A stretch of DNA of 64,000 nt from an uncultured Alphaproteobacteria bacterium (GTDB lineage: Bacteria > Pseudomonadota > Alphaproteobacteria > Methylaequorales > Methylaequoraceae). The stretch spans positions 1-64,000 of the forward strand of contig CACEWP010000002.1 of the NCBI GenBank assembly GCA_902563305.1, in the 5' to 3' direction. The notes under the pieces are model-generated. The model was not told the origin of the DNA, did not search any database, and saw only the letters and a program-made list of their open reading frames with translations. Made by a program: the position numbers and the translations under genes. This document shows, one piece after another, positions 1-64,000 of this stretch. Every line of letters begins with the position of its first letter. The first letter of the stretch is position 1.

Positions 1-172
1 TATTTTTTTTGTTTTCAGTTGGTGGTGAAAGTAGCCGACCTGAATCAGTATTATCATCAATTATTATTTTCTTAATGACTTGAGAATCTTGAGAGTATGA
101 ACTTTTATTCAAAAAAAGAGCTAAGAACAGTACAATAATATACATTTTTGATTTATTTTTAGTGATTTTCAT
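1..172 (-). CDS. N-terminal fragment of a secreted/envelope protein, truncated at the window edge (MKITKNKSKMYIIVLFLALFLNKSSYSQDSQVIKK...)
   Basis: Read by hand on the minus strand from ATG at 172; hydrophobic signal-peptide-like N-terminus; open to base 1. Confidence 0.5.
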   Translation of the reverse strand, partial: MKITKNKSKMYIIVLFLALFLNKSSYSQDSQVIKKIIIDDNTDSGRLLSPPTENKKN

Positions 173-935
173 ATTTATTTTCTATCATCTCTTTAATTAT
201 CTTTCCAATATATTTGTTGCTTGCTACATAAATTTTTTTTTCATTGATCTCTAATTCAAGAAAAACTCCACCTGTCTCTGATATTATAAAAGAAATTTGT
301 TCATTAATTCTTAGACTTGAGTCTGAGAATAATAAGCAATCAATCTTACCACTACTTAAAAGTGATATATCATGAAGAATTGAACCACTCTCTCTTATTT
401 CAATGTTATTATCATTTTGCATAATTTGTCTTATATTCCCCAATATTTTCCTATTTTCTATTTTTAAATTCTTAAAGAAAAATGATGATATTGAATCTTT
501 TAATTTTTTTTTTTCTGATACTCTTATGCGATAATCATTTTTAAAACCACCAAATCCAATTTGAAAATAAAAGTTTTCATCTCTTATTGGATTATAAAGT
601 ACACATGCATTAATTTTGTTATCTTCTTTCAATGAAATGCTGATTACAAAATTATCAATACCTCTAGAGAAATTTGTAGTACTATCAATTGGATCGATTA
701 TCCAACAGTCTTCTAATTCATTATTTATTGATTTGATTTTTAAGTTTGGTCTGATTTTTATCAGAACTTCCTTAAGATCATTTAGAATATTTAATTTTGT
801 AATTTCTATAAATTTTTCAGTATTTTTTACTGAACTCTGTAATTTCTCAATCTCAGTAAAATCTCTTATCATTTTTTTTCCAGAAATTCTTATAGTTTTA
901 TTTAAAACATTTAATATAGGACTTTGGATGCTCAT
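159..935 (-). CDS. suhB: Inositol monophosphatase family protein (SuhB-like)
   Basis: DCWIIDPIDSTTNFSRG metal-binding motif; next to efp. Confidence 0.8.
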   Translation of the reverse strand: MSIQSPILNVLNKTIRISGKKMIRDFTEIEKLQSSVKNTEKFIEITKLNILNDLKEVLIKIRPNLKIKSINNELEDCWIIDPIDSTTNFSRGIDNFVISISLKEDNKINACVLYNPIRDENFYFQIGFGGFKNDYRIRVSEKKKLKDSISSFFFKNLKIENRKILGNIRQIMQNDNNIEIRESGSILHDISLLSSGKIDCLLFSDSSLRINEQISFIISETGGVFLELEINEKKIYVASNKYIGKIIKEMIENKYENH

Positions 936-937
936 AC

Positions 938-1507
938 TTAGTCTTTGGCTTTTTCTACATAATTCAAAGTTTCAGAGCTAATAAGAACTTTGTCTCCTTC
1001 TTTTATGTGAGGGGGTACTAGTATTTTTAGATTATTATTTGTTACTGCATTTTTAAAAGATGATGATGCTGTTTGTCCTTTAACAACCGCATCGGAGCTT
1101 TTGATTTCTACCTTAATGTTTTTTGGAAACTTAACTTTTGCTACTTTTTCATCAACTAACTCTAAAATTATTTGCATACCATCTTCAAGTAGTCTTTCTT
1201 TACCTTTTATTAATTCTGCTGAATATGTCATTTGTTCAAAGTTTTGATTGTTCATAACTGTAAAAGTTTCACTTTCAATAAAAAGAAAAGTAACTTCAAC
1301 TTCGTTTACAGAAATTTTCTCTACATTTTCAGAGGTTCTCCATCTTTCATTGTATTTGACACCACTTTTAATATCTTTCATTTCAACTTGCACAAATGCT
1401 CCGCCTTTACCTGGTTTTATAATATTAGTACTAAGAACCTCCATCATTTTGTCTTTGTGTTTTAAAACGTTCCCAACTCTGATTAGATTAGCGTTAATTT
1501 TCATCAT
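938..1507 (-). CDS. efp: Translation elongation factor P
   Basis: N-terminal KOW-like domain with IIKPGKGGAFVQVEMKDIKSG and C-terminal OB domains; 189 aa. Confidence 0.93.
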   Translation of the reverse strand: MMKINANLIRVGNVLKHKDKMMEVLSTNIIKPGKGGAFVQVEMKDIKSGVKYNERWRTSENVEKISVNEVEVTFLFIESETFTVMNNQNFEQMTYSAELIKGKERLLEDGMQIILELVDEKVAKVKFPKNIKVEIKSSDAVVKGQTASSSFKNAVTNNNLKILVPPHIKEGDKVLISSETLNYVEKAKD

Positions 1508-2138
1508 TTTTGTTTTCTTTTAAAATTTTGTTAAAAAGTAATGCCGATTCAATTGGCCCTTTTTCATAGTTCCAAAAACTATTGATCATTGCTATGTTAA
1601 GGGGTTTGTATTTAAGTAATTGCATAAAGTTACTATGGTTTATCCCACCAATTAAGGTAAAAGGCAATCTTAATTTTTTTAATGAAACAAATAAGCTTTC
1701 TATGTTGATAGTTCTTTTTTTTATCTTTGAAAATGTTTTAAATAATGGTCCAAACGCCACATAATCAGCTTTTTGATTTTTTGCTTTATCGTAAAGTATT
1801 AGTGAATCCGAACAACTAACTCCAACGATAAAATTTTCGCCAAATTTCATCTTTGCATCTTGACAATTTTTATCACCCTGTCCTAGGTGAATTCCATCGA
1901 ATTTGAATCTTTCTGCTATCTCAAAATCATCATTGATTATCATTTTAATTTTCTTTCTTTTACATATTTCACGAATTTTATTGTAGTGCCTTTCCACAAA
2001 TTTCAATTTGTTCAACATTGAAGAATATTTAGGGCGAAATTGGAAAAAATTTACTTTTATAATATCTGTAATTCTATCAAAGTTTTGATGATTGAAATTT
2101 TTATTTATTTTTGGTGGGGAGATAATGTAAAATTTCAT
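1494..2138 (-). CDS. thiE: Thiamine phosphate synthase
   Basis: IHLGQGD, GVSCSD, ADYVAFGPLFKT and IGGIN motifs. Confidence 0.85.
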   Translation of the reverse strand: MKFYIISPPKINKNFNHQNFDRITDIIKVNFFQFRPKYSSMLNKLKFVERHYNKIREICKRKKIKMIINDDFEIAERFKFDGIHLGQGDKNCQDAKMKFGENFIVGVSCSDSLILYDKAKNQKADYVAFGPLFKTFSKIKKRTINIESLFVSLKKLRLPFTLIGGINHSNFMQLLKYKPLNIAMINSFWNYEKGPIESALLFNKILKENKNDEN

Positions 2139-2155
2139 TTTAAAAAACTCTAAAA

Positions 2156-2512
2156 TTAGATTTCTTTAATTCTTAATTTTTTGATTAAAAGAATTTTAAC
2201 TTTTTCGTTTTTTGCAATTGATAGAATCTTATTAAAGTTACTGCTCATATTTGTTTCATCCATTGCAAATATTTTAATTTTTAGTCCTATCAATGCAAGT
2301 GATAATCCTACGTTATTCCCAAGCTCAACAATATAATTAAGATTTCTTTTTTGTAGTTTCTCATTCATTATCTTTACATAAAGAGGTCCTTGCCAAACTA
2401 TAGAACTATATCTGTGCAAAAGATTTACCTTCTTTAGTGGATATTTTTTTTTAATAAGTTGTAGATCTTTTAGATTTTTAATTTCGAACGTTTCATTGTC
2501 ATAAATTCCCAT
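2156..2512 (-). CDS. Conserved hypothetical protein, 118 aa
   Basis: Intact ORF between gap and thiE, same strand. Confidence 0.5.
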   Translation of the reverse strand: MGIYDNETFEIKNLKDLQLIKKKYPLKKVNLLHRYSSIVWQGPLYVKIMNEKLQKRNLNYIVELGNNVGLSLALIGLKIKIFAMDETNMSSNFNKILSIAKNEKVKILLIKKLRIKEI

Positions 2513-3510
2513 TAAATAATTTTTTTAATTACATCAATAAGTCTATTAGAAAATCCCCATTCATTGTCATACCATGATAAGACTCTACAAAATTTATCAT
2601 TAATTACAGTTATTTCCGACAAATCAATAACAGAACTATGGGGGTTATGATTAAAATCTCCTGAAACCATTGGATCTGAAACGGTTTGAATTATAGATTT
2701 GAATTCTTTTTTTTCAGAGTTTAAAAAGATTTCTTTAAGTTCACTAGACGATGTAGGACGTTTTGAGTAAAACTTAAAGTCTACTAAAGAAACATTAGGA
2801 GTCGGAACTCGTATTGCACTTCCATCGATTTTACCCTTTAAATTCGGTAGTACTTCTCCAACTGCTCTAGCTGCTCCAGTTGAGGTTGGAATTATTGAAA
2901 TGAGAGAATTTCTAGCTCTTCTTAAATCTTTATGCAGAGTGTCAATCGTATTTTGATCCCCAGTTACTGAATGAACAGTTGTCATATAACCAGAATCAAT
3001 TCCAATAATTTTATCTACAAGGTAAGCAATAGGAGCTAGACAATTTGTTGTGCATGAGCCATTTGAGATTATTACATGCTCTTTTTTGATATCTTTTTCG
3101 TTAATTCCATAGACTACGGTTATGTCTGGATCTTTTGATGGTGCAGAAATTAAAACTTTTTTTGCACCTGCATTTATATGAAGATAAGCTTTATCTCTAT
3201 CTGTAAAAATACCTGTAGATTCAATTACTAAATCGACTCCTAGTTTGTTCCAAGAAAGTTTTATAGGATTTGATTCTTTTAAAAACTTTATTTGATGATT
3301 ATTAATAGTGACAGAATCATTAACTTTATTAAATTTATATGGTAAAGTTCCATGTACAGTGTCATATTTTAATAAGTGAAGATTGCTATCAATATTTCCT
3401 AAATCATTAATTGCCACGATGTTAAATTCTTTAACATTCCTTTCCAGGAATGCTCGAAGGGTTAGTCTTCCAATCCTTCCAAAACCATTGATTGCTACTT
3501 TAATTTTCAT
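2512..3510 (-). CDS. gap: Glyceraldehyde-3-phosphate dehydrogenase
   Basis: INGFGRIGR, SNGSCTTNCLAP, WYDNEWGFSNR. Confidence 0.97.
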   Translation of the reverse strand: MKIKVAINGFGRIGRLTLRAFLERNVKEFNIVAINDLGNIDSNLHLLKYDTVHGTLPYKFNKVNDSVTINNHQIKFLKESNPIKLSWNKLGVDLVIESTGIFTDRDKAYLHINAGAKKVLISAPSKDPDITVVYGINEKDIKKEHVIISNGSCTTNCLAPIAYLVDKIIGIDSGYMTTVHSVTGDQNTIDTLHKDLRRARNSLISIIPTSTGAARAVGEVLPNLKGKIDGSAIRVPTPNVSLVDFKFYSKRPTSSSELKEIFLNSEKKEFKSIIQTVSDPMVSGDFNHNPHSSVIDLSEITVINDKFCRVLSWYDNEWGFSNRLIDVIKKII

Positions 3511-3592
3511 GACAGATAATAATTATAATTATTGATTAATGAAAATTTATTGTATTGTAAAGGACTAGAAAAAATAAAGTTTATAAAACGTA

Positions 3593-3778
3593 ATGGAAAA
3601 AAATATAAAAGAGATCTTAAATAGAATAAGGAAGATTAATAAGAAAATAAATAAATCCAATTTTTCAAGAAAAAAAGAGGGAGATAAAAAGCTTCTAAAA
3701 AAAACTATTATTATGTTAGAGAAAATTTTAAATTATATCGAAAAAAAAGATGCCGATATTAAAAATAAAAATCAATAA
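3593..3778 (+). CDS. Small coiled-coil protein upstream of zapA (ZauP/DUF4164-like candidate)
   Basis: 61-aa Lys/Ile-rich helical ORF overlapping the zapA start; position matches the alphaproteobacterial zapA-upstream protein. Confidence 0.5.
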   Translation: MEKNIKEILNRIRKINKKINKSNFSRKKEGDKKLLKKTIIMLEKILNYIEKKDADIKNKNQ

Positions 3779-4025
3779 TAAAAACATTGAATTAGAATGT
3801 GGTGAAGGGGAAGAAGAATTACTTCGTGAAGCTGAGCAAGAAATTAATTTAAAATTAAAAAAACATAAAGAGTTACAATCTTTATCAGAATCAAAAAAAT
3901 ATCTTATGATTGCATTGATAGTAATTAGTGAAAAAATTGTTGAAGAAAAAAAAAAATCAGACAATGAAGTGTATTATAAAGAAATCATTAAAGAGTTAGA
4001 AAAACTTGAGCAAATTTTAAAATAA
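3750..4025 (+). CDS. zapA: Cell division protein ZapA
   Basis: Size, ECGEGEEELLREAEQEIN N-terminus, coiled-coil C-terminus, position before the 5-FCL gene. Confidence 0.8.
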   Translation: MPILKIKINNKNIELECGEGEEELLREAEQEINLKLKKHKELQSLSESKKYLMIALIVISEKIVEEKKKSDNEVYYKEIIKELEKLEQILK

Positions 4026-4032
4026 ATACAAA

Positions 4033-4587
4033 ATGGTTGAAATTCAAAAAACTAAAATTAGAAAAAATATTATTAAATCAAGACAGTTGATTAAAAATAG
4101 AAATTTAAAAGAAAACAAAATAAAGGAAAAATTAGTCCAACTTATAAACACCAATAATATCATTGTATCTACTTATTTTTCTATTAATCATGAAGTAAAT
4201 ATTAATAATTTTACAAAGTATTTACTTGGAAAAAACCAAAGAATAGTTTTACCGTTTATAGATAAATCAAATTCACATTTACTTTTTAAAGAGTGGAAAA
4301 TAAAAGAAAACCTTTTTCCAGGCAAATATGGAATAATGACACCAGCAAATAATAGTTTTTTAAGCCCAAAAATATTACTTATACCAATGGTTGCTTTCGA
4401 TGTTAAAAAAAATCGTCTTGGATATGGGGGTGGATATTATGATAGAACTATTTCATACTTAGAGAAAAAAAGTAAAATTCTGAAATTTGGAATTGCATTT
4501 GATGAGCAGGAGATTAAAAAAGTCCCTACATTAAATTTTGATAAAAAAATGGACTTAATTGTTACTCAATCAAGAATAATTATTTAA
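4033..4587 (+). CDS. 5-formyltetrahydrofolate cyclo-ligase
   Basis: LIPMVAFDVKKNRLGYGGGYYDR motif. Confidence 0.92.
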   Translation: MVEIQKTKIRKNIIKSRQLIKNRNLKENKIKEKLVQLINTNNIIVSTYFSINHEVNINNFTKYLLGKNQRIVLPFIDKSNSHLLFKEWKIKENLFPGKYGIMTPANNSFLSPKILLIPMVAFDVKKNRLGYGGGYYDRTISYLEKKSKILKFGIAFDEQEIKKVPTLNFDKKMDLIVTQSRIII

Positions 4588-4599
4588 TATGTGTAAACA

Positions 4600-5397
4600 A
4601 TGAATATACTTATTTGTGGTGATATCGTTGGTAGGTCGGGAAGGGAGGTTATCGAGAGATTTATTCCTGATCTCATATCAGAATATAATTTAGGTTTTGT
4701 AATAGTTAATGCTGAAAATTCAGCTAGTGGATTTGGAATTACTAAAAAAATTTGTGATCAACTTTATAAACTAGGTGTTGACGTAATTACTTCTGGAAAT
4801 CATATATGGGACCAAAAAGAAATTATAAACTATATTGATAATGATAAGAGGTTAATTCGTCCGTGTAATTATCCTTCAGAAACCCCTGGAAGGGGATACG
4901 GTGTATTTAAACTGAGCAATGGAAATCTAATTTCAATTATAAATGTTATGTGTAGACTTTTTATGGATAGCATTGGGGATCCTTTTAGATCATTAGATGA
5001 AATTATAGAACAAATTAAGATAAAGCATGGAACTCATACAATAGTCGTAGACATTCATGGAGAGTCTACATCAGAAAAGATGGCATTAGGACACTATTTG
5101 GACGGCCGAGTTACAGCTGTTTTAGGAACTCATACTCATATACCGACTTCAGATCTTCAAATATTAGAGAAAGGTACTTTCTATCAGACTGACCTAGGAA
5201 TGTGTGGAGATTATGATTCAGTCATAGGTATGAAAAAAGAAGCTTGTATACAAAGATTTACAAAAAGTTTTCTTAAGACAAGACTTGAACCGGCTAGTGG
5301 TGAGGGTACATTATGTGGTACAATAATAAAAATTGATAAAGAAAGCAAAGTTTCTGAGTTTCAGCAAATTTTAAAAGGTGGGAGACTAAATAAATAA
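4600..5397 (+). CDS. YmdB-family metallophosphoesterase
   Basis: GDIVGRSGRE, VNAENSASGFG, TSGNHIWD, GTHTHIPT. Confidence 0.92.
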   Translation: MNILICGDIVGRSGREVIERFIPDLISEYNLGFVIVNAENSASGFGITKKICDQLYKLGVDVITSGNHIWDQKEIINYIDNDKRLIRPCNYPSETPGRGYGVFKLSNGNLISIINVMCRLFMDSIGDPFRSLDEIIEQIKIKHGTHTIVVDIHGESTSEKMALGHYLDGRVTAVLGTHTHIPTSDLQILEKGTFYQTDLGMCGDYDSVIGMKKEACIQRFTKSFLKTRLEPASGEGTLCGTIIKIDKESKVSEFQQILKGGRLNK

Positions 5398-6146
5398 TGG
5401 CAGGTCATTCGAAATTTAAAAATATCATGCACAGAAAAGGCGCTCAGGATAAAAAGAGAGCAAAACTTTTTTCACGTCTCATTAGAGAAATTTCAGTTGC
5501 ATCTAAAATCGGAGGAGTGGATCCAGATGCGAATCCAAGACTAAGAGCTGCTGTTAACAATGCTTTGTCATCTAATATGTCAAAAGACAGTATTCAAAAG
5601 GCAATTAATAAAAACCAAGCTAACTCTGAGAATGAACAATTTTTGGAAATTACATACGAAGGCTTTGGACCTTCTGGTGTTGCAATTATTATTGAATCTC
5701 TGACAGATAATAAAAATAGAAGTGCCTCGGAGATCAGGTCTACTTTTTCAAAATATGATGGAAATCTGGGAATAAGTGGTTCAGTAAAACATAATTTTAA
5801 TAAAACAGGAAGAATCACATATCCTAGTGATTCAGATGATTTCGACAATTTTTTTGAATTTTGTGTATCTTTAAACGTTGAGGACATCATAGAGAATGAA
5901 ACTACTTTTGATATTATAACTTCTTTGGAATCATTTCATGATGTAATGATAAGTTTAGAAAAAAAATATTCTTTACCAACATTCTCATCAATAGAATGGA
6001 GACCTGTAAACATTGTTGATGTCAAAAATGAAGATCATGCAAAAAAACTTTTAACTTTATTAAACAAATTAGAAGATCTAGATGATGTCCAAACTGTTGT
6101 CTCAAACTTTAATATAGATGAAGAAATTTTGAATAGTATTATTTAA
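5397..6146 (+). CDS. YebC/PmpR-family transcriptional regulator
   Basis: MAGHSKFKNIMHRKGAQDKKRAKLFSRLIREI. Confidence 0.96.
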   Translation: MAGHSKFKNIMHRKGAQDKKRAKLFSRLIREISVASKIGGVDPDANPRLRAAVNNALSSNMSKDSIQKAINKNQANSENEQFLEITYEGFGPSGVAIIIESLTDNKNRSASEIRSTFSKYDGNLGISGSVKHNFNKTGRITYPSDSDDFDNFFEFCVSLNVEDIIENETTFDIITSLESFHDVMISLEKKYSLPTFSSIEWRPVNIVDVKNEDHAKKLLTLLNKLEDLDDVQTVVSNFNIDEEILNSII

Positions 6147-6652
6147 TGGATGAGCAACTTATAATGGGAATTGATCCGGGTTTAAATTCAACTGGATGGG
6201 GTATGATTAAAAGTTATAAAAATAAAGAAATTTACTTGTCTCACGGAGTTATAAAAACTAATAATAAAGTAAAATTAGGAGAAAGGCTGAATATAATTCA
6301 TAAAGATTTAATAAATTTAATAATTAAATTTAAACCAGATTTTATTTCAGTTGAAAAGATTTTCTCAAATGTAAACGCAGATTCAACTTTAAAATTAGGC
6401 AAAGCAAGAGGTATTGTTTTCTTAGCTGCTGCGCAAAAACAAATTAATATAAGTGAGTATTCTCCAAATACTGTCAAAAAAAATTTAGTTGGTTATGGTC
6501 ATGCCAACAAACTTCAAATTATTGAAATGATAAAAAGAATTTATCCAAACATAAATACTATTGATGACAATGCTGCTGACGCCTTAGCAGTGGCTACTTG
6601 TCATGCAATGCAAAATCAATCAAAAATACCACAGATGTCAAACCAGAAATGA
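6146..6652 (+). CDS. ruvC: Holliday junction resolvase RuvC
   Basis: MGIDPGLNSTGWG; EKIFSNVNADSTLKLGKARG; DDNAADALAVATCHA. Confidence 0.96.
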   Translation: MDEQLIMGIDPGLNSTGWGMIKSYKNKEIYLSHGVIKTNNKVKLGERLNIIHKDLINLIIKFKPDFISVEKIFSNVNADSTLKLGKARGIVFLAAAQKQINISEYSPNTVKKNLVGYGHANKLQIIEMIKRIYPNINTIDDNAADALAVATCHAMQNQSKIPQMSNQK

Positions 6653-7251
6653 TTGTAAAACTCAAAGGAAATATTGAACAATTTGATCAAAATTTTCTTG
6701 ACCTTGATGTGAATGGTACTGTTTACAGAATTCTAATGTCAAATAGAAATATAGAGAGACTTGGTCCAATAGGATCGCAAATAATAATCTTTATTTATGA
6801 AATTATTAAAGAGGATTCTCGAATATTTGCAGGCTTTTTAAATAACGAAGAACGTGAGACCTTTGGAGAACTTTTAACAGTTCAGGGCGTTGGGAGTAAA
6901 ATGGCTTTAAATATTATGTCAAATCTTGAAAATGAAATTATTATTAATTCAATTTTAAATGAAGATGCTAAAATATTCAATAGTATAAGTGGTGTTGGAA
7001 GTAAATTAGCTTTAAGAATAATTAATGAATTAAAAGAAAAATTTAAAAAAAAACTATTAAAAAAAGAAATTACTATTTCAAAAGACAACAACTCTACTTT
7101 TAAGGATCTTGTTTCATGTCTAGTCAATTTAGGTTTTAGTCAAAAAATATGTGAAACTACTGCGAGTTATGTTATAAGTGAAAATCAAGAAAAAAAACTC
7201 GAAGAATTGATTCCTATAGCAATAAAAAGTTTATCAAATCCTAGTTCATAA
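6649..7251 (+). CDS. ruvA: Holliday junction helicase subunit RuvA
   Basis: Start MIVKLKGNIEQ (ATGA overlap with the ruvC stop); HhH motifs LLTVQGVGSKMALNI and ISGVGSKLALRIINELK. Confidence 0.95.
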   Translation: MIVKLKGNIEQFDQNFLDLDVNGTVYRILMSNRNIERLGPIGSQIIIFIYEIIKEDSRIFAGFLNNEERETFGELLTVQGVGSKMALNIMSNLENEIIINSILNEDAKIFNSISGVGSKLALRIINELKEKFKKKLLKKEITISKDNNSTFKDLVSCLVNLGFSQKICETTASYVISENQEKKLEELIPIAIKSLSNPSS

Positions 7252-7258
7252 GGTTAAA

Positions 7259-8248
7259 GTGGAAAAAGAAGATATTACCTTAACTCCCAAAGAGATAAAA
7301 GAAGATAAAAAAATCAATCTTCGACCTAAGGCTATTACAGATTTTATAGGTCAAGAAAATTTAAAATTAAATTTGGATACCTTTATAAAGTCATCTGTTA
7401 AAACTAAAAATAATTTAGATCACATAATTTTGTACGGCCCTCCAGGACTTGGGAAAACAACCCTAGCAAACATTATTGCACATGAAAAAAACGTAAATAT
7501 TCACTCTACATCTGGTCCTGCATTTTCAAAGAAAGGTGACTTAGTTACTCTACTTAGTAATCTGGCAGATGGTGATATATTATTTATTGATGAGATCCAT
7601 AGACTGTCGCCAATAATTGAAGAGTCACTATATCCAGCTATGGAAGATTTTAAATGTGATTATATCATTGGAGCAGGTCCCTCTGCCCGTGTTATGCAGA
7701 TTTCAATTGAAAAATTTACACTCATTGGCGCTACAACCAGACTCGGTTTATTAAGCCGACCCCTGAGAGACAGATTTGGGATTCCACTCCAGTTAGAATT
7801 TTATAACCCAGAGAGTTTGAAAGAAATTTTAATTCTGAATGCAAAGAAATTGAATGTCGATATTGAACAAATGGCAGCCTTCGAAATAGCAAAAAGATCA
7901 AGAGGAACACCTCGGATAGCTATAAGACTTCTAAAAAGAATTCTAGACTTTTCAATTGTTCAGAATTCTCAAGGTATTAATATGGACATTGTTTTAAATT
8001 CTTTAAAACAAATGAGAATTGATTCTGAAGGCCTGGATGAAATGGATAGAAAATATCTCAAGTGTATTTCTAATGATTATAATGGTGGACCAGTTGGAGT
8101 TGAAACTTTAAGTGCAGCACTTTTAGAACAAAGGGATATTATTGAAGATGTAATAGAACCCTACTTAATGCAAAAAGGACTTGTTCAAAGAACGTCAAGA
8201 GGAAGAATAGTCTCAAGAAAAGGGATGAATCACATAAAATCGAATTAA
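7259..8248 (+). CDS. ruvB: Holliday junction helicase subunit RuvB (GTG start)
   Basis: Walker A GPPGLGKTTLA, DEIHRL, GATTRLGLLSRPLRDRFG. Confidence 0.97.
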   Translation: MEKEDITLTPKEIKEDKKINLRPKAITDFIGQENLKLNLDTFIKSSVKTKNNLDHIILYGPPGLGKTTLANIIAHEKNVNIHSTSGPAFSKKGDLVTLLSNLADGDILFIDEIHRLSPIIEESLYPAMEDFKCDYIIGAGPSARVMQISIEKFTLIGATTRLGLLSRPLRDRFGIPLQLEFYNPESLKEILILNAKKLNVDIEQMAAFEIAKRSRGTPRIAIRLLKRILDFSIVQNSQGINMDIVLNSLKQMRIDSEGLDEMDRKYLKCISNDYNGGPVGVETLSAALLEQRDIIEDVIEPYLMQKGLVQRTSRGRIVSRKGMNHIKSN

Positions 8249-8252
8249 AAAG

Positions 8253-8666
8253 ATGAAAAAATTACACGAAGATTTCTTTACTGTTTATTATGAAAACACT
8301 GATTCTTCAGGCTTTGTATATCACACTTGTTATTTAAACTTTTGTGAAAGAGCAAGAAGCAACATGATTAATCAAGATTTTCCAAATTTAGCTCAAATGC
8401 TTCTTAATAATTCAAGATTTTTTGTTGTAAAAAAAATTAATGCAAATTTTTTTAAACCATCTTTTTTATTTGATAAGTTAAAAGTTGTAACATTTTTCAA
8501 TGGAAATTCTTATACCTCAATAAATCTTATTCAGAAAATAATAAAAGAAAAAATTGATATATTTGAATTGTCAGTTCAATTAGTGTGGATAAATGGAAAG
8601 GAAAAAAAACCAATAAAAATTCCAATTGATATAATTTCTAGATTTCAATCGATGGAAGTAGTATAA
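8253..8666 (+). CDS. ybgC: YbgC-type acyl-CoA thioesterase (tol-pal associated)
   Basis: VYYENTDSSGFVYHTCYLNFCERAR hotdog motif; precedes tolQ. Confidence 0.88.
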   Translation: MKKLHEDFFTVYYENTDSSGFVYHTCYLNFCERARSNMINQDFPNLAQMLLNNSRFFVVKKINANFFKPSFLFDKLKVVTFFNGNSYTSINLIQKIIKEKIDIFELSVQLVWINGKEKKPIKIPIDIISRFQSMEVV

Positions 8667-8673
8667 CTTTGTT

Positions 8674-9387
8674 ATGGACGAAACTATTGAAAAGAAAATA
8701 ATAGAAGAATCTTCTGATTTTTCAATCTTTTCCTTATTTTTACAAGCAGACGTAGTCGTAAAAATTGTAATAATTTTGCTCTTAATTTCATCAATTTGGT
8801 CATGGACTATTATTTTTTCAAAATATTCCAACCTTAAAGGTATTTTGATGGAAACAGAAGATTTTGAGGAAAAGTTTTATTCAAGCGAAACCTTAAGTAA
8901 ATTGTCAAAAAGAATTGGTGGTCAACCTACACATCCAATGGAAGCTGTTTTTTTTGCTGCAATGGTTTATTTTGATAGAATTAAAACAGGTTTTTCTAAT
9001 AAAAACTTTGATTTTAAAAAAAGTTTTTGTGAAAACGTTAAAAAAGAGATGGAAATTGTTATAAATAAAGAGCTGACTGGATTAGAGAAGGGATTAAATT
9101 TTCTGGCATCAGTAGGTTCCACAGCTCCATTTATTGGACTTTTTGGAACAGTCTGGGGGATTATGAATAGTTTTACCGCAATTGGTATTTCACAAAACAC
9201 AAGTTTAGCTGTTGTTGCACCTGGAATTGCTGAAGCCTTATTTGCAACTGCACTTGGACTTGTGGCAGCCATTCCAGCTGTATTGTTTTTTAATAAATTT
9301 AATAATATGCTAGAAAGTATTAATAATAAATTAGAGGTTTTTTCAGATGAAATACTGGTAATAATTTCAAAAGAAATTTTTAGGTAA
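8674..9387 (+). CDS. tolQ: TolQ
   Basis: APFIGLFGTVWGIMNSF and three TM segments; gene order. Confidence 0.95.
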   Translation: MDETIEKKIIEESSDFSIFSLFLQADVVVKIVIILLLISSIWSWTIIFSKYSNLKGILMETEDFEEKFYSSETLSKLSKRIGGQPTHPMEAVFFAAMVYFDRIKTGFSNKNFDFKKSFCENVKKEMEIVINKELTGLEKGLNFLASVGSTAPFIGLFGTVWGIMNSFTAIGISQNTSLAVVAPGIAEALFATALGLVAAIPAVLFFNKFNNMLESINNKLEVFSDEILVIISKEIFR

Positions 9388-9394
9388 ATTTGAT

Positions 9395-9796
9395 TTGAAA
9401 AAAAAATATCGTAATAAAAAAGCTATTTCTGAGATAAATGTTACACCATTTGTGGACGTAATGCTTGTTTTGTTAATTATTTTTATGGTAACAGCCCCAT
9501 TGTTGACATCTGGTATAAAAATAAATTTACCTGAAAGTTCATCGATTCTTAAAAACGAAAAGAAAGACCCTGTCACTGTTTCATTAAATTCAAATGGTGA
9601 AATTTTTATTCAAAAGAAAAAATTTTCAAAAGAACAACTTATAATTAAACTTACATTATTAAAAGAGAACAATAAAAATCTAAAAATATATATAAAAGGT
9701 GATAAAAAATTAAATTATGGAAAAGTAATGGAATTAATGAACTTGATAAATAAATCTGGCTTCAAAAAAGTAGCACTTGTGACTAAACTAAAATAG
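9395..9796 (+). CDS. tolR: TolR
   Basis: ISEINVTPFVDVMLVLLIIFMVTAPLL; TTG start. Confidence 0.95.
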   Translation: MKKKYRNKKAISEINVTPFVDVMLVLLIIFMVTAPLLTSGIKINLPESSSILKNEKKDPVTVSLNSNGEIFIQKKKFSKEQLIIKLTLLKENNKNLKIYIKGDKKLNYGKVMELMNLINKSGFKKVALVTKLK

Positions 9797-9803
9797 ATTT
9801 GAT

Positions 9804-10589
9804 ATGGTTTCAGGCCTCTTTAAGTCTTTTTTTCTCCATTTTCTTATTATAGGGCTGTTCATGTATGGAGCAGAGCTATTTAAACAAAACAAAAGATTTG
9901 AAATAAATGAGATTCCACTTGATATAGTAGACATTTCCGAACAAACCGTAAATAAGATAGAAAATAAAACAAAAAAACAATTACAAAAAAAAGTAAATAA
10001 AAAAAATCAGAGTGGTTTTCAACCTCCAAAAGTTAAATCAAAACCTAAACCTCCAGAATTTAAGATTAAAGAAAAAAAGGTAGAAAGAAAAAAAGAAGAA
10101 AAACTTGAAGATAAAAAAAAAGAAGAAAAACAAAAGAAAAGAGTTGATAATATTTTAAAGTCAATCGAAAAAATTAAATCTGAGAAGAATAATAAAAAAA
10201 ATGAGAAAAAAAAGGATATAGAAAAAGTTGATGATACAAAAGTTGAGGACGACGTTAAAGTTGCTAAACTTGGAGAAAAGTTGACAATTTCAGAAAAAGA
10301 TGCGATCAGGCGACAATTTTATAGATGTTGGATTGTTCCTGCAGGAGCTAAGAATATTCAGGATTACAAGGTCTCAATTAAATTGACATTAAATAAAGAC
10401 GGTGAAGTTATAAATTCAAAAATTTTAAATAAAGTTAAGATGAACAATTCATTCTTCAGAACCCTTGCAGAAAGTGCTGTAAGAGCGGTAAATCATCCAG
10501 ATTGTAAAAAATTGAAGGTACCAAAAAAAAAATATGAAACTTGGAAGGAAACAATTTTAGATTTTGATCCTTCAGTAATGATTAATTAG
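9804..10589 (+). CDS. tolA: TolA-like protein
   Basis: N-terminal TM, long Lys/Glu-rich helix, small C-terminal domain; position. Confidence 0.88.
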   Translation: MVSGLFKSFFLHFLIIGLFMYGAELFKQNKRFEINEIPLDIVDISEQTVNKIENKTKKQLQKKVNKKNQSGFQPPKVKSKPKPPEFKIKEKKVERKKEEKLEDKKKEEKQKKRVDNILKSIEKIKSEKNNKKNEKKKDIEKVDDTKVEDDVKVAKLGEKLTISEKDAIRRQFYRCWIVPAGAKNIQDYKVSIKLTLNKDGEVINSKILNKVKMNNSFFRTLAESAVRAVNHPDCKKLKVPKKKYETWKETILDFDPSVMIN

Positions 10590-10636
10590 ACAAATTTGCT
10601 TTCTAATAATAAATTCTCTAAGATATTTAAAATGTT

Positions 10637-11938
10637 ATGAAATACTTTTTACTATTCTTAATAATATTTCCTCTCTCAATTCATGCTGAGTTAAGGATTG
10701 ATATTACCCAAGGTAATATGGATCCAATTCCTGTTGCAATTTTAGAATTTAATTCAAACGATACAGAATCCAAAGAAATCTCTTCTAATATTAATAGTGT
10801 AATATCTAATAATCTTCAAAGATCTGGTCTTTTTTCAGTGCTACCCCGAAAACTTTTTTTTAATGTTTCCATTCCGTTTGAAAAGAAACCAACTTTCTCT
10901 GACTGGAAAATAACAACAGCTCAGGGTTTGGTACACGGAAAATTAAATTTGAAAAACGAAAAATTAGACATTGAATTTAGGCTTTGGGATATTTTATCAC
11001 AAAAACAAATGGTAGCTCAGAAATTAACTACGGAAAAAAGCAATTGGAGAAGAATAGCTCACGTTATTTCAGATATAATTTATGAAAGAATTACTGGTGA
11101 ATCAGGATACTTTGATAGTAGAGTAGTTTATATTTCTGAATCAGGTCCTAAGAGTAATAGAAAAAAAAGATTAGCAATTATAGACCAGGATGGTGCAAAC
11201 CATAAATTTCTTACTGACGGATCTTATTTGGCTTTGACACCCCGATTTTCTCCGGCTGCGCAAGAGGTCGCTTATCTATCTTATAACAAAAGAATTCCAA
11301 GAATTTTTCTTCTTGATTTAAATACAGGTTCACAAAAAGTTCTAGGAGATTTTCCTGGGATGACCTTTAGTCCTCGATATTCTCCTGATGGAAAAAAACT
11401 AGTAATGAGTTTAGCTAAAAATGGAAATACAGATATATATGAAATGAATTTAAGTAATTTAAAAATCGAGAGGTTAACTTCTTATGATGGAATAGATACA
11501 GCTCCGTCATATTCTCCAGATGGAGATTTTATTACATTTGAATCGGATAGAAGTGGAAGTCAAAAGATTTACATTATGAATTTAAAAACAAAAAAAGTAA
11601 AAAGAATAAGTTTTGGTAAAGGTAAATACGCTACTCCAGTTTGGTCTCCAAGAGGAGATCTAATTGCTTTTACTAAACTTCTTAATGGTGAGTTTTATAT
11701 TGGAGTTATGTATACTGACGGAAAAGGTGAGAGGGTAGTATATAAGTCTTATCTTGTTGAAGGTCCTTCCTGGTCTCCAAACGGCAGAGTTATTTCATTT
11801 TATAGTCAAGACAAATTATCAGGTGGAAAAATAACTAATCCAAAAATAAAAATGGTTGATCTTACTGGAATAAATTTAAGAGAGCTTGTTACTCCTTCAG
11901 ATGCGTCGGATCCTGCATGGTCAGGTTTGTTGCCCTAG
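10637..11938 (+). CDS. tolB: TolB beta-propeller translocation protein
   Basis: Repeated FSPDG/YSPDG propeller motifs, signal peptide, gene order. Confidence 0.96.
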   Translation: MKYFLLFLIIFPLSIHAELRIDITQGNMDPIPVAILEFNSNDTESKEISSNINSVISNNLQRSGLFSVLPRKLFFNVSIPFEKKPTFSDWKITTAQGLVHGKLNLKNEKLDIEFRLWDILSQKQMVAQKLTTEKSNWRRIAHVISDIIYERITGESGYFDSRVVYISESGPKSNRKKRLAIIDQDGANHKFLTDGSYLALTPRFSPAAQEVAYLSYNKRIPRIFLLDLNTGSQKVLGDFPGMTFSPRYSPDGKKLVMSLAKNGNTDIYEMNLSNLKIERLTSYDGIDTAPSYSPDGDFITFESDRSGSQKIYIMNLKTKKVKRISFGKGKYATPVWSPRGDLIAFTKLLNGEFYIGVMYTDGKGERVVYKSYLVEGPSWSPNGRVISFYSQDKLSGGKITNPKIKMVDLTGINLRELVTPSDASDPAWSGLLP

Positions 11939-11965
11939 GTTTGTAAAAAAAAAAGCTAGTTGTGA

Positions 11966-11994
11966 TTGACTTATGCATTGTCAAAATGTAAAAC
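11966..11994 (+). promoter_or_regulatory. Putative sigma-70-type promoter upstream of the small lipoprotein (TTGACT-17 nt-TAAAAC)
   Basis: Direct reading; near-identical to the pal promoter. Confidence 0.6.
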
Positions 11995-12027
11995 TGTACT
12001 AAGTTTAATTTTAAAGGTACTCAAAAT

Positions 12028-12201
12028 ATGAAAATCAAATTCTTCACTCTACTAATACTTGCTCTATTTGTTTCTAGTTGTGCTCAAGATCAATACGTAG
12101 GGAGCGATAGCCTTATTATTGATGATTCTTTCCAAGCAATTCCAACGCACGATTCTGTAGACTGCTTTGGCTCATGCACAGTTAAGATCTATAATAGATA
12201 A
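12028..12201 (+). CDS. Small lipoprotein, 57 aa (MKIKFFTLLILALFVSSCAQDQYVGSDSLIIDDSFQAIPTHDSVDCFGSCTVKIYNR)
   Basis: Not in the supplied ORF track; ATG, signal peptide, lipobox VSSC, promoter and AAAGG upstream, stop TAA. Confidence 0.75.
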   Translation: MKIKFFTLLILALFVSSCAQDQYVGSDSLIIDDSFQAIPTHDSVDCFGSCTVKIYNR

Positions 12202-12261
12202 ACATACCGATTTCTCGAAAATTGACTTTCTTTATAATATTTCTTAATTGAACCTTAACCG

Positions 12262-12290
12262 TTGACTTATTATTGCGCAAATTGTAAAAC
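12262..12290 (+). promoter_or_regulatory. Putative sigma-70-type promoter of pal (TTGACT-17 nt-TAAAAC)
   Basis: Direct reading. Confidence 0.65.
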
Positions 12291-12335
12291 TTAAGGTTAT
12301 AATACTAAAAATAATAACGTAAGGATTATATAGTT

Positions 12336-12821
12336 ATGAAAAAAAAATACTTGTCTTTATTTTTCGCAGGGATCTTAATGATCTCGGGTTGCGAAACTAT
12401 AGGTGGTTCTTCCGGAGCAGGAAGCACACCAGGATATGAATACGGTGACTCAAAGCAAGCTAATTTGCAAGCTTATCTTCAAAATGAGATAGGTGATAGA
12501 GTTTATTTTGAGACCGACAAACACAATATTTCCTCTGCCTCGGCATATGTTCTTGAGTCTCAGGCTAATTGGCTTAAATCAACTCCAGGTTTTCAATTGT
12601 TAATTGAAGGTCACTGCGATGAAAGAGGCACAAGAGAATATAACCTAGCACTTGGTGAAAGAAGAGGAAACTCTGTTAAAGAATTTTTAACCTCTCTTGG
12701 TGTTGATGCTGGAAGATTGACTGTGATCAGTTATGGAAAAGAACGCCCTGCTGCAGAAGGCAGCACATCTGAAGCATGGGCTGAAAACAGGAGAGCAGTT
12801 CTAGTCGTAAGTGGTAACTAG
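12336..12821 (+). CDS. pal: Peptidoglycan-associated lipoprotein Pal
   Basis: Lipobox ISGC; OmpA-like domain LLIEGHCDERGTREYNLALGERR. Confidence 0.96.
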   Translation: MKKKYLSLFFAGILMISGCETIGGSSGAGSTPGYEYGDSKQANLQAYLQNEIGDRVYFETDKHNISSASAYVLESQANWLKSTPGFQLLIEGHCDERGTREYNLALGERRGNSVKEFLTSLGVDAGRLTVISYGKERPAAEGSTSEAWAENRRAVLVVSGN

Positions 12822-12849
12822 AAGTAATGAATCCTTACTAATTAAAATT

Positions 12850-12877
12850 AGGGCTATACTTTTAGCCCTTTTTTTTT
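12850..12877 (+). terminator. Intrinsic terminator after pal
   Basis: AGGGCTA-tacttt-TAGCCCT followed by a T-tract. Confidence 0.88.
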
Positions 12878-13780
12878 ATGAATAAATTAAAAATAAAACC
12901 TCTTGGCCTTCTCTTAGCTTTTCAACTCATTTTCTCGAATATCTACTCACAAGATTTAGACGTTGACGAACTTTTAGAAAGATTAGATAGAATCGAAAAG
13001 AACATATCAGATATTCAAAAAGGGAGGTTTGATGAAGTAGAAAAATCTCTTTCTTCTGGATATATTTCTAGAAATGAATCAAAATTAGGAGATTTTGAAA
13101 CAAAAATTAGAACTAACTTTGGTTTGGTAGAGGAGTCTAATAATCAAATAAAAAATATTGAAGAAAAATTGAATCTTATTGATAAAGATTTACAATCTCG
13201 AATTAAAAAATTAGAAAATGAAATCAAAAAATTAATAAAGTTACAATCGTCGAATAAAGAGTCTACGAAAAAAAAAACATTTCTTGAAAACATTCCTAAG
13301 AATGAAAATTTAGCAAACCCAAAGATTAAGATAGGAGAAGATAAGAAGGTTATGTCAGAATTGTCAAAAGGAAAAAACGAATTGAATGAGGATCAAATTA
13401 AGAAAAAATATGAAAATGCAATCAAACTTCTTTGGGCTAATAAGTATGAAGAGGCTGAGAAACAGCTAATTCAATTAAAAAGCATTCAACCTGAAGATTT
13501 AATGCCAAATATCCAATATTGGTTGGGTGAAGTATATTATGCTAAGAAAAATTTTCAACAAGCTGTTATTGAGTTTGGTGAAGGTTTTCAAAACTATCCA
13601 GATTCCATAAAAGGTCCAGATAATCTTCTGAAACTTGGATTGTCCTTTTCAAATCTAAATAAAAAGAATGAAGCTTGTAGTGCGTTTTTTGAACTAGAAG
13701 TAAAATACAAAAATTCAGGTAAAAACGTTCTTGAAAGGTCGCAAGAAGAAAGAAAAAAATTAAATTGTCCTAAAGAATAA
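12878..13780 (+). CDS. cpoB: CpoB/YbgF-like tol-pal periplasmic protein
   Basis: Signal peptide, coiled coil, C-terminal TPR-like repeats, position after pal. Confidence 0.88.
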   Translation: MNKLKIKPLGLLLAFQLIFSNIYSQDLDVDELLERLDRIEKNISDIQKGRFDEVEKSLSSGYISRNESKLGDFETKIRTNFGLVEESNNQIKNIEEKLNLIDKDLQSRIKKLENEIKKLIKLQSSNKESTKKKTFLENIPKNENLANPKIKIGEDKKVMSELSKGKNELNEDQIKKKYENAIKLLWANKYEEAEKQLIQLKSIQPEDLMPNIQYWLGEVYYAKKNFQQAVIEFGEGFQNYPDSIKGPDNLLKLGLSFSNLNKKNEACSAFFELEVKYKNSGKNVLERSQEERKKLNCPKE

Positions 13781-13789
13781 AGTCTAATA

Positions 13790-15091
13790 ATGAGTCAACC
13801 ACTTACACACTCTGAATTTTCATCAATAATGTCTAATCATTTTTTTCTTTTAGAAAAAAAACCTCATGTGGCATTGAGCTTTTCTGGAGGCTCAGATAGT
13901 TTGGCACTTTTAATTTTATTGAATAGTTGGATTAAAAAAAGAGATGGAATTCTTACTTTAATCCATTTCAACCATAAACTAAGAAAAGAATCGTATCTTG
14001 AAGCTGTTTTTACAAAAAAACTTAGTAAAAAGTTTAATCTTAATTTTAAAATCTTGAATTGGGATAATGAAAAACCAAAAAGTGCAATAATGTTCAAAGC
14101 CAGACATTTAAGGTATAAAAAAATCATTGATTTTTGCAAGAAAGAAAAAATTATTACTCTTATGACAGCTCACCATCACAACGATTCACTTGAAACTTAT
14201 TTGATGAGAAAAGAAAGAAAATTTTCAACACTTGGCTTAGCAGGTATTCCAACAAGGAACAATAGGGATAACGTCCAGATTCTTAGACCACTAATAAATA
14301 TTGGTAAGGAAAGATTAATTAAGACATGCAACAAATATAAATATAAATGGATAGAAGACTCTAGCAACAAAAATCATAGATTTGAAAGAATTAGAATAAG
14401 AAATTCAATAACAAATTTTTCCAAAAAGGAAAAATCCAAAATAATCAATGATTTTAATAAATGTAAAAAAGCAAACTACGGCATTGAGAGAAAAATTGGA
14501 GAGTTTTTTGTTGATAATCTCAAATTTCAAAATTTTGGAGAATTTCTAGTGGATAAACAGAAGTTTCTAGATGAACCTAAATCTAACCAAATAGAGATTA
14601 TGAAAAGAATCTTAGTCACATGTTCAGGAGGTGTTTACCCTCCTCGGACTCGGTCAATTACGTTAATGTTAAAGCAAATTGAGAAATTAAAGAGATTGAA
14701 TTTTACAATTAATTCATGTGTTATAGAATTAAATAAAAAAAGTATACATTTTTTTAGAGAATATCAAAAAATAAAAAGAGAAATCAAAAAAGAAACAATA
14801 GTAAGGAAAGGGACTCCACTTCTTTGGGATGATAGATTTGAGATTAAGTCTATGCTGAGTGATTTAAAATGCTTTATTTTTGATGATTCAATCTGGATAA
14901 AAATAAAAAAAGATTTTAATTTTATAAGATTAAATAAGAAAATAAATTATAGAATCCTTAAAACGTTGCCCGTTTTACAAATAAAAAGAAAAATAATGAT
15001 CCCTTTTTTATCAGATGAAAAAGAAATGTTATCAAATGGTGTATCTGTTATATTTAGTCCAAAAATACCATTAACAAAAAAAAATTTTTAA
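13790..15091 (+). CDS. tilS: tRNA(Ile)-lysidine synthase
   Basis: PP-loop SFSGGSDSLALLILL; TAHHHNDSLET. Confidence 0.93.
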   Translation: MSQPLTHSEFSSIMSNHFFLLEKKPHVALSFSGGSDSLALLILLNSWIKKRDGILTLIHFNHKLRKESYLEAVFTKKLSKKFNLNFKILNWDNEKPKSAIMFKARHLRYKKIIDFCKKEKIITLMTAHHHNDSLETYLMRKERKFSTLGLAGIPTRNNRDNVQILRPLINIGKERLIKTCNKYKYKWIEDSSNKNHRFERIRIRNSITNFSKKEKSKIINDFNKCKKANYGIERKIGEFFVDNLKFQNFGEFLVDKQKFLDEPKSNQIEIMKRILVTCSGGVYPPRTRSITLMLKQIEKLKRLNFTINSCVIELNKKSIHFFREYQKIKREIKKETIVRKGTPLLWDDRFEIKSMLSDLKCFIFDDSIWIKIKKDFNFIRLNKKINYRILKTLPVLQIKRKIMIPFLSDEKEMLSNGVSVIFSPKIPLTKKNF

Positions 15092-15133
15092 ATATTAATT
15101 GAGATTAAAATATATATAATTATATCATATTAG

Positions 15134-17065
15134 ATGAATAATAATCTTTTAAAAAATCTAGCTATCTGGTTACTTATTGGGTTTCTGGTCTTCCTCATCA
15201 TTGATTTTTATAAAGCTAACGATGTTTCTCAAAGAACATCTCCTATTTCCTACTCAAATTTTCTCACAGAAATCAAAAATGGAAATGTTTCCAGGGTTGA
15301 TATTAGAGGTAATAACATAAAAGGTGAATACACGAATGGTTCATTTTTTTCAACTTATGCACCGAATGACATGAATTTAATCGAAAAGTTAGAAAAAAAT
15401 AATGTTGAGATAAATGCTTTACCACTAGATAAAGGATCACCTGGTTTAATTGATATCTTAATATCTTGGTTCCCCATGTTGCTTCTGATTGGTGTTTGGA
15501 TATTCTTTATGAGGCAAATGCAGTCAGGAAGCGGGAGAGCAATGGGTTTTGGTAAATCAAGGGCAAAACTATTAAATGAAAACAAAGATAAAGTTACTTT
15601 TACAGATGTGGCTGGTATAGACGAGGCTAAGGCTGAATTAGAAGAAATAGTAGAATTTCTTAAAGATCCAACAAAATTTCAAAGACTTGGAGGAAAAATA
15701 CCTAAAGGTGCTCTTTTGGTTGGACCGCCTGGAACTGGAAAAACACTTCTAGCAAGAGCAATTGCCGGGGAAGCTAACGTTCCTTTCTTTTCAATTTCGG
15801 GATCGGATTTCGTTGAAATGTTTGTTGGTGTTGGTGCAAGTCGAGTCAGAGATATGTTTGAACAAGGTAGGAAAAATGCGCCTTGTATAATTTTTATTGA
15901 CGAGATAGATGCAGTTGGAAGACATAGAGGTGCCGGATTAGGAGGTGGTAACGATGAAAGAGAACAAACTCTGAACCAACTTTTAGTTGAAATGGATGGA
16001 TTTGATTCAACCCAGGGAGTAATTTTAATAGCCGCAACAAACCGACCTGATGTTTTAGATCCTGCTCTTCTACGACCTGGAAGATTTGATAGACAAGTTG
16101 TTGTTCCTAACCCAGACATTACCGGTAGAACAAAAATTTTAGAGGTACATACAAGAAAATTGGCTTTAGCTCCAGACGTTGATATTAAAGTTATTGCAAG
16201 AGGAACACCAGGCTTTTCGGGTGCAGATCTTGCAAATTTATCAAATGAAGCTGCTCTTTTGGCAGCAAGAAGAAATAAAAGGCTAGTTACGATGTTAGAT
16301 TTTGAAGATGCTAAAGATAAGGTCATGATGGGTGCAGAAAGAAGGTCAATGGTAATGACTATAAAAGAGAAAGAGTTAACAGCCTATCACGAAGCAGGAC
16401 ACGCACTTGTTGGAATATTCACACCTGGAAATGATCCACTACACAAAGTTACGATCATCCCCCGAGGAAGAGCTTTAGGAGTCACGATGAACCTTCCAGA
16501 AAGAGATAAATATTCCGAAACTAAGTCTGAAATGAAGGCCAAGCTCGCCATGATATTTGGTGGAAGAGTTGCTGAGGAATTAATCTTTGGTAAGGACCAT
16601 ATAACTTCAGGCGCATCTAATGATATTTTACAAGCTACTCAAAGAGCAAGAGCAATGGTCGTTGAATGGGGTATGAGTGATATTCTTGGTCCTTTAAGAT
16701 ACTCAGAAAATGAAGAAGACGTCTTTCTTGGAAGATCTGTTACACAAAGAAAGAGTATGTCAGATGAGACAGCAAAATTAATCGACCAAGAAATTAGAAA
16801 ACTTATTGATAACGCTGAATCTCATGCAAGAAAAACCTTAAAGAAAAATATTAAACATCTTCATAACCTTGCAAAAGCATTACTCGAGTATGAAACATTA
16901 TCAGGTGACGAAGTTAAGGAGTTAATAAGCAAGGGCAAATTTAAAATTAAAAAAGGATCCGATGATACACCTCAGAATAGAAAAACTTCAATACCGTTAG
17001 GAGGACGTAAAGAAGTTAAAAAAAGAAGGAATCTAGGTCTCAACCCCAATCCCGCAGCAACTTAA
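15134..17065 (+). CDS. ftsH: ATP-dependent zinc metalloprotease FtsH
   Basis: Walker [23 protein letters not shown] zinc site, two N-terminal TMs. Confidence 0.98.
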
Positions 17066-17076
17066 TAAATATATAG

Positions 17077-18144
17077 TTGATCTTTTCAGATATAAAATAC
17101 AATTTAAGGCCTTTAGGGTCAGTCAATAATGAGGTTGGGAAGAATTTATCCAAAAAAGATCAAGCAATCTTTATCCAAGGAGTTTATTTTTCAAAGATTG
17201 AAGTGATTTCTAGGCATAAATTAGTTAAGAAAAGAAAAATATATGGTTTTCCAGATTTTTTTTCCAATTTTAGTCAAAATAAATACGTATGTGAACTTTT
17301 CAATAAGTTAAATTATCAAAACAAAAATTTAAATAAAAATTTATTTAAAAAAAAAAAATTTTCATTATTTGGTATTCTAAATATAACTCCTGATAGTTTT
17401 TCGGATGGTGGAACAAATTTGAATTTATTAGAAGCAATTAAAAATGCTCACAAAATGGTGAAAAATGGAGCCTCATTTATTGATATTGGAGGAGAATCAA
17501 CCAGACCTGGCGCAGACACTGTAAGTGCAGAGAAAGAAATATCTAGAGTGATGCCTGTAATACAAAGACTTAACTGTGATAAAATTGATTTGTCCTTAGA
17601 TACCAGGAACTCTTCCACAATGGAATTTGGTATTATATCCGGTGTAAAAATTATAAATGACGTAAGTGGTCTTATTCATGATAAAAGAAGTATTGATGTG
17701 ATTAAAAAATATAATGTTCCAATAGTTTTAATGCATATGCCTGGCACACCAAAGACAATGATGAAAAAAAATAAATACTCTGATGTAGTATTAGAAGTAT
17801 ATGATTTTTTAGAAGATAGAATAAATTATATAACTCAGCATGGAATAAACCGTGAAAATATTATTGTTGACCCTGGAATTGGGTTTGGAAAGAATTACGA
17901 ACAAAATCTAGACTTGATAAAAAACTTATCAATATTCCATTCTTTAGGTGTGCCTCTAATGCTTGGTGTTTCAAGGAAAAGATTTATTCAGTCTATATCT
18001 AATGAATCTGATCCACAACAAAGATTAGGAGGAACTATTTCAGCTACTCTATTAGCAATTAAACAAGGTATTAGAATACATAGAGTTCACGACGTAAAGG
18101 AAGTAAATCAAGCACTAATGGTTTATGAGAGATTAGTTAATTAA
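17077..18144 (+). CDS. folP: Dihydropteroate synthase with about 100-aa N-terminal extension (TTG start)
   Basis: GILNITPDSFSDGG, DIGGESTRPGA, GVSRKRFI. Confidence 0.92.
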   Translation: MIFSDIKYNLRPLGSVNNEVGKNLSKKDQAIFIQGVYFSKIEVISRHKLVKKRKIYGFPDFFSNFSQNKYVCELFNKLNYQNKNLNKNLFKKKKFSLFGILNITPDSFSDGGTNLNLLEAIKNAHKMVKNGASFIDIGGESTRPGADTVSAEKEISRVMPVIQRLNCDKIDLSLDTRNSSTMEFGIISGVKIINDVSGLIHDKRSIDVIKKYNVPIVLMHMPGTPKTMMKKNKYSDVVLEVYDFLEDRINYITQHGINRENIIVDPGIGFGKNYEQNLDLIKNLSIFHSLGVPLMLGVSRKRFIQSISNESDPQQRLGGTISATLLAIKQGIRIHRVHDVKEVNQALMVYERLVN

Positions 18145-19464
18145 TGAAAAAAAAATACTTTGGTACTGATGGAATTAGAGGAACTTTTAATGAATTTCCT
18201 ATAACATCGTCATTTTTCTTTGATTTGACTCAATCTATAAAAAAAACTTATCAAAATATCGAAAAGGTTCTTATAGGTAAAGATACCAGAGAATCATCTG
18301 ACTCTATAGAGTCTGATATTGCTCTAGGATTTAAGAATGTTAACGTGAATTGTTTTTCATGTGGAGTTGTTTCTACACCGATGTTATCTTTCAATACTAA
18401 AGAATTTAATTATGATTTGGGGATTATGATTTCTGCATCTCATAATCCTTTCAATGACAATGGAGTAAAGATATTTGATAAGAATGGAGAAAAACTTAGT
18501 GATAATGACGAATTGAAAATAGAAAAAAATTTAAATTTAACTAATTCTAACCATTCCTTGGAAGATAACTTTAAAACTATTAGGAGTGTGAACTTTTCTA
18601 AATACGAAGAAACTTTAGTAAAAAAATTTTCTGAACTAAATAAATTTAATCAAAAAGTTTTTTTAGATTGTGCAAACGGTTCATTAAGTAAAATTGCTCC
18701 AAAAATTTTTGAAAGATTGAATTTAAATTTTTTATGTTTGGGAACTACCCCAAACGGAGTTAATATAAATAAAAATTGTGGAGCAACATATCCGCTTGAA
18801 CTCTCTAAAAACACTAAAAAAAGTAAATCAAATCTTGGTATCTCATTTGATGGAGATGCTGATAGGGTTATTTTTTGTGACGAGTTAGGTCAAATTGTAG
18901 ACGGAGATTATATTTTGGCAATTCTTGCTTTATTTTTAAAAAATAAAAATCAGTTAAAAAATAGCTTGGTAGTGGGTACAAAAATGTCAAACCTAGGGTT
19001 CAGAAATTTTTTGTATAAAAATAATATAAATTGCCTCCTCTCAAACGTAGGGGATAGGTATGTGGTTGAATTGATGAAGAAAAACAACTGCATTTTAGGA
19101 GGAGAACAATCAGGACACATAATTTTTTCAGAAAATTCTTTTTGTGGAGATGGAATATATACAGCTCTTATGATTATTCAAATCTTAGAAGAGAACAAAT
19201 GTAGTCTTTCAAGTCTATGTAAAAAATTATTCGTAAAAGTTCCTCAAAGGTTAGTAAATTTTAAATTAAAAAATAATCCTGAAGAGATTATAAATAATAT
19301 AAATATAAAAAAAATTTCAGATAAAATTTTAAATTTAAATGATTATGACATTCTTTTAAGAAAGTCTGGTACAGAAAATTTGTTAAGATTAATGGTTCAA
19401 GGTACCTCAGAGAAACAAGTAAATGATTTTATTCAAGAATTTGAATATGAAATTAAAGAAATAG

Positions 19465-19478
<14 letters not shown>
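18144..19478 (+). CDS. glmM: Phosphoglucosamine mutase
   Basis: FGTDGIRG, ISASHNPFNDNGVK, SFDGDADR. Confidence 0.95.
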
Positions 19479-22119
<2,641 letters not shown>

Positions 22120-22139
22120 TTAAATAATTTCCAAATATT

Positions 22140-23966
22140 ATGTTTTTTCTATCTGATGAAATATTTATTTATTTAAGTCTCATTATGGTTGTAATGAGCA
22201 TGATTTTTTATGCGCTAGACTATTTATCTATTGTTATAAAATCAATAGTGATTCTTACATTTTTACTTATTTTTTTTTCTTTATTTCCATTTATTGATAA
22301 TAGTGGACAAAATCTTCTAAATCCTCAGGCCATACTGAGAGGATTTAGTAATACTTCGTTGATTACAGTTTTATGTCTATTGATTCTAGGACAAGGAGTT
22401 GTTCAAACAAGAGCATTAGACAACGTTTTATCTAATTTAATGAGGTTTTTTCCTGATAAACCAAACTTAATTATAATCTTATGCCTATTTTTTGTTTTAA
22501 TTCTGAGTGCATTCATTAACAACACTCCTGTAGTGATTATTTTCATTCCTATTCTGCAGGGTATTATTAAGAATATGAACTCTTCTTTGGGAAGGTTTCT
22601 AATGCCACTAAGCTATGTTGCGATTTTAGGAGGAATGACGACTCTTATTGGATCAAGTACAAATTTATTGGTGTCAGATTCTTTAAAAACAATTTCAAAT
22701 GTTGATTTAGGTTTTTTTGATTTTACTTTAGCAGGGTCTATAATTGCCTTCTCGGGTTTTTTATACGTAATTATTTTTTCTAAGTTTAAGATATTTCTAA
22801 AAGATAGGTCACCTACTGCTAATGAATTACTTAATGATAGAGAGAATAATTTTATAACACAGGTAATTATTAATGAAAATTCTGATTTAATTGGAATAAG
22901 TACAGTTGAGGGAAAGTTTCCAGGTCTAGAAAAAATAAAAGTATTAATGATTCAGAGGGGGGAACACGCTGAACATGGTCCTTTTGAGGGACTTATCTTA
23001 GAGAGAGGGGATATTCTTGTTGTGTCTATAAGTCGTGAACAACTTACAGAAATACTAGCCAAAAATATTGTTTCTTTAGAACATACTCAAAAAGACAATG
23101 AATCTTTAGAGGACCAACTTATTACAGAAGCAATGGTAACTCCATCATCTAGCCTAGTAGGAAATACAATTGAAAATGTTAGTTTTAGATATAGATACAA
23201 TTGTTTAGTAATTGGCTTGCAAAGAAAGTCTAGAATTATAACAAAACAAATGGGAGAGCTACCGTTAGAGCCTGGTGATACTTTATTAATTCAGGGTAAT
23301 GCTGAGGTGATTAAGAACTTGAGGACACAAAGCGATCTTCTTCCAATGGAATGGGCCACTTCCGAGATACACAATAAAGAAATAGCTAATAAATCATTAT
23401 TAATTTTTCTTACTGTCGTATCTTTGGGAGCATTTGAAATACTTCCACTTGTTGTTGCTTCTTTATTAGGAGTAGTGTCAATTCTTTTCTTCAAAGTTTT
23501 GAATATCAGACAGGTTTTTAGGAGTATTGATAATAATCTTCTACTTTTAATTGTCACATCTTTGGCTCTTGGTCAAGTTATTCAGGTAACAGGAACTGCA
23601 AATTTTTTGTCTGAAATACTCTTACAAATTTTAGAAGGGTCATCCCCAATGACAGTTATTTTATGTTTTTATATATTTGTTTCAATTACTACAAACTTTA
23701 TTTCTAATAATGCATGTGCTGTGTTATTTTCTCCAATAGCTATTGATATAGCTGATAAATTATCTGTTGACCCAAAGACTCTTGCTATTGCTCTGATTTT
23801 TGCTGTAAATACTTCTTTTTTAACTCCATTAGCATATCAAACAAATTTATTGGTGATGGGACCAGGTCATTATAAATTTATTGATTACGTAAAATTTGGA
23901 ATTCCATTAACAGTGTTATGTTGGATTATCTTTTTTATTACATTCCCGATATTTTATAAAATATGA
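22140..23966 (+). CDS. SLC13/DASS-type permease with two RCK_C (TrkA-C) domains
   Basis: Multi-TM halves with NNTPVVIIFIPI and GSSTNLLV motifs flanking TrkA-C-like repeats. Confidence 0.85.
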   Translation: MFFLSDEIFIYLSLIMVVMSMIFYALDYLSIVIKSIVILTFLLIFFSLFPFIDNSGQNLLNPQAILRGFSNTSLITVLCLLILGQGVVQTRALDNVLSNLMRFFPDKPNLIIILCLFFVLILSAFINNTPVVIIFIPILQGIIKNMNSSLGRFLMPLSYVAILGGMTTLIGSSTNLLVSDSLKTISNVDLGFFDFTLAGSIIAFSGFLYVIIFSKFKIFLKDRSPTANELLNDRENNFITQVIINENSDLIGISTVEGKFPGLEKIKVLMIQRGEHAEHGPFEGLILERGDILVVSISREQLTEILAKNIVSLEHTQKDNESLEDQLITEAMVTPSSSLVGNTIENVSFRYRYNCLVIGLQRKSRIITKQMGELPLEPGDTLLIQGNAEVIKNLRTQSDLLPMEWATSEIHNKEIANKSLLIFLTVVSLGAFEILPLVVASLLGVVSILFFKVLNIRQVFRSIDNNLLLLIVTSLALGQVIQVTGTANFLSEILLQILEGSSPMTVILCFYIFVSITTNFISNNACAVLFSPIAIDIADKLSVDPKTLAIALIFAVNTSFLTPLAYQTNLLVMGPGHYKFIDYVKFGIPLTVLCWIIFFITFPIFYKI

Positions 23967-25033
23967 GACTACCTAAAATTAATAAACCTATAAACCCTAG
24001 ATTTTCATGCGGCCCAACTACAAAGCCGAGTGGTTGGGATTTAAAAAAAATAAACAATAAATATCTTGGTCGATATCATAGAGCAGATGATGTAAAAGAA
24101 TTCATTCAAAATCAACTCAACAGAATAAGAAAAATCTTAAAAATTCCCAGTAATTTTAAAATCTTTATTTCACCAGGTTCATGTACAGGAGCAATGGAAG
24201 CGGTTATATGGAGTTTTTTCGGAAGAAGAGAAATTACTTGCCTGATTTATGATTATTGGGGAATGGAATGGTACAACGATCTCAAAAAATTAAATTTAAA
24301 AATTGATGCTAGAATTTCACTTGATGGTTCGATTCCGAGCTTAGATAAAATCCCATTACAAAATGATTTGCTATTTGTATGGACTGGGACAACAATTGGT
24401 ATTTCATTAAATAATTTAGAATTCTTAAATTCAAAACAAGAAGGATTGATTGTTTGCGATATCAATTCAGCAGCCTTTATTTATGATATTCCTTGGAAAA
24501 AAATAGATATTTCAATTTTTTCATGGCAAAAAGCACTAGGTTCAGAGTCTCAGCATGGTATTGTTGTTATGAGTCCGAAGGCAATAGAGAGACTTGAATC
24601 CAGACCTATTCCTAAAATTTTTGATTTTACGAAAAATAATTTTTTAATAAACACACCCTCATTATTAACAATCTCAGATCTAGAATTATGTTTAGATTTA
24701 TATGAAAAAAATGGTGGTTTAATCAGTAGTAATGAAATCTCGATGGAAAATAAAAGAGTTTTTGATAAATGGGAAGAGAATAATAATTTTGTTAAATATT
24801 TTGTAAAAGAAAAAAAGTATCAGGCAATAACTCCGGTTTATATGATTTTCAAGCAAAAAATCTCGTATGAAGAAATTTTTAAATTTTTAAGTTTTAACGA
24901 AATCGCATTTGATATTAGGAATTATAGAAAGACTATGCCGGGAATCAGAATTTGGACAGGACCTACAATAAAAAAAAATGATTTAATTGCTCTTACAAAT
25001 TGGCTAGATTGGTGTTTTAATAATTTTGAGTAA
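23963..25033 (+). CDS. serC: Phosphoserine aminotransferase (alphaproteobacterial type)
   Basis: RFSCGPTTKPSGW; FSWQKALGSESQHGIVVMS PLP-Lys region. Confidence 0.88.
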   Translation: MRLPKINKPINPRFSCGPTTKPSGWDLKKINNKYLGRYHRADDVKEFIQNQLNRIRKILKIPSNFKIFISPGSCTGAMEAVIWSFFGRREITCLIYDYWGMEWYNDLKKLNLKIDARISLDGSIPSLDKIPLQNDLLFVWTGTTIGISLNNLEFLNSKQEGLIVCDINSAAFIYDIPWKKIDISIFSWQKALGSESQHGIVVMSPKAIERLESRPIPKIFDFTKNNFLINTPSLLTISDLELCLDLYEKNGGLISSNEISMENKRVFDKWEENNNFVKYFVKEKKYQAITPVYMIFKQKISYEEIFKFLSFNEIAFDIRNYRKTMPGIRIWTGPTIKKNDLIALTNWLDWCFNNFE

Positions 25034-25036
25034 CAA

Positions 25037-28345
<3,309 letters not shown>

Positions 28346-28354
28346 AATTACGCT

Positions 28355-28382
28355 ATAATACTTAAAAAAAAACAAATTGCAA
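28355..28382 (-). promoter_or_regulatory. Putative rpoH promoter (TTGCAA-16 nt including T9-TATTAT)
   Basis: Direct reading of the minus strand. Confidence 0.45.
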
Positions 28383-28395
28383 GAATAAAATGAAT

Positions 28396-28432
28396 ATAAG
28401 ATGAACAAATTATTATTTTTCGTTCATCTTAT
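28396..28432 (-). repeat. 11-bp perfect inverted repeat between rluD and rpoH (ATAAGATGAAC-15 nt-GTTCATCTTAT)
   Basis: Direct reading. Confidence 0.75.
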
Positions 28433-28443
28433 GAGAATTTTAT

Positions 28444-29430
28444 TTAATTTTCTGATAAATTTTTTAATAATCTGATGAAATCCCTAGGTAATTTAGAATT
28501 GAAAGATAAATATTCATTTTTAATGGGATGATAGAAACCAAGAAAATTAGCGTGTAAAGCATGTCGTTGAGGTTCTATAAAATTTTTTAATAAGAAATTT
28601 TTCAAATCATTTGGAAGATTTAGATAGTAATTATTCCTACTATATTTTTTATCTCCGATTATAGGGTTGCCGATGTGGCTCATGTGAACCCTGATCTGAT
28701 GGGTTCTTCCGGTTAATAGCTTACATTTAACATGACTTATTTTTATTTTCTCATTAATTATAAATGAATTGAGTAATGAAAACTTTGTAATAGCAACTTT
28801 ACCTGCATCTGATGAAGTAACTGTCATTTTTTTTCTGTTCAATTTTGACCTTGCAATATTTGTTTCTATGACTCCTTTTGGATTAGTTAATTGATTCCAT
28901 GTCAACAAGTTATATTCCCTATCAATAGATTTATCTTTAAATTGTTTTGATAAACTATTGTGGGTAATGTCATCTTTAGCAAAAACTAATAGTCCACTTG
29001 TCATTTTATCAATTCTATGAACTACTCCTGGTCTTAATACACCTCCAATTCCAGAAAGATTTTTACAATGGGATAATAACGCATTTACTAGAGTATTATC
29101 CTTATTTCCTGCTCCAGGATGAACAACTGTTCCAGCATTTTTATCTATAACAATTAAATTATTATCCTCATATATAATATTAAGATTCAATTTTTGAGGA
29201 AGTAATTCATACTTTTTTGGTTCAGGAATTAATAATGAGAGTTCCCCTGATTCTTTTAATTTAAAAGAGGGTTGGTTTATAACTTTTTCATTAAACTTTA
29301 AAAAACCATCTATAATTAACTGCTTAAGGCGATTTCTTGATAAGTATTTAAATTTTTGAGAAATATATACGTCAACTCTTTTATCTAGATCATTGCTAGT
29401 TACAAAAATAGATATATAATTTGGCTTCAA
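28444..29430 (-). CDS. rluD: Pseudouridine synthase RluD family
   Basis: RPGVVHRIDKMTSGLLVFAK; LTGRTHQIRVHMSHIGNPIIGD. Confidence 0.94.
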   Translation of the reverse strand: MKPNYISIFVTSNDLDKRVDVYISQKFKYLSRNRLKQLIIDGFLKFNEKVINQPSFKLKESGELSLLIPEPKKYELLPQKLNLNIIYEDNNLIVIDKNAGTVVHPGAGNKDNTLVNALLSHCKNLSGIGGVLRPGVVHRIDKMTSGLLVFAKDDITHNSLSKQFKDKSIDREYNLLTWNQLTNPKGVIETNIARSKLNRKKMTVTSSDAGKVAITKFSLLNSFIINEKIKISHVKCKLLTGRTHQIRVHMSHIGNPIIGDKKYSRNNYYLNLPNDLKNFLLKNFIEPQRHALHANFLGFYHPIKNEYLSFNSKLPRDFIRLLKNLSEN

Positions 29431-29717
29431 TGAAAAGATTCCTTAAGTTTATTGTATTTTTTTTTGGATTTTTAATTTGTTTACTTTTACTTATTACAAT
29501 ATTTACTATTTATTATAAATATTTTAAACACAATTCAGAAAATATTAATTTTTTAAGATTAAAACCTCAAATTGAATTATTTTACGATGTAAAAGACTTT
29601 CATATAGAGGGTAATAAGTTACATTTACAACTTGAAAATAAAAATGATAGTAGTCAAATTATACGGAGTTATAATATTAAAAAAGGCAATTTATTGTCTG
29701 AAGTAGAAATAAAATGA
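29430..29717 (+). CDS. Small single-TM protein, unknown function
   Basis: N-terminal TM then short soluble domain; ATG at 29430 preferred over the TTG at 29421. Confidence 0.5.
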   Translation: MKRFLKFIVFFFGFLICLLLLITIFTIYYKYFKHNSENINFLRLKPQIELFYDVKDFHIEGNKLHLQLENKNDSSQIIRSYNIKKGNLLSEVEIK

Positions 29718-30169
29718 TTTCGAAAACTTTATTACTTTTCCTCAGCACTTGGATAATTGAAAATACTGAATTTAAAGAAAAGATTGATAGTCCAAACCTT
29801 TTTAAATTATCTCAAAAAGAAATGGCAGATAAGGCATGTTTTTCTTCATATAATTGTAGAGTTAAAGCTTACTATGTAAAAGATAGTGGAATTTTTTACA
29901 TTGACCAACTCGAGCCTGAAAAGAATGTTTGTGATAAATCAATAATTCTTCACGAACTAATTCATCATTACCAAAAAAACAATGATAGATCATTTGATCT
30001 TGATGAAAAAACATTATGGACTCTTCAGGAAAGGCAGGCAATTTATTACCAAAATCTCTTTCTAATTTCTCAAAAGCGTTTGAATAATAATAAAGGTCCA
30101 GAAAATGTTTTACAGTGCGAGGGTGGATCTTATTTGGATTTACAATATAAGTACAATGATTCAAAATAA
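29714..30169 (+). CDS. Putative small secreted zinc-metallopeptidase-like protein (HELIH), Cys-containing
   Basis: KACFSSYNC...CDKSIILHELIHHYQ...QERQAIYYQNLFL...LQC; paralog of 55264-55653. Confidence 0.6.
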   Translation: MISKTLLLFLSTWIIENTEFKEKIDSPNLFKLSQKEMADKACFSSYNCRVKAYYVKDSGIFYIDQLEPEKNVCDKSIILHELIHHYQKNNDRSFDLDEKTLWTLQERQAIYYQNLFLISQKRLNNNKGPENVLQCEGGSYLDLQYKYNDSK

Positions 30170-30201
30170 TTTTTTATCTTAATATAATAGAAATATGAAT
30201 C

Positions 30202-31014
30202 GTGAAGAAATTAACTTGTGAACAGCTATCGGAGAAAGTATTTAAAAAAAAGATTTTTAGAGGTGAAGTTTTTGTAATCAAAAATTCAAAAGAGATTGCT
30301 AAAATTACTCAAATCATTCAAATGTATTTCCTTTATATTTTTAATGTAAATATAAAAAATAGTGGAAAAAAGCAATTATTATTAAAAGATCAGAACAACT
30401 TGTTTTTTACAATTTTACAGAACAGAGTTAAGAGATGTAAATCGATAAGAAAATACTTTACTAAATTTTTAGAAAATATAGGTTTCAATGTTCAAGAAAC
30501 TTATATGGATCTCATAACATTAAGATTCAGTCCCAGTAACGGAGAAGATTCTCTTGGTACTTTAAATCCTGTAAAAGCACACAGAGACACTTGGGCCTCA
30601 AACTTGTTTCACCAAATAAACTTTTGGTTTCCGATTCATAAAGTTACAGACAAAAACTCTATTTTTCTTATCCCAAAATATTTTAATAAAAAAATAAGTA
30701 ATAATAGTGGTATTTGGAATTATGCTTTTTATAAGCAAAAAAAAAACTATCCTTCAACTCCAATCACTAACGAAAATTTTTATAAAAACGAAATCCTAAG
30801 ATTTTCATTAATTAAAGGAGAAGTGTTATGTTTTTCAGGTCATCATTTACATGGAAGTAACTTAGGAAATTGTGAAAGATTTAATCTGGAGACAAGGGTT
30901 GTATGTAAAAATGACAATAAAAAATATAAGATTCCTAAGAATTTAGATTCAGAAAATAAAATTGAGAAAAAGAAATGGTTTAAAAATTTAGTTTCTGGAA
31001 AAAGTTATACTTAA
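30202..31014 (+). CDS. Putative Fe(II)/2-oxoglutarate-dependent (phytanoyl-CoA-type) dioxygenase
   Basis: AHRDTW (HxD) ... GHHLHGSNLGNCERFNLETR (distal H and R); GTG start. Confidence 0.55.
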   Translation: MKKLTCEQLSEKVFKKKIFRGEVFVIKNSKEIAKITQIIQMYFLYIFNVNIKNSGKKQLLLKDQNNLFFTILQNRVKRCKSIRKYFTKFLENIGFNVQETYMDLITLRFSPSNGEDSLGTLNPVKAHRDTWASNLFHQINFWFPIHKVTDKNSIFLIPKYFNKKISNNSGIWNYAFYKQKKNYPSTPITNENFYKNEILRFSLIKGEVLCFSGHHLHGSNLGNCERFNLETRVVCKNDNKKYKIPKNLDSENKIEKKKWFKNLVSGKSYT

Positions 31015-31892
31015 TTATTCTTTGTAAAATTTATTAATACAATGTGTGAAATAGTAAGAGATGATAGTCCAATCACTACATAACTCAATGCTAAAGTATT
31101 AACAGAATCATAAAAGAAAAAGAAAATCAAAGTAAAAAATAGCAGAGTCAGTAATGTCATTGGGATAGTTTTTAAAATTAATTTAGATGCTTTTAATTGT
31201 AAATTATTTTTTTCTTCAATTAGATGACGGGTAGAATGAAGAAAACAGAAATATATAAAAAAAGAAAATAGTGGTTCAAAAAACCAGAAACAGAAAAATA
31301 ATAAGAATATTTCTATTGCTAAAATTCTTTGTTCTTGTGATTTAGTAATCGAATTCAGATTTTTTACGAACCACACGATTATAAGCAGGACTACAAGAAA
31401 ATAAATGTAATTAAAGTAAAGACTAACACTAGATAAAAAATTAGTTTCAACAAAAAAAAATGAAAAAATTTCAATTGATCTTTCTAAATGAAACTTAAAA
31501 GGTAGAGTTATAACTATCATTCCTCGTATAAAAATTTCCATTAAATTTTTTTTTGTTATGCTGTCACTAATTCCGAAATGTAAAGCTGACAAAAATAAAA
31601 ATAATAGAAAAACAAAATTAGGAAAATTTATCCACATAATAAAGAAAATTAATGGAATGGTTATATACGCTATCAAAAAGAATATTGTTTCTAATTTATT
31701 TTTTATAATTCTTTTATGTTTAGCGATTGAAATATCCAAACTACCATGGGCTAAACCAGGCCAAAGAAGCGGTAAAGAAAAAAGTAAGATTTGATTTAAA
31801 TAGTGCCCAGTAAGATCATTTTCGTAAAACTTAATGATTGGAATCATTATAACAATTGTATAAAAAAATAACTTTGTCTCTAGTTGCTTCAT
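31011..31892 (-). CDS. blh: Brp/Blh-family beta-carotene 15,15'-dioxygenase
   Basis: Multi-TM, WPGLAHGSLDISIAKH, LHFGISD, FLHSTRHLIEE; next to crtY. Confidence 0.9.
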   Translation of the reverse strand: MKQLETKLFFYTIVIMIPIIKFYENDLTGHYLNQILLFSLPLLWPGLAHGSLDISIAKHKRIIKNKLETIFFLIAYITIPLIFFIMWINFPNFVFLLFLFLSALHFGISDSITKKNLMEIFIRGMIVITLPFKFHLERSIEIFSFFFVETNFLSSVSLYFNYIYFLVVLLIIVWFVKNLNSITKSQEQRILAIEIFLLFFCFWFFEPLFSFFIYFCFLHSTRHLIEEKNNLQLKASKLILKTIPMTLLTLLFFTLIFFFFYDSVNTLALSYVVIGLSSLTISHIVLINFTKNN

Positions 31893-33005
31893 TTATTTCT
31901 CAAGTACTGCTTTAATAAGTAAAAACTTTGGAAGTGTTATTATAATTCTTAATATCTCAAGAAGATTAGCTGAGTTTGTTAAAAATCGAACTATTGAATA
32001 CAAATTATTGTACTTGAAAAACTTTTCAAAAAATAATTTTAAACCGCGTGGATTTTTTAAAGCAAATTTACAAAAAGTATTATCTAAAAAATCATAGACC
32101 ATTCTTTTTTTAATTTGGGGCTTTTTTCCCTCAATTATACAATCAACAAGTTGTCTCGAGAAAGTGAAAGAGTTTTGTAAAGAATAACCTGTAGACTGTT
32201 TTACCCAATTACCTGCAGTACCAATTTTAATATAATTATTAGTATTTTCTTCTTGAAACTTAAACATTGGAATAATTCCAGTCTCCAAGTTCATAATTTT
32301 ATATTTTTTACCAAAGTAGTTCTTTGATATATATTCTTCTAAATCTTTTTTGTAGTCTGGTAATGTTAGCACTTTATCGGAAAAATATGTTGTTTCAATT
32401 AAGACTTTTTTCTTACTATAAGGCAGTATATAAATAAAGTTAAAATCTTTCTTGTTATCTTGAAGATCCATAAGTATAACCTCATCTTCATTTATTGCTT
32501 CATCCTCAAAAACAATCTCCGCCCCATAGAAATGCTGAATTAGTTTTTTTGATTTATGTATGTCTTTATCTATTCTGCTATCAAATAATAAAGAGGATTT
32601 GTATTTTATTTTCTTGGTGCCTACAGTAATTGAATCATTGTCTTTTTTTAAATAATTTATATTTTGACCCATTAATAGTTTAAAATTTTGATGTTTATTT
32701 AATCTTTCTAAAAAAAATTTGAATACATCTTGAGACTTTATTCTCATATATTTAATTCTATCAGAGTAGAGTGTGGTTTTTTTTTCATTTATAATCACAC
32801 AAATTTTTTCCCATTTATTTTCGGCATATTTCGTTAAAATATTTTGGGGTATGTTCCAAAAACATAAATTTTTGTAGAGATTTATTTTTTTTCTTTTTTC
32901 TAGTATTAAAACTCTTTTGTTCGTTCTCTCTATTATTTCATAGGCAAGAATAAGGCCAGAAACACCGGCGCCTATTATAATTATATCGAAATTATTTTCA
33001 GTCAC
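31893..33005 (-). CDS. crtY: Lycopene beta-cyclase
   Basis: N-terminal IIIGAGVSGLILAYEI FAD site; crt cluster context. Confidence 0.88.
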   Translation of the reverse strand: MTENNFDIIIIGAGVSGLILAYEIIERTNKRVLILEKRKKINLYKNLCFWNIPQNILTKYAENKWEKICVIINEKKTTLYSDRIKYMRIKSQDVFKFFLERLNKHQNFKLLMGQNINYLKKDNDSITVGTKKIKYKSSLLFDSRIDKDIHKSKKLIQHFYGAEIVFEDEAINEDEVILMDLQDNKKDFNFIYILPYSKKKVLIETTYFSDKVLTLPDYKKDLEEYISKNYFGKKYKIMNLETGIIPMFKFQEENTNNYIKIGTAGNWVKQSTGYSLQNSFTFSRQLVDCIIEGKKPQIKKRMVYDFLDNTFCKFALKNPRGLKLFFEKFFKYNNLYSIVRFLTNSANLLEILRIIITLPKFLLIKAVLEK

Positions 33006-33009
33006 ACTG

Positions 33010-33912
33010 TTATGAATAAAGATTTTTAAGACTATTATTTAATTTTTTTTCTAAATCATTATTATAATATCTTCTTTTATCAAAGATTAATTTAAAAAAA
33101 ACTTTAATTGTTTTGATCACTTTTTCTAATTTTGAAAGATAGATTCTTTGGCTCCAGATATTATAGTTATTTTCTCTAATTTTTTTTCCTATAGATTGAT
33201 ATAAATATGAAGCAATTGCAATTGGAATCCTATACCTTACTGGTAATTTCATTACTCCTTCCCATGCCAAACAATAGATCTGATCAGAAATATCTAAAAG
33301 TAATTTTAAATCTTTTTTAAATTTAATTTGAAGTTCATTATCATTAAGAAGTTTACTAAAATGACAATTTACGCTATTTCTAATTTCTTCTGGAAAGTAA
33401 ATTCTTCCACTTTCCAGGTCTTCTTTTATATCTCTAGCTATATTAGTAAGTTGCATAGCTATACCTAAATAAATACCTTTATTTGTTAAAGACTCTTCTT
33501 TGACCTCCATAATCTTACACATCATTAACCCCACAGTTCCAGCAACCTTATAACTATAATTAAAAAGTTGATCATAATCTTTAATATTAACTTTATTCAA
33601 ATCACATAAAACACCATTTATTAAGTCTATTGCTATTAGTGGACTTATATTATATTTAGACATTAATCTAATAAAACTTTTAACTATTTGATCATTTGAT
33701 TTATTTTTCTTTAATTCTTTTTTAATACCCTCTAATTTAAATTTAGATTTTTTTTTGGTGAAATAATTATTATCTGCTATATCATCTACCAATCTACAAA
33801 ATAAATATAGTTTTCTTATGTCGACTTGTTTTTCTTTAGAAAAGAATAGAGAAGCAAAATAAAAAGTCTTGGCTCTTTTTTTTAATGATAGATTACTTTG
33901 CCTGTCATTCAT
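33010..33912 (-). CDS. crtB: Phytoene synthase
   Basis: LYLFCRLVDDIAD, LTNIARDIKED. Confidence 0.93.
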   Translation of the reverse strand: MNDRQSNLSLKKRAKTFYFASLFFSKEKQVDIRKLYLFCRLVDDIADNNYFTKKKSKFKLEGIKKELKKNKSNDQIVKSFIRLMSKYNISPLIAIDLINGVLCDLNKVNIKDYDQLFNYSYKVAGTVGLMMCKIMEVKEESLTNKGIYLGIAMQLTNIARDIKEDLESGRIYFPEEIRNSVNCHFSKLLNDNELQIKFKKDLKLLLDISDQIYCLAWEGVMKLPVRYRIPIAIASYLYQSIGKKIRENNYNIWSQRIYLSKLEKVIKTIKVFFKLIFDKRRYYNNDLEKKLNNSLKNLYS

Positions 33913-35377
33913 TCTTGAGAATATTTTCTAATACCTTGGCAGAACTCATAACACCAGGAACTCCGGCACCTGGATGACATCCTGCTCCAACAAAATAAAG
34001 ATTTTTAAAGTTTTCTGATTTATTGTGGAATCTAAACCAAGCTGACTGTCTGAATATTGGAGAAATTGAAAAACCAGTCCCATACAACGAATTATAATCT
34101 TTTTTAAAATCAGATGGTGACATATGAAAACAGGTAATTAAATTCTTACGAAGTTCAGGAAGAATTGATTTTTCAAGAGCAATAAGAATTTTTTCTTGAT
34201 AAATCTTACCATAATTTTTCCAGTCGATATTATTTTTAAGATTTGGTACAGGTGATAAAACATAAAAACAATCGCAATTCTTTGGGGCCATTGCTTTGTC
34301 TGTTGCTGTTGGTCTATGAAGGTATAAACTAAAATCTTCTGCCAGGATTTGTTTATTAAAAATATCTTTTAATAAACCTTCGTATCTCTTTCCCATCCAT
34401 ATGGTATGATGAGCAATTTTTGAATACTTTTTTTTGGTACCAAAGTAGATTACAAATAGTCCCATTGAAAAATCCATCTTTTCAATCTTTTTCTTATTCC
34501 ATTTCTTGTTTAGCTTAGTATTAATTAAATATTTATATGTAAATGCAGGGTCTGTATTTAAAATAATTTTGTCTGCGGATATTTTTCTTTTTTTAACTTT
34601 GATTCCAACTGCTACATTTTTATCAAAAACAATATTTGTTACCTCTGAATTTTTAAATATTTTAATATTCTCTTCTTTCATTAATTTTTCAAACCCTTTA
34701 ATTATTTTACCTGTTCCACCCATTGCATAATGAACTCCCCATTTTCTTTCCAAAAAGTGAATAAGATTATAAATTGATGTTGTTTCAATAGGGTTTCCTC
34801 CGAGAAGTAAAGGTTGAATACTGAAAGCTTGTCTAATTTGTTCATTCTTTATAAATTTTGATACTAGCTGAAAAACGCTTAAATAACTCTTTAATGTTAT
34901 CAATGTTGGTATCTGCTTAAGCATAAAAAAGAAGTCATGAAATGGAACAAAAGATAGTTTGTTGAAGCCAATATTAAAAATTTTTTCAGAAAAGTTCAAA
35001 AGACGTCGATAACCAATAACATCTTTATTGTTAAATTTAGATATTTCTTTTTCTGTTTTTTTTAAACAACTTGAGTAATCAAAAGTTTTTTTGTTAGATG
35101 AAAAATAAAATCTGTACCATGGTTCTACTTCAACAAATTTTACATATTTTGATCTATCTTTTCCAAAAAGTTGAAATAGTTCATTAAATAGGAAAGGCGC
35201 TGTAATGACTGTTGGTCCAGCATCGAAAGTGAAACCTGACTTTTTAAAAACTCTTGCTCTTCCACCTAGCTGATCAAGTTTCTCATAAATTGAAACTTCG
35301 TATCCCATTGCTTTCAATCTTAGTGCAGCTGAAATACCACCAAAACCCGAACCTACAACGACTGCAGTTTTTTTCAT
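33905..35377 (-). CDS. crtI: Phytoene desaturase
   Basis: VVGSGFGGISAALRLKAMGYEV; GGRARVFKKSGFTFDAGPTVITAP; C-terminal VGAGCHPGAGVPGVMSSAK. Confidence 0.96.
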   Translation of the reverse strand: MKKTAVVVGSGFGGISAALRLKAMGYEVSIYEKLDQLGGRARVFKKSGFTFDAGPTVITAPFLFNELFQLFGKDRSKYVKFVEVEPWYRFYFSSNKKTFDYSSCLKKTEKEISKFNNKDVIGYRRLLNFSEKIFNIGFNKLSFVPFHDFFFMLKQIPTLITLKSYLSVFQLVSKFIKNEQIRQAFSIQPLLLGGNPIETTSIYNLIHFLERKWGVHYAMGGTGKIIKGFEKLMKEENIKIFKNSEVTNIVFDKNVAVGIKVKKRKISADKIILNTDPAFTYKYLINTKLNKKWNKKKIEKMDFSMGLFVIYFGTKKKYSKIAHHTIWMGKRYEGLLKDIFNKQILAEDFSLYLHRPTATDKAMAPKNCDCFYVLSPVPNLKNNIDWKNYGKIYQEKILIALEKSILPELRKNLITCFHMSPSDFKKDYNSLYGTGFSISPIFRQSAWFRFHNKSENFKNLYFVGAGCHPGAGVPGVMSSAKVLENILKNE

Positions 35378-36468
35378 CTATATTTTTTTATATTTTTGGT
35401 GAGTCTTGTTATTATTGAACTTATTACGAAACTGACTATTTTGGATAATCCTTCATCAGTTTTATTTGAAATATCAATGGCTTTTTGTGACACCTCATTT
35501 AAATGGCGAAATGACATATCAAGCGCACCATTTTTTTTAATTTTTTCTAACCAGAAACTGATTTCGTCTTCAGAAATTGAATCATATCTTTTTTTAAGAA
35601 ACCTTTGCAGGATGAATTTTTCTCCGTTAGTTGCATTTTCTATAAAATGCATTATCAAAATATTCATTTTTCCTTCTTTGAGATCTCTGCCTGGTAAGCC
35701 CCTATCTTTTAATCCAAGAAAATCAGATAAATCATCTTGTATCTGATAAGCGATTCCAGTTTCATATAGAGGGGAAAAATAATTATCTTCAAAATTTATT
35801 CCTGACAGTATTAGTGCTAATTTAATAGGTAAACATATTAGCCCACCAGTTTTTGCTTTTGATGTAGACTCATAATCGTGCATTTTTAAATTAAAATCTG
35901 ATCTACTTAATATTTCGACTGATTGTCCTTTAACAGTTTGTTTTATCGTATTACTTAATTCTCTGATTGCTTTGCACTTAAGACTAGAGTCTACGTCAGC
36001 ATTCGCAAGAATTTCAAATGAAGCGGAAATGAAAAAGTCTCCTAGGTTTATAGCTGTATGGTCTCCAAATCTATTCCATATTGTAGGAAGTCCTCTTCTT
36101 AAGATATCTCTGTCTTGGAGGTCATCATGTATTAATGATGCATTATGAATAAATTCACAACACATTGCTATATTAAATGAAACTTTCTTCTCCAATCCAA
36201 ATAATTTAGAAGATAAAAGAGCAAGGATAGCTCTAAACCTCTTTCCACCTGATTTTAACTGATATTTTGCACAATGCCCCATCCATGTATCATCACACAA
36301 AATTTCTGACATATTTTTATCCAACTTTTTTAGATCATTTTTGTAAAACGAGTGATCTAAAAAACTTAAATCTATATTTTTTTGAAAATCATCCAGGCTT
36401 AACCAGTTTTTATTACTGTATAAAAACTGCAGATCTTTTTCAATTTTTTGTGTTTGCAATTTTTCCAT
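35374..36468 (-). CDS. crtE: Geranylgeranyl diphosphate synthase (start at 36468 or 36492 ambiguous)
   Basis: DDLQD and DDLSD Asp-rich motifs; GGKRFRAILALL. Confidence 0.92.
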   Translation of the reverse strand: MEKLQTQKIEKDLQFLYSNKNWLSLDDFQKNIDLSFLDHSFYKNDLKKLDKNMSEILCDDTWMGHCAKYQLKSGGKRFRAILALLSSKLFGLEKKVSFNIAMCCEFIHNASLIHDDLQDRDILRRGLPTIWNRFGDHTAINLGDFFISASFEILANADVDSSLKCKAIRELSNTIKQTVKGQSVEILSRSDFNLKMHDYESTSKAKTGGLICLPIKLALILSGINFEDNYFSPLYETGIAYQIQDDLSDFLGLKDRGLPGRDLKEGKMNILIMHFIENATNGEKFILQRFLKKRYDSISEDEISFWLEKIKKNGALDMSFRHLNEVSQKAIDISNKTDEGLSKIVSFVISSIITRLTKNIKKYR

Positions 36469-36472
36469 GATC

Positions 36473-36506
36473 AAAAAAAAGGGAAACATCAATTTTGATG
36501 TTTCCC
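36473..36506 (-). terminator. Intrinsic terminator between proteorhodopsin and crtE
   Basis: Minus strand GGGAAACATCA-AAAT-TGATGTTTCCC followed by T8; perfect stem. Confidence 0.9.
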
Positions 36507-36528
36507 TTATAAATTAATTACATAATTT

Positions 36529-37224
36529 TTAGGCTTTTGCAGAATCTGCTTTAGCAGCAGCCCAAATAATTACACCAAACGCAATCTTGTTGATGTAATC
36601 AGCGAGGTTATATACCCAGTTAAGTGTTTCAGGATCTGCTCCACCACCTAAGTAACCTAGGAAATATCCAATTGGGTAAATTGACCAACCAATTGACACA
36701 ATCCATTTTAATGCATTAAAAGCAGATTTCATTCCTTCAGAATTACTTGATGCACTTGCTTGAGCAGCCTCACCAGCAAATACCTCATAAAGAATGTAAA
36801 TCCACCCGGCCATTCCTACTATGAAACCGACTGTTGCGTTAATGTAGCCAGCCTCTCCCATGAAACCACCGACTAGCATTATGATTGTTCCTATTAATAA
36901 TCTCCAAAAAATTCCGGCAGTAGCAGCACCCACCGCAGCGAGAATTAGATAGAACTCAATCATTTGAAGAGGAACTGTTAATAACCAATCAATATACCTG
37001 TATACTGTTGGAGATTCACCTGTAGAGACCCAAACGTCTCTCATGTAATAGTAATGAACAGCTGCTATAAGAGTTACTAGTCCAGCTACTCTTACTGAAG
37101 TTGCCCATTGTTTAGAAACGCTATTGGCTTCAAGGAAGAAGAATGCTGTAGATGCAACCATTGAAACTGAAATTATCCAGAAGGTAACACCAACAAAATC
37201 TTCGGGTTTTAGCATATAATCCAT
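36529..37224 (-). CDS. Proteorhodopsin, DTE-type proton pump, Gln at tuning position 105 (blue-type)
   Basis: RYIDWLLTVPLQMIEFYLIL (D97/T101/Q105/E108 equivalents), AAVHYYYMRD (H75), DYINKIAFG (Schiff-base Lys). Confidence 0.97.
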   Translation of the reverse strand: MDYMLKPEDFVGVTFWIISVSMVASTAFFFLEANSVSKQWATSVRVAGLVTLIAAVHYYYMRDVWVSTGESPTVYRYIDWLLTVPLQMIEFYLILAAVGAATAGIFWRLLIGTIIMLVGGFMGEAGYINATVGFIVGMAGWIYILYEVFAGEAAQASASSNSEGMKSAFNALKWIVSIGWSIYPIGYFLGYLGGGADPETLNWVYNLADYINKIAFGVIIWAAAKADSAKA

Positions 37225-37252
37225 AAGATTATCCTTTCGTATTAATTAAATC

Positions 37253-37270
37253 TTGAGCAACAATGCTCAA
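37253..37270 (-). promoter_or_regulatory. Hairpin in the proteorhodopsin 5' leader (TTGAGCA-4 nt-TGCTCAA)
   Basis: Perfect 7-bp inverted repeat just upstream of the AAAGGA ribosome binding site. Confidence 0.5.
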
Positions 37271-37425
37271 AAGTTAAAGTTTGTACAAGCAGATTAGGTG
37301 GGCATGATTATGCTATTGCCCAAAAAACCTCCCCATAAAGTTAATACTAGGATGACTAAAAATTTTTTTTATTCAAGAAAAAAAAATAGGATTTTTCATA
37401 AATAACTGATTTTATTGATAAAAAA

Positions 37426-37842
37426 TTATAATAAAAGAGAAAGTGATGCTGTAATTGTTGCATTAATTCTTAATTTTTTAAACCATGGCGCTAAACTATT
37501 TTTAAGGATTTTAAGATCAATAAATAGGCTTAAAAAAAGAGAGATAAATATAATAAAATAATCATAATATTTAAAATATAAATTATTGTAAGTAAGAACT
37601 AACAGTAGCGGAATTAAAGGTATCACAAGCAAATTATTTTTTCTATGAATGATCATTTTCTGCCACTGCATTCCTGAGAGAAACGAGATAATTAATGAGG
37701 CATAAGTAAATGAAATTTTTTCAACATTCATAAAATTTGATAAAAAAGGACTGTAATCAAAATATTTTGCTAGTGGTGAAATATAAAATGGAATGATTCC
37801 TAAATATGTAATTAGGATTACTTTTTTATTAGAAGAACTCAT
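37426..37842 (-). CDS. DUF3429-like membrane protein
   Basis: ITYLGIIPFYISP, SFLSGMQWQ; multi-TM; start at MSSSNKK preferred. Confidence 0.7.
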   Translation of the reverse strand: MSSSNKKVILITYLGIIPFYISPLAKYFDYSPFLSNFMNVEKISFTYASLIISFLSGMQWQKMIIHRKNNLLVIPLIPLLLVLTYNNLYFKYYDYFIIFISLFLSLFIDLKILKNSLAPWFKKLRINATITASLSLLL

Positions 37843-37924
37843 ATTCCCATTAAAAAATTTAATATTTATCTGTCTTGCTTGATCAAATTTAATGTTTATC
37901 ATATAGATTTTGGAGTTTCTAGCA

Positions 37925-38137
37925 ATGACAGATGATGAATTGATTAGTATCAGAAATTATCTAAACAAAATTTTTAATACCCAAGAGTTTGTTGTAAAGA
38001 AAAGAAAATCAATTGACGATTCTTGCGAAGTTTATCTTAATGATGAATTTTTAGGTTTAATATATAAAGAAAGTGAAGATGGAGAAGATGATTATCAATT
38101 TCACATGACTATCTTAAAAGAAGATCTTAATCAATAA
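37925..38137 (+). CDS. DUF3126-like small protein
   Basis: LNKIFNTQEFVVKKRKSIDDSCEVYLNDEFLGLIYKESEDGEDDYQFHMTIL. Confidence 0.75.
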   Translation: MTDDELISIRNYLNKIFNTQEFVVKKRKSIDDSCEVYLNDEFLGLIYKESEDGEDDYQFHMTILKEDLNQ

Positions 38138-38150
38138 TAAAGTTAGATTT

Positions 38151-38876
38151 ATGGGTATATTAAAGTTATTTTTAATCTTATTGTTAATGAGTTCATATTT
38201 AAATGCACATCATAAGATATACAGTCCAAGAGTAGAAGAAGGGAGACAATCTCTGGAATGGAGAGGACATTTCAATCATGATGATAGGGATGAATATAAT
38301 AAATCTCATCACCATGTTTTTGAAACTGAATATTCTTGGTCAAGCTTTTGGCAATCAGAATTGGAGTTTCATGTATCTGACAATGAGGAAACTCCTCTGG
38401 ATTGGGAAAAAACTGAATTTCAAAATCAACTTCAAATATTTGATTTTAATAATTTTGCTGGAGCTCTTTATTTTTCATATAATTATGTTACCAAACAGGA
38501 TGAGGCAGATGAAATTGAATACAAATATTTAAATGAGTTTAATAATGATCATTTTAGTTTAATAACAAATTTTATTTTTGAAAAAGGAGTTGGAAGCAAG
38601 GCTTCAGGTTCAACAACTTTTGATCTAAGTAATCAATTAATGCTAAAGAATGTCGTTATTGCTGATGTTGACATAGGAGTTGTTGGATTTAGTACTTTTG
38701 GAGAAGTATCAAGTTTTGAGACTTTTGGTTCGCAAAAACATCTATATGGAGTCCAATTTGAGACAGAATTTGAGTTAGATAAATTTGATTATGAGATTTC
38801 TTTATCCTACCTTCATGGACTAACTGATGCCTCGACAAATCATATGTTTTTATGGAATATGGAATTAGAGTTTTAA
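38151..38876 (+). CDS. Predicted outer-membrane beta-barrel protein with His-rich N-terminus
   Basis: Signal peptide, alternating amphipathic strands, terminal Phe. Confidence 0.55.
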   Translation: MGILKLFLILLLMSSYLNAHHKIYSPRVEEGRQSLEWRGHFNHDDRDEYNKSHHHVFETEYSWSSFWQSELEFHVSDNEETPLDWEKTEFQNQLQIFDFNNFAGALYFSYNYVTKQDEADEIEYKYLNEFNNDHFSLITNFIFEKGVGSKASGSTTFDLSNQLMLKNVVIADVDIGVVGFSTFGEVSSFETFGSQKHLYGVQFETEFELDKFDYEISLSYLHGLTDASTNHMFLWNMELEF

Positions 38877-38878
38877 AA

Positions 38879-39883
38879 TTAGAAGCCAAGCTCTTTTAAT
38901 TTTTTAAGATAATTTTCTTCACTTATGAGACCTCTTTCTCTCATACTCTCCAATGACTTCAATGTAAGCTGATTTTGGCTAGACTGAATGGTATTCATAT
39001 TAACCGGGTTTTGTTGATAATATCCTCTGTATTGATTTTGATAATTTGGGTAGGGTTGTTGAGAATTCATATCATATGGAGTTTGGCGATAATTTGGTGG
39101 GTAGCGATTACCATATCTAGGTTGAGGTTGATAGGGATTTCTAATAGATTTAAGCTCATTTCTAAGACTTTGGACCTCATTTCTCAAGTCTTGAACTCCA
39201 ATGGTTGATTGAAGCGCTGTTCTTTGTTCTTGACTATTTAAAAAACTTCTAGCTTTAAGTGCTTGATTTGTAAAAACTAACCAATCTTTTCTATTCTTGG
39301 CTTTTGTAGGTCTAAAAACTCCAGAATTAGGTAGAGCACTAAGTCTGAACTTATTATTAATTGTTTGAAATCTTGAACCAGGAGCATAAGGGTTTTTCTT
39401 TAGATCAGGATTAACACCTGAAGCCAACATTGGATCTGTTTCTGACATATTACCTTTTCTAAGAATTGAGCCAAAAATTAGGTTAAGTCCAGATTTATTA
39501 TAAAATATTCTACCTGATGTGACTCTATTTGCGGATAGTCCTTTTTGTTTATACCAACCTTCAATTGTGAAAACAACGTCCTCATTGGATTGAGCTTCTA
39601 ATAGTGCTTCACTAATTGCGATTGCATAATCATCTACCTTATTGTTAGGAAAAAGTTGCTGAGGTTTTGAACCCCAAGTCGTAAGTACAAGTTTTAGTGC
39701 TCCCTCAATTCTTTGGGGATCAATCTTTATTGGATGAACATTTTTAATACGTTCATCTTCAACTTCTAATTGAACTCTTTCAAAACCACTTTTATAGAAA
39801 TACTTATTATCTTCAAAAAAGTCTGAGACTGTGGAACATCCCATTAAAAAAACAGTTATAATTAAAGTTAATAAGAATTTCAT
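38879..39883 (-). CDS. Lipoprotein with Pro/Tyr/Gln/Asn-rich linker and SHOCT-like C-terminus
   Basis: Lipobox LMGC; LESMRERGLISEENYLKKLKELGF at C-terminus. Confidence 0.6.
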   Translation of the reverse strand: MKFLLTLIITVFLMGCSTVSDFFEDNKYFYKSGFERVQLEVEDERIKNVHPIKIDPQRIEGALKLVLTTWGSKPQQLFPNNKVDDYAIAISEALLEAQSNEDVVFTIEGWYKQKGLSANRVTSGRIFYNKSGLNLIFGSILRKGNMSETDPMLASGVNPDLKKNPYAPGSRFQTINNKFRLSALPNSGVFRPTKAKNRKDWLVFTNQALKARSFLNSQEQRTALQSTIGVQDLRNEVQSLRNELKSIRNPYQPQPRYGNRYPPNYRQTPYDMNSQQPYPNYQNQYRGYYQQNPVNMNTIQSSQNQLTLKSLESMRERGLISEENYLKKLKELGF

Positions 39884-39933
39884 AAAAAATATATATTTGA
39901 GTTGATTCTATCTTTTTATTTATTTTTTTAAAC

Positions 39934-39967
39934 AAAAAAAAAAGGAGAGCATATACTCTCCTTTTTT
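39934..39967 (-). terminator. Intrinsic terminator after the porin
   Basis: AAAGGAGAG-6 nt-CTCTCCTTT with flanking A/T tracts. Confidence 0.88.
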
Positions 39968-39993
39968 ATAACTATAATTAGTTAGTTAGATTT

Positions 39994-41316
39994 CTACCAG
40001 AAGAAGAACGCTCCAACTCCACCAAAGGAATCTTCTTGTTCATCGTCTGCGAGGTACCATGATTTTTCAGCATAACCACCTTCAGCTACTAATCTAAAGT
40101 TATCAGTAACGTTGTGCCAAATCATACCAGAATGCATGATATTGCCATTAGGTGTACCAGTAGTATTCATATCACTACCGGTTTTCTTCATGAAGTTACC
40201 ACCGTAAGAATAACCTACTGAAGTACCTTGACCAAAATCAAAAGTACCCTGGATGTATCCACCGTAAGTTTTTCTTTCTTTACCAACATCATCAAGTGCT
40301 CCAACAGAAGTTGATGCAGCAGCACCTGTACCGCCAGTAGCGTGTTGACCTCTCATACCCATTGCAGTTCCATAAAAACCTGTAGCAACAAGTGAGAAAC
40401 CTTCATAAGTAAGTTTTGTACCAAAACCTACACCAGCAGAGTCTACATCAGTGTCATCATCAGTGTCAAATGTTGTTCCACTTGCGGAAGAGCTGTTTTT
40501 GAAAGCCTCGCCCTGAGCCGTAGTTCTCTCTGTATTTTGATAAGAACCATCAACCCATAAATTTACGCCCAGACCAGTTTGGAAGAAGTCTCCATTCCAA
40601 GTGATTTGCGCTTCAACTCTAGGAGATGACATGTCTGTAGCAGAGAAAGCATCAGTATCTGCACGAATTTCATCTGGATCAAATATAGCAACTTTTGCAT
40701 TAAATCCAGCACCTAAATCAGGTAAAGTCCATGATACTTGCGGTTTGAAGTCAGTGTAAAGATAACCAACACCAATTCTACCGAGTGTAGTGTTTGAGTT
40801 ATTAGCTGTTGCAGCCGCACCAACACCAAATAAAAGCATATCATTAAGGATAGCGTTACTTTGGTGAATACCAAGACTACGTCCAACTAAAACAGACCCG
40901 AAGAAACCAGCTATTGAACCACTTGTTTCACGAATGTTTATTTGACCGTTCCCTAAAGAGTTTTCGTCACCGTTCATATGAGTGTATAAGCCAAGTCTTG
41001 CAGACATGTCTAATCCATTAGCCGTTGGAGCTTTTAAAGTCATACCCCATACGTTTGGTAAAAGACCAGTCACAATACTTACGTCATCATTACCTCCCAT
41101 AATACCTGCGGTAGTATCGAAAGCAACAGTTGCTCCACCAGAAGTAGTTGGTGCATCTGATACACTGTTTTTCATAACGAATGCGTTAGCCGCGCCGTCA
41201 AATGAAACTTCCCAACCTTCTTGACTCATCAACAAAATTTTTGAATCAACTGAAGTGGAAGCTAAAGCCATGACAGCTGGAATAGCAGCTACAGCAATTT
41301 TTTTAGAAATTTTCAT
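39994..41316 (-). CDS. Porin
   Basis: Signal peptide, Gly-rich 440-aa beta-barrel pattern, C-terminal FFFW, strong RBS GGAAGGA. Confidence 0.85.
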   Translation of the reverse strand: MKISKKIAVAAIPAVMALASTSVDSKILLMSQEGWEVSFDGAANAFVMKNSVSDAPTTSGGATVAFDTTAGIMGGNDDVSIVTGLLPNVWGMTLKAPTANGLDMSARLGLYTHMNGDENSLGNGQINIRETSGSIAGFFGSVLVGRSLGIHQSNAILNDMLLFGVGAAATANNSNTTLGRIGVGYLYTDFKPQVSWTLPDLGAGFNAKVAIFDPDEIRADTDAFSATDMSSPRVEAQITWNGDFFQTGLGVNLWVDGSYQNTERTTAQGEAFKNSSSASGTTFDTDDDTDVDSAGVGFGTKLTYEGFSLVATGFYGTAMGMRGQHATGGTGAAASTSVGALDDVGKERKTYGGYIQGTFDFGQGTSVGYSYGGNFMKKTGSDMNTTGTPNGNIMHSGMIWHNVTDNFRLVAEGGYAEKSWYLADDEQEDSFGGVGAFFFW

Positions 41317-41449
41317 ATATTTCCTTCCTTAGTTTGTTAATATATTCAATTTTAATCATTTCATCTTACATTTTAAATTTTTTTGTAAAACTTATTACTA
41401 CAATTCACTGCATTTTTATCATAAATTGTTGTTTTTTTACAACAGTTTG

Positions 41450-42187
41450 CTATTTTAGTATATAATTAACTGGTATTCTTATTTTTAGGTACCCTTTAGA
41501 GTTCAATATTTCACTAGGCGGTTTTGGAAAATTGAACTTTTTTAAAATTTTCATTGTTGAATTATAAAGTCGTTTTGGTGCTTTATTTTTAATTTCAATA
41601 TCTATTAGCCTACCGTCTTTATCAATAATTAAAATCGAAGTAATTGTTCCTTGTTCTCTTCTTTTAATTGATTGAATGGGGTATGACTTTGATGCCATTT
41701 TATTAATTTCTAAAGATACAAAACTCAAATATTCACTAAGAATTTTATCAACTTTGACATTAACATTTTTTTTGAGAGACTGATTTGGTATTGAGGGTTT
41801 AATTACTTTTGATGGTTTTGGTGCGTTTTTAGATATTTTTTTTTTAACTAAATTATCAGTTTCTTTGATTGGTTGTTTTGGAATAATTTCTTTATTTTTT
41901 GGTTTAACTAAATCTTTTTTTTCGATTTTTTTGTTTAAAGATAGAGTATCCTTTTTTTTTAAAATTTTTTTTGGTACTTCTTTTTTTGGTATTTCTTTTT
42001 TATGAGATTGTTTGACAGGTTTTGGTTTTGTTACTTCAGGAGATGCGATACTAAAATCCCTAAATTCGCTTAAATTTACAACATAAACTTCACTATCTTT
42101 CTTTTCTGTATTTAAGAAATAAATTACAGATAAGTGCATGGTTGCAGAGAAAATAATTGAATAAATTAGAAATCTTATATTAGTCAT
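41450..42187 (-). CDS. TonB-family energy transducer
   Basis: N-terminal TM, Lys/Pro-rich linker, TonB C-terminal domain-like end. Confidence 0.8.
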   Translation of the reverse strand: MTNIRFLIYSIIFSATMHLSVIYFLNTEKKDSEVYVVNLSEFRDFSIASPEVTKPKPVKQSHKKEIPKKEVPKKILKKKDTLSLNKKIEKKDLVKPKNKEIIPKQPIKETDNLVKKKISKNAPKPSKVIKPSIPNQSLKKNVNVKVDKILSEYLSFVSLEINKMASKSYPIQSIKRREQGTITSILIIDKDGRLIDIEIKNKAPKRLYNSTMKILKKFNFPKPPSEILNSKGYLKIRIPVNYILK

Positions 42188-42584
42188 CTTTTTCAGAAAC
42201 TTTGATAAATACTTTTTTTATCCCATTTGATTTCATCTCCTGCATCAAATTATTGAATACGTGAATTGAGGCTTTTTTATCAACATCTAGAATATGTTTA
42301 CTTTCAGTCGATGTTAAAAGTTCTGGTATTTCCTTGAGATCAACTATTTTATTATCATAAAAAATCTGGTTTTTTTCGTTAATTGTAAAAACTAAATCTT
42401 CTCTTAAATTTTTTATTTCTGCCCCGTGCTCAGATTCAGGTCTTTCAATATCAATTAAATCTTTTTTACTTACAACTCCAGTCAACAGAAAAAAAATAAG
42501 TAATAAAAAGATTAAATTTATCATTGGTATCAAATTTACCATTTCGATTGAATCTTTTTGTTTATGGAATTTTTTTAGGTTCAT
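42180..42584 (-). CDS. ExbD/TolR-family protein with Asp-to-Asn change in the TM segment
   Basis: VNLIPMINLIFLLLIFFLLTG. Confidence 0.82.
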   Translation of the reverse strand: MNLKKFHKQKDSIEMVNLIPMINLIFLLLIFFLLTGVVSKKDLIDIERPESEHGAEIKNLREDLVFTINEKNQIFYDNKIVDLKEIPELLTSTESKHILDVDKKASIHVFNNLMQEMKSNGIKKVFIKVSEKDD

Positions 42585-42972
42585 TTGAAAAATTGACTTC
42601 TTTGATTTTATGTATCTTAATTACATCTAAAATTTCTATAAGAGTTTGAAAAGACGTATTCTTGTCATTTAATATTGCAATTTTTTTAAAACCAATGGAT
42701 TCCCATTTCTTTAAATAATCGTTTTCCAAAGTCTTTAGCTCAATGACTTTTTCATTTAAAAATATTTTTTCATTTCTTAAATATAAAATCATCAATTTAT
42801 CTTTATTTTGATTGTTTGAAATTTGTTTATTATTATTTACGGAGAAACTTATTTCGTTGTTTTTATTAAAATTTGTTGCAAGCATAAAAAAAACTAACAT
42901 TAGAAATATAATATCAATTAAAGGTATAATATTAATCTTTTGAATATTCTTTTTTTTTTGAACTTTTAACAT
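42562..42972 (-). CDS. ExbD/TolR-family protein (canonical Asp)
   Basis: INIIPLIDIIFLMLVFFMLA. Confidence 0.87.
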   Translation of the reverse strand: MLKVQKKKNIQKINIIPLIDIIFLMLVFFMLATNFNKNNEISFSVNNNKQISNNQNKDKLMILYLRNEKIFLNEKVIELKTLENDYLKKWESIGFKKIAILNDKNTSFQTLIEILDVIKIHKIKEVNFSNEPKKIP

Positions 42973-43592
42973 TACCTTTTTAATTTAGATAACCTCTGAA
43001 TAATGATTTCAAAGTTTTCAGATAAAGAACTAACTTTTTTATCAAGAAAATAATGAGAGATTAGGGCAGGTATGGCAACAATCAAACCCATAGCAGTTGT
43101 TAGTAAAGCAGTCCATATACCTCCAGCAAGTATGGATGGATCAACTAGACTTCCTCCAAGCTCAAGTTCATTGAAAGAATCAATCATTCCAATTACAGTT
43201 CCCAGCAATCCAATAAGTGGGCTGACTTGTGATATTATTTCTAAGGAAGGCAAAAAGGAATTTGCCTTTTTAAATTCTTTGCTAATTAGAATATTAATTT
43301 CTTGCTCGATAAGGTTTTCTGTTTGATGAGAATCAATTAGATCAACAATATTTTCTATGAGTAATTTCTTCGAACTACTCATCTTTTTAAGTCCATTTTG
43401 TTTGACATCGATTAACTTGTATTGTGTTGTAATAGAATCTAAGAAAGTTGAGAGCCTTGAAAAATCAAATTTTTTTATAATAAATATTTCAAAATATTTT
43501 AAAATTACAATTGCTATTGTTATAATTGACAACAAAAATAACAATGTGAATATTATTCCTCCTTTATCCATAAAATTTAAAAAAGTTTCCAT
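42972..43592 (-). CDS. ExbB/TolQ-family proton channel
   Basis: SPLIGLLGTVIGMIDSFNEL; GLIVAIPALISHYF. Confidence 0.9.
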   Translation of the reverse strand: METFLNFMDKGGIIFTLLFLLSIITIAIVILKYFEIFIIKKFDFSRLSTFLDSITTQYKLIDVKQNGLKKMSSSKKLLIENIVDLIDSHQTENLIEQEINILISKEFKKANSFLPSLEIISQVSPLIGLLGTVIGMIDSFNELELGGSLVDPSILAGGIWTALLTTAMGLIVAIPALISHYFLDKKVSSLSENFEIIIQRLSKLKR

Positions 43593-43605
43593 AAAATTTC
43601 TTAAA

Positions 43606-44391
43606 TTATATTAAACCTTCTAAAAGTGACGGGAACTTTTTTTTGAGATGGGAATATTCATTTTGTATAATTTTATCATCGATACTTAATTTATTTCTCT
43701 TTGATTTGACTTTATGATCGTAAACTACTGAAGCGGGTCTTTTTGAAAAGAAAAGAATTCTTTCACCCAATAGTATTGCTTCTTTAAGGTTATGAGTAAT
43801 AAGTATTATGGTTATGGGGTTTTTTTTCCAATAATTTATAAGTACTGAGTATAAACTTTCTGCGGTAGGTTGATCCAAGGAGACAAAAGGTTCGTCCATT
43901 AGTAAAACTTTGGGGTTTCTTACCAATGCCCTTGCAAGTGAAACTTTTCTTCTCATTCCACCTGAGATAGATTTTGGGAAATAATCTTTAAATTCTTGAA
44001 GATTAAAATCTGAAAGAAGTTTATTTATTCTCTCTTTTGATTTGACATCTTCATCACAAACTAATTCAATGTTTTCTTCAACTGTAAGCCAAGGTAGAAG
44101 CCTTGATGTTTGGAAGACATACCCGAAGTTCTCATTGATCTCTAATTCTTTTTTGTCAAAGGTCAATTTTTGATTTTCTGCTTCAATTAATCCACCAATA
44201 ATATTCATAAGTGTAGTTTTTCCGCACCCTGAAGGACCTACTATACAAACAAATTCATTAGAATTTATTTTTATATTAATATTTTTAAGAACTTCTACAG
44301 TTGAACTATCATGCTTATTAGAGAAAGATTTATTTTTTATATTAATTTCAAAATCCAAAACTTTACCTCCACATTGATATTTTTTTTTCAA
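43606..44391 (-). CDS. ABC transporter ATP-binding protein (start uncertain; possibly TTG at 44358)
   Basis: Walker A GPSGCGKTTLM, SISGGMRRKVSLARAL, LLMDEPF. Confidence 0.93.
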   Translation of the reverse strand: MKKKYQCGGKVLDFEINIKNKSFSNKHDSSTVEVLKNINIKINSNEFVCIVGPSGCGKTTLMNIIGGLIEAENQKLTFDKKELEINENFGYVFQTSRLLPWLTVEENIELVCDEDVKSKERINKLLSDFNLQEFKDYFPKSISGGMRRKVSLARALVRNPKVLLMDEPFVSLDQPTAESLYSVLINYWKKNPITIILITHNLKEAILLGERILFFSKRPASVVYDHKVKSKRNKLSIDDKIIQNEYSHLKKKFPSLLEGLI

Positions 44392-45112
44392 AGGGTCTAA
44401 CTAAAATAAATTCTACAAAAATAATTAGAACAACAAAAACTAAAGTGTATGCTAAAATACCTGAAATATCAAAAAATTGAAAGAATCCAAATAATTTAAA
44501 CCCTACACCATTACTTCTACCTAGGAGTTCAACTACTAAAACAATTTTCCAGATTAAAGATAATCCTGATCTTGCTGATGACAACAAATATGGAAAAAGT
44601 TGCGGAAGTATAACCTTGAAGAAAAATTTATTACCAGAGATTTTGTAGAATTTAGCAACATCAATATAGTCTTTCTCTATTGATCTGGCTCCCTCTCTCA
44701 TTATAACTGCAACCATAGGTATCTTATTAAGAGATACCGCTAAAATTGCAGCAATTTCATTGAGTCCAAACCACACGTAGCATAAAATTATTATTACCAG
44801 TGCTGGAACATTTAATCCTAATATCAACCAATCATCTAAAAAAGTATTTAATTTTTGATTTCTGCCCATGTAAATTCCTACAAACGTTCCGATAAACATT
44901 GCGATTAAAAACGATAAAAAAACTCTTTTTAAGGTTACAGCAGTATGATAATAAATTTCGTAATCTTCTGATTCAGAAATAATTTTAGAATAAACCTCTT
45001 TAGGTCCAGGTAAAAGATCTATATCTAAGTAAAGGCTTGATAATTGCCAAATTCCAAAAAAAATTATGATCGATGCAACCCTAATAATTGCGTTTGGACT
45101 GCTCTTTTCCAT
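44363..45112 (-). CDS. ABC transporter permease (nitrate/sulfonate/taurine type)
   Basis: BPD-type TM fold; EGARSIEKDYIDVAKFY loop. Confidence 0.9.
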   Translation of the reverse strand: MEKSSPNAIIRVASIIIFFGIWQLSSLYLDIDLLPGPKEVYSKIISESEDYEIYYHTAVTLKRVFLSFLIAMFIGTFVGIYMGRNQKLNTFLDDWLILGLNVPALVIIILCYVWFGLNEIAAILAVSLNKIPMVAVIMREGARSIEKDYIDVAKFYKISGNKFFFKVILPQLFPYLLSSARSGLSLIWKIVLVVELLGRSNGVGFKLFGFFQFFDISGILAYTLVFVVLIIFVEFILVRPFEKKISMWR

Positions 45113-45114
45113 TT

Positions 45115-46122
45115 TTACCTAGTCCAAAAAGTTCCAGGTGAGAGTGATTTAGCCTTACCAACGAGTTCTTTGCCTCCAACATCGGATAAAATTGAATAAA
45201 GCTTTTTTGAACCGTTGATTTGTTCAGTTGAAAATTCACCCTCAGGTATTCCTTCTCTATATATATCTCTAAGTTTTAAAAAAAGTTTATCATTTTTGGC
45301 ATTCATGTGAGGTCTAACTTTTTCCCAGACATCGTCAGAGGTTAACATTAATTTTTTTGCTTGATCAGATGTTGATAAAAAATCATTTAAAAGAGATTTC
45401 TGTTTAATTGCCCATTCCTCTTTAAAAACCCAACCTATAACTGGAATACCTGTTGGAAGGTCTAGTTTTTTTAAAATATCAGTAATATTAATTACTTTGG
45501 TGAATTTTTTGTTTGTTAGGAGTTTAGCTTGATATGGCCAATATGTTAGGATTGCATCAAAACTGTTTTGTTCAATTTTTTTATTCAGGAGAGGAGGGGC
45601 TCCAAAAATCTGTCTGCTCACATCTTTTAATTCTTTACCGTATTCTTTCTTATAATATGCTCTGAATATCAGCCATCCTTTATCAACTTGACCGCCAGCA
45701 ATACCTATTTTTTTTCCTTCAAGGTCTCCTTCATCTTCTATTTTTGAGTCTATCGATGCTATCAGACCGCCTGCAGACATGGAATGAGGAACAAATGCAA
45801 ATTCTCTTCCTTCACTTCTTTGTCTAGAAACCCAGAACCAATCTGTTACTATTAAATCAACTGCACCACCTTGCAGAGCAACAGCGGCAGCATTTTTACT
45901 TGCAAGTTCCACGATTTCAATATTGAAACCATTTTTTTTATCGAGCTCAAGATCTTTAATTAGTTTAAGTTCCCAGTTAACGCTTCCATATTGAAGTGAA
46001 CCAATTTTAATATTTTTAGCTTCTAAGAATGAATGGAAAACAAAAAATAAGCTAAAATATAAAAATAAATAAAATTTTTTAATTTTTTTATTAGAGTTAT
46101 TGCACATAATTTTAATTATCAT
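45115..46122 (-). CDS. ABC transporter substrate-binding protein (NMT1/SsuA-like)
   Basis: Signal peptide; KIGSLQYGSVNWEL; AALQGGAVDLIVTDWFWVSRQR. Confidence 0.88.
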   Translation of the reverse strand: MIIKIMCNNSNKKIKKFYLFLYFSLFFVFHSFLEAKNIKIGSLQYGSVNWELKLIKDLELDKKNGFNIEIVELASKNAAAVALQGGAVDLIVTDWFWVSRQRSEGREFAFVPHSMSAGGLIASIDSKIEDEGDLEGKKIGIAGGQVDKGWLIFRAYYKKEYGKELKDVSRQIFGAPPLLNKKIEQNSFDAILTYWPYQAKLLTNKKFTKVINITDILKKLDLPTGIPVIGWVFKEEWAIKQKSLLNDFLSTSDQAKKLMLTSDDVWEKVRPHMNAKNDKLFLKLRDIYREGIPEGEFSTEQINGSKKLYSILSDVGGKELVGKAKSLSPGTFWTR

Positions 46123-46203
46123 TCCTTTATTAATTAATATATTGTAATTTCTATACTTAATATCAAACTGCTGTCAATGTTAGTTTTTTTTGATGAATGT
46201 AAT

Positions 46204-46437
46204 ATGAAAGCTAAAGTATATAATTTAGATCTAAATGGCTATAAATGTCCTATTCCAATTCTAAAGATTTCAAAGAAATTTAAAGAAATCAAAAAAGGTG
46301 ATATTATTGAAGTTAATACCGATGATCCCAAAGCTGAAAAGGATATAAATGAACTTTGTGAAAATATTAAAATAAAAATCTTAAAAAAAGATTTTATCGG
46401 TAGTAAAAAAATGTTTTTTAAACTCCAAAAATATTAA
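46204..46437 (+). CDS. tusA: TusA-family sulfurtransferase
   Basis: LDLNGYKCPIPILK; DDPKAEKDI. Confidence 0.85.
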   Translation: MKAKVYNLDLNGYKCPIPILKISKKFKEIKKGDIIEVNTDDPKAEKDINELCENIKIKILKKDFIGSKKMFFKLQKY

Positions 46438-46450
46438 TAATTAATTTAAA

Positions 46451-46690
46451 ATGAAAGAAATATTAGACAAAAAAATAGATAATCTCTCCTATGAGCAGGC
46501 TTTTGAAAAACTTCAAAAAATTATTCAATTACTTGAGGAGGGAAATGTTTCTCTTGATAACTCAATAAAATATTATGAACAAGGAATTTTACTAAAAGAT
46601 TATTGTGAGAAAAAATTACAAAATGCGGAAATGAAAATAAGGACTGTCATCAATAAACCTGAAGACAGTAAAAAAGATGAAAGAGATTGA
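46451..46690 (+). CDS. xseB: Exodeoxyribonuclease VII small subunit
   Basis: LSYEQAFEKLQKIIQLLEEGNVSLDNSIKYYEQG. Confidence 0.93.
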   Translation: MKEILDKKIDNLSYEQAFEKLQKIIQLLEEGNVSLDNSIKYYEQGILLKDYCEKKLQNAEMKIRTVINKPEDSKKDERD

Positions 46691-47555
46691 AAGATTCATT
46701 CTTCATTTTGCTCATGAATTTGACAAACTTTTAATAAAGCTTTTACCAAAAAATCAATATTCTTCAAAATTGTATAATGCAATGAAATATTCAATTAATG
46801 TAGGTGGTAAAAGGTTAAGACCATTATTTTTGATTGAGATAGCAAAAATTTTTAAAGTTAAAAAAAATATGGCATTAAGGGCTGCTGCTGCAATAGAATT
46901 AATTCATTGTTACTCATTAGTTCATGATGATCTTCCTGCAATGGATGATGATGATATGAGAAGAGGGCACATGACTTGTCATAAAAAGTTTGATGATGCA
47001 ACTGCGATATTAGTTGGAGACGCATTTCAATCATTGGCTTTTGAAATTCTATCTGATAAAAGAACCCATCCTAACCCTGAGGTAAGATGTTTATTGATAA
47101 ATGAACTATCTCAGGCATCTGGTGCACTAGGAATGGTTGGGGGACAAATGCTTGACCTAGTTGCCGAAAAAAAAAAGCTTTCTCTTCAAGAGATTTTAGT
47201 TCTTCAAAAACTAAAAACAGGTGAATTGTTTCGGTTTTCCTGTATTGCAGGTCCAATTTTATCTGAAGAGAAAAATTTAAAAAATTTTGACGAATTTGCT
47301 CATAATCTTGGTTTGGCATTTCAAATAAAAGACGATCTATTAGATATTGAGGGTGATGAAAAAAAAATGGGTAAAAAACTAAATAAAGATGCTTCAAGAG
47401 GAAAGAGTACTCTCATTTCTTTTTTTGGAAAAGAAAACGCTAAAAAAAAATCAAATGATTTAATTAATAATTCCAAAAAAATTTTAAGACCTTATGGGAA
47501 ACAAGCAAAAAGAATTATAGATTTAACTAACTTTGTTATTACTAGAAATAATTAA
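46677..47555 (+). CDS. ispA: Farnesyl diphosphate synthase (polyprenyl synthetase)
   Basis: GGKRLRPLF, DDLPAMDDDDMRRG, IKDDLLDIEGD. Confidence 0.93.
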   Translation: MKEIERFILHFAHEFDKLLIKLLPKNQYSSKLYNAMKYSINVGGKRLRPLFLIEIAKIFKVKKNMALRAAAAIELIHCYSLVHDDLPAMDDDDMRRGHMTCHKKFDDATAILVGDAFQSLAFEILSDKRTHPNPEVRCLLINELSQASGALGMVGGQMLDLVAEKKKLSLQEILVLQKLKTGELFRFSCIAGPILSEEKNLKNFDEFAHNLGLAFQIKDDLLDIEGDEKKMGKKLNKDASRGKSTLISFFGKENAKKKSNDLINNSKKILRPYGKQAKRIIDLTNFVITRNN

Positions 47556-48320
47556 ATGTTCATTACCAGAATAGTGCCTAAGAGTCTAGATAGACAGAGA
47601 ATTGATTTTATTCTTAAAGAATTAGATCTGGCTGAATCTAGAAATCAGGCACTAGGATTAATTATCTCAGGCAAGGTATTTGTTGATGAAATTAAAACCA
47701 TAAAACCAGGAAAAATAATTAAAAGTAATGCAACAATCAAACTTATAAAGAGTGATCATAAATGGGTTTCAAGGGGTGGAATAAAATTAAACCATGCTAT
47801 TGATAAGTTAGACCTTGAAGTATCTGAAAAGATATCTCTAGATATAGGGTGCTCAACGGGAGGTTTTACTGATGTTCTTCTTCATAGAGGAGTAAAAAAG
47901 GTATATGGGATAGATGTTGGTTATGGACAGTTTGACTGGAAACTTAGAAATTCCGATAGAGTTGTTTTATTGGAAAGAACTAATGCTAGAGATATCAATA
48001 CAAAAAAAGTTCCCGAACTGATAGATTTTGTTGTTTGTGATGTAAGCTTTATATCAATTAGAAAGATTCTTATTCCAGTTAAGAAAGTCCTGAATAAAAA
48101 ATATGATATAGTTGCATTAATCAAACCTCAATTTGAAGCTTCAAAAAGTCAAATTGGTCGAGGAGGGATTATTAAAGATGTCTTGTTACATAAAAAAATT
48201 TGTGAGGATATTCTTAATTGGTCAAAAGAAAATTTCCAAAATCACTCAATTAAGATTATTGATAGCCCTATTTTGGGACAAAAAGGCAATAAAGAATTTT
48301 TTATACATATAAAATGTTAG
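47556..48320 (+). CDS. tlyA: TlyA-family 2'-O-methyltransferase/S4-domain protein
   Basis: S4 domain; [27 protein letters not shown]. Confidence 0.94.
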
Positions 48321-49387
48321 ATTTTATTTTTAAGATTTAACAAATATAAGTCAGCGAGAGTTATCGCAACCATTGCCTCTCCAATCGGTACAGCTCTAAT
48401 TCCTACACATGGATCATGTCGACCTTTTGTGATAATCGATGTATTCTTATAATTTACATCGATAGTTTTTCTTTTAGAGAGAATAGAACTTGTGGGTTTA
48501 ACTACAAATTTTACAACAATATCTTGACCAGATGATATTCCTCCAAGTGAGCCACCTGAATTATTAGACTTAAAAAAAACCTTTTTATTTTTATATACTA
48601 TTTCATCTGAATTTTCTTCTCCACGTAATTCTGCACTTTTAAATCCATTTCCCATTTCAAAACCCTTCACTGCTGGTATACTCATTATAGCTTGTGCAAG
48701 TAGTGCATCAATTTTAGAAAAAACTGGTTCACCTAGTCCCATTGGAACTCCTGTTGCAGTTATTTGAATTATAGCTCCAACTGAAGACCCTTCTTTTCTA
48801 ACTTTTAAAAGATATTTTTCCCATGTCTCTAAAACATGTTTATCTGGACAAAAAAAACTGTTGTTATCTACTTCATTCCAGTCCCAATTTTTTGGGTTAA
48901 TCTTTTTTTCTCCAATTTGAATTAATGCCCCTCTAATTTTAATCTTCGTTCCAAGAATTTTTTGTGCAATGGCCCCTGCAGCAACTCTCATTGCAGTTTC
49001 GCGTGCAGATGCTCTTCCACCTCCTCTATAATCTCTAATGCCATATTTAACTTGATATGTATAATCCGCATGGCCTGGTCTAAATTTATTTTTAATATCA
49101 TCATAATCTTTTGATCTCTGATCAGAGTTGTAAATAATTAAAGAGATTGGAGTGCCAGTTGTTTTTTTATTAAATGTTCCAGATAAAATTTTTACTTTAT
49201 CTTCCTCTTTTCTTTGAGTTGTAAATTTTGATTGCCCTGGTTTCCTTCTATCTAAAAATTTTTGAATATATTTTTCATCAATTTCTAAGTTTGGAGGAAC
49301 CCCGTCTATTACACAACCCAAAGCCTCCCCATGACTTTCTCCCCAAGTTGTAACTTTGAAAATTTGTCCTAAGGTGCTTCCTGTCAT
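48317..49387 (-). CDS. aroC: Chorismate synthase
   Basis: [31 protein letters not shown]. Confidence 0.97.
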
Positions 49388-49389
49388 TA

Positions 49390-50211
49390 TTAACGTTCTA
49401 CAGTTATATCAGGTGCATCAACAGATTTCATTCCAACAACATGATAACCACAGTCAACATGAATTACTTCACCAGTAACGCCTGATGATAGGTCGGACAA
49501 TAAATAAATAGAATTTTTCCCAACCTCATCTATTGATGTAACTCTTCCAAGTGGAGAGTTATATTCATTCCACTTTAGTATATATCTAAAATCTGAAATT
49601 CCTGACGCAGCTAAAGTTTTTATTGGACCTGCAGATATAGCATTTACTCTTATATTTTTTTTTCCAAGGTCAACTGCTATATATTTAACGCTTGTTTCTA
49701 AGGCAGATTTAGCAATCCCCATTACATTGTAATGTGGCATAACTCTTTCAGCACCAAGATACGAAAGAGTTAGAATTTGTCCACCAGATTTCATGTATTT
49801 TTGAGCCCGTTGACATAAAGCTGTAAATGAATAACAAGAAACATCCAGAGTATTAATAAAGTTTTCTCTTGAAGTATTAACATACTCGCCCTTCAGTTGG
49901 TCTTTATCTGAAAATGCAATGGAGTGAACAAGGAAGTCAAAAGAATCCCATGTTTTTGATAAGGCATTGAAAAAGCTTTCTATGCTTGAATCTGAACTGA
50001 CATCACATTGTAAAACTAAATTTGAATTACATTGTTGTGCTAGAGGTTCAACTCTTTTTTTGATCGAATCATTAACGTAAGAAAAACCAAGCTCAGCTCC
50101 ATAATCACTTAAACTTTTAGCTATTCCCCATGCTATTGATTTATCATTCGCTATCCCTAATATTAGTCCTTTTTTGCCTTTTAAATTAATTAATGAATCC
50201 ATTTTTTCCAA
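49390..50211 (-). CDS. fabI: Enoyl-ACP reductase FabI
   Basis: [33 protein letters not shown]. Confidence 0.95.
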
Positions 50212-50270
50212 CCAAATTTATTGATTAACAATTATCTATTCATATATTATATACTAATAAAAAAGATATA

Positions 50271-50840
50271 ATGAATCCTTTTAAAAAATTTAATTTGTGG
50301 TTTAACTTAGCCAAAAAAAATCACCCCTTCGATCACACTGCTTTTGCTTTAGGTACAACCATTAATAAAGAAGTATATGTGAGAATGGTTTTGTTAAAAA
50401 TAATAATGGAAGATGGTTTTGTTTTTTTTACTAATTTGAAAAGTAAAAAAGGGCAACATTTTAATGCTAATAAGAATTTATCTATGTGCTTTTATTGGGA
50501 ATCTATTCACAAACAAATAAGAATTGTTGGAAAAGGTTCAATTGTAAGCAAAAAAATATCTGATGATTATTTTAATTCACGGCCTAGAGGAAGCCAAATT
50601 GGTGCATGGGTCTCTAAACAATCATCTGAAATACCATCTTTTGATTACCTAAAGAAAAGAGAAATGCATTTTGAAAAAAAATTTAAAGATTACCAGGTAC
50701 CTAGACCAGACTATTGGGAGGGTATAAAAATTAAACCTAGAGAGTTTGAATTTTGGCAACAAGGAGATTATAGGCTTCACAAAAGAGAAGCTTATTATTT
50801 AAAAAACAATAATTGGAAAAGAAAAATACTTTCTCCTTAA
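50271..50840 (+). CDS. pdxH: Pyridoxamine 5'-phosphate oxidase
   Basis: FFTNLKSKKGQH; SRPRGSQIGAWVSKQSS; C-terminal R-P residues. Confidence 0.93.
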   Translation: MNPFKKFNLWFNLAKKNHPFDHTAFALGTTINKEVYVRMVLLKIIMEDGFVFFTNLKSKKGQHFNANKNLSMCFYWESIHKQIRIVGKGSIVSKKISDDYFNSRPRGSQIGAWVSKQSSEIPSFDYLKKREMHFEKKFKDYQVPRPDYWEGIKIKPREFEFWQQGDYRLHKREAYYLKNNNWKRKILSP

Positions 50841-52055
50841 TCAAGCTGCTTTTTTTATATTTAAATTTTCAAAAACAAAGCACAAAGCTTTTACTAAATT
50901 TTTAATCATCCTAGGCGTATGTTGAGGGGAAGCTGTTATTCTTAGTCTTTCTTTACCTTTAGGAACAGTCGGATAGTTTATGGGTTGTACATAAACTTGA
51001 AAATTATCAAGAAGGATCTGACTTGCTTTTTTACATAATAATGGATCTCCAATTATTACTGGAATGATATGACTATCATTGTCAATAAATGGAATATTAT
51101 TTTTTTTAAGAGATTTTTTAAGATCTTTAACAACTTTGAATAGACTTTGTCTTTCACTAGAAGAAAATTTTAAATGTCTTATCGAAGCATACGCTCCAGC
51201 AGCTATACATGGGGGAAGCGATGTTGTAAAAATAAAACCTGAAGCGAAGCTTCGGATAAAATCAATTGTATCTTTTTTTCCAGTGATATAACCACCGATT
51301 ACTCCGAATGCCTTTGCTAATGTGCCTTGAACAATGTCAACCTGATCCATAACTCCATCCCGTTCTGCAACACCTGCACCTCTTTGACCATATATTCCTA
51401 CAGCATGAACCTCATCTAAAAATGTAATAGCATTATATTTTTTGGCTAGATAACATATCTCTCGGATCGGAGAAAAATCTCCATCCATAGAATATACAGA
51501 TTCAAAAGCAATAACTTTAGATGAGTGCTCGGAATACTTTTTTAGATTTTTCTCTAAATCATTGAGGTCGTTATGTTTAAAGATTATTTTCTTAGCTCCA
51601 GAATTTTTCATACCCTGGATTATTGATGCATGATTTTTTTCATCTGAAAAAAAAATACATTCTGGAAGCTTTTTTCCTAAGGTTGACAGAGTTGCTTGAT
51701 TTGCCAGGTAACCAGAATTGAATAAAAGTGCTGATTCCTTTTGATGCAAATAACATAATTCTCTTTCTAGTAAAACATGATAATGATTAGTTCCTGAAAT
51801 ATTTCTTGTACCTCCGGAGCCAGCTCCAACCTTATTTAATGCTTGAATCATACTTTCTAAAACAATTTTATTCTGACTCATTCCTAAGTAGTCATTACTG
51901 CACCAGACAATCACTTCTGAAACAGAATTTTCTTTATAATTTAAAGCTTTTGGGAAATTTCCAGCTAATTTTTCTAAGTCAGCAAATATCCTGTAGTTAC
52001 CGTCATCTTTAAGATTTTTTAAATTTTTTTTGAAGTATTCAAGGTAATTTATCAT
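50841..52055 (-). CDS. hemA: 5-aminolevulinate synthase
   Basis: SNDYLGMSQ, GAGSGGTRNISGT, FLDEVHAVGIYG, TLAKAFG. Confidence 0.96.
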   Translation of the reverse strand: MINYLEYFKKNLKNLKDDGNYRIFADLEKLAGNFPKALNYKENSVSEVIVWCSNDYLGMSQNKIVLESMIQALNKVGAGSGGTRNISGTNHYHVLLERELCYLHQKESALLFNSGYLANQATLSTLGKKLPECIFFSDEKNHASIIQGMKNSGAKKIIFKHNDLNDLEKNLKKYSEHSSKVIAFESVYSMDGDFSPIREICYLAKKYNAITFLDEVHAVGIYGQRGAGVAERDGVMDQVDIVQGTLAKAFGVIGGYITGKKDTIDFIRSFASGFIFTTSLPPCIAAGAYASIRHLKFSSSERQSLFKVVKDLKKSLKKNNIPFIDNDSHIIPVIIGDPLLCKKASQILLDNFQVYVQPINYPTVPKGKERLRITASPQHTPRMIKNLVKALCFVFENLNIKKAA

Positions 52056-52429
52056 TTTTTTACAAAATTTAGTGCAACAGAATTAATACAATATCTTTTA
52101 AATGATGGTTTCGGACCGTCGTCAAAAACATGTCCTAGATGTGCATTACATTTTGAACACACAACTTCAGTTCTTTGCATGCCAAAAGTGTTATCACTTA
52201 CAGTGTCAATTGCATCTTCATTAATAGAGGAATGAAAACTTGGCCAGCCAGTTGATGAGTTGAATTTGTCATCTGAACAAAATAATTCTGAATCACAACA
52301 AATACATTTATAAACCCCGTCTTCGAAGCAGTCATAAAATTCGCCAGAAAAGGGAGGTTCAGTTGCAGAATTCTGTGTGACCTGAAATGCAAGTTCCGAC
52401 AATTTAAATTTTAAATCTGATTTCCTCAT
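52052..52429 (-). CDS. msrB: Peptide-methionine (R)-S-oxide reductase
   Basis: KFNSSTGWPSF; CSKCNAHLGHVFDDGP; RYCINSVAL. Confidence 0.95.
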   Translation of the reverse strand: MRKSDLKFKLSELAFQVTQNSATEPPFSGEFYDCFEDGVYKCICCDSELFCSDDKFNSSTGWPSFHSSINEDAIDTVSDNTFGMQRTEVVCSKCNAHLGHVFDDGPKPSFKRYCINSVALNFVKK

Positions 52430-52494
52430 TCTAATTCACATATAATAAAGATATTATAAATTAAAATAAAAATATTTACAGTTTATAGTTTTAT

Positions 52495-53589
52495 ATGGTT
52501 ATTATTTTTGGTGCAGGCATAATTGGGCTCTTTTTGGGACATGAATTGTTAAAAAAAGGGATAAAAGTAAAAATTTTTGATACAAGTGAAATAAAAGGTA
52601 AGTCGACTGATGCATCTGTTGGAATGCTAGCACCATTAATTGAGGCAAAACCTCAAGAGAAAAAAATATTTCACCTTATGAATGAATCTAAAATTTTATG
52701 GGAAAAACTCCAAAAAAATAAAGAATTTAGCAAAAAAGTTGGATTAAAAAATAATTCATCATTGATGGTTGCGCTGAATAAAGATGATGAAGAGAAACTA
52801 AAATTCAAAAAAAAATTTTTTGGAATAATGGGTTTTGAAACCTCTCTTTTAACTCCTAAAGAGACTCTTCATAAGGAACCAAATCTTAACTCCAATGTTA
52901 CGGCATCTTTGTTTTGTAAAAAACAGGATCAAGTTAACCCTGTAAGTCTAAAAAATTTCTTACATAAAGAAATTTTGAGACTTGGAGGAGAAATAATAAT
53001 TGGTCGTAAGATAAATAAAATTGAAGTGAAGAAAAATAAAGTTTTTTTTAATAATAAAAGCTTTAATTACAAAAAAATTATAATTTCATGCGGTACATGG
53101 AGCAATGAAATAATCTACAACTCTTTTGGAATAAAAGTGCCCATTCGCCCTATTAAAGGTGTATCTCTGATTTTAAAAACATCGTTACAACCATTTCATC
53201 ATAATCTTTGGTTCAGGAATATTTATATAGCACAACGCGAAAAGGGTATTCTGGCAATAGGAGCAACAGAAGAGGATAAAGGTCTTGAAAGTTCAATTAG
53301 AATGGATGAATTATATTACTTAATTAATTCGTTGTGGGAATCTATGCCAAAACTTGAGGAACTTGAATTAAAGGAGATTAAAGTAGGTTTACGTCCAAGT
53401 GTTTTTGATGGGAATCCTATAATTGGTCCCTTGGATAAAATTTCTCAAGATATAATTTGTAATTTTGGACATTACAGAAATGGGATATTATTAGCACCAA
53501 TAAGTTCTAAAATTGTTATTGATTATATTTTAGGAAAAGAAATCAAAAAAGTTCATAAATTTTTTTCTCCTAATAGATTTAAATTATAA
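52495..53589 (+). CDS. thiO: Glycine oxidase ThiO-like FAD oxidoreductase
   Basis: VIIFGAGIIGLFLGHEL; upstream of thiS-thiG. Confidence 0.85.
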   Translation: MVIIFGAGIIGLFLGHELLKKGIKVKIFDTSEIKGKSTDASVGMLAPLIEAKPQEKKIFHLMNESKILWEKLQKNKEFSKKVGLKNNSSLMVALNKDDEEKLKFKKKFFGIMGFETSLLTPKETLHKEPNLNSNVTASLFCKKQDQVNPVSLKNFLHKEILRLGGEIIIGRKINKIEVKKNKVFFNNKSFNYKKIIISCGTWSNEIIYNSFGIKVPIRPIKGVSLILKTSLQPFHHNLWFRNIYIAQREKGILAIGATEEDKGLESSIRMDELYYLINSLWESMPKLEELELKEIKVGLRPSVFDGNPIIGPLDKISQDIICNFGHYRNGILLAPISSKIVIDYILGKEIKKVHKFFSPNRFKL

Positions 53590-53613
53590 TTTTTTAGTTT
53601 ATCATTTGGATAA

Positions 53614-53844
53614 ATGGAAACTTTAAAAAATATCTACATAATCAACGGACAAAATTTTATTTGTAACCTAAAAGAACCTTCTTTGGAGAAATTGATTGAA
53701 ACGTTTCTTAACAAAACAATAATGTCACAATCTAATATTGCAGTTGCAGTAAATAATAAGGTGGTAGAAAAGAGAAATTGGAAGAAAAAAAAAATATATT
53801 TCAAAGATAGAGTTGAGATAGTAGCACCATTCTTTGGAGGTTAA
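53614..53844 (+). CDS. thiS: Sulfur carrier protein ThiS
   Basis: C-terminal VEIVAPFFGG. Confidence 0.9.
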   Translation: METLKNIYIINGQNFICNLKEPSLEKLIETFLNKTIMSQSNIAVAVNNKVVEKRNWKKKKIYFKDRVEIVAPFFGG

Positions 53845-53849
53845 AAATA

Positions 53850-54623
53850 ATGAGTAAAGATGAATTACTTATTGACGGAAAGAAATTTACTTCAAGACTT
53901 ATTATGGGTACATCACTGTTCCCTAATTTAGAAGTCTTAAATAAATCTCTCCTGTCTTCAGGGACTGAAATAATTACTCTTTCAGTCAGAAGATTAAATT
54001 TATCAAATAAAAAGGGTTTTTTGAGCCATATTAAAAAGAAATATACTTTATTACCTAATACTGCCGGATGTTTTACTAAAAAAGAGGCAATAATTACAGC
54101 TGAACTGGCAAGAGAAATGCTCACAACAAACTGGATAAAACTAGAGTTAATTAGTGATGAAGAAATGTTATTACCAGATCCAATTGAGTTATACGAAGCC
54201 TGTAAATATTTAGTTAAAAATAAATTTAAAATATTTGCTTATTGCTCTGATGACCCAATTCTTTGTAAGAGACTTGAGGATATTGGTTGTGAAATAGTGA
54301 TGCCACTTATCTCTCCTATTGGTTCAGGTTTGGGAATAAGAAATGAACATAATCTTGAAATCATTAGGAAAATATGTTCTGGAAAAGTTTTTGTAGATGC
54401 TGGGATTGGAAAACCTAGTGATGCATCTAAAATTATGGAAATGGGATTTGATGGTGTCTTATTAAATTCATCAGTTGCTAGATCTTTAAATCCCGAAGAT
54501 ATGGCCAATGCAATGCGTTTGGCAGTTATTTCAGGAAGATTGGGTTATAAATCTGGTTTTATAGAAAAAAGTAAATTGGCTCTAAGTAGCACAACATTTA
54601 AAGGAAAAATTTCTAATTTTTGA
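53850..54623 (+). CDS. thiG: Thiazole synthase
   Basis: FTSRLIMGTSLFPN; DAGIGKPSDASKIMEMGFDGVLLNS. Confidence 0.96.
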   Translation: MSKDELLIDGKKFTSRLIMGTSLFPNLEVLNKSLLSSGTEIITLSVRRLNLSNKKGFLSHIKKKYTLLPNTAGCFTKKEAIITAELAREMLTTNWIKLELISDEEMLLPDPIELYEACKYLVKNKFKIFAYCSDDPILCKRLEDIGCEIVMPLISPIGSGLGIRNEHNLEIIRKICSGKVFVDAGIGKPSDASKIMEMGFDGVLLNSSVARSLNPEDMANAMRLAVISGRLGYKSGFIEKSKLALSSTTFKGKISNF

Positions 54624-55251
54624 TATTTAGCTTAAGTAAAAAGTTCTCAATAATTTTTACCTCTTCAAAATTCAGGATTTTTTTCTTAATTGCAGCATCG
54701 ATAACATATTTCCAATTTGTTAAAAAAGTGACTTCAATTTTCTTTTTTTTGAAAATGAAGAGTTCATTAACAACCCCATAGTTAAAAATTACTAAAATTC
54801 CAAATATATTTGCACCAAATTTATTAATAGCATCAAGAAACCTTAGTTTACTTCCACCGTCCGTCATTAGATCTTCAACAAGAAGAACATTATCTTTTTT
54901 ACTCATTAACCCTTCGATTTGTGAGTTTTTACCAAATTTTTTTTTTTCTTTCCGAATATAGGTCATTGGTAAGTTCAAATTACTTGCTAAAAAAGAAGCG
55001 AATGGAATACCCGCTGATTCTCCACCTGCAATATTTGAAATTTTATTGAATTTTTTTTTTTCTTTTAATTTAGTGATTGCAAGTTGAATTAGTTTCTCTC
55101 TTTCTTTTGGAAATGATATGATACGCCTACAATCGCAATAGACAGGACTTTTTTTACCAGATGTTAATTTGAATTGTTTTTTTGGACTAAAATTTATACA
55201 TTTTAAATCTATAAGAATTTCCGCTGCAATGCTGGATAGTTTACTGTACAT
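54613..55251 (-). CDS. pyrE: Orotate phosphoribosyltransferase
   Basis: SGKKSPVYCDCRRI; VLLVEDLMTDGGS. Confidence 0.92.
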   Translation of the reverse strand: MYSKLSSIAAEILIDLKCINFSPKKQFKLTSGKKSPVYCDCRRIISFPKEREKLIQLAITKLKEKKKFNKISNIAGGESAGIPFASFLASNLNLPMTYIRKEKKKFGKNSQIEGLMSKKDNVLLVEDLMTDGGSKLRFLDAINKFGANIFGILVIFNYGVVNELFIFKKKKIEVTFLTNWKYVIDAAIKKKILNFEEVKIIENFLLKLNIKN

Positions 55252-55263
55252 ACTTTATTTATA

Positions 55264-55653
55264 ATGACTTTAAAAAACTTAGTAAATATTTTATTACATT
55301 GGATTTCAATAAACACCAATTACGATACAAATCAATTTAATATTCCAATTAATATAGTTGAGCCAGAAATAATTCAAAAAATGGTGTGCGGAGGAAAATG
55401 TCCAGTTGTTGCTTTTTTTTCAGAAAATCAGGGAATTTTTTTATCTACAAAAAATTTTGATGATTTATGCTATCAATCCATACTTCTTCATGAAATGATT
55501 CATTATTTTCAGTCTGATTCTATGATGGAGAATGCATTTAAAGAAAAAGAAGCTTATGAACTACAAAATAAATTTTTAGAAGATTTGTCAATAAAAAATG
55601 ATATGATTAGTGTTCTTAATGTAAAAAGATGCAGATCAAAACAAATAAACTAA
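55264..55653 (+). CDS. Small HEMIH metallopeptidase-like protein, paralog of 29714-30169
   Basis: VCGGKC...LCYQSILLHEMIHYFQ...EKEAYELQNKFL...KRC. Confidence 0.6.
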   Translation: MTLKNLVNILLHWISINTNYDTNQFNIPINIVEPEIIQKMVCGGKCPVVAFFSENQGIFLSTKNFDDLCYQSILLHEMIHYFQSDSMMENAFKEKEAYELQNKFLEDLSIKNDMISVLNVKRCRSKQIN

Positions 55654-55668
55654 ATTAGTGGAGTAAAA

Positions 55669-57351
55669 ATGAGTGAATATAAAACAGACTTAGAAATTGC
55701 AAGAGAAGCAAATAAACTACCTATTTCAAAAGTTGCATCAGAAAGACTTTCAATTAGTGAAAAAAATCTGATTCCATTTGGGCATTTCAAAGCTAAACTT
55801 AGTTCTAGTTATTTAAATGAGCTTGATAAAAAAGATGATGGAAAATTAATCTTAGTTACTGCCATGACACCTACTACAGCAGGTGAGGGGAAAACCACAA
55901 CATCTGTTGGTTTGACAGATGGATTAAATTTTATCGGGAAAAAAGCAATGGTAGCACTTCGTGAACCAAGTCTCGGTCCTTGTTTTGGAATGAAAGGTGG
56001 AGCTGCTGGCGGAGGTTTTGCTCAGGTTGTACCAATGGAAGACATTAACTTACATTTTACTGGTGATTTCCATGCAATAACTTCTGCGCATATGTTACTC
56101 TCAGCAATGGTAGATAACCACATTTATTGGAACCTTGAACCAAAGATTGACAGTAGAAGAGTTACATGGAGAAGAGTTGTAGATATGAATGACAGGGCAC
56201 TAAGGTCAATAACCAATTCTCTAGGGGGAATATCCAATGGATTTTCCAGAGAAGATGGTTTTGATATCACCGTTGCTTCCGAAGTGATGGCAATATTATG
56301 TTTAGCAAAGGATTTTGAAGATTTAACTGAAAGGCTAGGAAAAATAATAATTGGTTATACTAGAGATTTAGAGCCAATTTTCTGTAAAGATATCAAAGCT
56401 GATGGAGCTATGTCTGTGTTACTTAAAGATGCATTACAACCTAACCTTGTTCAAACCTTAGAAAACAATCCAGCTTTTATTCATGGAGGACCTTTTGCTA
56501 ATATTGCTCATGGTTGCAATACAGTTATTGCTACCAAAACTGCTTTAAAGCTTACTGACTACGTAGTAACTGAAGCTGGTTTTGGTGCTGATTTAGGAGC
56601 AGAAAAATTTTTAAATATTAAATGCAGGAAAACTGGATTAAGACCCTCCTGTGCGGTTGTAGTTGCAACAGTTAGAGCTTTAAAGTTACATGGTAATGCT
56701 GATGCAAAAAATCTTGGTGAAGAAAATCTGAAAGCTGTAGAGGAAGGACTACCTAATCTACTTCGACACATAGAAAATTTATCTAAATTTGGTATTCCAA
56801 CAGTTGTTGCTCTTAATAGGTTTCCAACAGATACAGAAAATGAAATTTCTAGAGTTCAAAAGGTATGTGAAGAAGTTGGAGTTACTGCAATATTAGCCGA
56901 GCATTGGAAAGATGGTGGAAAGGGAGCATCAAAACTTGCAGAAACTGTGATAGATACAATTGATAAAAAAGATTCAGATTTAAAGTTTTTATACGAAGAT
57001 AAAGACAAACCAATTGAAAAAATTAAAAAGATTTCTAAAGAGATTTACAGAGCTAAAGATATAAACTTTTCACCAGTAGCAATAAAAAAATTAGATGAGA
57101 TCTCTAAATTAGGTTTTGATCATTTCCCAGTCTGTATGGCAAAGACTCAATATAGTTTTAGTACCGATCCAACGAATAAATGTGCACCAACAAATCATGA
57201 TATTCAAATACGAGAAATTAGACTATCTGCTGGAGCTGAATTTATTGTTGCTATTGCAGGTGATATTATGACAATGCCTGGGCTTCCAAAAAAACCTGCA
57301 GCTTATGAGGTTCGAATAGGGTCTGATGGAAATATTCAAGGATTATTCTAA
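55669..57351 (+). CDS. fhs: Formate-tetrahydrofolate ligase
   Basis: [35 protein letters not shown]. Confidence 0.98.
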
Positions 57352-58464
57352 AGATTCATTATAAACCTTAAGAAATTCTTTTTTTATTATTTCTATTGAA
57401 AATCTTTTTTGAATTAATTTTCTACCATTGTCTCCATAAAATTTAGCAAGCTTTGGGTTTGTTAGTATTTTTTCTATGGCAATAGATAGAGAAACATGAT
57501 CTCTTGGTGGAACTAAAATCCCATTAAAATTATCTAAGCATACTTCTTTACAACCCTCTACATTCGAGGTCACTATAGGAAGTCCACAACTAGCCGCTTC
57601 AAGAAGAGTTTTTGGCAGGCCTTCTCTGTATGATGGTAAGACAGCAATCTTAGATTTTTGAAGAAAAGGGATAACATTTTTTTCTTTCTGTTTCCAAATT
57701 ATTAATTTTTCTTTTTCCCATTTTTTAAGTTTCTCAGTTGTTATTGATGCTCTATTACTAGGGTCCGGATTTCCAAGAATTAATACTGATAATTTTCTTT
57801 TCTCTTTTAAAATTTTAATAGCATCAATTAATTCCAATATTCCTTTATCATATAATATCCTTGAATGAAAAATTAGATCATAAATTTTTCTTTTTTTTTT
57901 AAAGATAAACTTTTTTGTATCCACTCCTGAACCCTCAATTATTGTTGTTTTTGTATGTTTAGTAATATTATATTTTTTTAATGTTTGTTCGTCGTCTTTG
58001 TTTTGGAAAATAAATAAAACTTTATTTTTTATTAAGAATAAATTTATTAGCTTAAGGAATATATTTTTTAAAATCTTGGTTTTAAATGTTTTATTAATAA
58101 AAAGATAACCAAGTCCAACAACACATAAAATTAACTGAGTTTTTTTTAAAAATAATGAAATTATAGACGTATATAATATTGGTTTAAGCGCAACACTTTG
58201 AATAATATCAGGTTTATAATCAAAAGTTATCTTTAAAAGCTTAAACAAACAGAAAATTTCTTTTAACGGGTTTAATGACTTTCTGTCAATATTAATATTT
58301 TCGGTTTTAAATCCTTGTGATTTGATAATATTCTCACTTTCTGAAAACTTACATAGAACCAATACTTCATAATTTTTTTTTAGAGCATATTTAGCTTGAT
58401 CTATTTTGTGTGATAAAAAATATTCATCTTCACTTACGAAATATAAAAGTTTATATTTTCTCAT
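57343..58464 (-). CDS. Glycosyltransferase family 4 (PglA/CapM-like)
   Basis: [35 protein letters not shown]. Confidence 0.9.
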
Positions 58465-58478
58465 AGTTAGGTAGTTAA

Positions 58479-58925
58479 ATGTTATATTATATTATTTTTG
58501 GAGTTATTTTAGCAACAGTTTTACTTGTTTTACTAATTGAATTTATACATGATTCACATGAGAGGTTTAAAAAAAAGTTAAAGTTTTTTGGAGTAATCTT
58601 AATTTCATTTTTTGTTCTGATAATTATGTCAAGATTTCCGCAAGCAATTTCAGTTATTCCTGCCGTTTTTTTAATTTTGTTCAGATGGCGTTTTTTGATT
58701 AATTTTCTTATACAAACTTTTCTTAGCAATCCAAAAAATACAAAATTTTCAAAAAATATTGATGAGCAAGAAGCTTTCGAAATTTTGGGTTTAAAAAGAG
58801 GTGCATCTAGAAAAGAGATTTTAGACAAATATCAAGAGTTAATGAAAAAAAATCATCCAGATAAAGGGGGGTCTGATTGGATAACAAAAAAGTTAAATAA
58901 GGCTCGAGATACTCTTTTGGGTTGA
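58479..58925 (+). CDS. Membrane-anchored DnaJ-domain protein
   Basis: N-terminal TMs; C-terminal EAFEILGLKRGASRKEILDKYQELMKKNHPDKGG. Confidence 0.85.
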   Translation: MLYYIIFGVILATVLLVLLIEFIHDSHERFKKKLKFFGVILISFFVLIIMSRFPQAISVIPAVFLILFRWRFLINFLIQTFLSNPKNTKFSKNIDEQEAFEILGLKRGASRKEILDKYQELMKKNHPDKGGSDWITKKLNKARDTLLG

Positions 58926-58958
58926 GATTTTTTTTTTTTACTTTAACCTTCTTTTTTT

Positions 58959-59828
58959 ATGGTTAATAAAATTAAAAAAGCAATATTTCCAATCGCAGGT
59001 TTAGGAACTCGTTTTCTTCCAGCCACCAAAACCTTACCGAAAGAAATGCTTACTGTTCTTGACAGACCTGTATTAGAATGGGCTGTGATTGAAGCTTCAA
59101 AATCAGGAATAGAAGAGATGATATTTGTTACATCATCAAAAAAAAATTCAATATTTGAATACTTTGATAGATCTTTGGAATTAGAAAGTATATTAAAGAA
59201 AAAAAAAAAAAATAAAGAATTAAAAATCATTCAAAATCAAAATAAATTAGGTAATTTTACATACGTTGTTCAAGATGAACCAAAAGGACTTGGGCACGCA
59301 GTTTGGTGTGCGAAGAGGTTTATTAATCAGAATGAAAATTTTGTTGTGATTCTCCCTGATGATATAATTCTATCGAAAGTACCTGTTATTAGTCAAATGA
59401 TAGAAATTCACAAGAAAACCAATGGTGGTTCCATTTTGGCTTTACAAAGCGTTCCAAAGAAAGAAGTATATAAATATGGCGTAATAGATCCAGAAAAAAA
59501 AATAAATGATTTTTACTCTATCAAAAATTTAGTCGAAAAACCAAAACCAACTAAAGCTCCCTCAAATTTGACTGTTGTTGGTAGATATATTCTTAATTAT
59601 AAAGTTTTTACCCAACTAGAAAAACAAAAAAAAGGGTATGGAAATGAAATTCAATTAACTGATAGTTTAATAAGTTTAACAACTAATCCAGGTTTATTTG
59701 GCTATGAATTTAGTGGAGAAAGATTTGATTGTGGTAATAAACTTGGTTTTATTGAAGCAAATGTTAAGTTTGGATTAAATGATAAATCCATAACTGATGA
59801 TTTAAAAGGTATACTGAGAAATATATGA
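58959..59828 (+). CDS. galU: UTP-glucose-1-phosphate uridylyltransferase
   Basis: KAIFPIAGLGTRFLPATKTLPKEML. Confidence 0.96.
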   Translation: MVNKIKKAIFPIAGLGTRFLPATKTLPKEMLTVLDRPVLEWAVIEASKSGIEEMIFVTSSKKNSIFEYFDRSLELESILKKKKKNKELKIIQNQNKLGNFTYVVQDEPKGLGHAVWCAKRFINQNENFVVILPDDIILSKVPVISQMIEIHKKTNGGSILALQSVPKKEVYKYGVIDPEKKINDFYSIKNLVEKPKPTKAPSNLTVVGRYILNYKVFTQLEKQKKGYGNEIQLTDSLISLTTNPGLFGYEFSGERFDCGNKLGFIEANVKFGLNDKSITDDLKGILRNI

Positions 59829-61144
59829 AAATAACTGTGGTTGGAACCGGTTACGTCGGCTTAGTCTCTGGAACATGTTTTGCTGAATTTGGGGTTAATG
59901 TTGTATGCGTTGATAAAGATAGAGAAAAAATAAAGAAATTAAAAAAAGGAATTATCCCAATTTTTGAACCTGGTTTGGAAGAGCTTGTAAAAAAAAATAT
60001 TAAAGAAAAAAGATTGTTTTTTCAGACAAATTTATCTGAATCTTTAAACGGATCTGAGGCAGTTTTTATTGCAGTGGGAACACCATCAAGGAGAGGAGAC
60101 GGGCATGCAGATCTAAGTTATGTTTATGCTGCAGCAAAAGAAATAGCTAAAAATTTAAAAAATTATGCAGTAATTGTGAATAAATCTACTGTTCCCATAG
60201 GTACTGGCAAAGAGGTACATAAGATTATTGAAGAAATAAACCCTCAACTTGAGTTTGATGTTGCATCAAATCCAGAGTTTTTAAGAGAGGGTTCAGCTAT
60301 TAACGATTTTATGCGACCTGACAGAGTAGTAATTGGAAGTGAAAATCAAAGAGCTCAGAATATTTTGAAGGAACTCTACAGACCACTATATTTGTTGGAA
60401 ACTCCAATTTTATTTACCAAAAGAGAGACTGCAGAACTAATAAAATATGCAGCGAATTCATTTCTAGCAACTAAAATTGCTTTTATAAATGAAATATCAG
60501 ATCTATGTGAAAAAGTTGGAGCCAACGTAAGTGATGTTTCTATTGGTATTGGACTTGATGGGAGAATTGGAAAGAAATTTTTACACCCCGGTCCAGGTTA
60601 TGGGGGATCATGTTTCCCGAAAGATACACTTGCCTTAGTAAAAACTGCGCAAGACTATAAATCGCCACTAAAATTAATTGAACAAGTAGTAGATAGTAAT
60701 AAAAAAAGAAAAAGATCTATGTATAGGAGAATTTTGAAAGCTATTCCAAAAGACAATTCAAATAAGATTATATCAATTCTTGGTCTGACTTTTAAACCTA
60801 ATACTGATGATATGAGAGATAGCCCAAGTCTTGATATAATTCCATCTTTAGTAAAAAGTAATTGTAAACTTAGAGTTTTTGATCCTGAAGGAATGTTAGA
60901 GGCTAAGAAAAATTTTCTAAAATACGACTCCAAAATTACTTGGTGTAAAAATGCTTATGAGGCCTCTGAGAACTCAGATGCTTTGGTAATTCTCACAGAA
61001 TGGAATCAATTTAGGGCTCTCGACCTTAACAAACTAAAGAAATTAATGAAAAGACAAATTATAATTGATTTGAGGAATATATATAATCCAAGAGAAATTA
61101 AGGAAAATGGATTTGAATATCATTCGATAGGAAGATCTATTTGA
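59825..61144 (+). CDS. ugd: UDP-glucose 6-dehydrogenase
   Basis: VVGTGYVGLVSGTCFAEFG; PGPGYGGSCFPKDTLAL. Confidence 0.97.
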   Translation: MKITVVGTGYVGLVSGTCFAEFGVNVVCVDKDREKIKKLKKGIIPIFEPGLEELVKKNIKEKRLFFQTNLSESLNGSEAVFIAVGTPSRRGDGHADLSYVYAAAKEIAKNLKNYAVIVNKSTVPIGTGKEVHKIIEEINPQLEFDVASNPEFLREGSAINDFMRPDRVVIGSENQRAQNILKELYRPLYLLETPILFTKRETAELIKYAANSFLATKIAFINEISDLCEKVGANVSDVSIGIGLDGRIGKKFLHPGPGYGGSCFPKDTLALVKTAQDYKSPLKLIEQVVDSNKKRKRSMYRRILKAIPKDNSNKIISILGLTFKPNTDDMRDSPSLDIIPSLVKSNCKLRVFDPEGMLEAKKNFLKYDSKITWCKNAYEASENSDALVILTEWNQFRALDLNKLKKLMKRQIIIDLRNIYNPREIKENGFEYHSIGRSI

Positions 61145-62526
61145 TGGTAAATATTTCACACTCATTTGATAGCTCTATTATAAGGTCGTACGATATAAGA
61201 GGAGTTTTCAATAAAACCTTATTTGAGAAAGATGCTAGAGTTATTGGACAACTATTTGGTCTCAAAGTTGGGAAAAATAACACAGTAAACATTGGATATG
61301 ATGGAAGACATTCATCAAAACCTTTAAAAGAATCATTAATAGAAGGTATACTGGAATCTGGTGCTGATGTATGTGAGATTGGACTAGTTCCTACACCATT
61401 GTTATATTATTCCTGTATTGCAAATAAATCTGAAGGCGGGATTATGGTTACAGGGTCACATAACCCCAAAGATTATAATGGATTTAAATTTGTTTTGAAA
61501 AACCTTCCATTTTATGGATCTGATTTGGAAAAGTTTGCAATAAAAGCAAAAAATTTTTCTCTAAAAGACTCATTGGGAAATCGTTATAAAAAGTGCTTTA
61601 TCGATAGTTATTTAAATAAAATCTTTACTAATTTTGCACAAAAAAAAAAAATTAATATTGTCTGGGACTCTGGTAATGGTTCGGCAGGTGAGGTTATGGA
61701 TTTATTATCAAAAAGAATTGATGGTAAACAAAAATTACTTTTTAAAAAAATTGATGGAAACTTTCCTAATCATCATCCAGATCCCTCAGATCCTAAAAAC
61801 CTTTTATTTTGTAAAGAGGAAATTTTAAAAAGTAATTATGACTTAGGAATAGCATTTGACGGGGACGGAGACAGGATTGGGGTAGTGGATGATAAAGGTA
61901 GAGACGTTCCTGGAGATATTTTACTTTTAGTCTTATCAAAAAACGTTTTAAAAAGTAAAAATAAAGCTGTAATTATTGGAGATGTAAAATGCAGTCAGGT
62001 CTTGTTTGATGAGATTAACAGACTTGGTGGCAAGTCTATTATATCTCAAACAGGACACAGTCATGTTAAGGTAAATATGAAGAATTATGATGCTGATTTG
62101 GCTGGAGAAATGAGTGGACATATTTTCTTCAAGTCAAACTTTGGTTTTGATGATGCTTTATTTGCTAGCTTAGAACTTGTTAAATTTTTGACAAATACTG
62201 ATAAAAAATTATCAGAAATAATTGATGAAATTCCAAGAGTCTACAACACTCCAGAGATTAGAATAGATTGTGATGACGATAAAAAGTTTTTACTCATTGA
62301 AAATGTTACTAAAAGTCAAAGAAAATTAAAAAAAAAAATAGTAGATATTGATGGATTAAGAGTGAAATCAGATGATGGATGGTGGTTGTTAAGAGCATCT
62401 AATACACAACCCGGAATCGTTTTACGATGTGAATCAAAAAGTATGGATGGTCTAAAACAACAAATAAAACAAGTAAAGTTAGCTATTAAAGAATTTGATT
62501 CAAAAATTGCTAAAAATATTGGTTGA
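61141..62526 (+). CDS. Phosphomannomutase/phosphoglucomutase
   Basis: SYDIRGVF, VTGSHNPKDYNGFK, FDGDGDRIG. Confidence 0.95.
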   Translation: MMVNISHSFDSSIIRSYDIRGVFNKTLFEKDARVIGQLFGLKVGKNNTVNIGYDGRHSSKPLKESLIEGILESGADVCEIGLVPTPLLYYSCIANKSEGGIMVTGSHNPKDYNGFKFVLKNLPFYGSDLEKFAIKAKNFSLKDSLGNRYKKCFIDSYLNKIFTNFAQKKKINIVWDSGNGSAGEVMDLLSKRIDGKQKLLFKKIDGNFPNHHPDPSDPKNLLFCKEEILKSNYDLGIAFDGDGDRIGVVDDKGRDVPGDILLLVLSKNVLKSKNKAVIIGDVKCSQVLFDEINRLGGKSIISQTGHSHVKVNMKNYDADLAGEMSGHIFFKSNFGFDDALFASLELVKFLTNTDKKLSEIIDEIPRVYNTPEIRIDCDDDKKFLLIENVTKSQRKLKKKIVDIDGLRVKSDDGWWLLRASNTQPGIVLRCESKSMDGLKQQIKQVKLAIKEFDSKIAKNIG

Positions 62527-62569
62527 AAATCTAAAGAGACTTTTCTAATTTATTAGTAGGAAGATATAG

Positions 62570-62884
62570 ATGTCAGATGAAAATAAATCGAATTCCACGG
62601 GTGTTGTAACTAAAGAAAAAATTGAAGTTAAGAAACCAAAATTATATAAGGTTATTTTATTAAATGACGATTACACTCCTATGGAATATGTGGTAAAATT
62701 ATTAAGAATAGTTTTTATGAAAAGTGAGAATGAGGCTGTAAATATAATGCTAATGGTTCACAAAAAAGGCTCAGGTATATGTGGGATTTTTACCAAAGAA
62801 ATTGCTGAAACAAAGGTTGAAACAGTTTTAAGGATGGCTAAAAGCGACCAACATCCTCTAAAATGCATAATGGAGTTAGATTAA
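62570..62884 (+). CDS. clpS: ClpS adaptor
   Basis: YKVILLNDDYTPMEYVVKLL; upstream of clpA. Confidence 0.96.
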   Translation: MSDENKSNSTGVVTKEKIEVKKPKLYKVILLNDDYTPMEYVVKLLRIVFMKSENEAVNIMLMVHKKGSGICGIFTKEIAETKVETVLRMAKSDQHPLKCIMELD

Positions 62885-64000
62885 TGATCTCAGATGAACT
62901 AGAAAAAACACTTCAAAGAACTCAAAAATATGCAAAATCACTAAATCATCAATACATGACTTTGGAACATCTTTTGTTATCAATGCTCGAAGATAGTGAC
63001 GTTCTAAAGGTTTTTGAAGCCTGTTTAATAGATACAAAAAAATTAAAGATAGACTTAGAGGGTTTTATAAAAGATAATTTAAAGGAACTTATAATTGAAT
63101 CTTCTAGTAAAGAAATTAAACCAACCTTGGGGTTTCAGAGAGTTATTCAAAGAGCAGTTATTCATGTTCAGTCTTCAGGAAAAGAAGAAGCAAATGCCGC
63201 CAACGTTTTGGTTGCGATATTTAGCGAAAGGGAATCTCACGCAGTCTATTTCTTACAACAACAAAATCTTAACAGACTTGATGTTGTAAATTATCTTTCA
63301 CATGGAATTGAACGAGATTCCGAATTAGATGAAATGAACGATTCAGTAAATGATTTTTCAGAAAAAGATCAACCAAAAAAAGCAAATGAAATTATTGAGA
63401 AATATTGCGTAAACTTGAACAAAAAAGCTATTGATGGAAAGATAGATCCAATTATAGGAAGAGAAAAAGAGATAAAAAGAACAATTCATGTTCTAGCTAG
63501 AAGAAATAAAAATAACCCAATATATGTAGGTGATCCAGGTGTGGGTAAAACTGCATTAGCTGAGGGTATTGCCTTAAAAATTACTAAAAAAGAGGTACCA
63601 GAATTACTCTTAGAATCAAAAATTTACTCACTTGACTTGGGTGCCCTATTAGCTGGCACAAAGTTTAGAGGAGATTTCGAAGAACGATTGAAAAAAGTTA
63701 TCGATTTTTTTCAAAAATTCGAGAATTGCATCTTGTTTATTGATGAGATTCATACACTCATCGGGGCAGGAGGAACAAGCTCGGGGTCTATGGATGCTTC
63801 AAATATTCTAAAACCAGCTTTAACTAAAGGAAATTTTAAATGTATAGGTTCTACAACTTACAGTGAATATAGAAATTATTTTGAAAAAGATAGAGCACTA
63901 TGTAGAAGATTTCAAAAAATTGATGTTGACGAACCGTCAATTGAAGATTCTGTGAAAATTTTGGAAGGTGTTAAAACTTATTATGAAGATTTTCATGGTG
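62884..64000 (+). CDS. clpA: ClpA AAA+ unfoldase, 3'-truncated by the window end (missing from the ORF track)
   Basis: Read by hand: [35 protein letters not shown]...[41 protein letters not shown]...[15 protein letters not shown]. Confidence 0.96.

Follow-up and report, generated by a model that had tools for sequence, protein, structure and literature searches.

Tandem ExbD genes, the second with Asn at the transmembrane Asp position, may form a one-sided Ton motor in many marine bacteria

The window analysed here is a 64,000-nucleotide stretch of DNA from an uncultured alphaproteobacterium of the family Methylaequoraceae, the genome of which amounts to 1.34 Mb in 39 contigs and is 77.9% complete; its close GTDB relatives are uncultured marine Alphaproteobacteria, represented mostly by single-cell genomes, plus a HIMB59/MED-G10 type. 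On the minus strand lies an operon (Table 1) that runs from a substrate-binding protein through a permease, an ATPase, ExbB, ExbD copy 1, ExbD copy 2 and TonB to a porin-like protein. Adjacent motor genes share between 1 and 23 bases: 23 in the case of the two ExbD copies and a single base between copy 1 and ExbB. This combination of motor operon, SsuA/NMT1-like ABC importer and porin-like protein (39994-46122) keeps its order in relatives of several genera. The porin-like protein, for which no Pfam or NCBIfam match was found, aligns over 16 rows with a mean column identity of 66%, and its structural model is strand-rich and of low confidence (pLDDT 63). No riboswitch that would point to the substrate of the ABC transporter was found in the window. 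Further along, at 30202-37224, the window holds what we judged by eye to be a proteorhodopsin-like gene with a carotenoid-synthesis gene cluster.

Table 1. Genes and sites of the motor operon, with positions counted along the window
Feature	Position	Strand	Basis and remarks
Porin-like outer-membrane protein	39994..41316	minus	Directly after TonB in the family; gene order
TonB	41450..42187	minus	Pfam TonB_C, 37.3 bits; 8-base overlap with ExbD copy 2
ExbD copy 2 (N-type)	42180..42584	minus	134 aa; transmembrane Asp replaced by Asn23; Pfam ExbD, 65.3 bits
Asn codon AAT at the essential transmembrane Asp position	42516..42518	minus	Direct reading; codon 23 of copy 2
ExbD copy 1 (D-type)	42562..42972	minus	136 aa; transmembrane Asp retained; Pfam ExbD, 75.8 bits
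ExbB	42972..43592	minus	Pfam MotA_ExbB, 96.8 bits
ABC transporter ATPase, same operon	43606..44391	minus	Pfam ABC_tran; gene order kept in relatives
ABC transporter permease (BPD_transp_1)	44363..45112	minus	Pfam; gene order in relatives
NMT1/SsuA-like periplasmic substrate-binding protein	45115..46122	minus	Pfam NMT1; NCBIfam SsuA_fam far under cut-off

Copy 1 (INIIPLIDIIFLMLVFFML) and copy 2 (VNLIPMINLIFLLLIFFLL) are both intact reading frames, and both exceed the Pfam ExbD/TolR (PF02472) cut-off of 25.4 bits; against the NCBIfam ExbD_1, ExbD_2 and tolR equivalogs, the scores of both copies all fall far under the curated cut-offs. The transmembrane motif reads PLIDIIF in copy 1 and PMINLIF in copy 2. 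The initial annotation had seen here tandem ExbD paralogs, the second with its membrane Asp exchanged for Asn, and the reading frames, the Pfam matches, the codon and the alignment all bear this out. Aligned to a profile of copy-2 relatives, the Asn falls on D25 of E. coli ExbD (6tyi) and, with the same profile, on the corresponding Asp of Serratia ExbD (7ajq). A nearby Asp that another alignment might bring into register was looked for; copy 2 is free of Asp and Glu between E14 and D42, so that no alternative alignment supplies one. Copy 1 thus has the transmembrane Asp of a proton-carrying ExbD (D25 in E. coli) and copy 2 lacks it, while the window's TolR (9395-9796) retains its Asp (INVTPFVDVMLVLL), as had been annotated. 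In the AlphaFold2 model of the N copy, which has a mean pLDDT of 80.9, a transmembrane helix spans residues 19-37 and the periplasmic domain adopts the alpha/beta fold of ExbD; the closest structure is 8vgd_B, an ExbD bound to the TonB D-box peptide (TM 0.84 by target length, rmsd 1.3).

A D copy followed by an N copy is found in every genome of the family from which both copies were recovered. Whether orthologs conserve the pair had been set out as the decisive check, and relatives with two Asp copies would have counted against it. Across 74 tandem loci, collected by family and class profile and protein searches that did not require Asn and that fetched some places twice, the first copy carries Asp in all 74 and the second carries Asn in 72, Ser in one and Asp in one; the pair is old, and conserved across the family and in distant genera. 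Being shared so broadly, it is explained neither by a sequencing error nor by a recent mutation. The D copy stands directly upstream of the N (or Ser) copy in 194 of 196 cases, the remaining two lying at contig ends, and the order from D to N is without exception among the 194 for which upstream sequence exists.

The distribution is wide. A genome-wide scan with the copy-2 profile, which demanded Asn and therefore does not bear on Asn conservation, gave at least 444 confirmed relatives; the 80 loci kept among the matches listed come from Alphaproteobacteria (Thalassospira, Kordiimonas, Parvibaculum, Roseobacteraceae and others), Gammaproteobacteria (Ectothiorhodospira, Alcanivorax, Marinobacter, Paraglaciecola, Teredinibacter and others) and Nitrospinota. 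Within the class, a manual count put the genomes with an N copy at 47 or more out of 289. Among 398 genomes sampled from the phylum, the Asn DNA pattern occurs in 29, in 26 of which it belongs to an ExbD, and the reversed pattern in none. Many of the genomes sampled are fragmentary MAGs or single-cell genomes. Three matches to the Asn pattern (L229, L230, L236) were set aside as members of families other than ExbD, and a locus that had looked like a natural D-N fusion (L147) was rejected, since its normal D C-terminus runs on in another frame, as after a frameshift. In the open-access literature searched, we found no Asp/Asn ExbD pair described; tandem exbD genes as such are already known.

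Duplicate loci inflate the raw counts, and the comparisons that follow use 159 N and 158 D rows that are non-identical. Loss of the essential Asp is the sole point in favour of regarding the N copy as a decaying duplicate with no role. Against such decay, Asn is present in 158 of the 159 N-lineage rows and the frames are intact over an ancient divergence, and relatives write the Asn as both AAT and AAC, with at least nine synonymous changes on the tree; we accordingly hold decay to be extremely improbable. A single G/A transition in the Asn codon would bring back Asp.

Two members of the N lineage depart from the rule: one (L177, in genome G124) has apparently reverted and carries Asp in copy 1 and copy 2 alike, and the other (L172, in G305) has Ser in place of Asn. 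Asn is thus not strictly required. A separate tandem type, in which each copy has Asp, is distinguished by the motif PMLDVVFIM and forms its own clade in the tree; it was met at L044:6475-9247, L175, L180, L181, L183, L188 and L195, the first of these loci having two ExbB-like genes.

The tree was computed without the Asp/Asn column and has 126 columns only, so that its deep forks are weak. The N copies outside Nitrospinota, together with the Ser copy and the reverted Asp copy, fall on one side of a branch with a support of 96.6, and forcing every N copy into one clade gives a tree that the AU test does not reject (p-AU 0.867) and that has a better likelihood than the free search. Within a locus D and N share 26% identity, and their distances correlate (0.66), as in co-inherited genes. 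Their divergence is complementary. The proline at the end of the NIBS, the periplasmic dimer strand of ExbD (PMC10771500), is present in 145 of 159 N rows and 67 of 155 D rows, and the Thr before the transmembrane proline (E. coli T21) in 2 of 159 N and 114 of 158 D rows, all non-redundant. The N copy, then, has the dimer-strand proline and lacks both D25 and the Thr, and the D copy has D25, usually the Thr, and is often without the proline. From these sequences, the N copy would seem to have retained the dimer and TonB face with loss of polar channel residues, and the D copy to have retained the proton residue.

This complementarity bears on the arrangement of the two subunits. Both copies have the full ExbD fold and a transmembrane helix, and self-dimerisation is possible in principle; one could therefore envisage two kinds of homodimer, an ExbB5-ExbD(D)2 motor beside a non-conducting ExbB5-ExbD(N)2 complex that keeps TonB in store or in position, or that caps how many motors are active. 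The frequent absence of the NIBS proline from D, and of the Thr and Asp from N, is what one would expect if the two covered for each other, and the strict D-then-N order with overlapping genes suggests equal dosage; on these grounds, separate homodimers appear unlikely.

No part of the N copy is as well conserved as its transmembrane helix, in which P20, N23, F26, L27, L29 and F32 are invariant in 37 sequences. A helix so conserved is hard to explain if it is not seated in ExbB, and this makes it improbable that the N copy works outside the pore, whether as an accessory or as a third ExbD in a larger ring, to load TonB or to anchor the motor to peptidoglycan. Such a placement does draw some support from a 6:3 assembly of hexameric ExbB with three ExbD, which has been reported (cited in the review PMC9389320), and from Xanthomonas, where the tandem exbD2 is dispensable for iron uptake. 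In Xanthomonas campestris and Flavobacterium psychrophilum, exbD1 and exbD2 stand in tandem in the ton cluster, and exbD2 is reported to be unneeded there for iron uptake (PMC3551730); the likeness to the loci described here is one of tandem gene arrangement. The strongest couplings between the two proteins lie in the transmembrane helices (D25-N33, z 7.0); on supported branches they have only one independent contrast behind them, and so they may reflect phylogeny.

ExbB varies at the position occupied by Glu in the TolQ proteins examined, which we take, from a motif alignment by eye, to be E176 of E. coli. In the window, its motif AGGIWTALLTTAMGL places a Thr at the site of the TolQ Glu (APGIAEALFATALGL), and the D/N loci have Glu in 83 cases, Thr in 25, Val in 18, Gln in 13, Leu in 7 and other residues in 7. 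The variability would suit a motor in which the proton path does not depend on the ExbD Asp alone and the asymmetry is tied to an altered ExbB channel, so that the pair could couple in another way, through a different ion or acidic residue. Glu is nevertheless retained in over half of the D/N loci and the D copy always has Asp, and we regard such a channel as very unlikely to be the explanation.

The conserved module is ExbB-ExbD(D)-ExbD(N)-TonB, with TonB next after the pair, and so encodes together the three components by which a Ton system is recognised. Often near it are a TonB-dependent receptor or an importer for iron, haem or B12, as well as siderophore-type ABC transporters; in Phaeobacter inhibens a plasmid-borne B12-type cluster with an adenosylcobinamide amidohydrolase lies close by. 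The receptor barrel family PF00593 was matched in 31 of 32 genomes of the family, with one to four TonB-dependent receptors each, and four times in the genome of the window; a TonB system without receptors was thereby ruled out, the receptors being encoded elsewhere in the genome. The ExbD-family genes found in the window's family are TolR and the D/N pair only. With completeness ranging from 54 to 96%, this absence of another ExbD is not proof; all five family genomes that are at least 90% complete are without one. Among the other MotA-like genes examined in the window's genome, no second ExbB-ExbD was seen, their neighbours resembling, by eye, vWA or MotB-type partners. A MotA/TolQ-like gene on another contig (L241:1689-2992, G000:C5) adjoins a candidate vWA partner with a transmembrane helix, again judged by eye (compare PMC12204202). 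On a further contig of the same genome (L240:2916-5734, G000:C11), a second TonB follows directly after a TonB-dependent receptor, with neither an ExbB nor an ExbD to go with it, and presumably relies on the D/N motor. Gene content and neighbourhood support the view that the D/N locus serves as a Ton motor.

Such a motor would share with the Ton systems of E. coli and Serratia its ExbB, the ExbD fold, TonB, the Asp of the D copy and nearby TonB-dependent receptors, and a 5:2 architecture is to be expected. It differs from them in that ExbD is encoded twice, with Asn replacing D25 and T21 absent in one of the copies, and in an ExbB in which the Glu position is often altered. A further parallel is the hmu haem cluster of Ruegeria sp. 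TM1040, for which passages of the published account list exbB, exbD1, exbD1a and tonB, report that the genome's only TonB-dependent receptor is required for haem uptake, and call exbD1a a duplicate with no mention of an Asn (PMC5225302). Related Roseobacteraceae loci are D/N, and by analogy with these relatives the TM1040 pair would probably be D/N as well. The likeness to AglRQS of Myxococcus is one of gene content, with one TolQ-like and two ExbD/TolR-like proteins per motor cluster; AglRQS, unlike a Ton motor, powers gliding (PMC3169522). In the MotAB flagellar stator, a 5:2 motor, Asn at the ion site serves as a laboratory mimic of protonation (PMC9389320). Those D-to-N changes are laboratory mutants of a homodimer, whereas here Asn is naturally fixed in one subunit only.

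The pair itself, its conservation, the gene order and the complementary divergence are observed features of these loci. Taken together, the obligate pairing, the fixed order, the overlapping genes, the status of the pair as sole motor in the family and the complementary divergence favour a D/N heterodimer, and from these sequence features we put the probability of an obligate ExbB5:ExbD(D)1:ExbD(N)1 Ton motor with a single proton site, the best explanation at hand, at roughly 0.6. The initial annotation had proposed just such an obligate heterodimer with one proton-carrying subunit; of that proposal, the pair has proved real, old and conserved, while one D and one N in the same pore, and the stepping that would follow, are what we infer rather than what has been demonstrated.

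In the heterodimer so conceived, five ExbB would surround a two-helix axle of one ExbD(D) and one ExbD(N), working with the adjacent TonB. Asn, which is uncharged and near in shape to a protonated Asp, would make the N subunit a permanently neutral partner, leaving the Asp of copy 1 alone to carry protons; through its dimer strand, the N subunit would supply the other half of the periplasmic dimer, and it would help to hold TonB. The axle could then be charged on one side and neutral on the other, or neutral on both, and never doubly charged. Were it to rotate, it would do so with both sites neutral, with a rotor period of 72 degrees and five, not ten, proton events in each turn; were that forbidden, it would rock back and forth without a full turn. 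That this is a widespread natural motor, in which an obligate D/N axle with its second subunit fixed neutral breaks the ten-fold periodicity in one of these two ways, is a tentative proposal to which we give slightly less than even odds.

The rotary models proposed for ExbBD, TolQR and MotAB take the two proton sites to be equivalent. While one Asp of a 5:2 motor is engaged, the other waits. In the turnstile model each site is charged or neutral, and in another model rotation needs both to be protonated (PMC9389320). The same review holds a ten-fold rotational symmetry to be almost certainly universal and treats the occurrence of doubly protonated or doubly charged states in the cycle as unsettled (PMC9389320). 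With one site permanently neutral, a doubly charged state is impossible. Rotation of the D/N motor would speak for the models that let the axle turn with both sites in the neutral state; a motor unable to rotate would have to draw its force from rocking. This natural experiment spans hundreds of species, culturable marine bacteria among them, and in many marine bacteria nutrient uptake may be powered by a rotary motor that the pair makes one-sided by nature.
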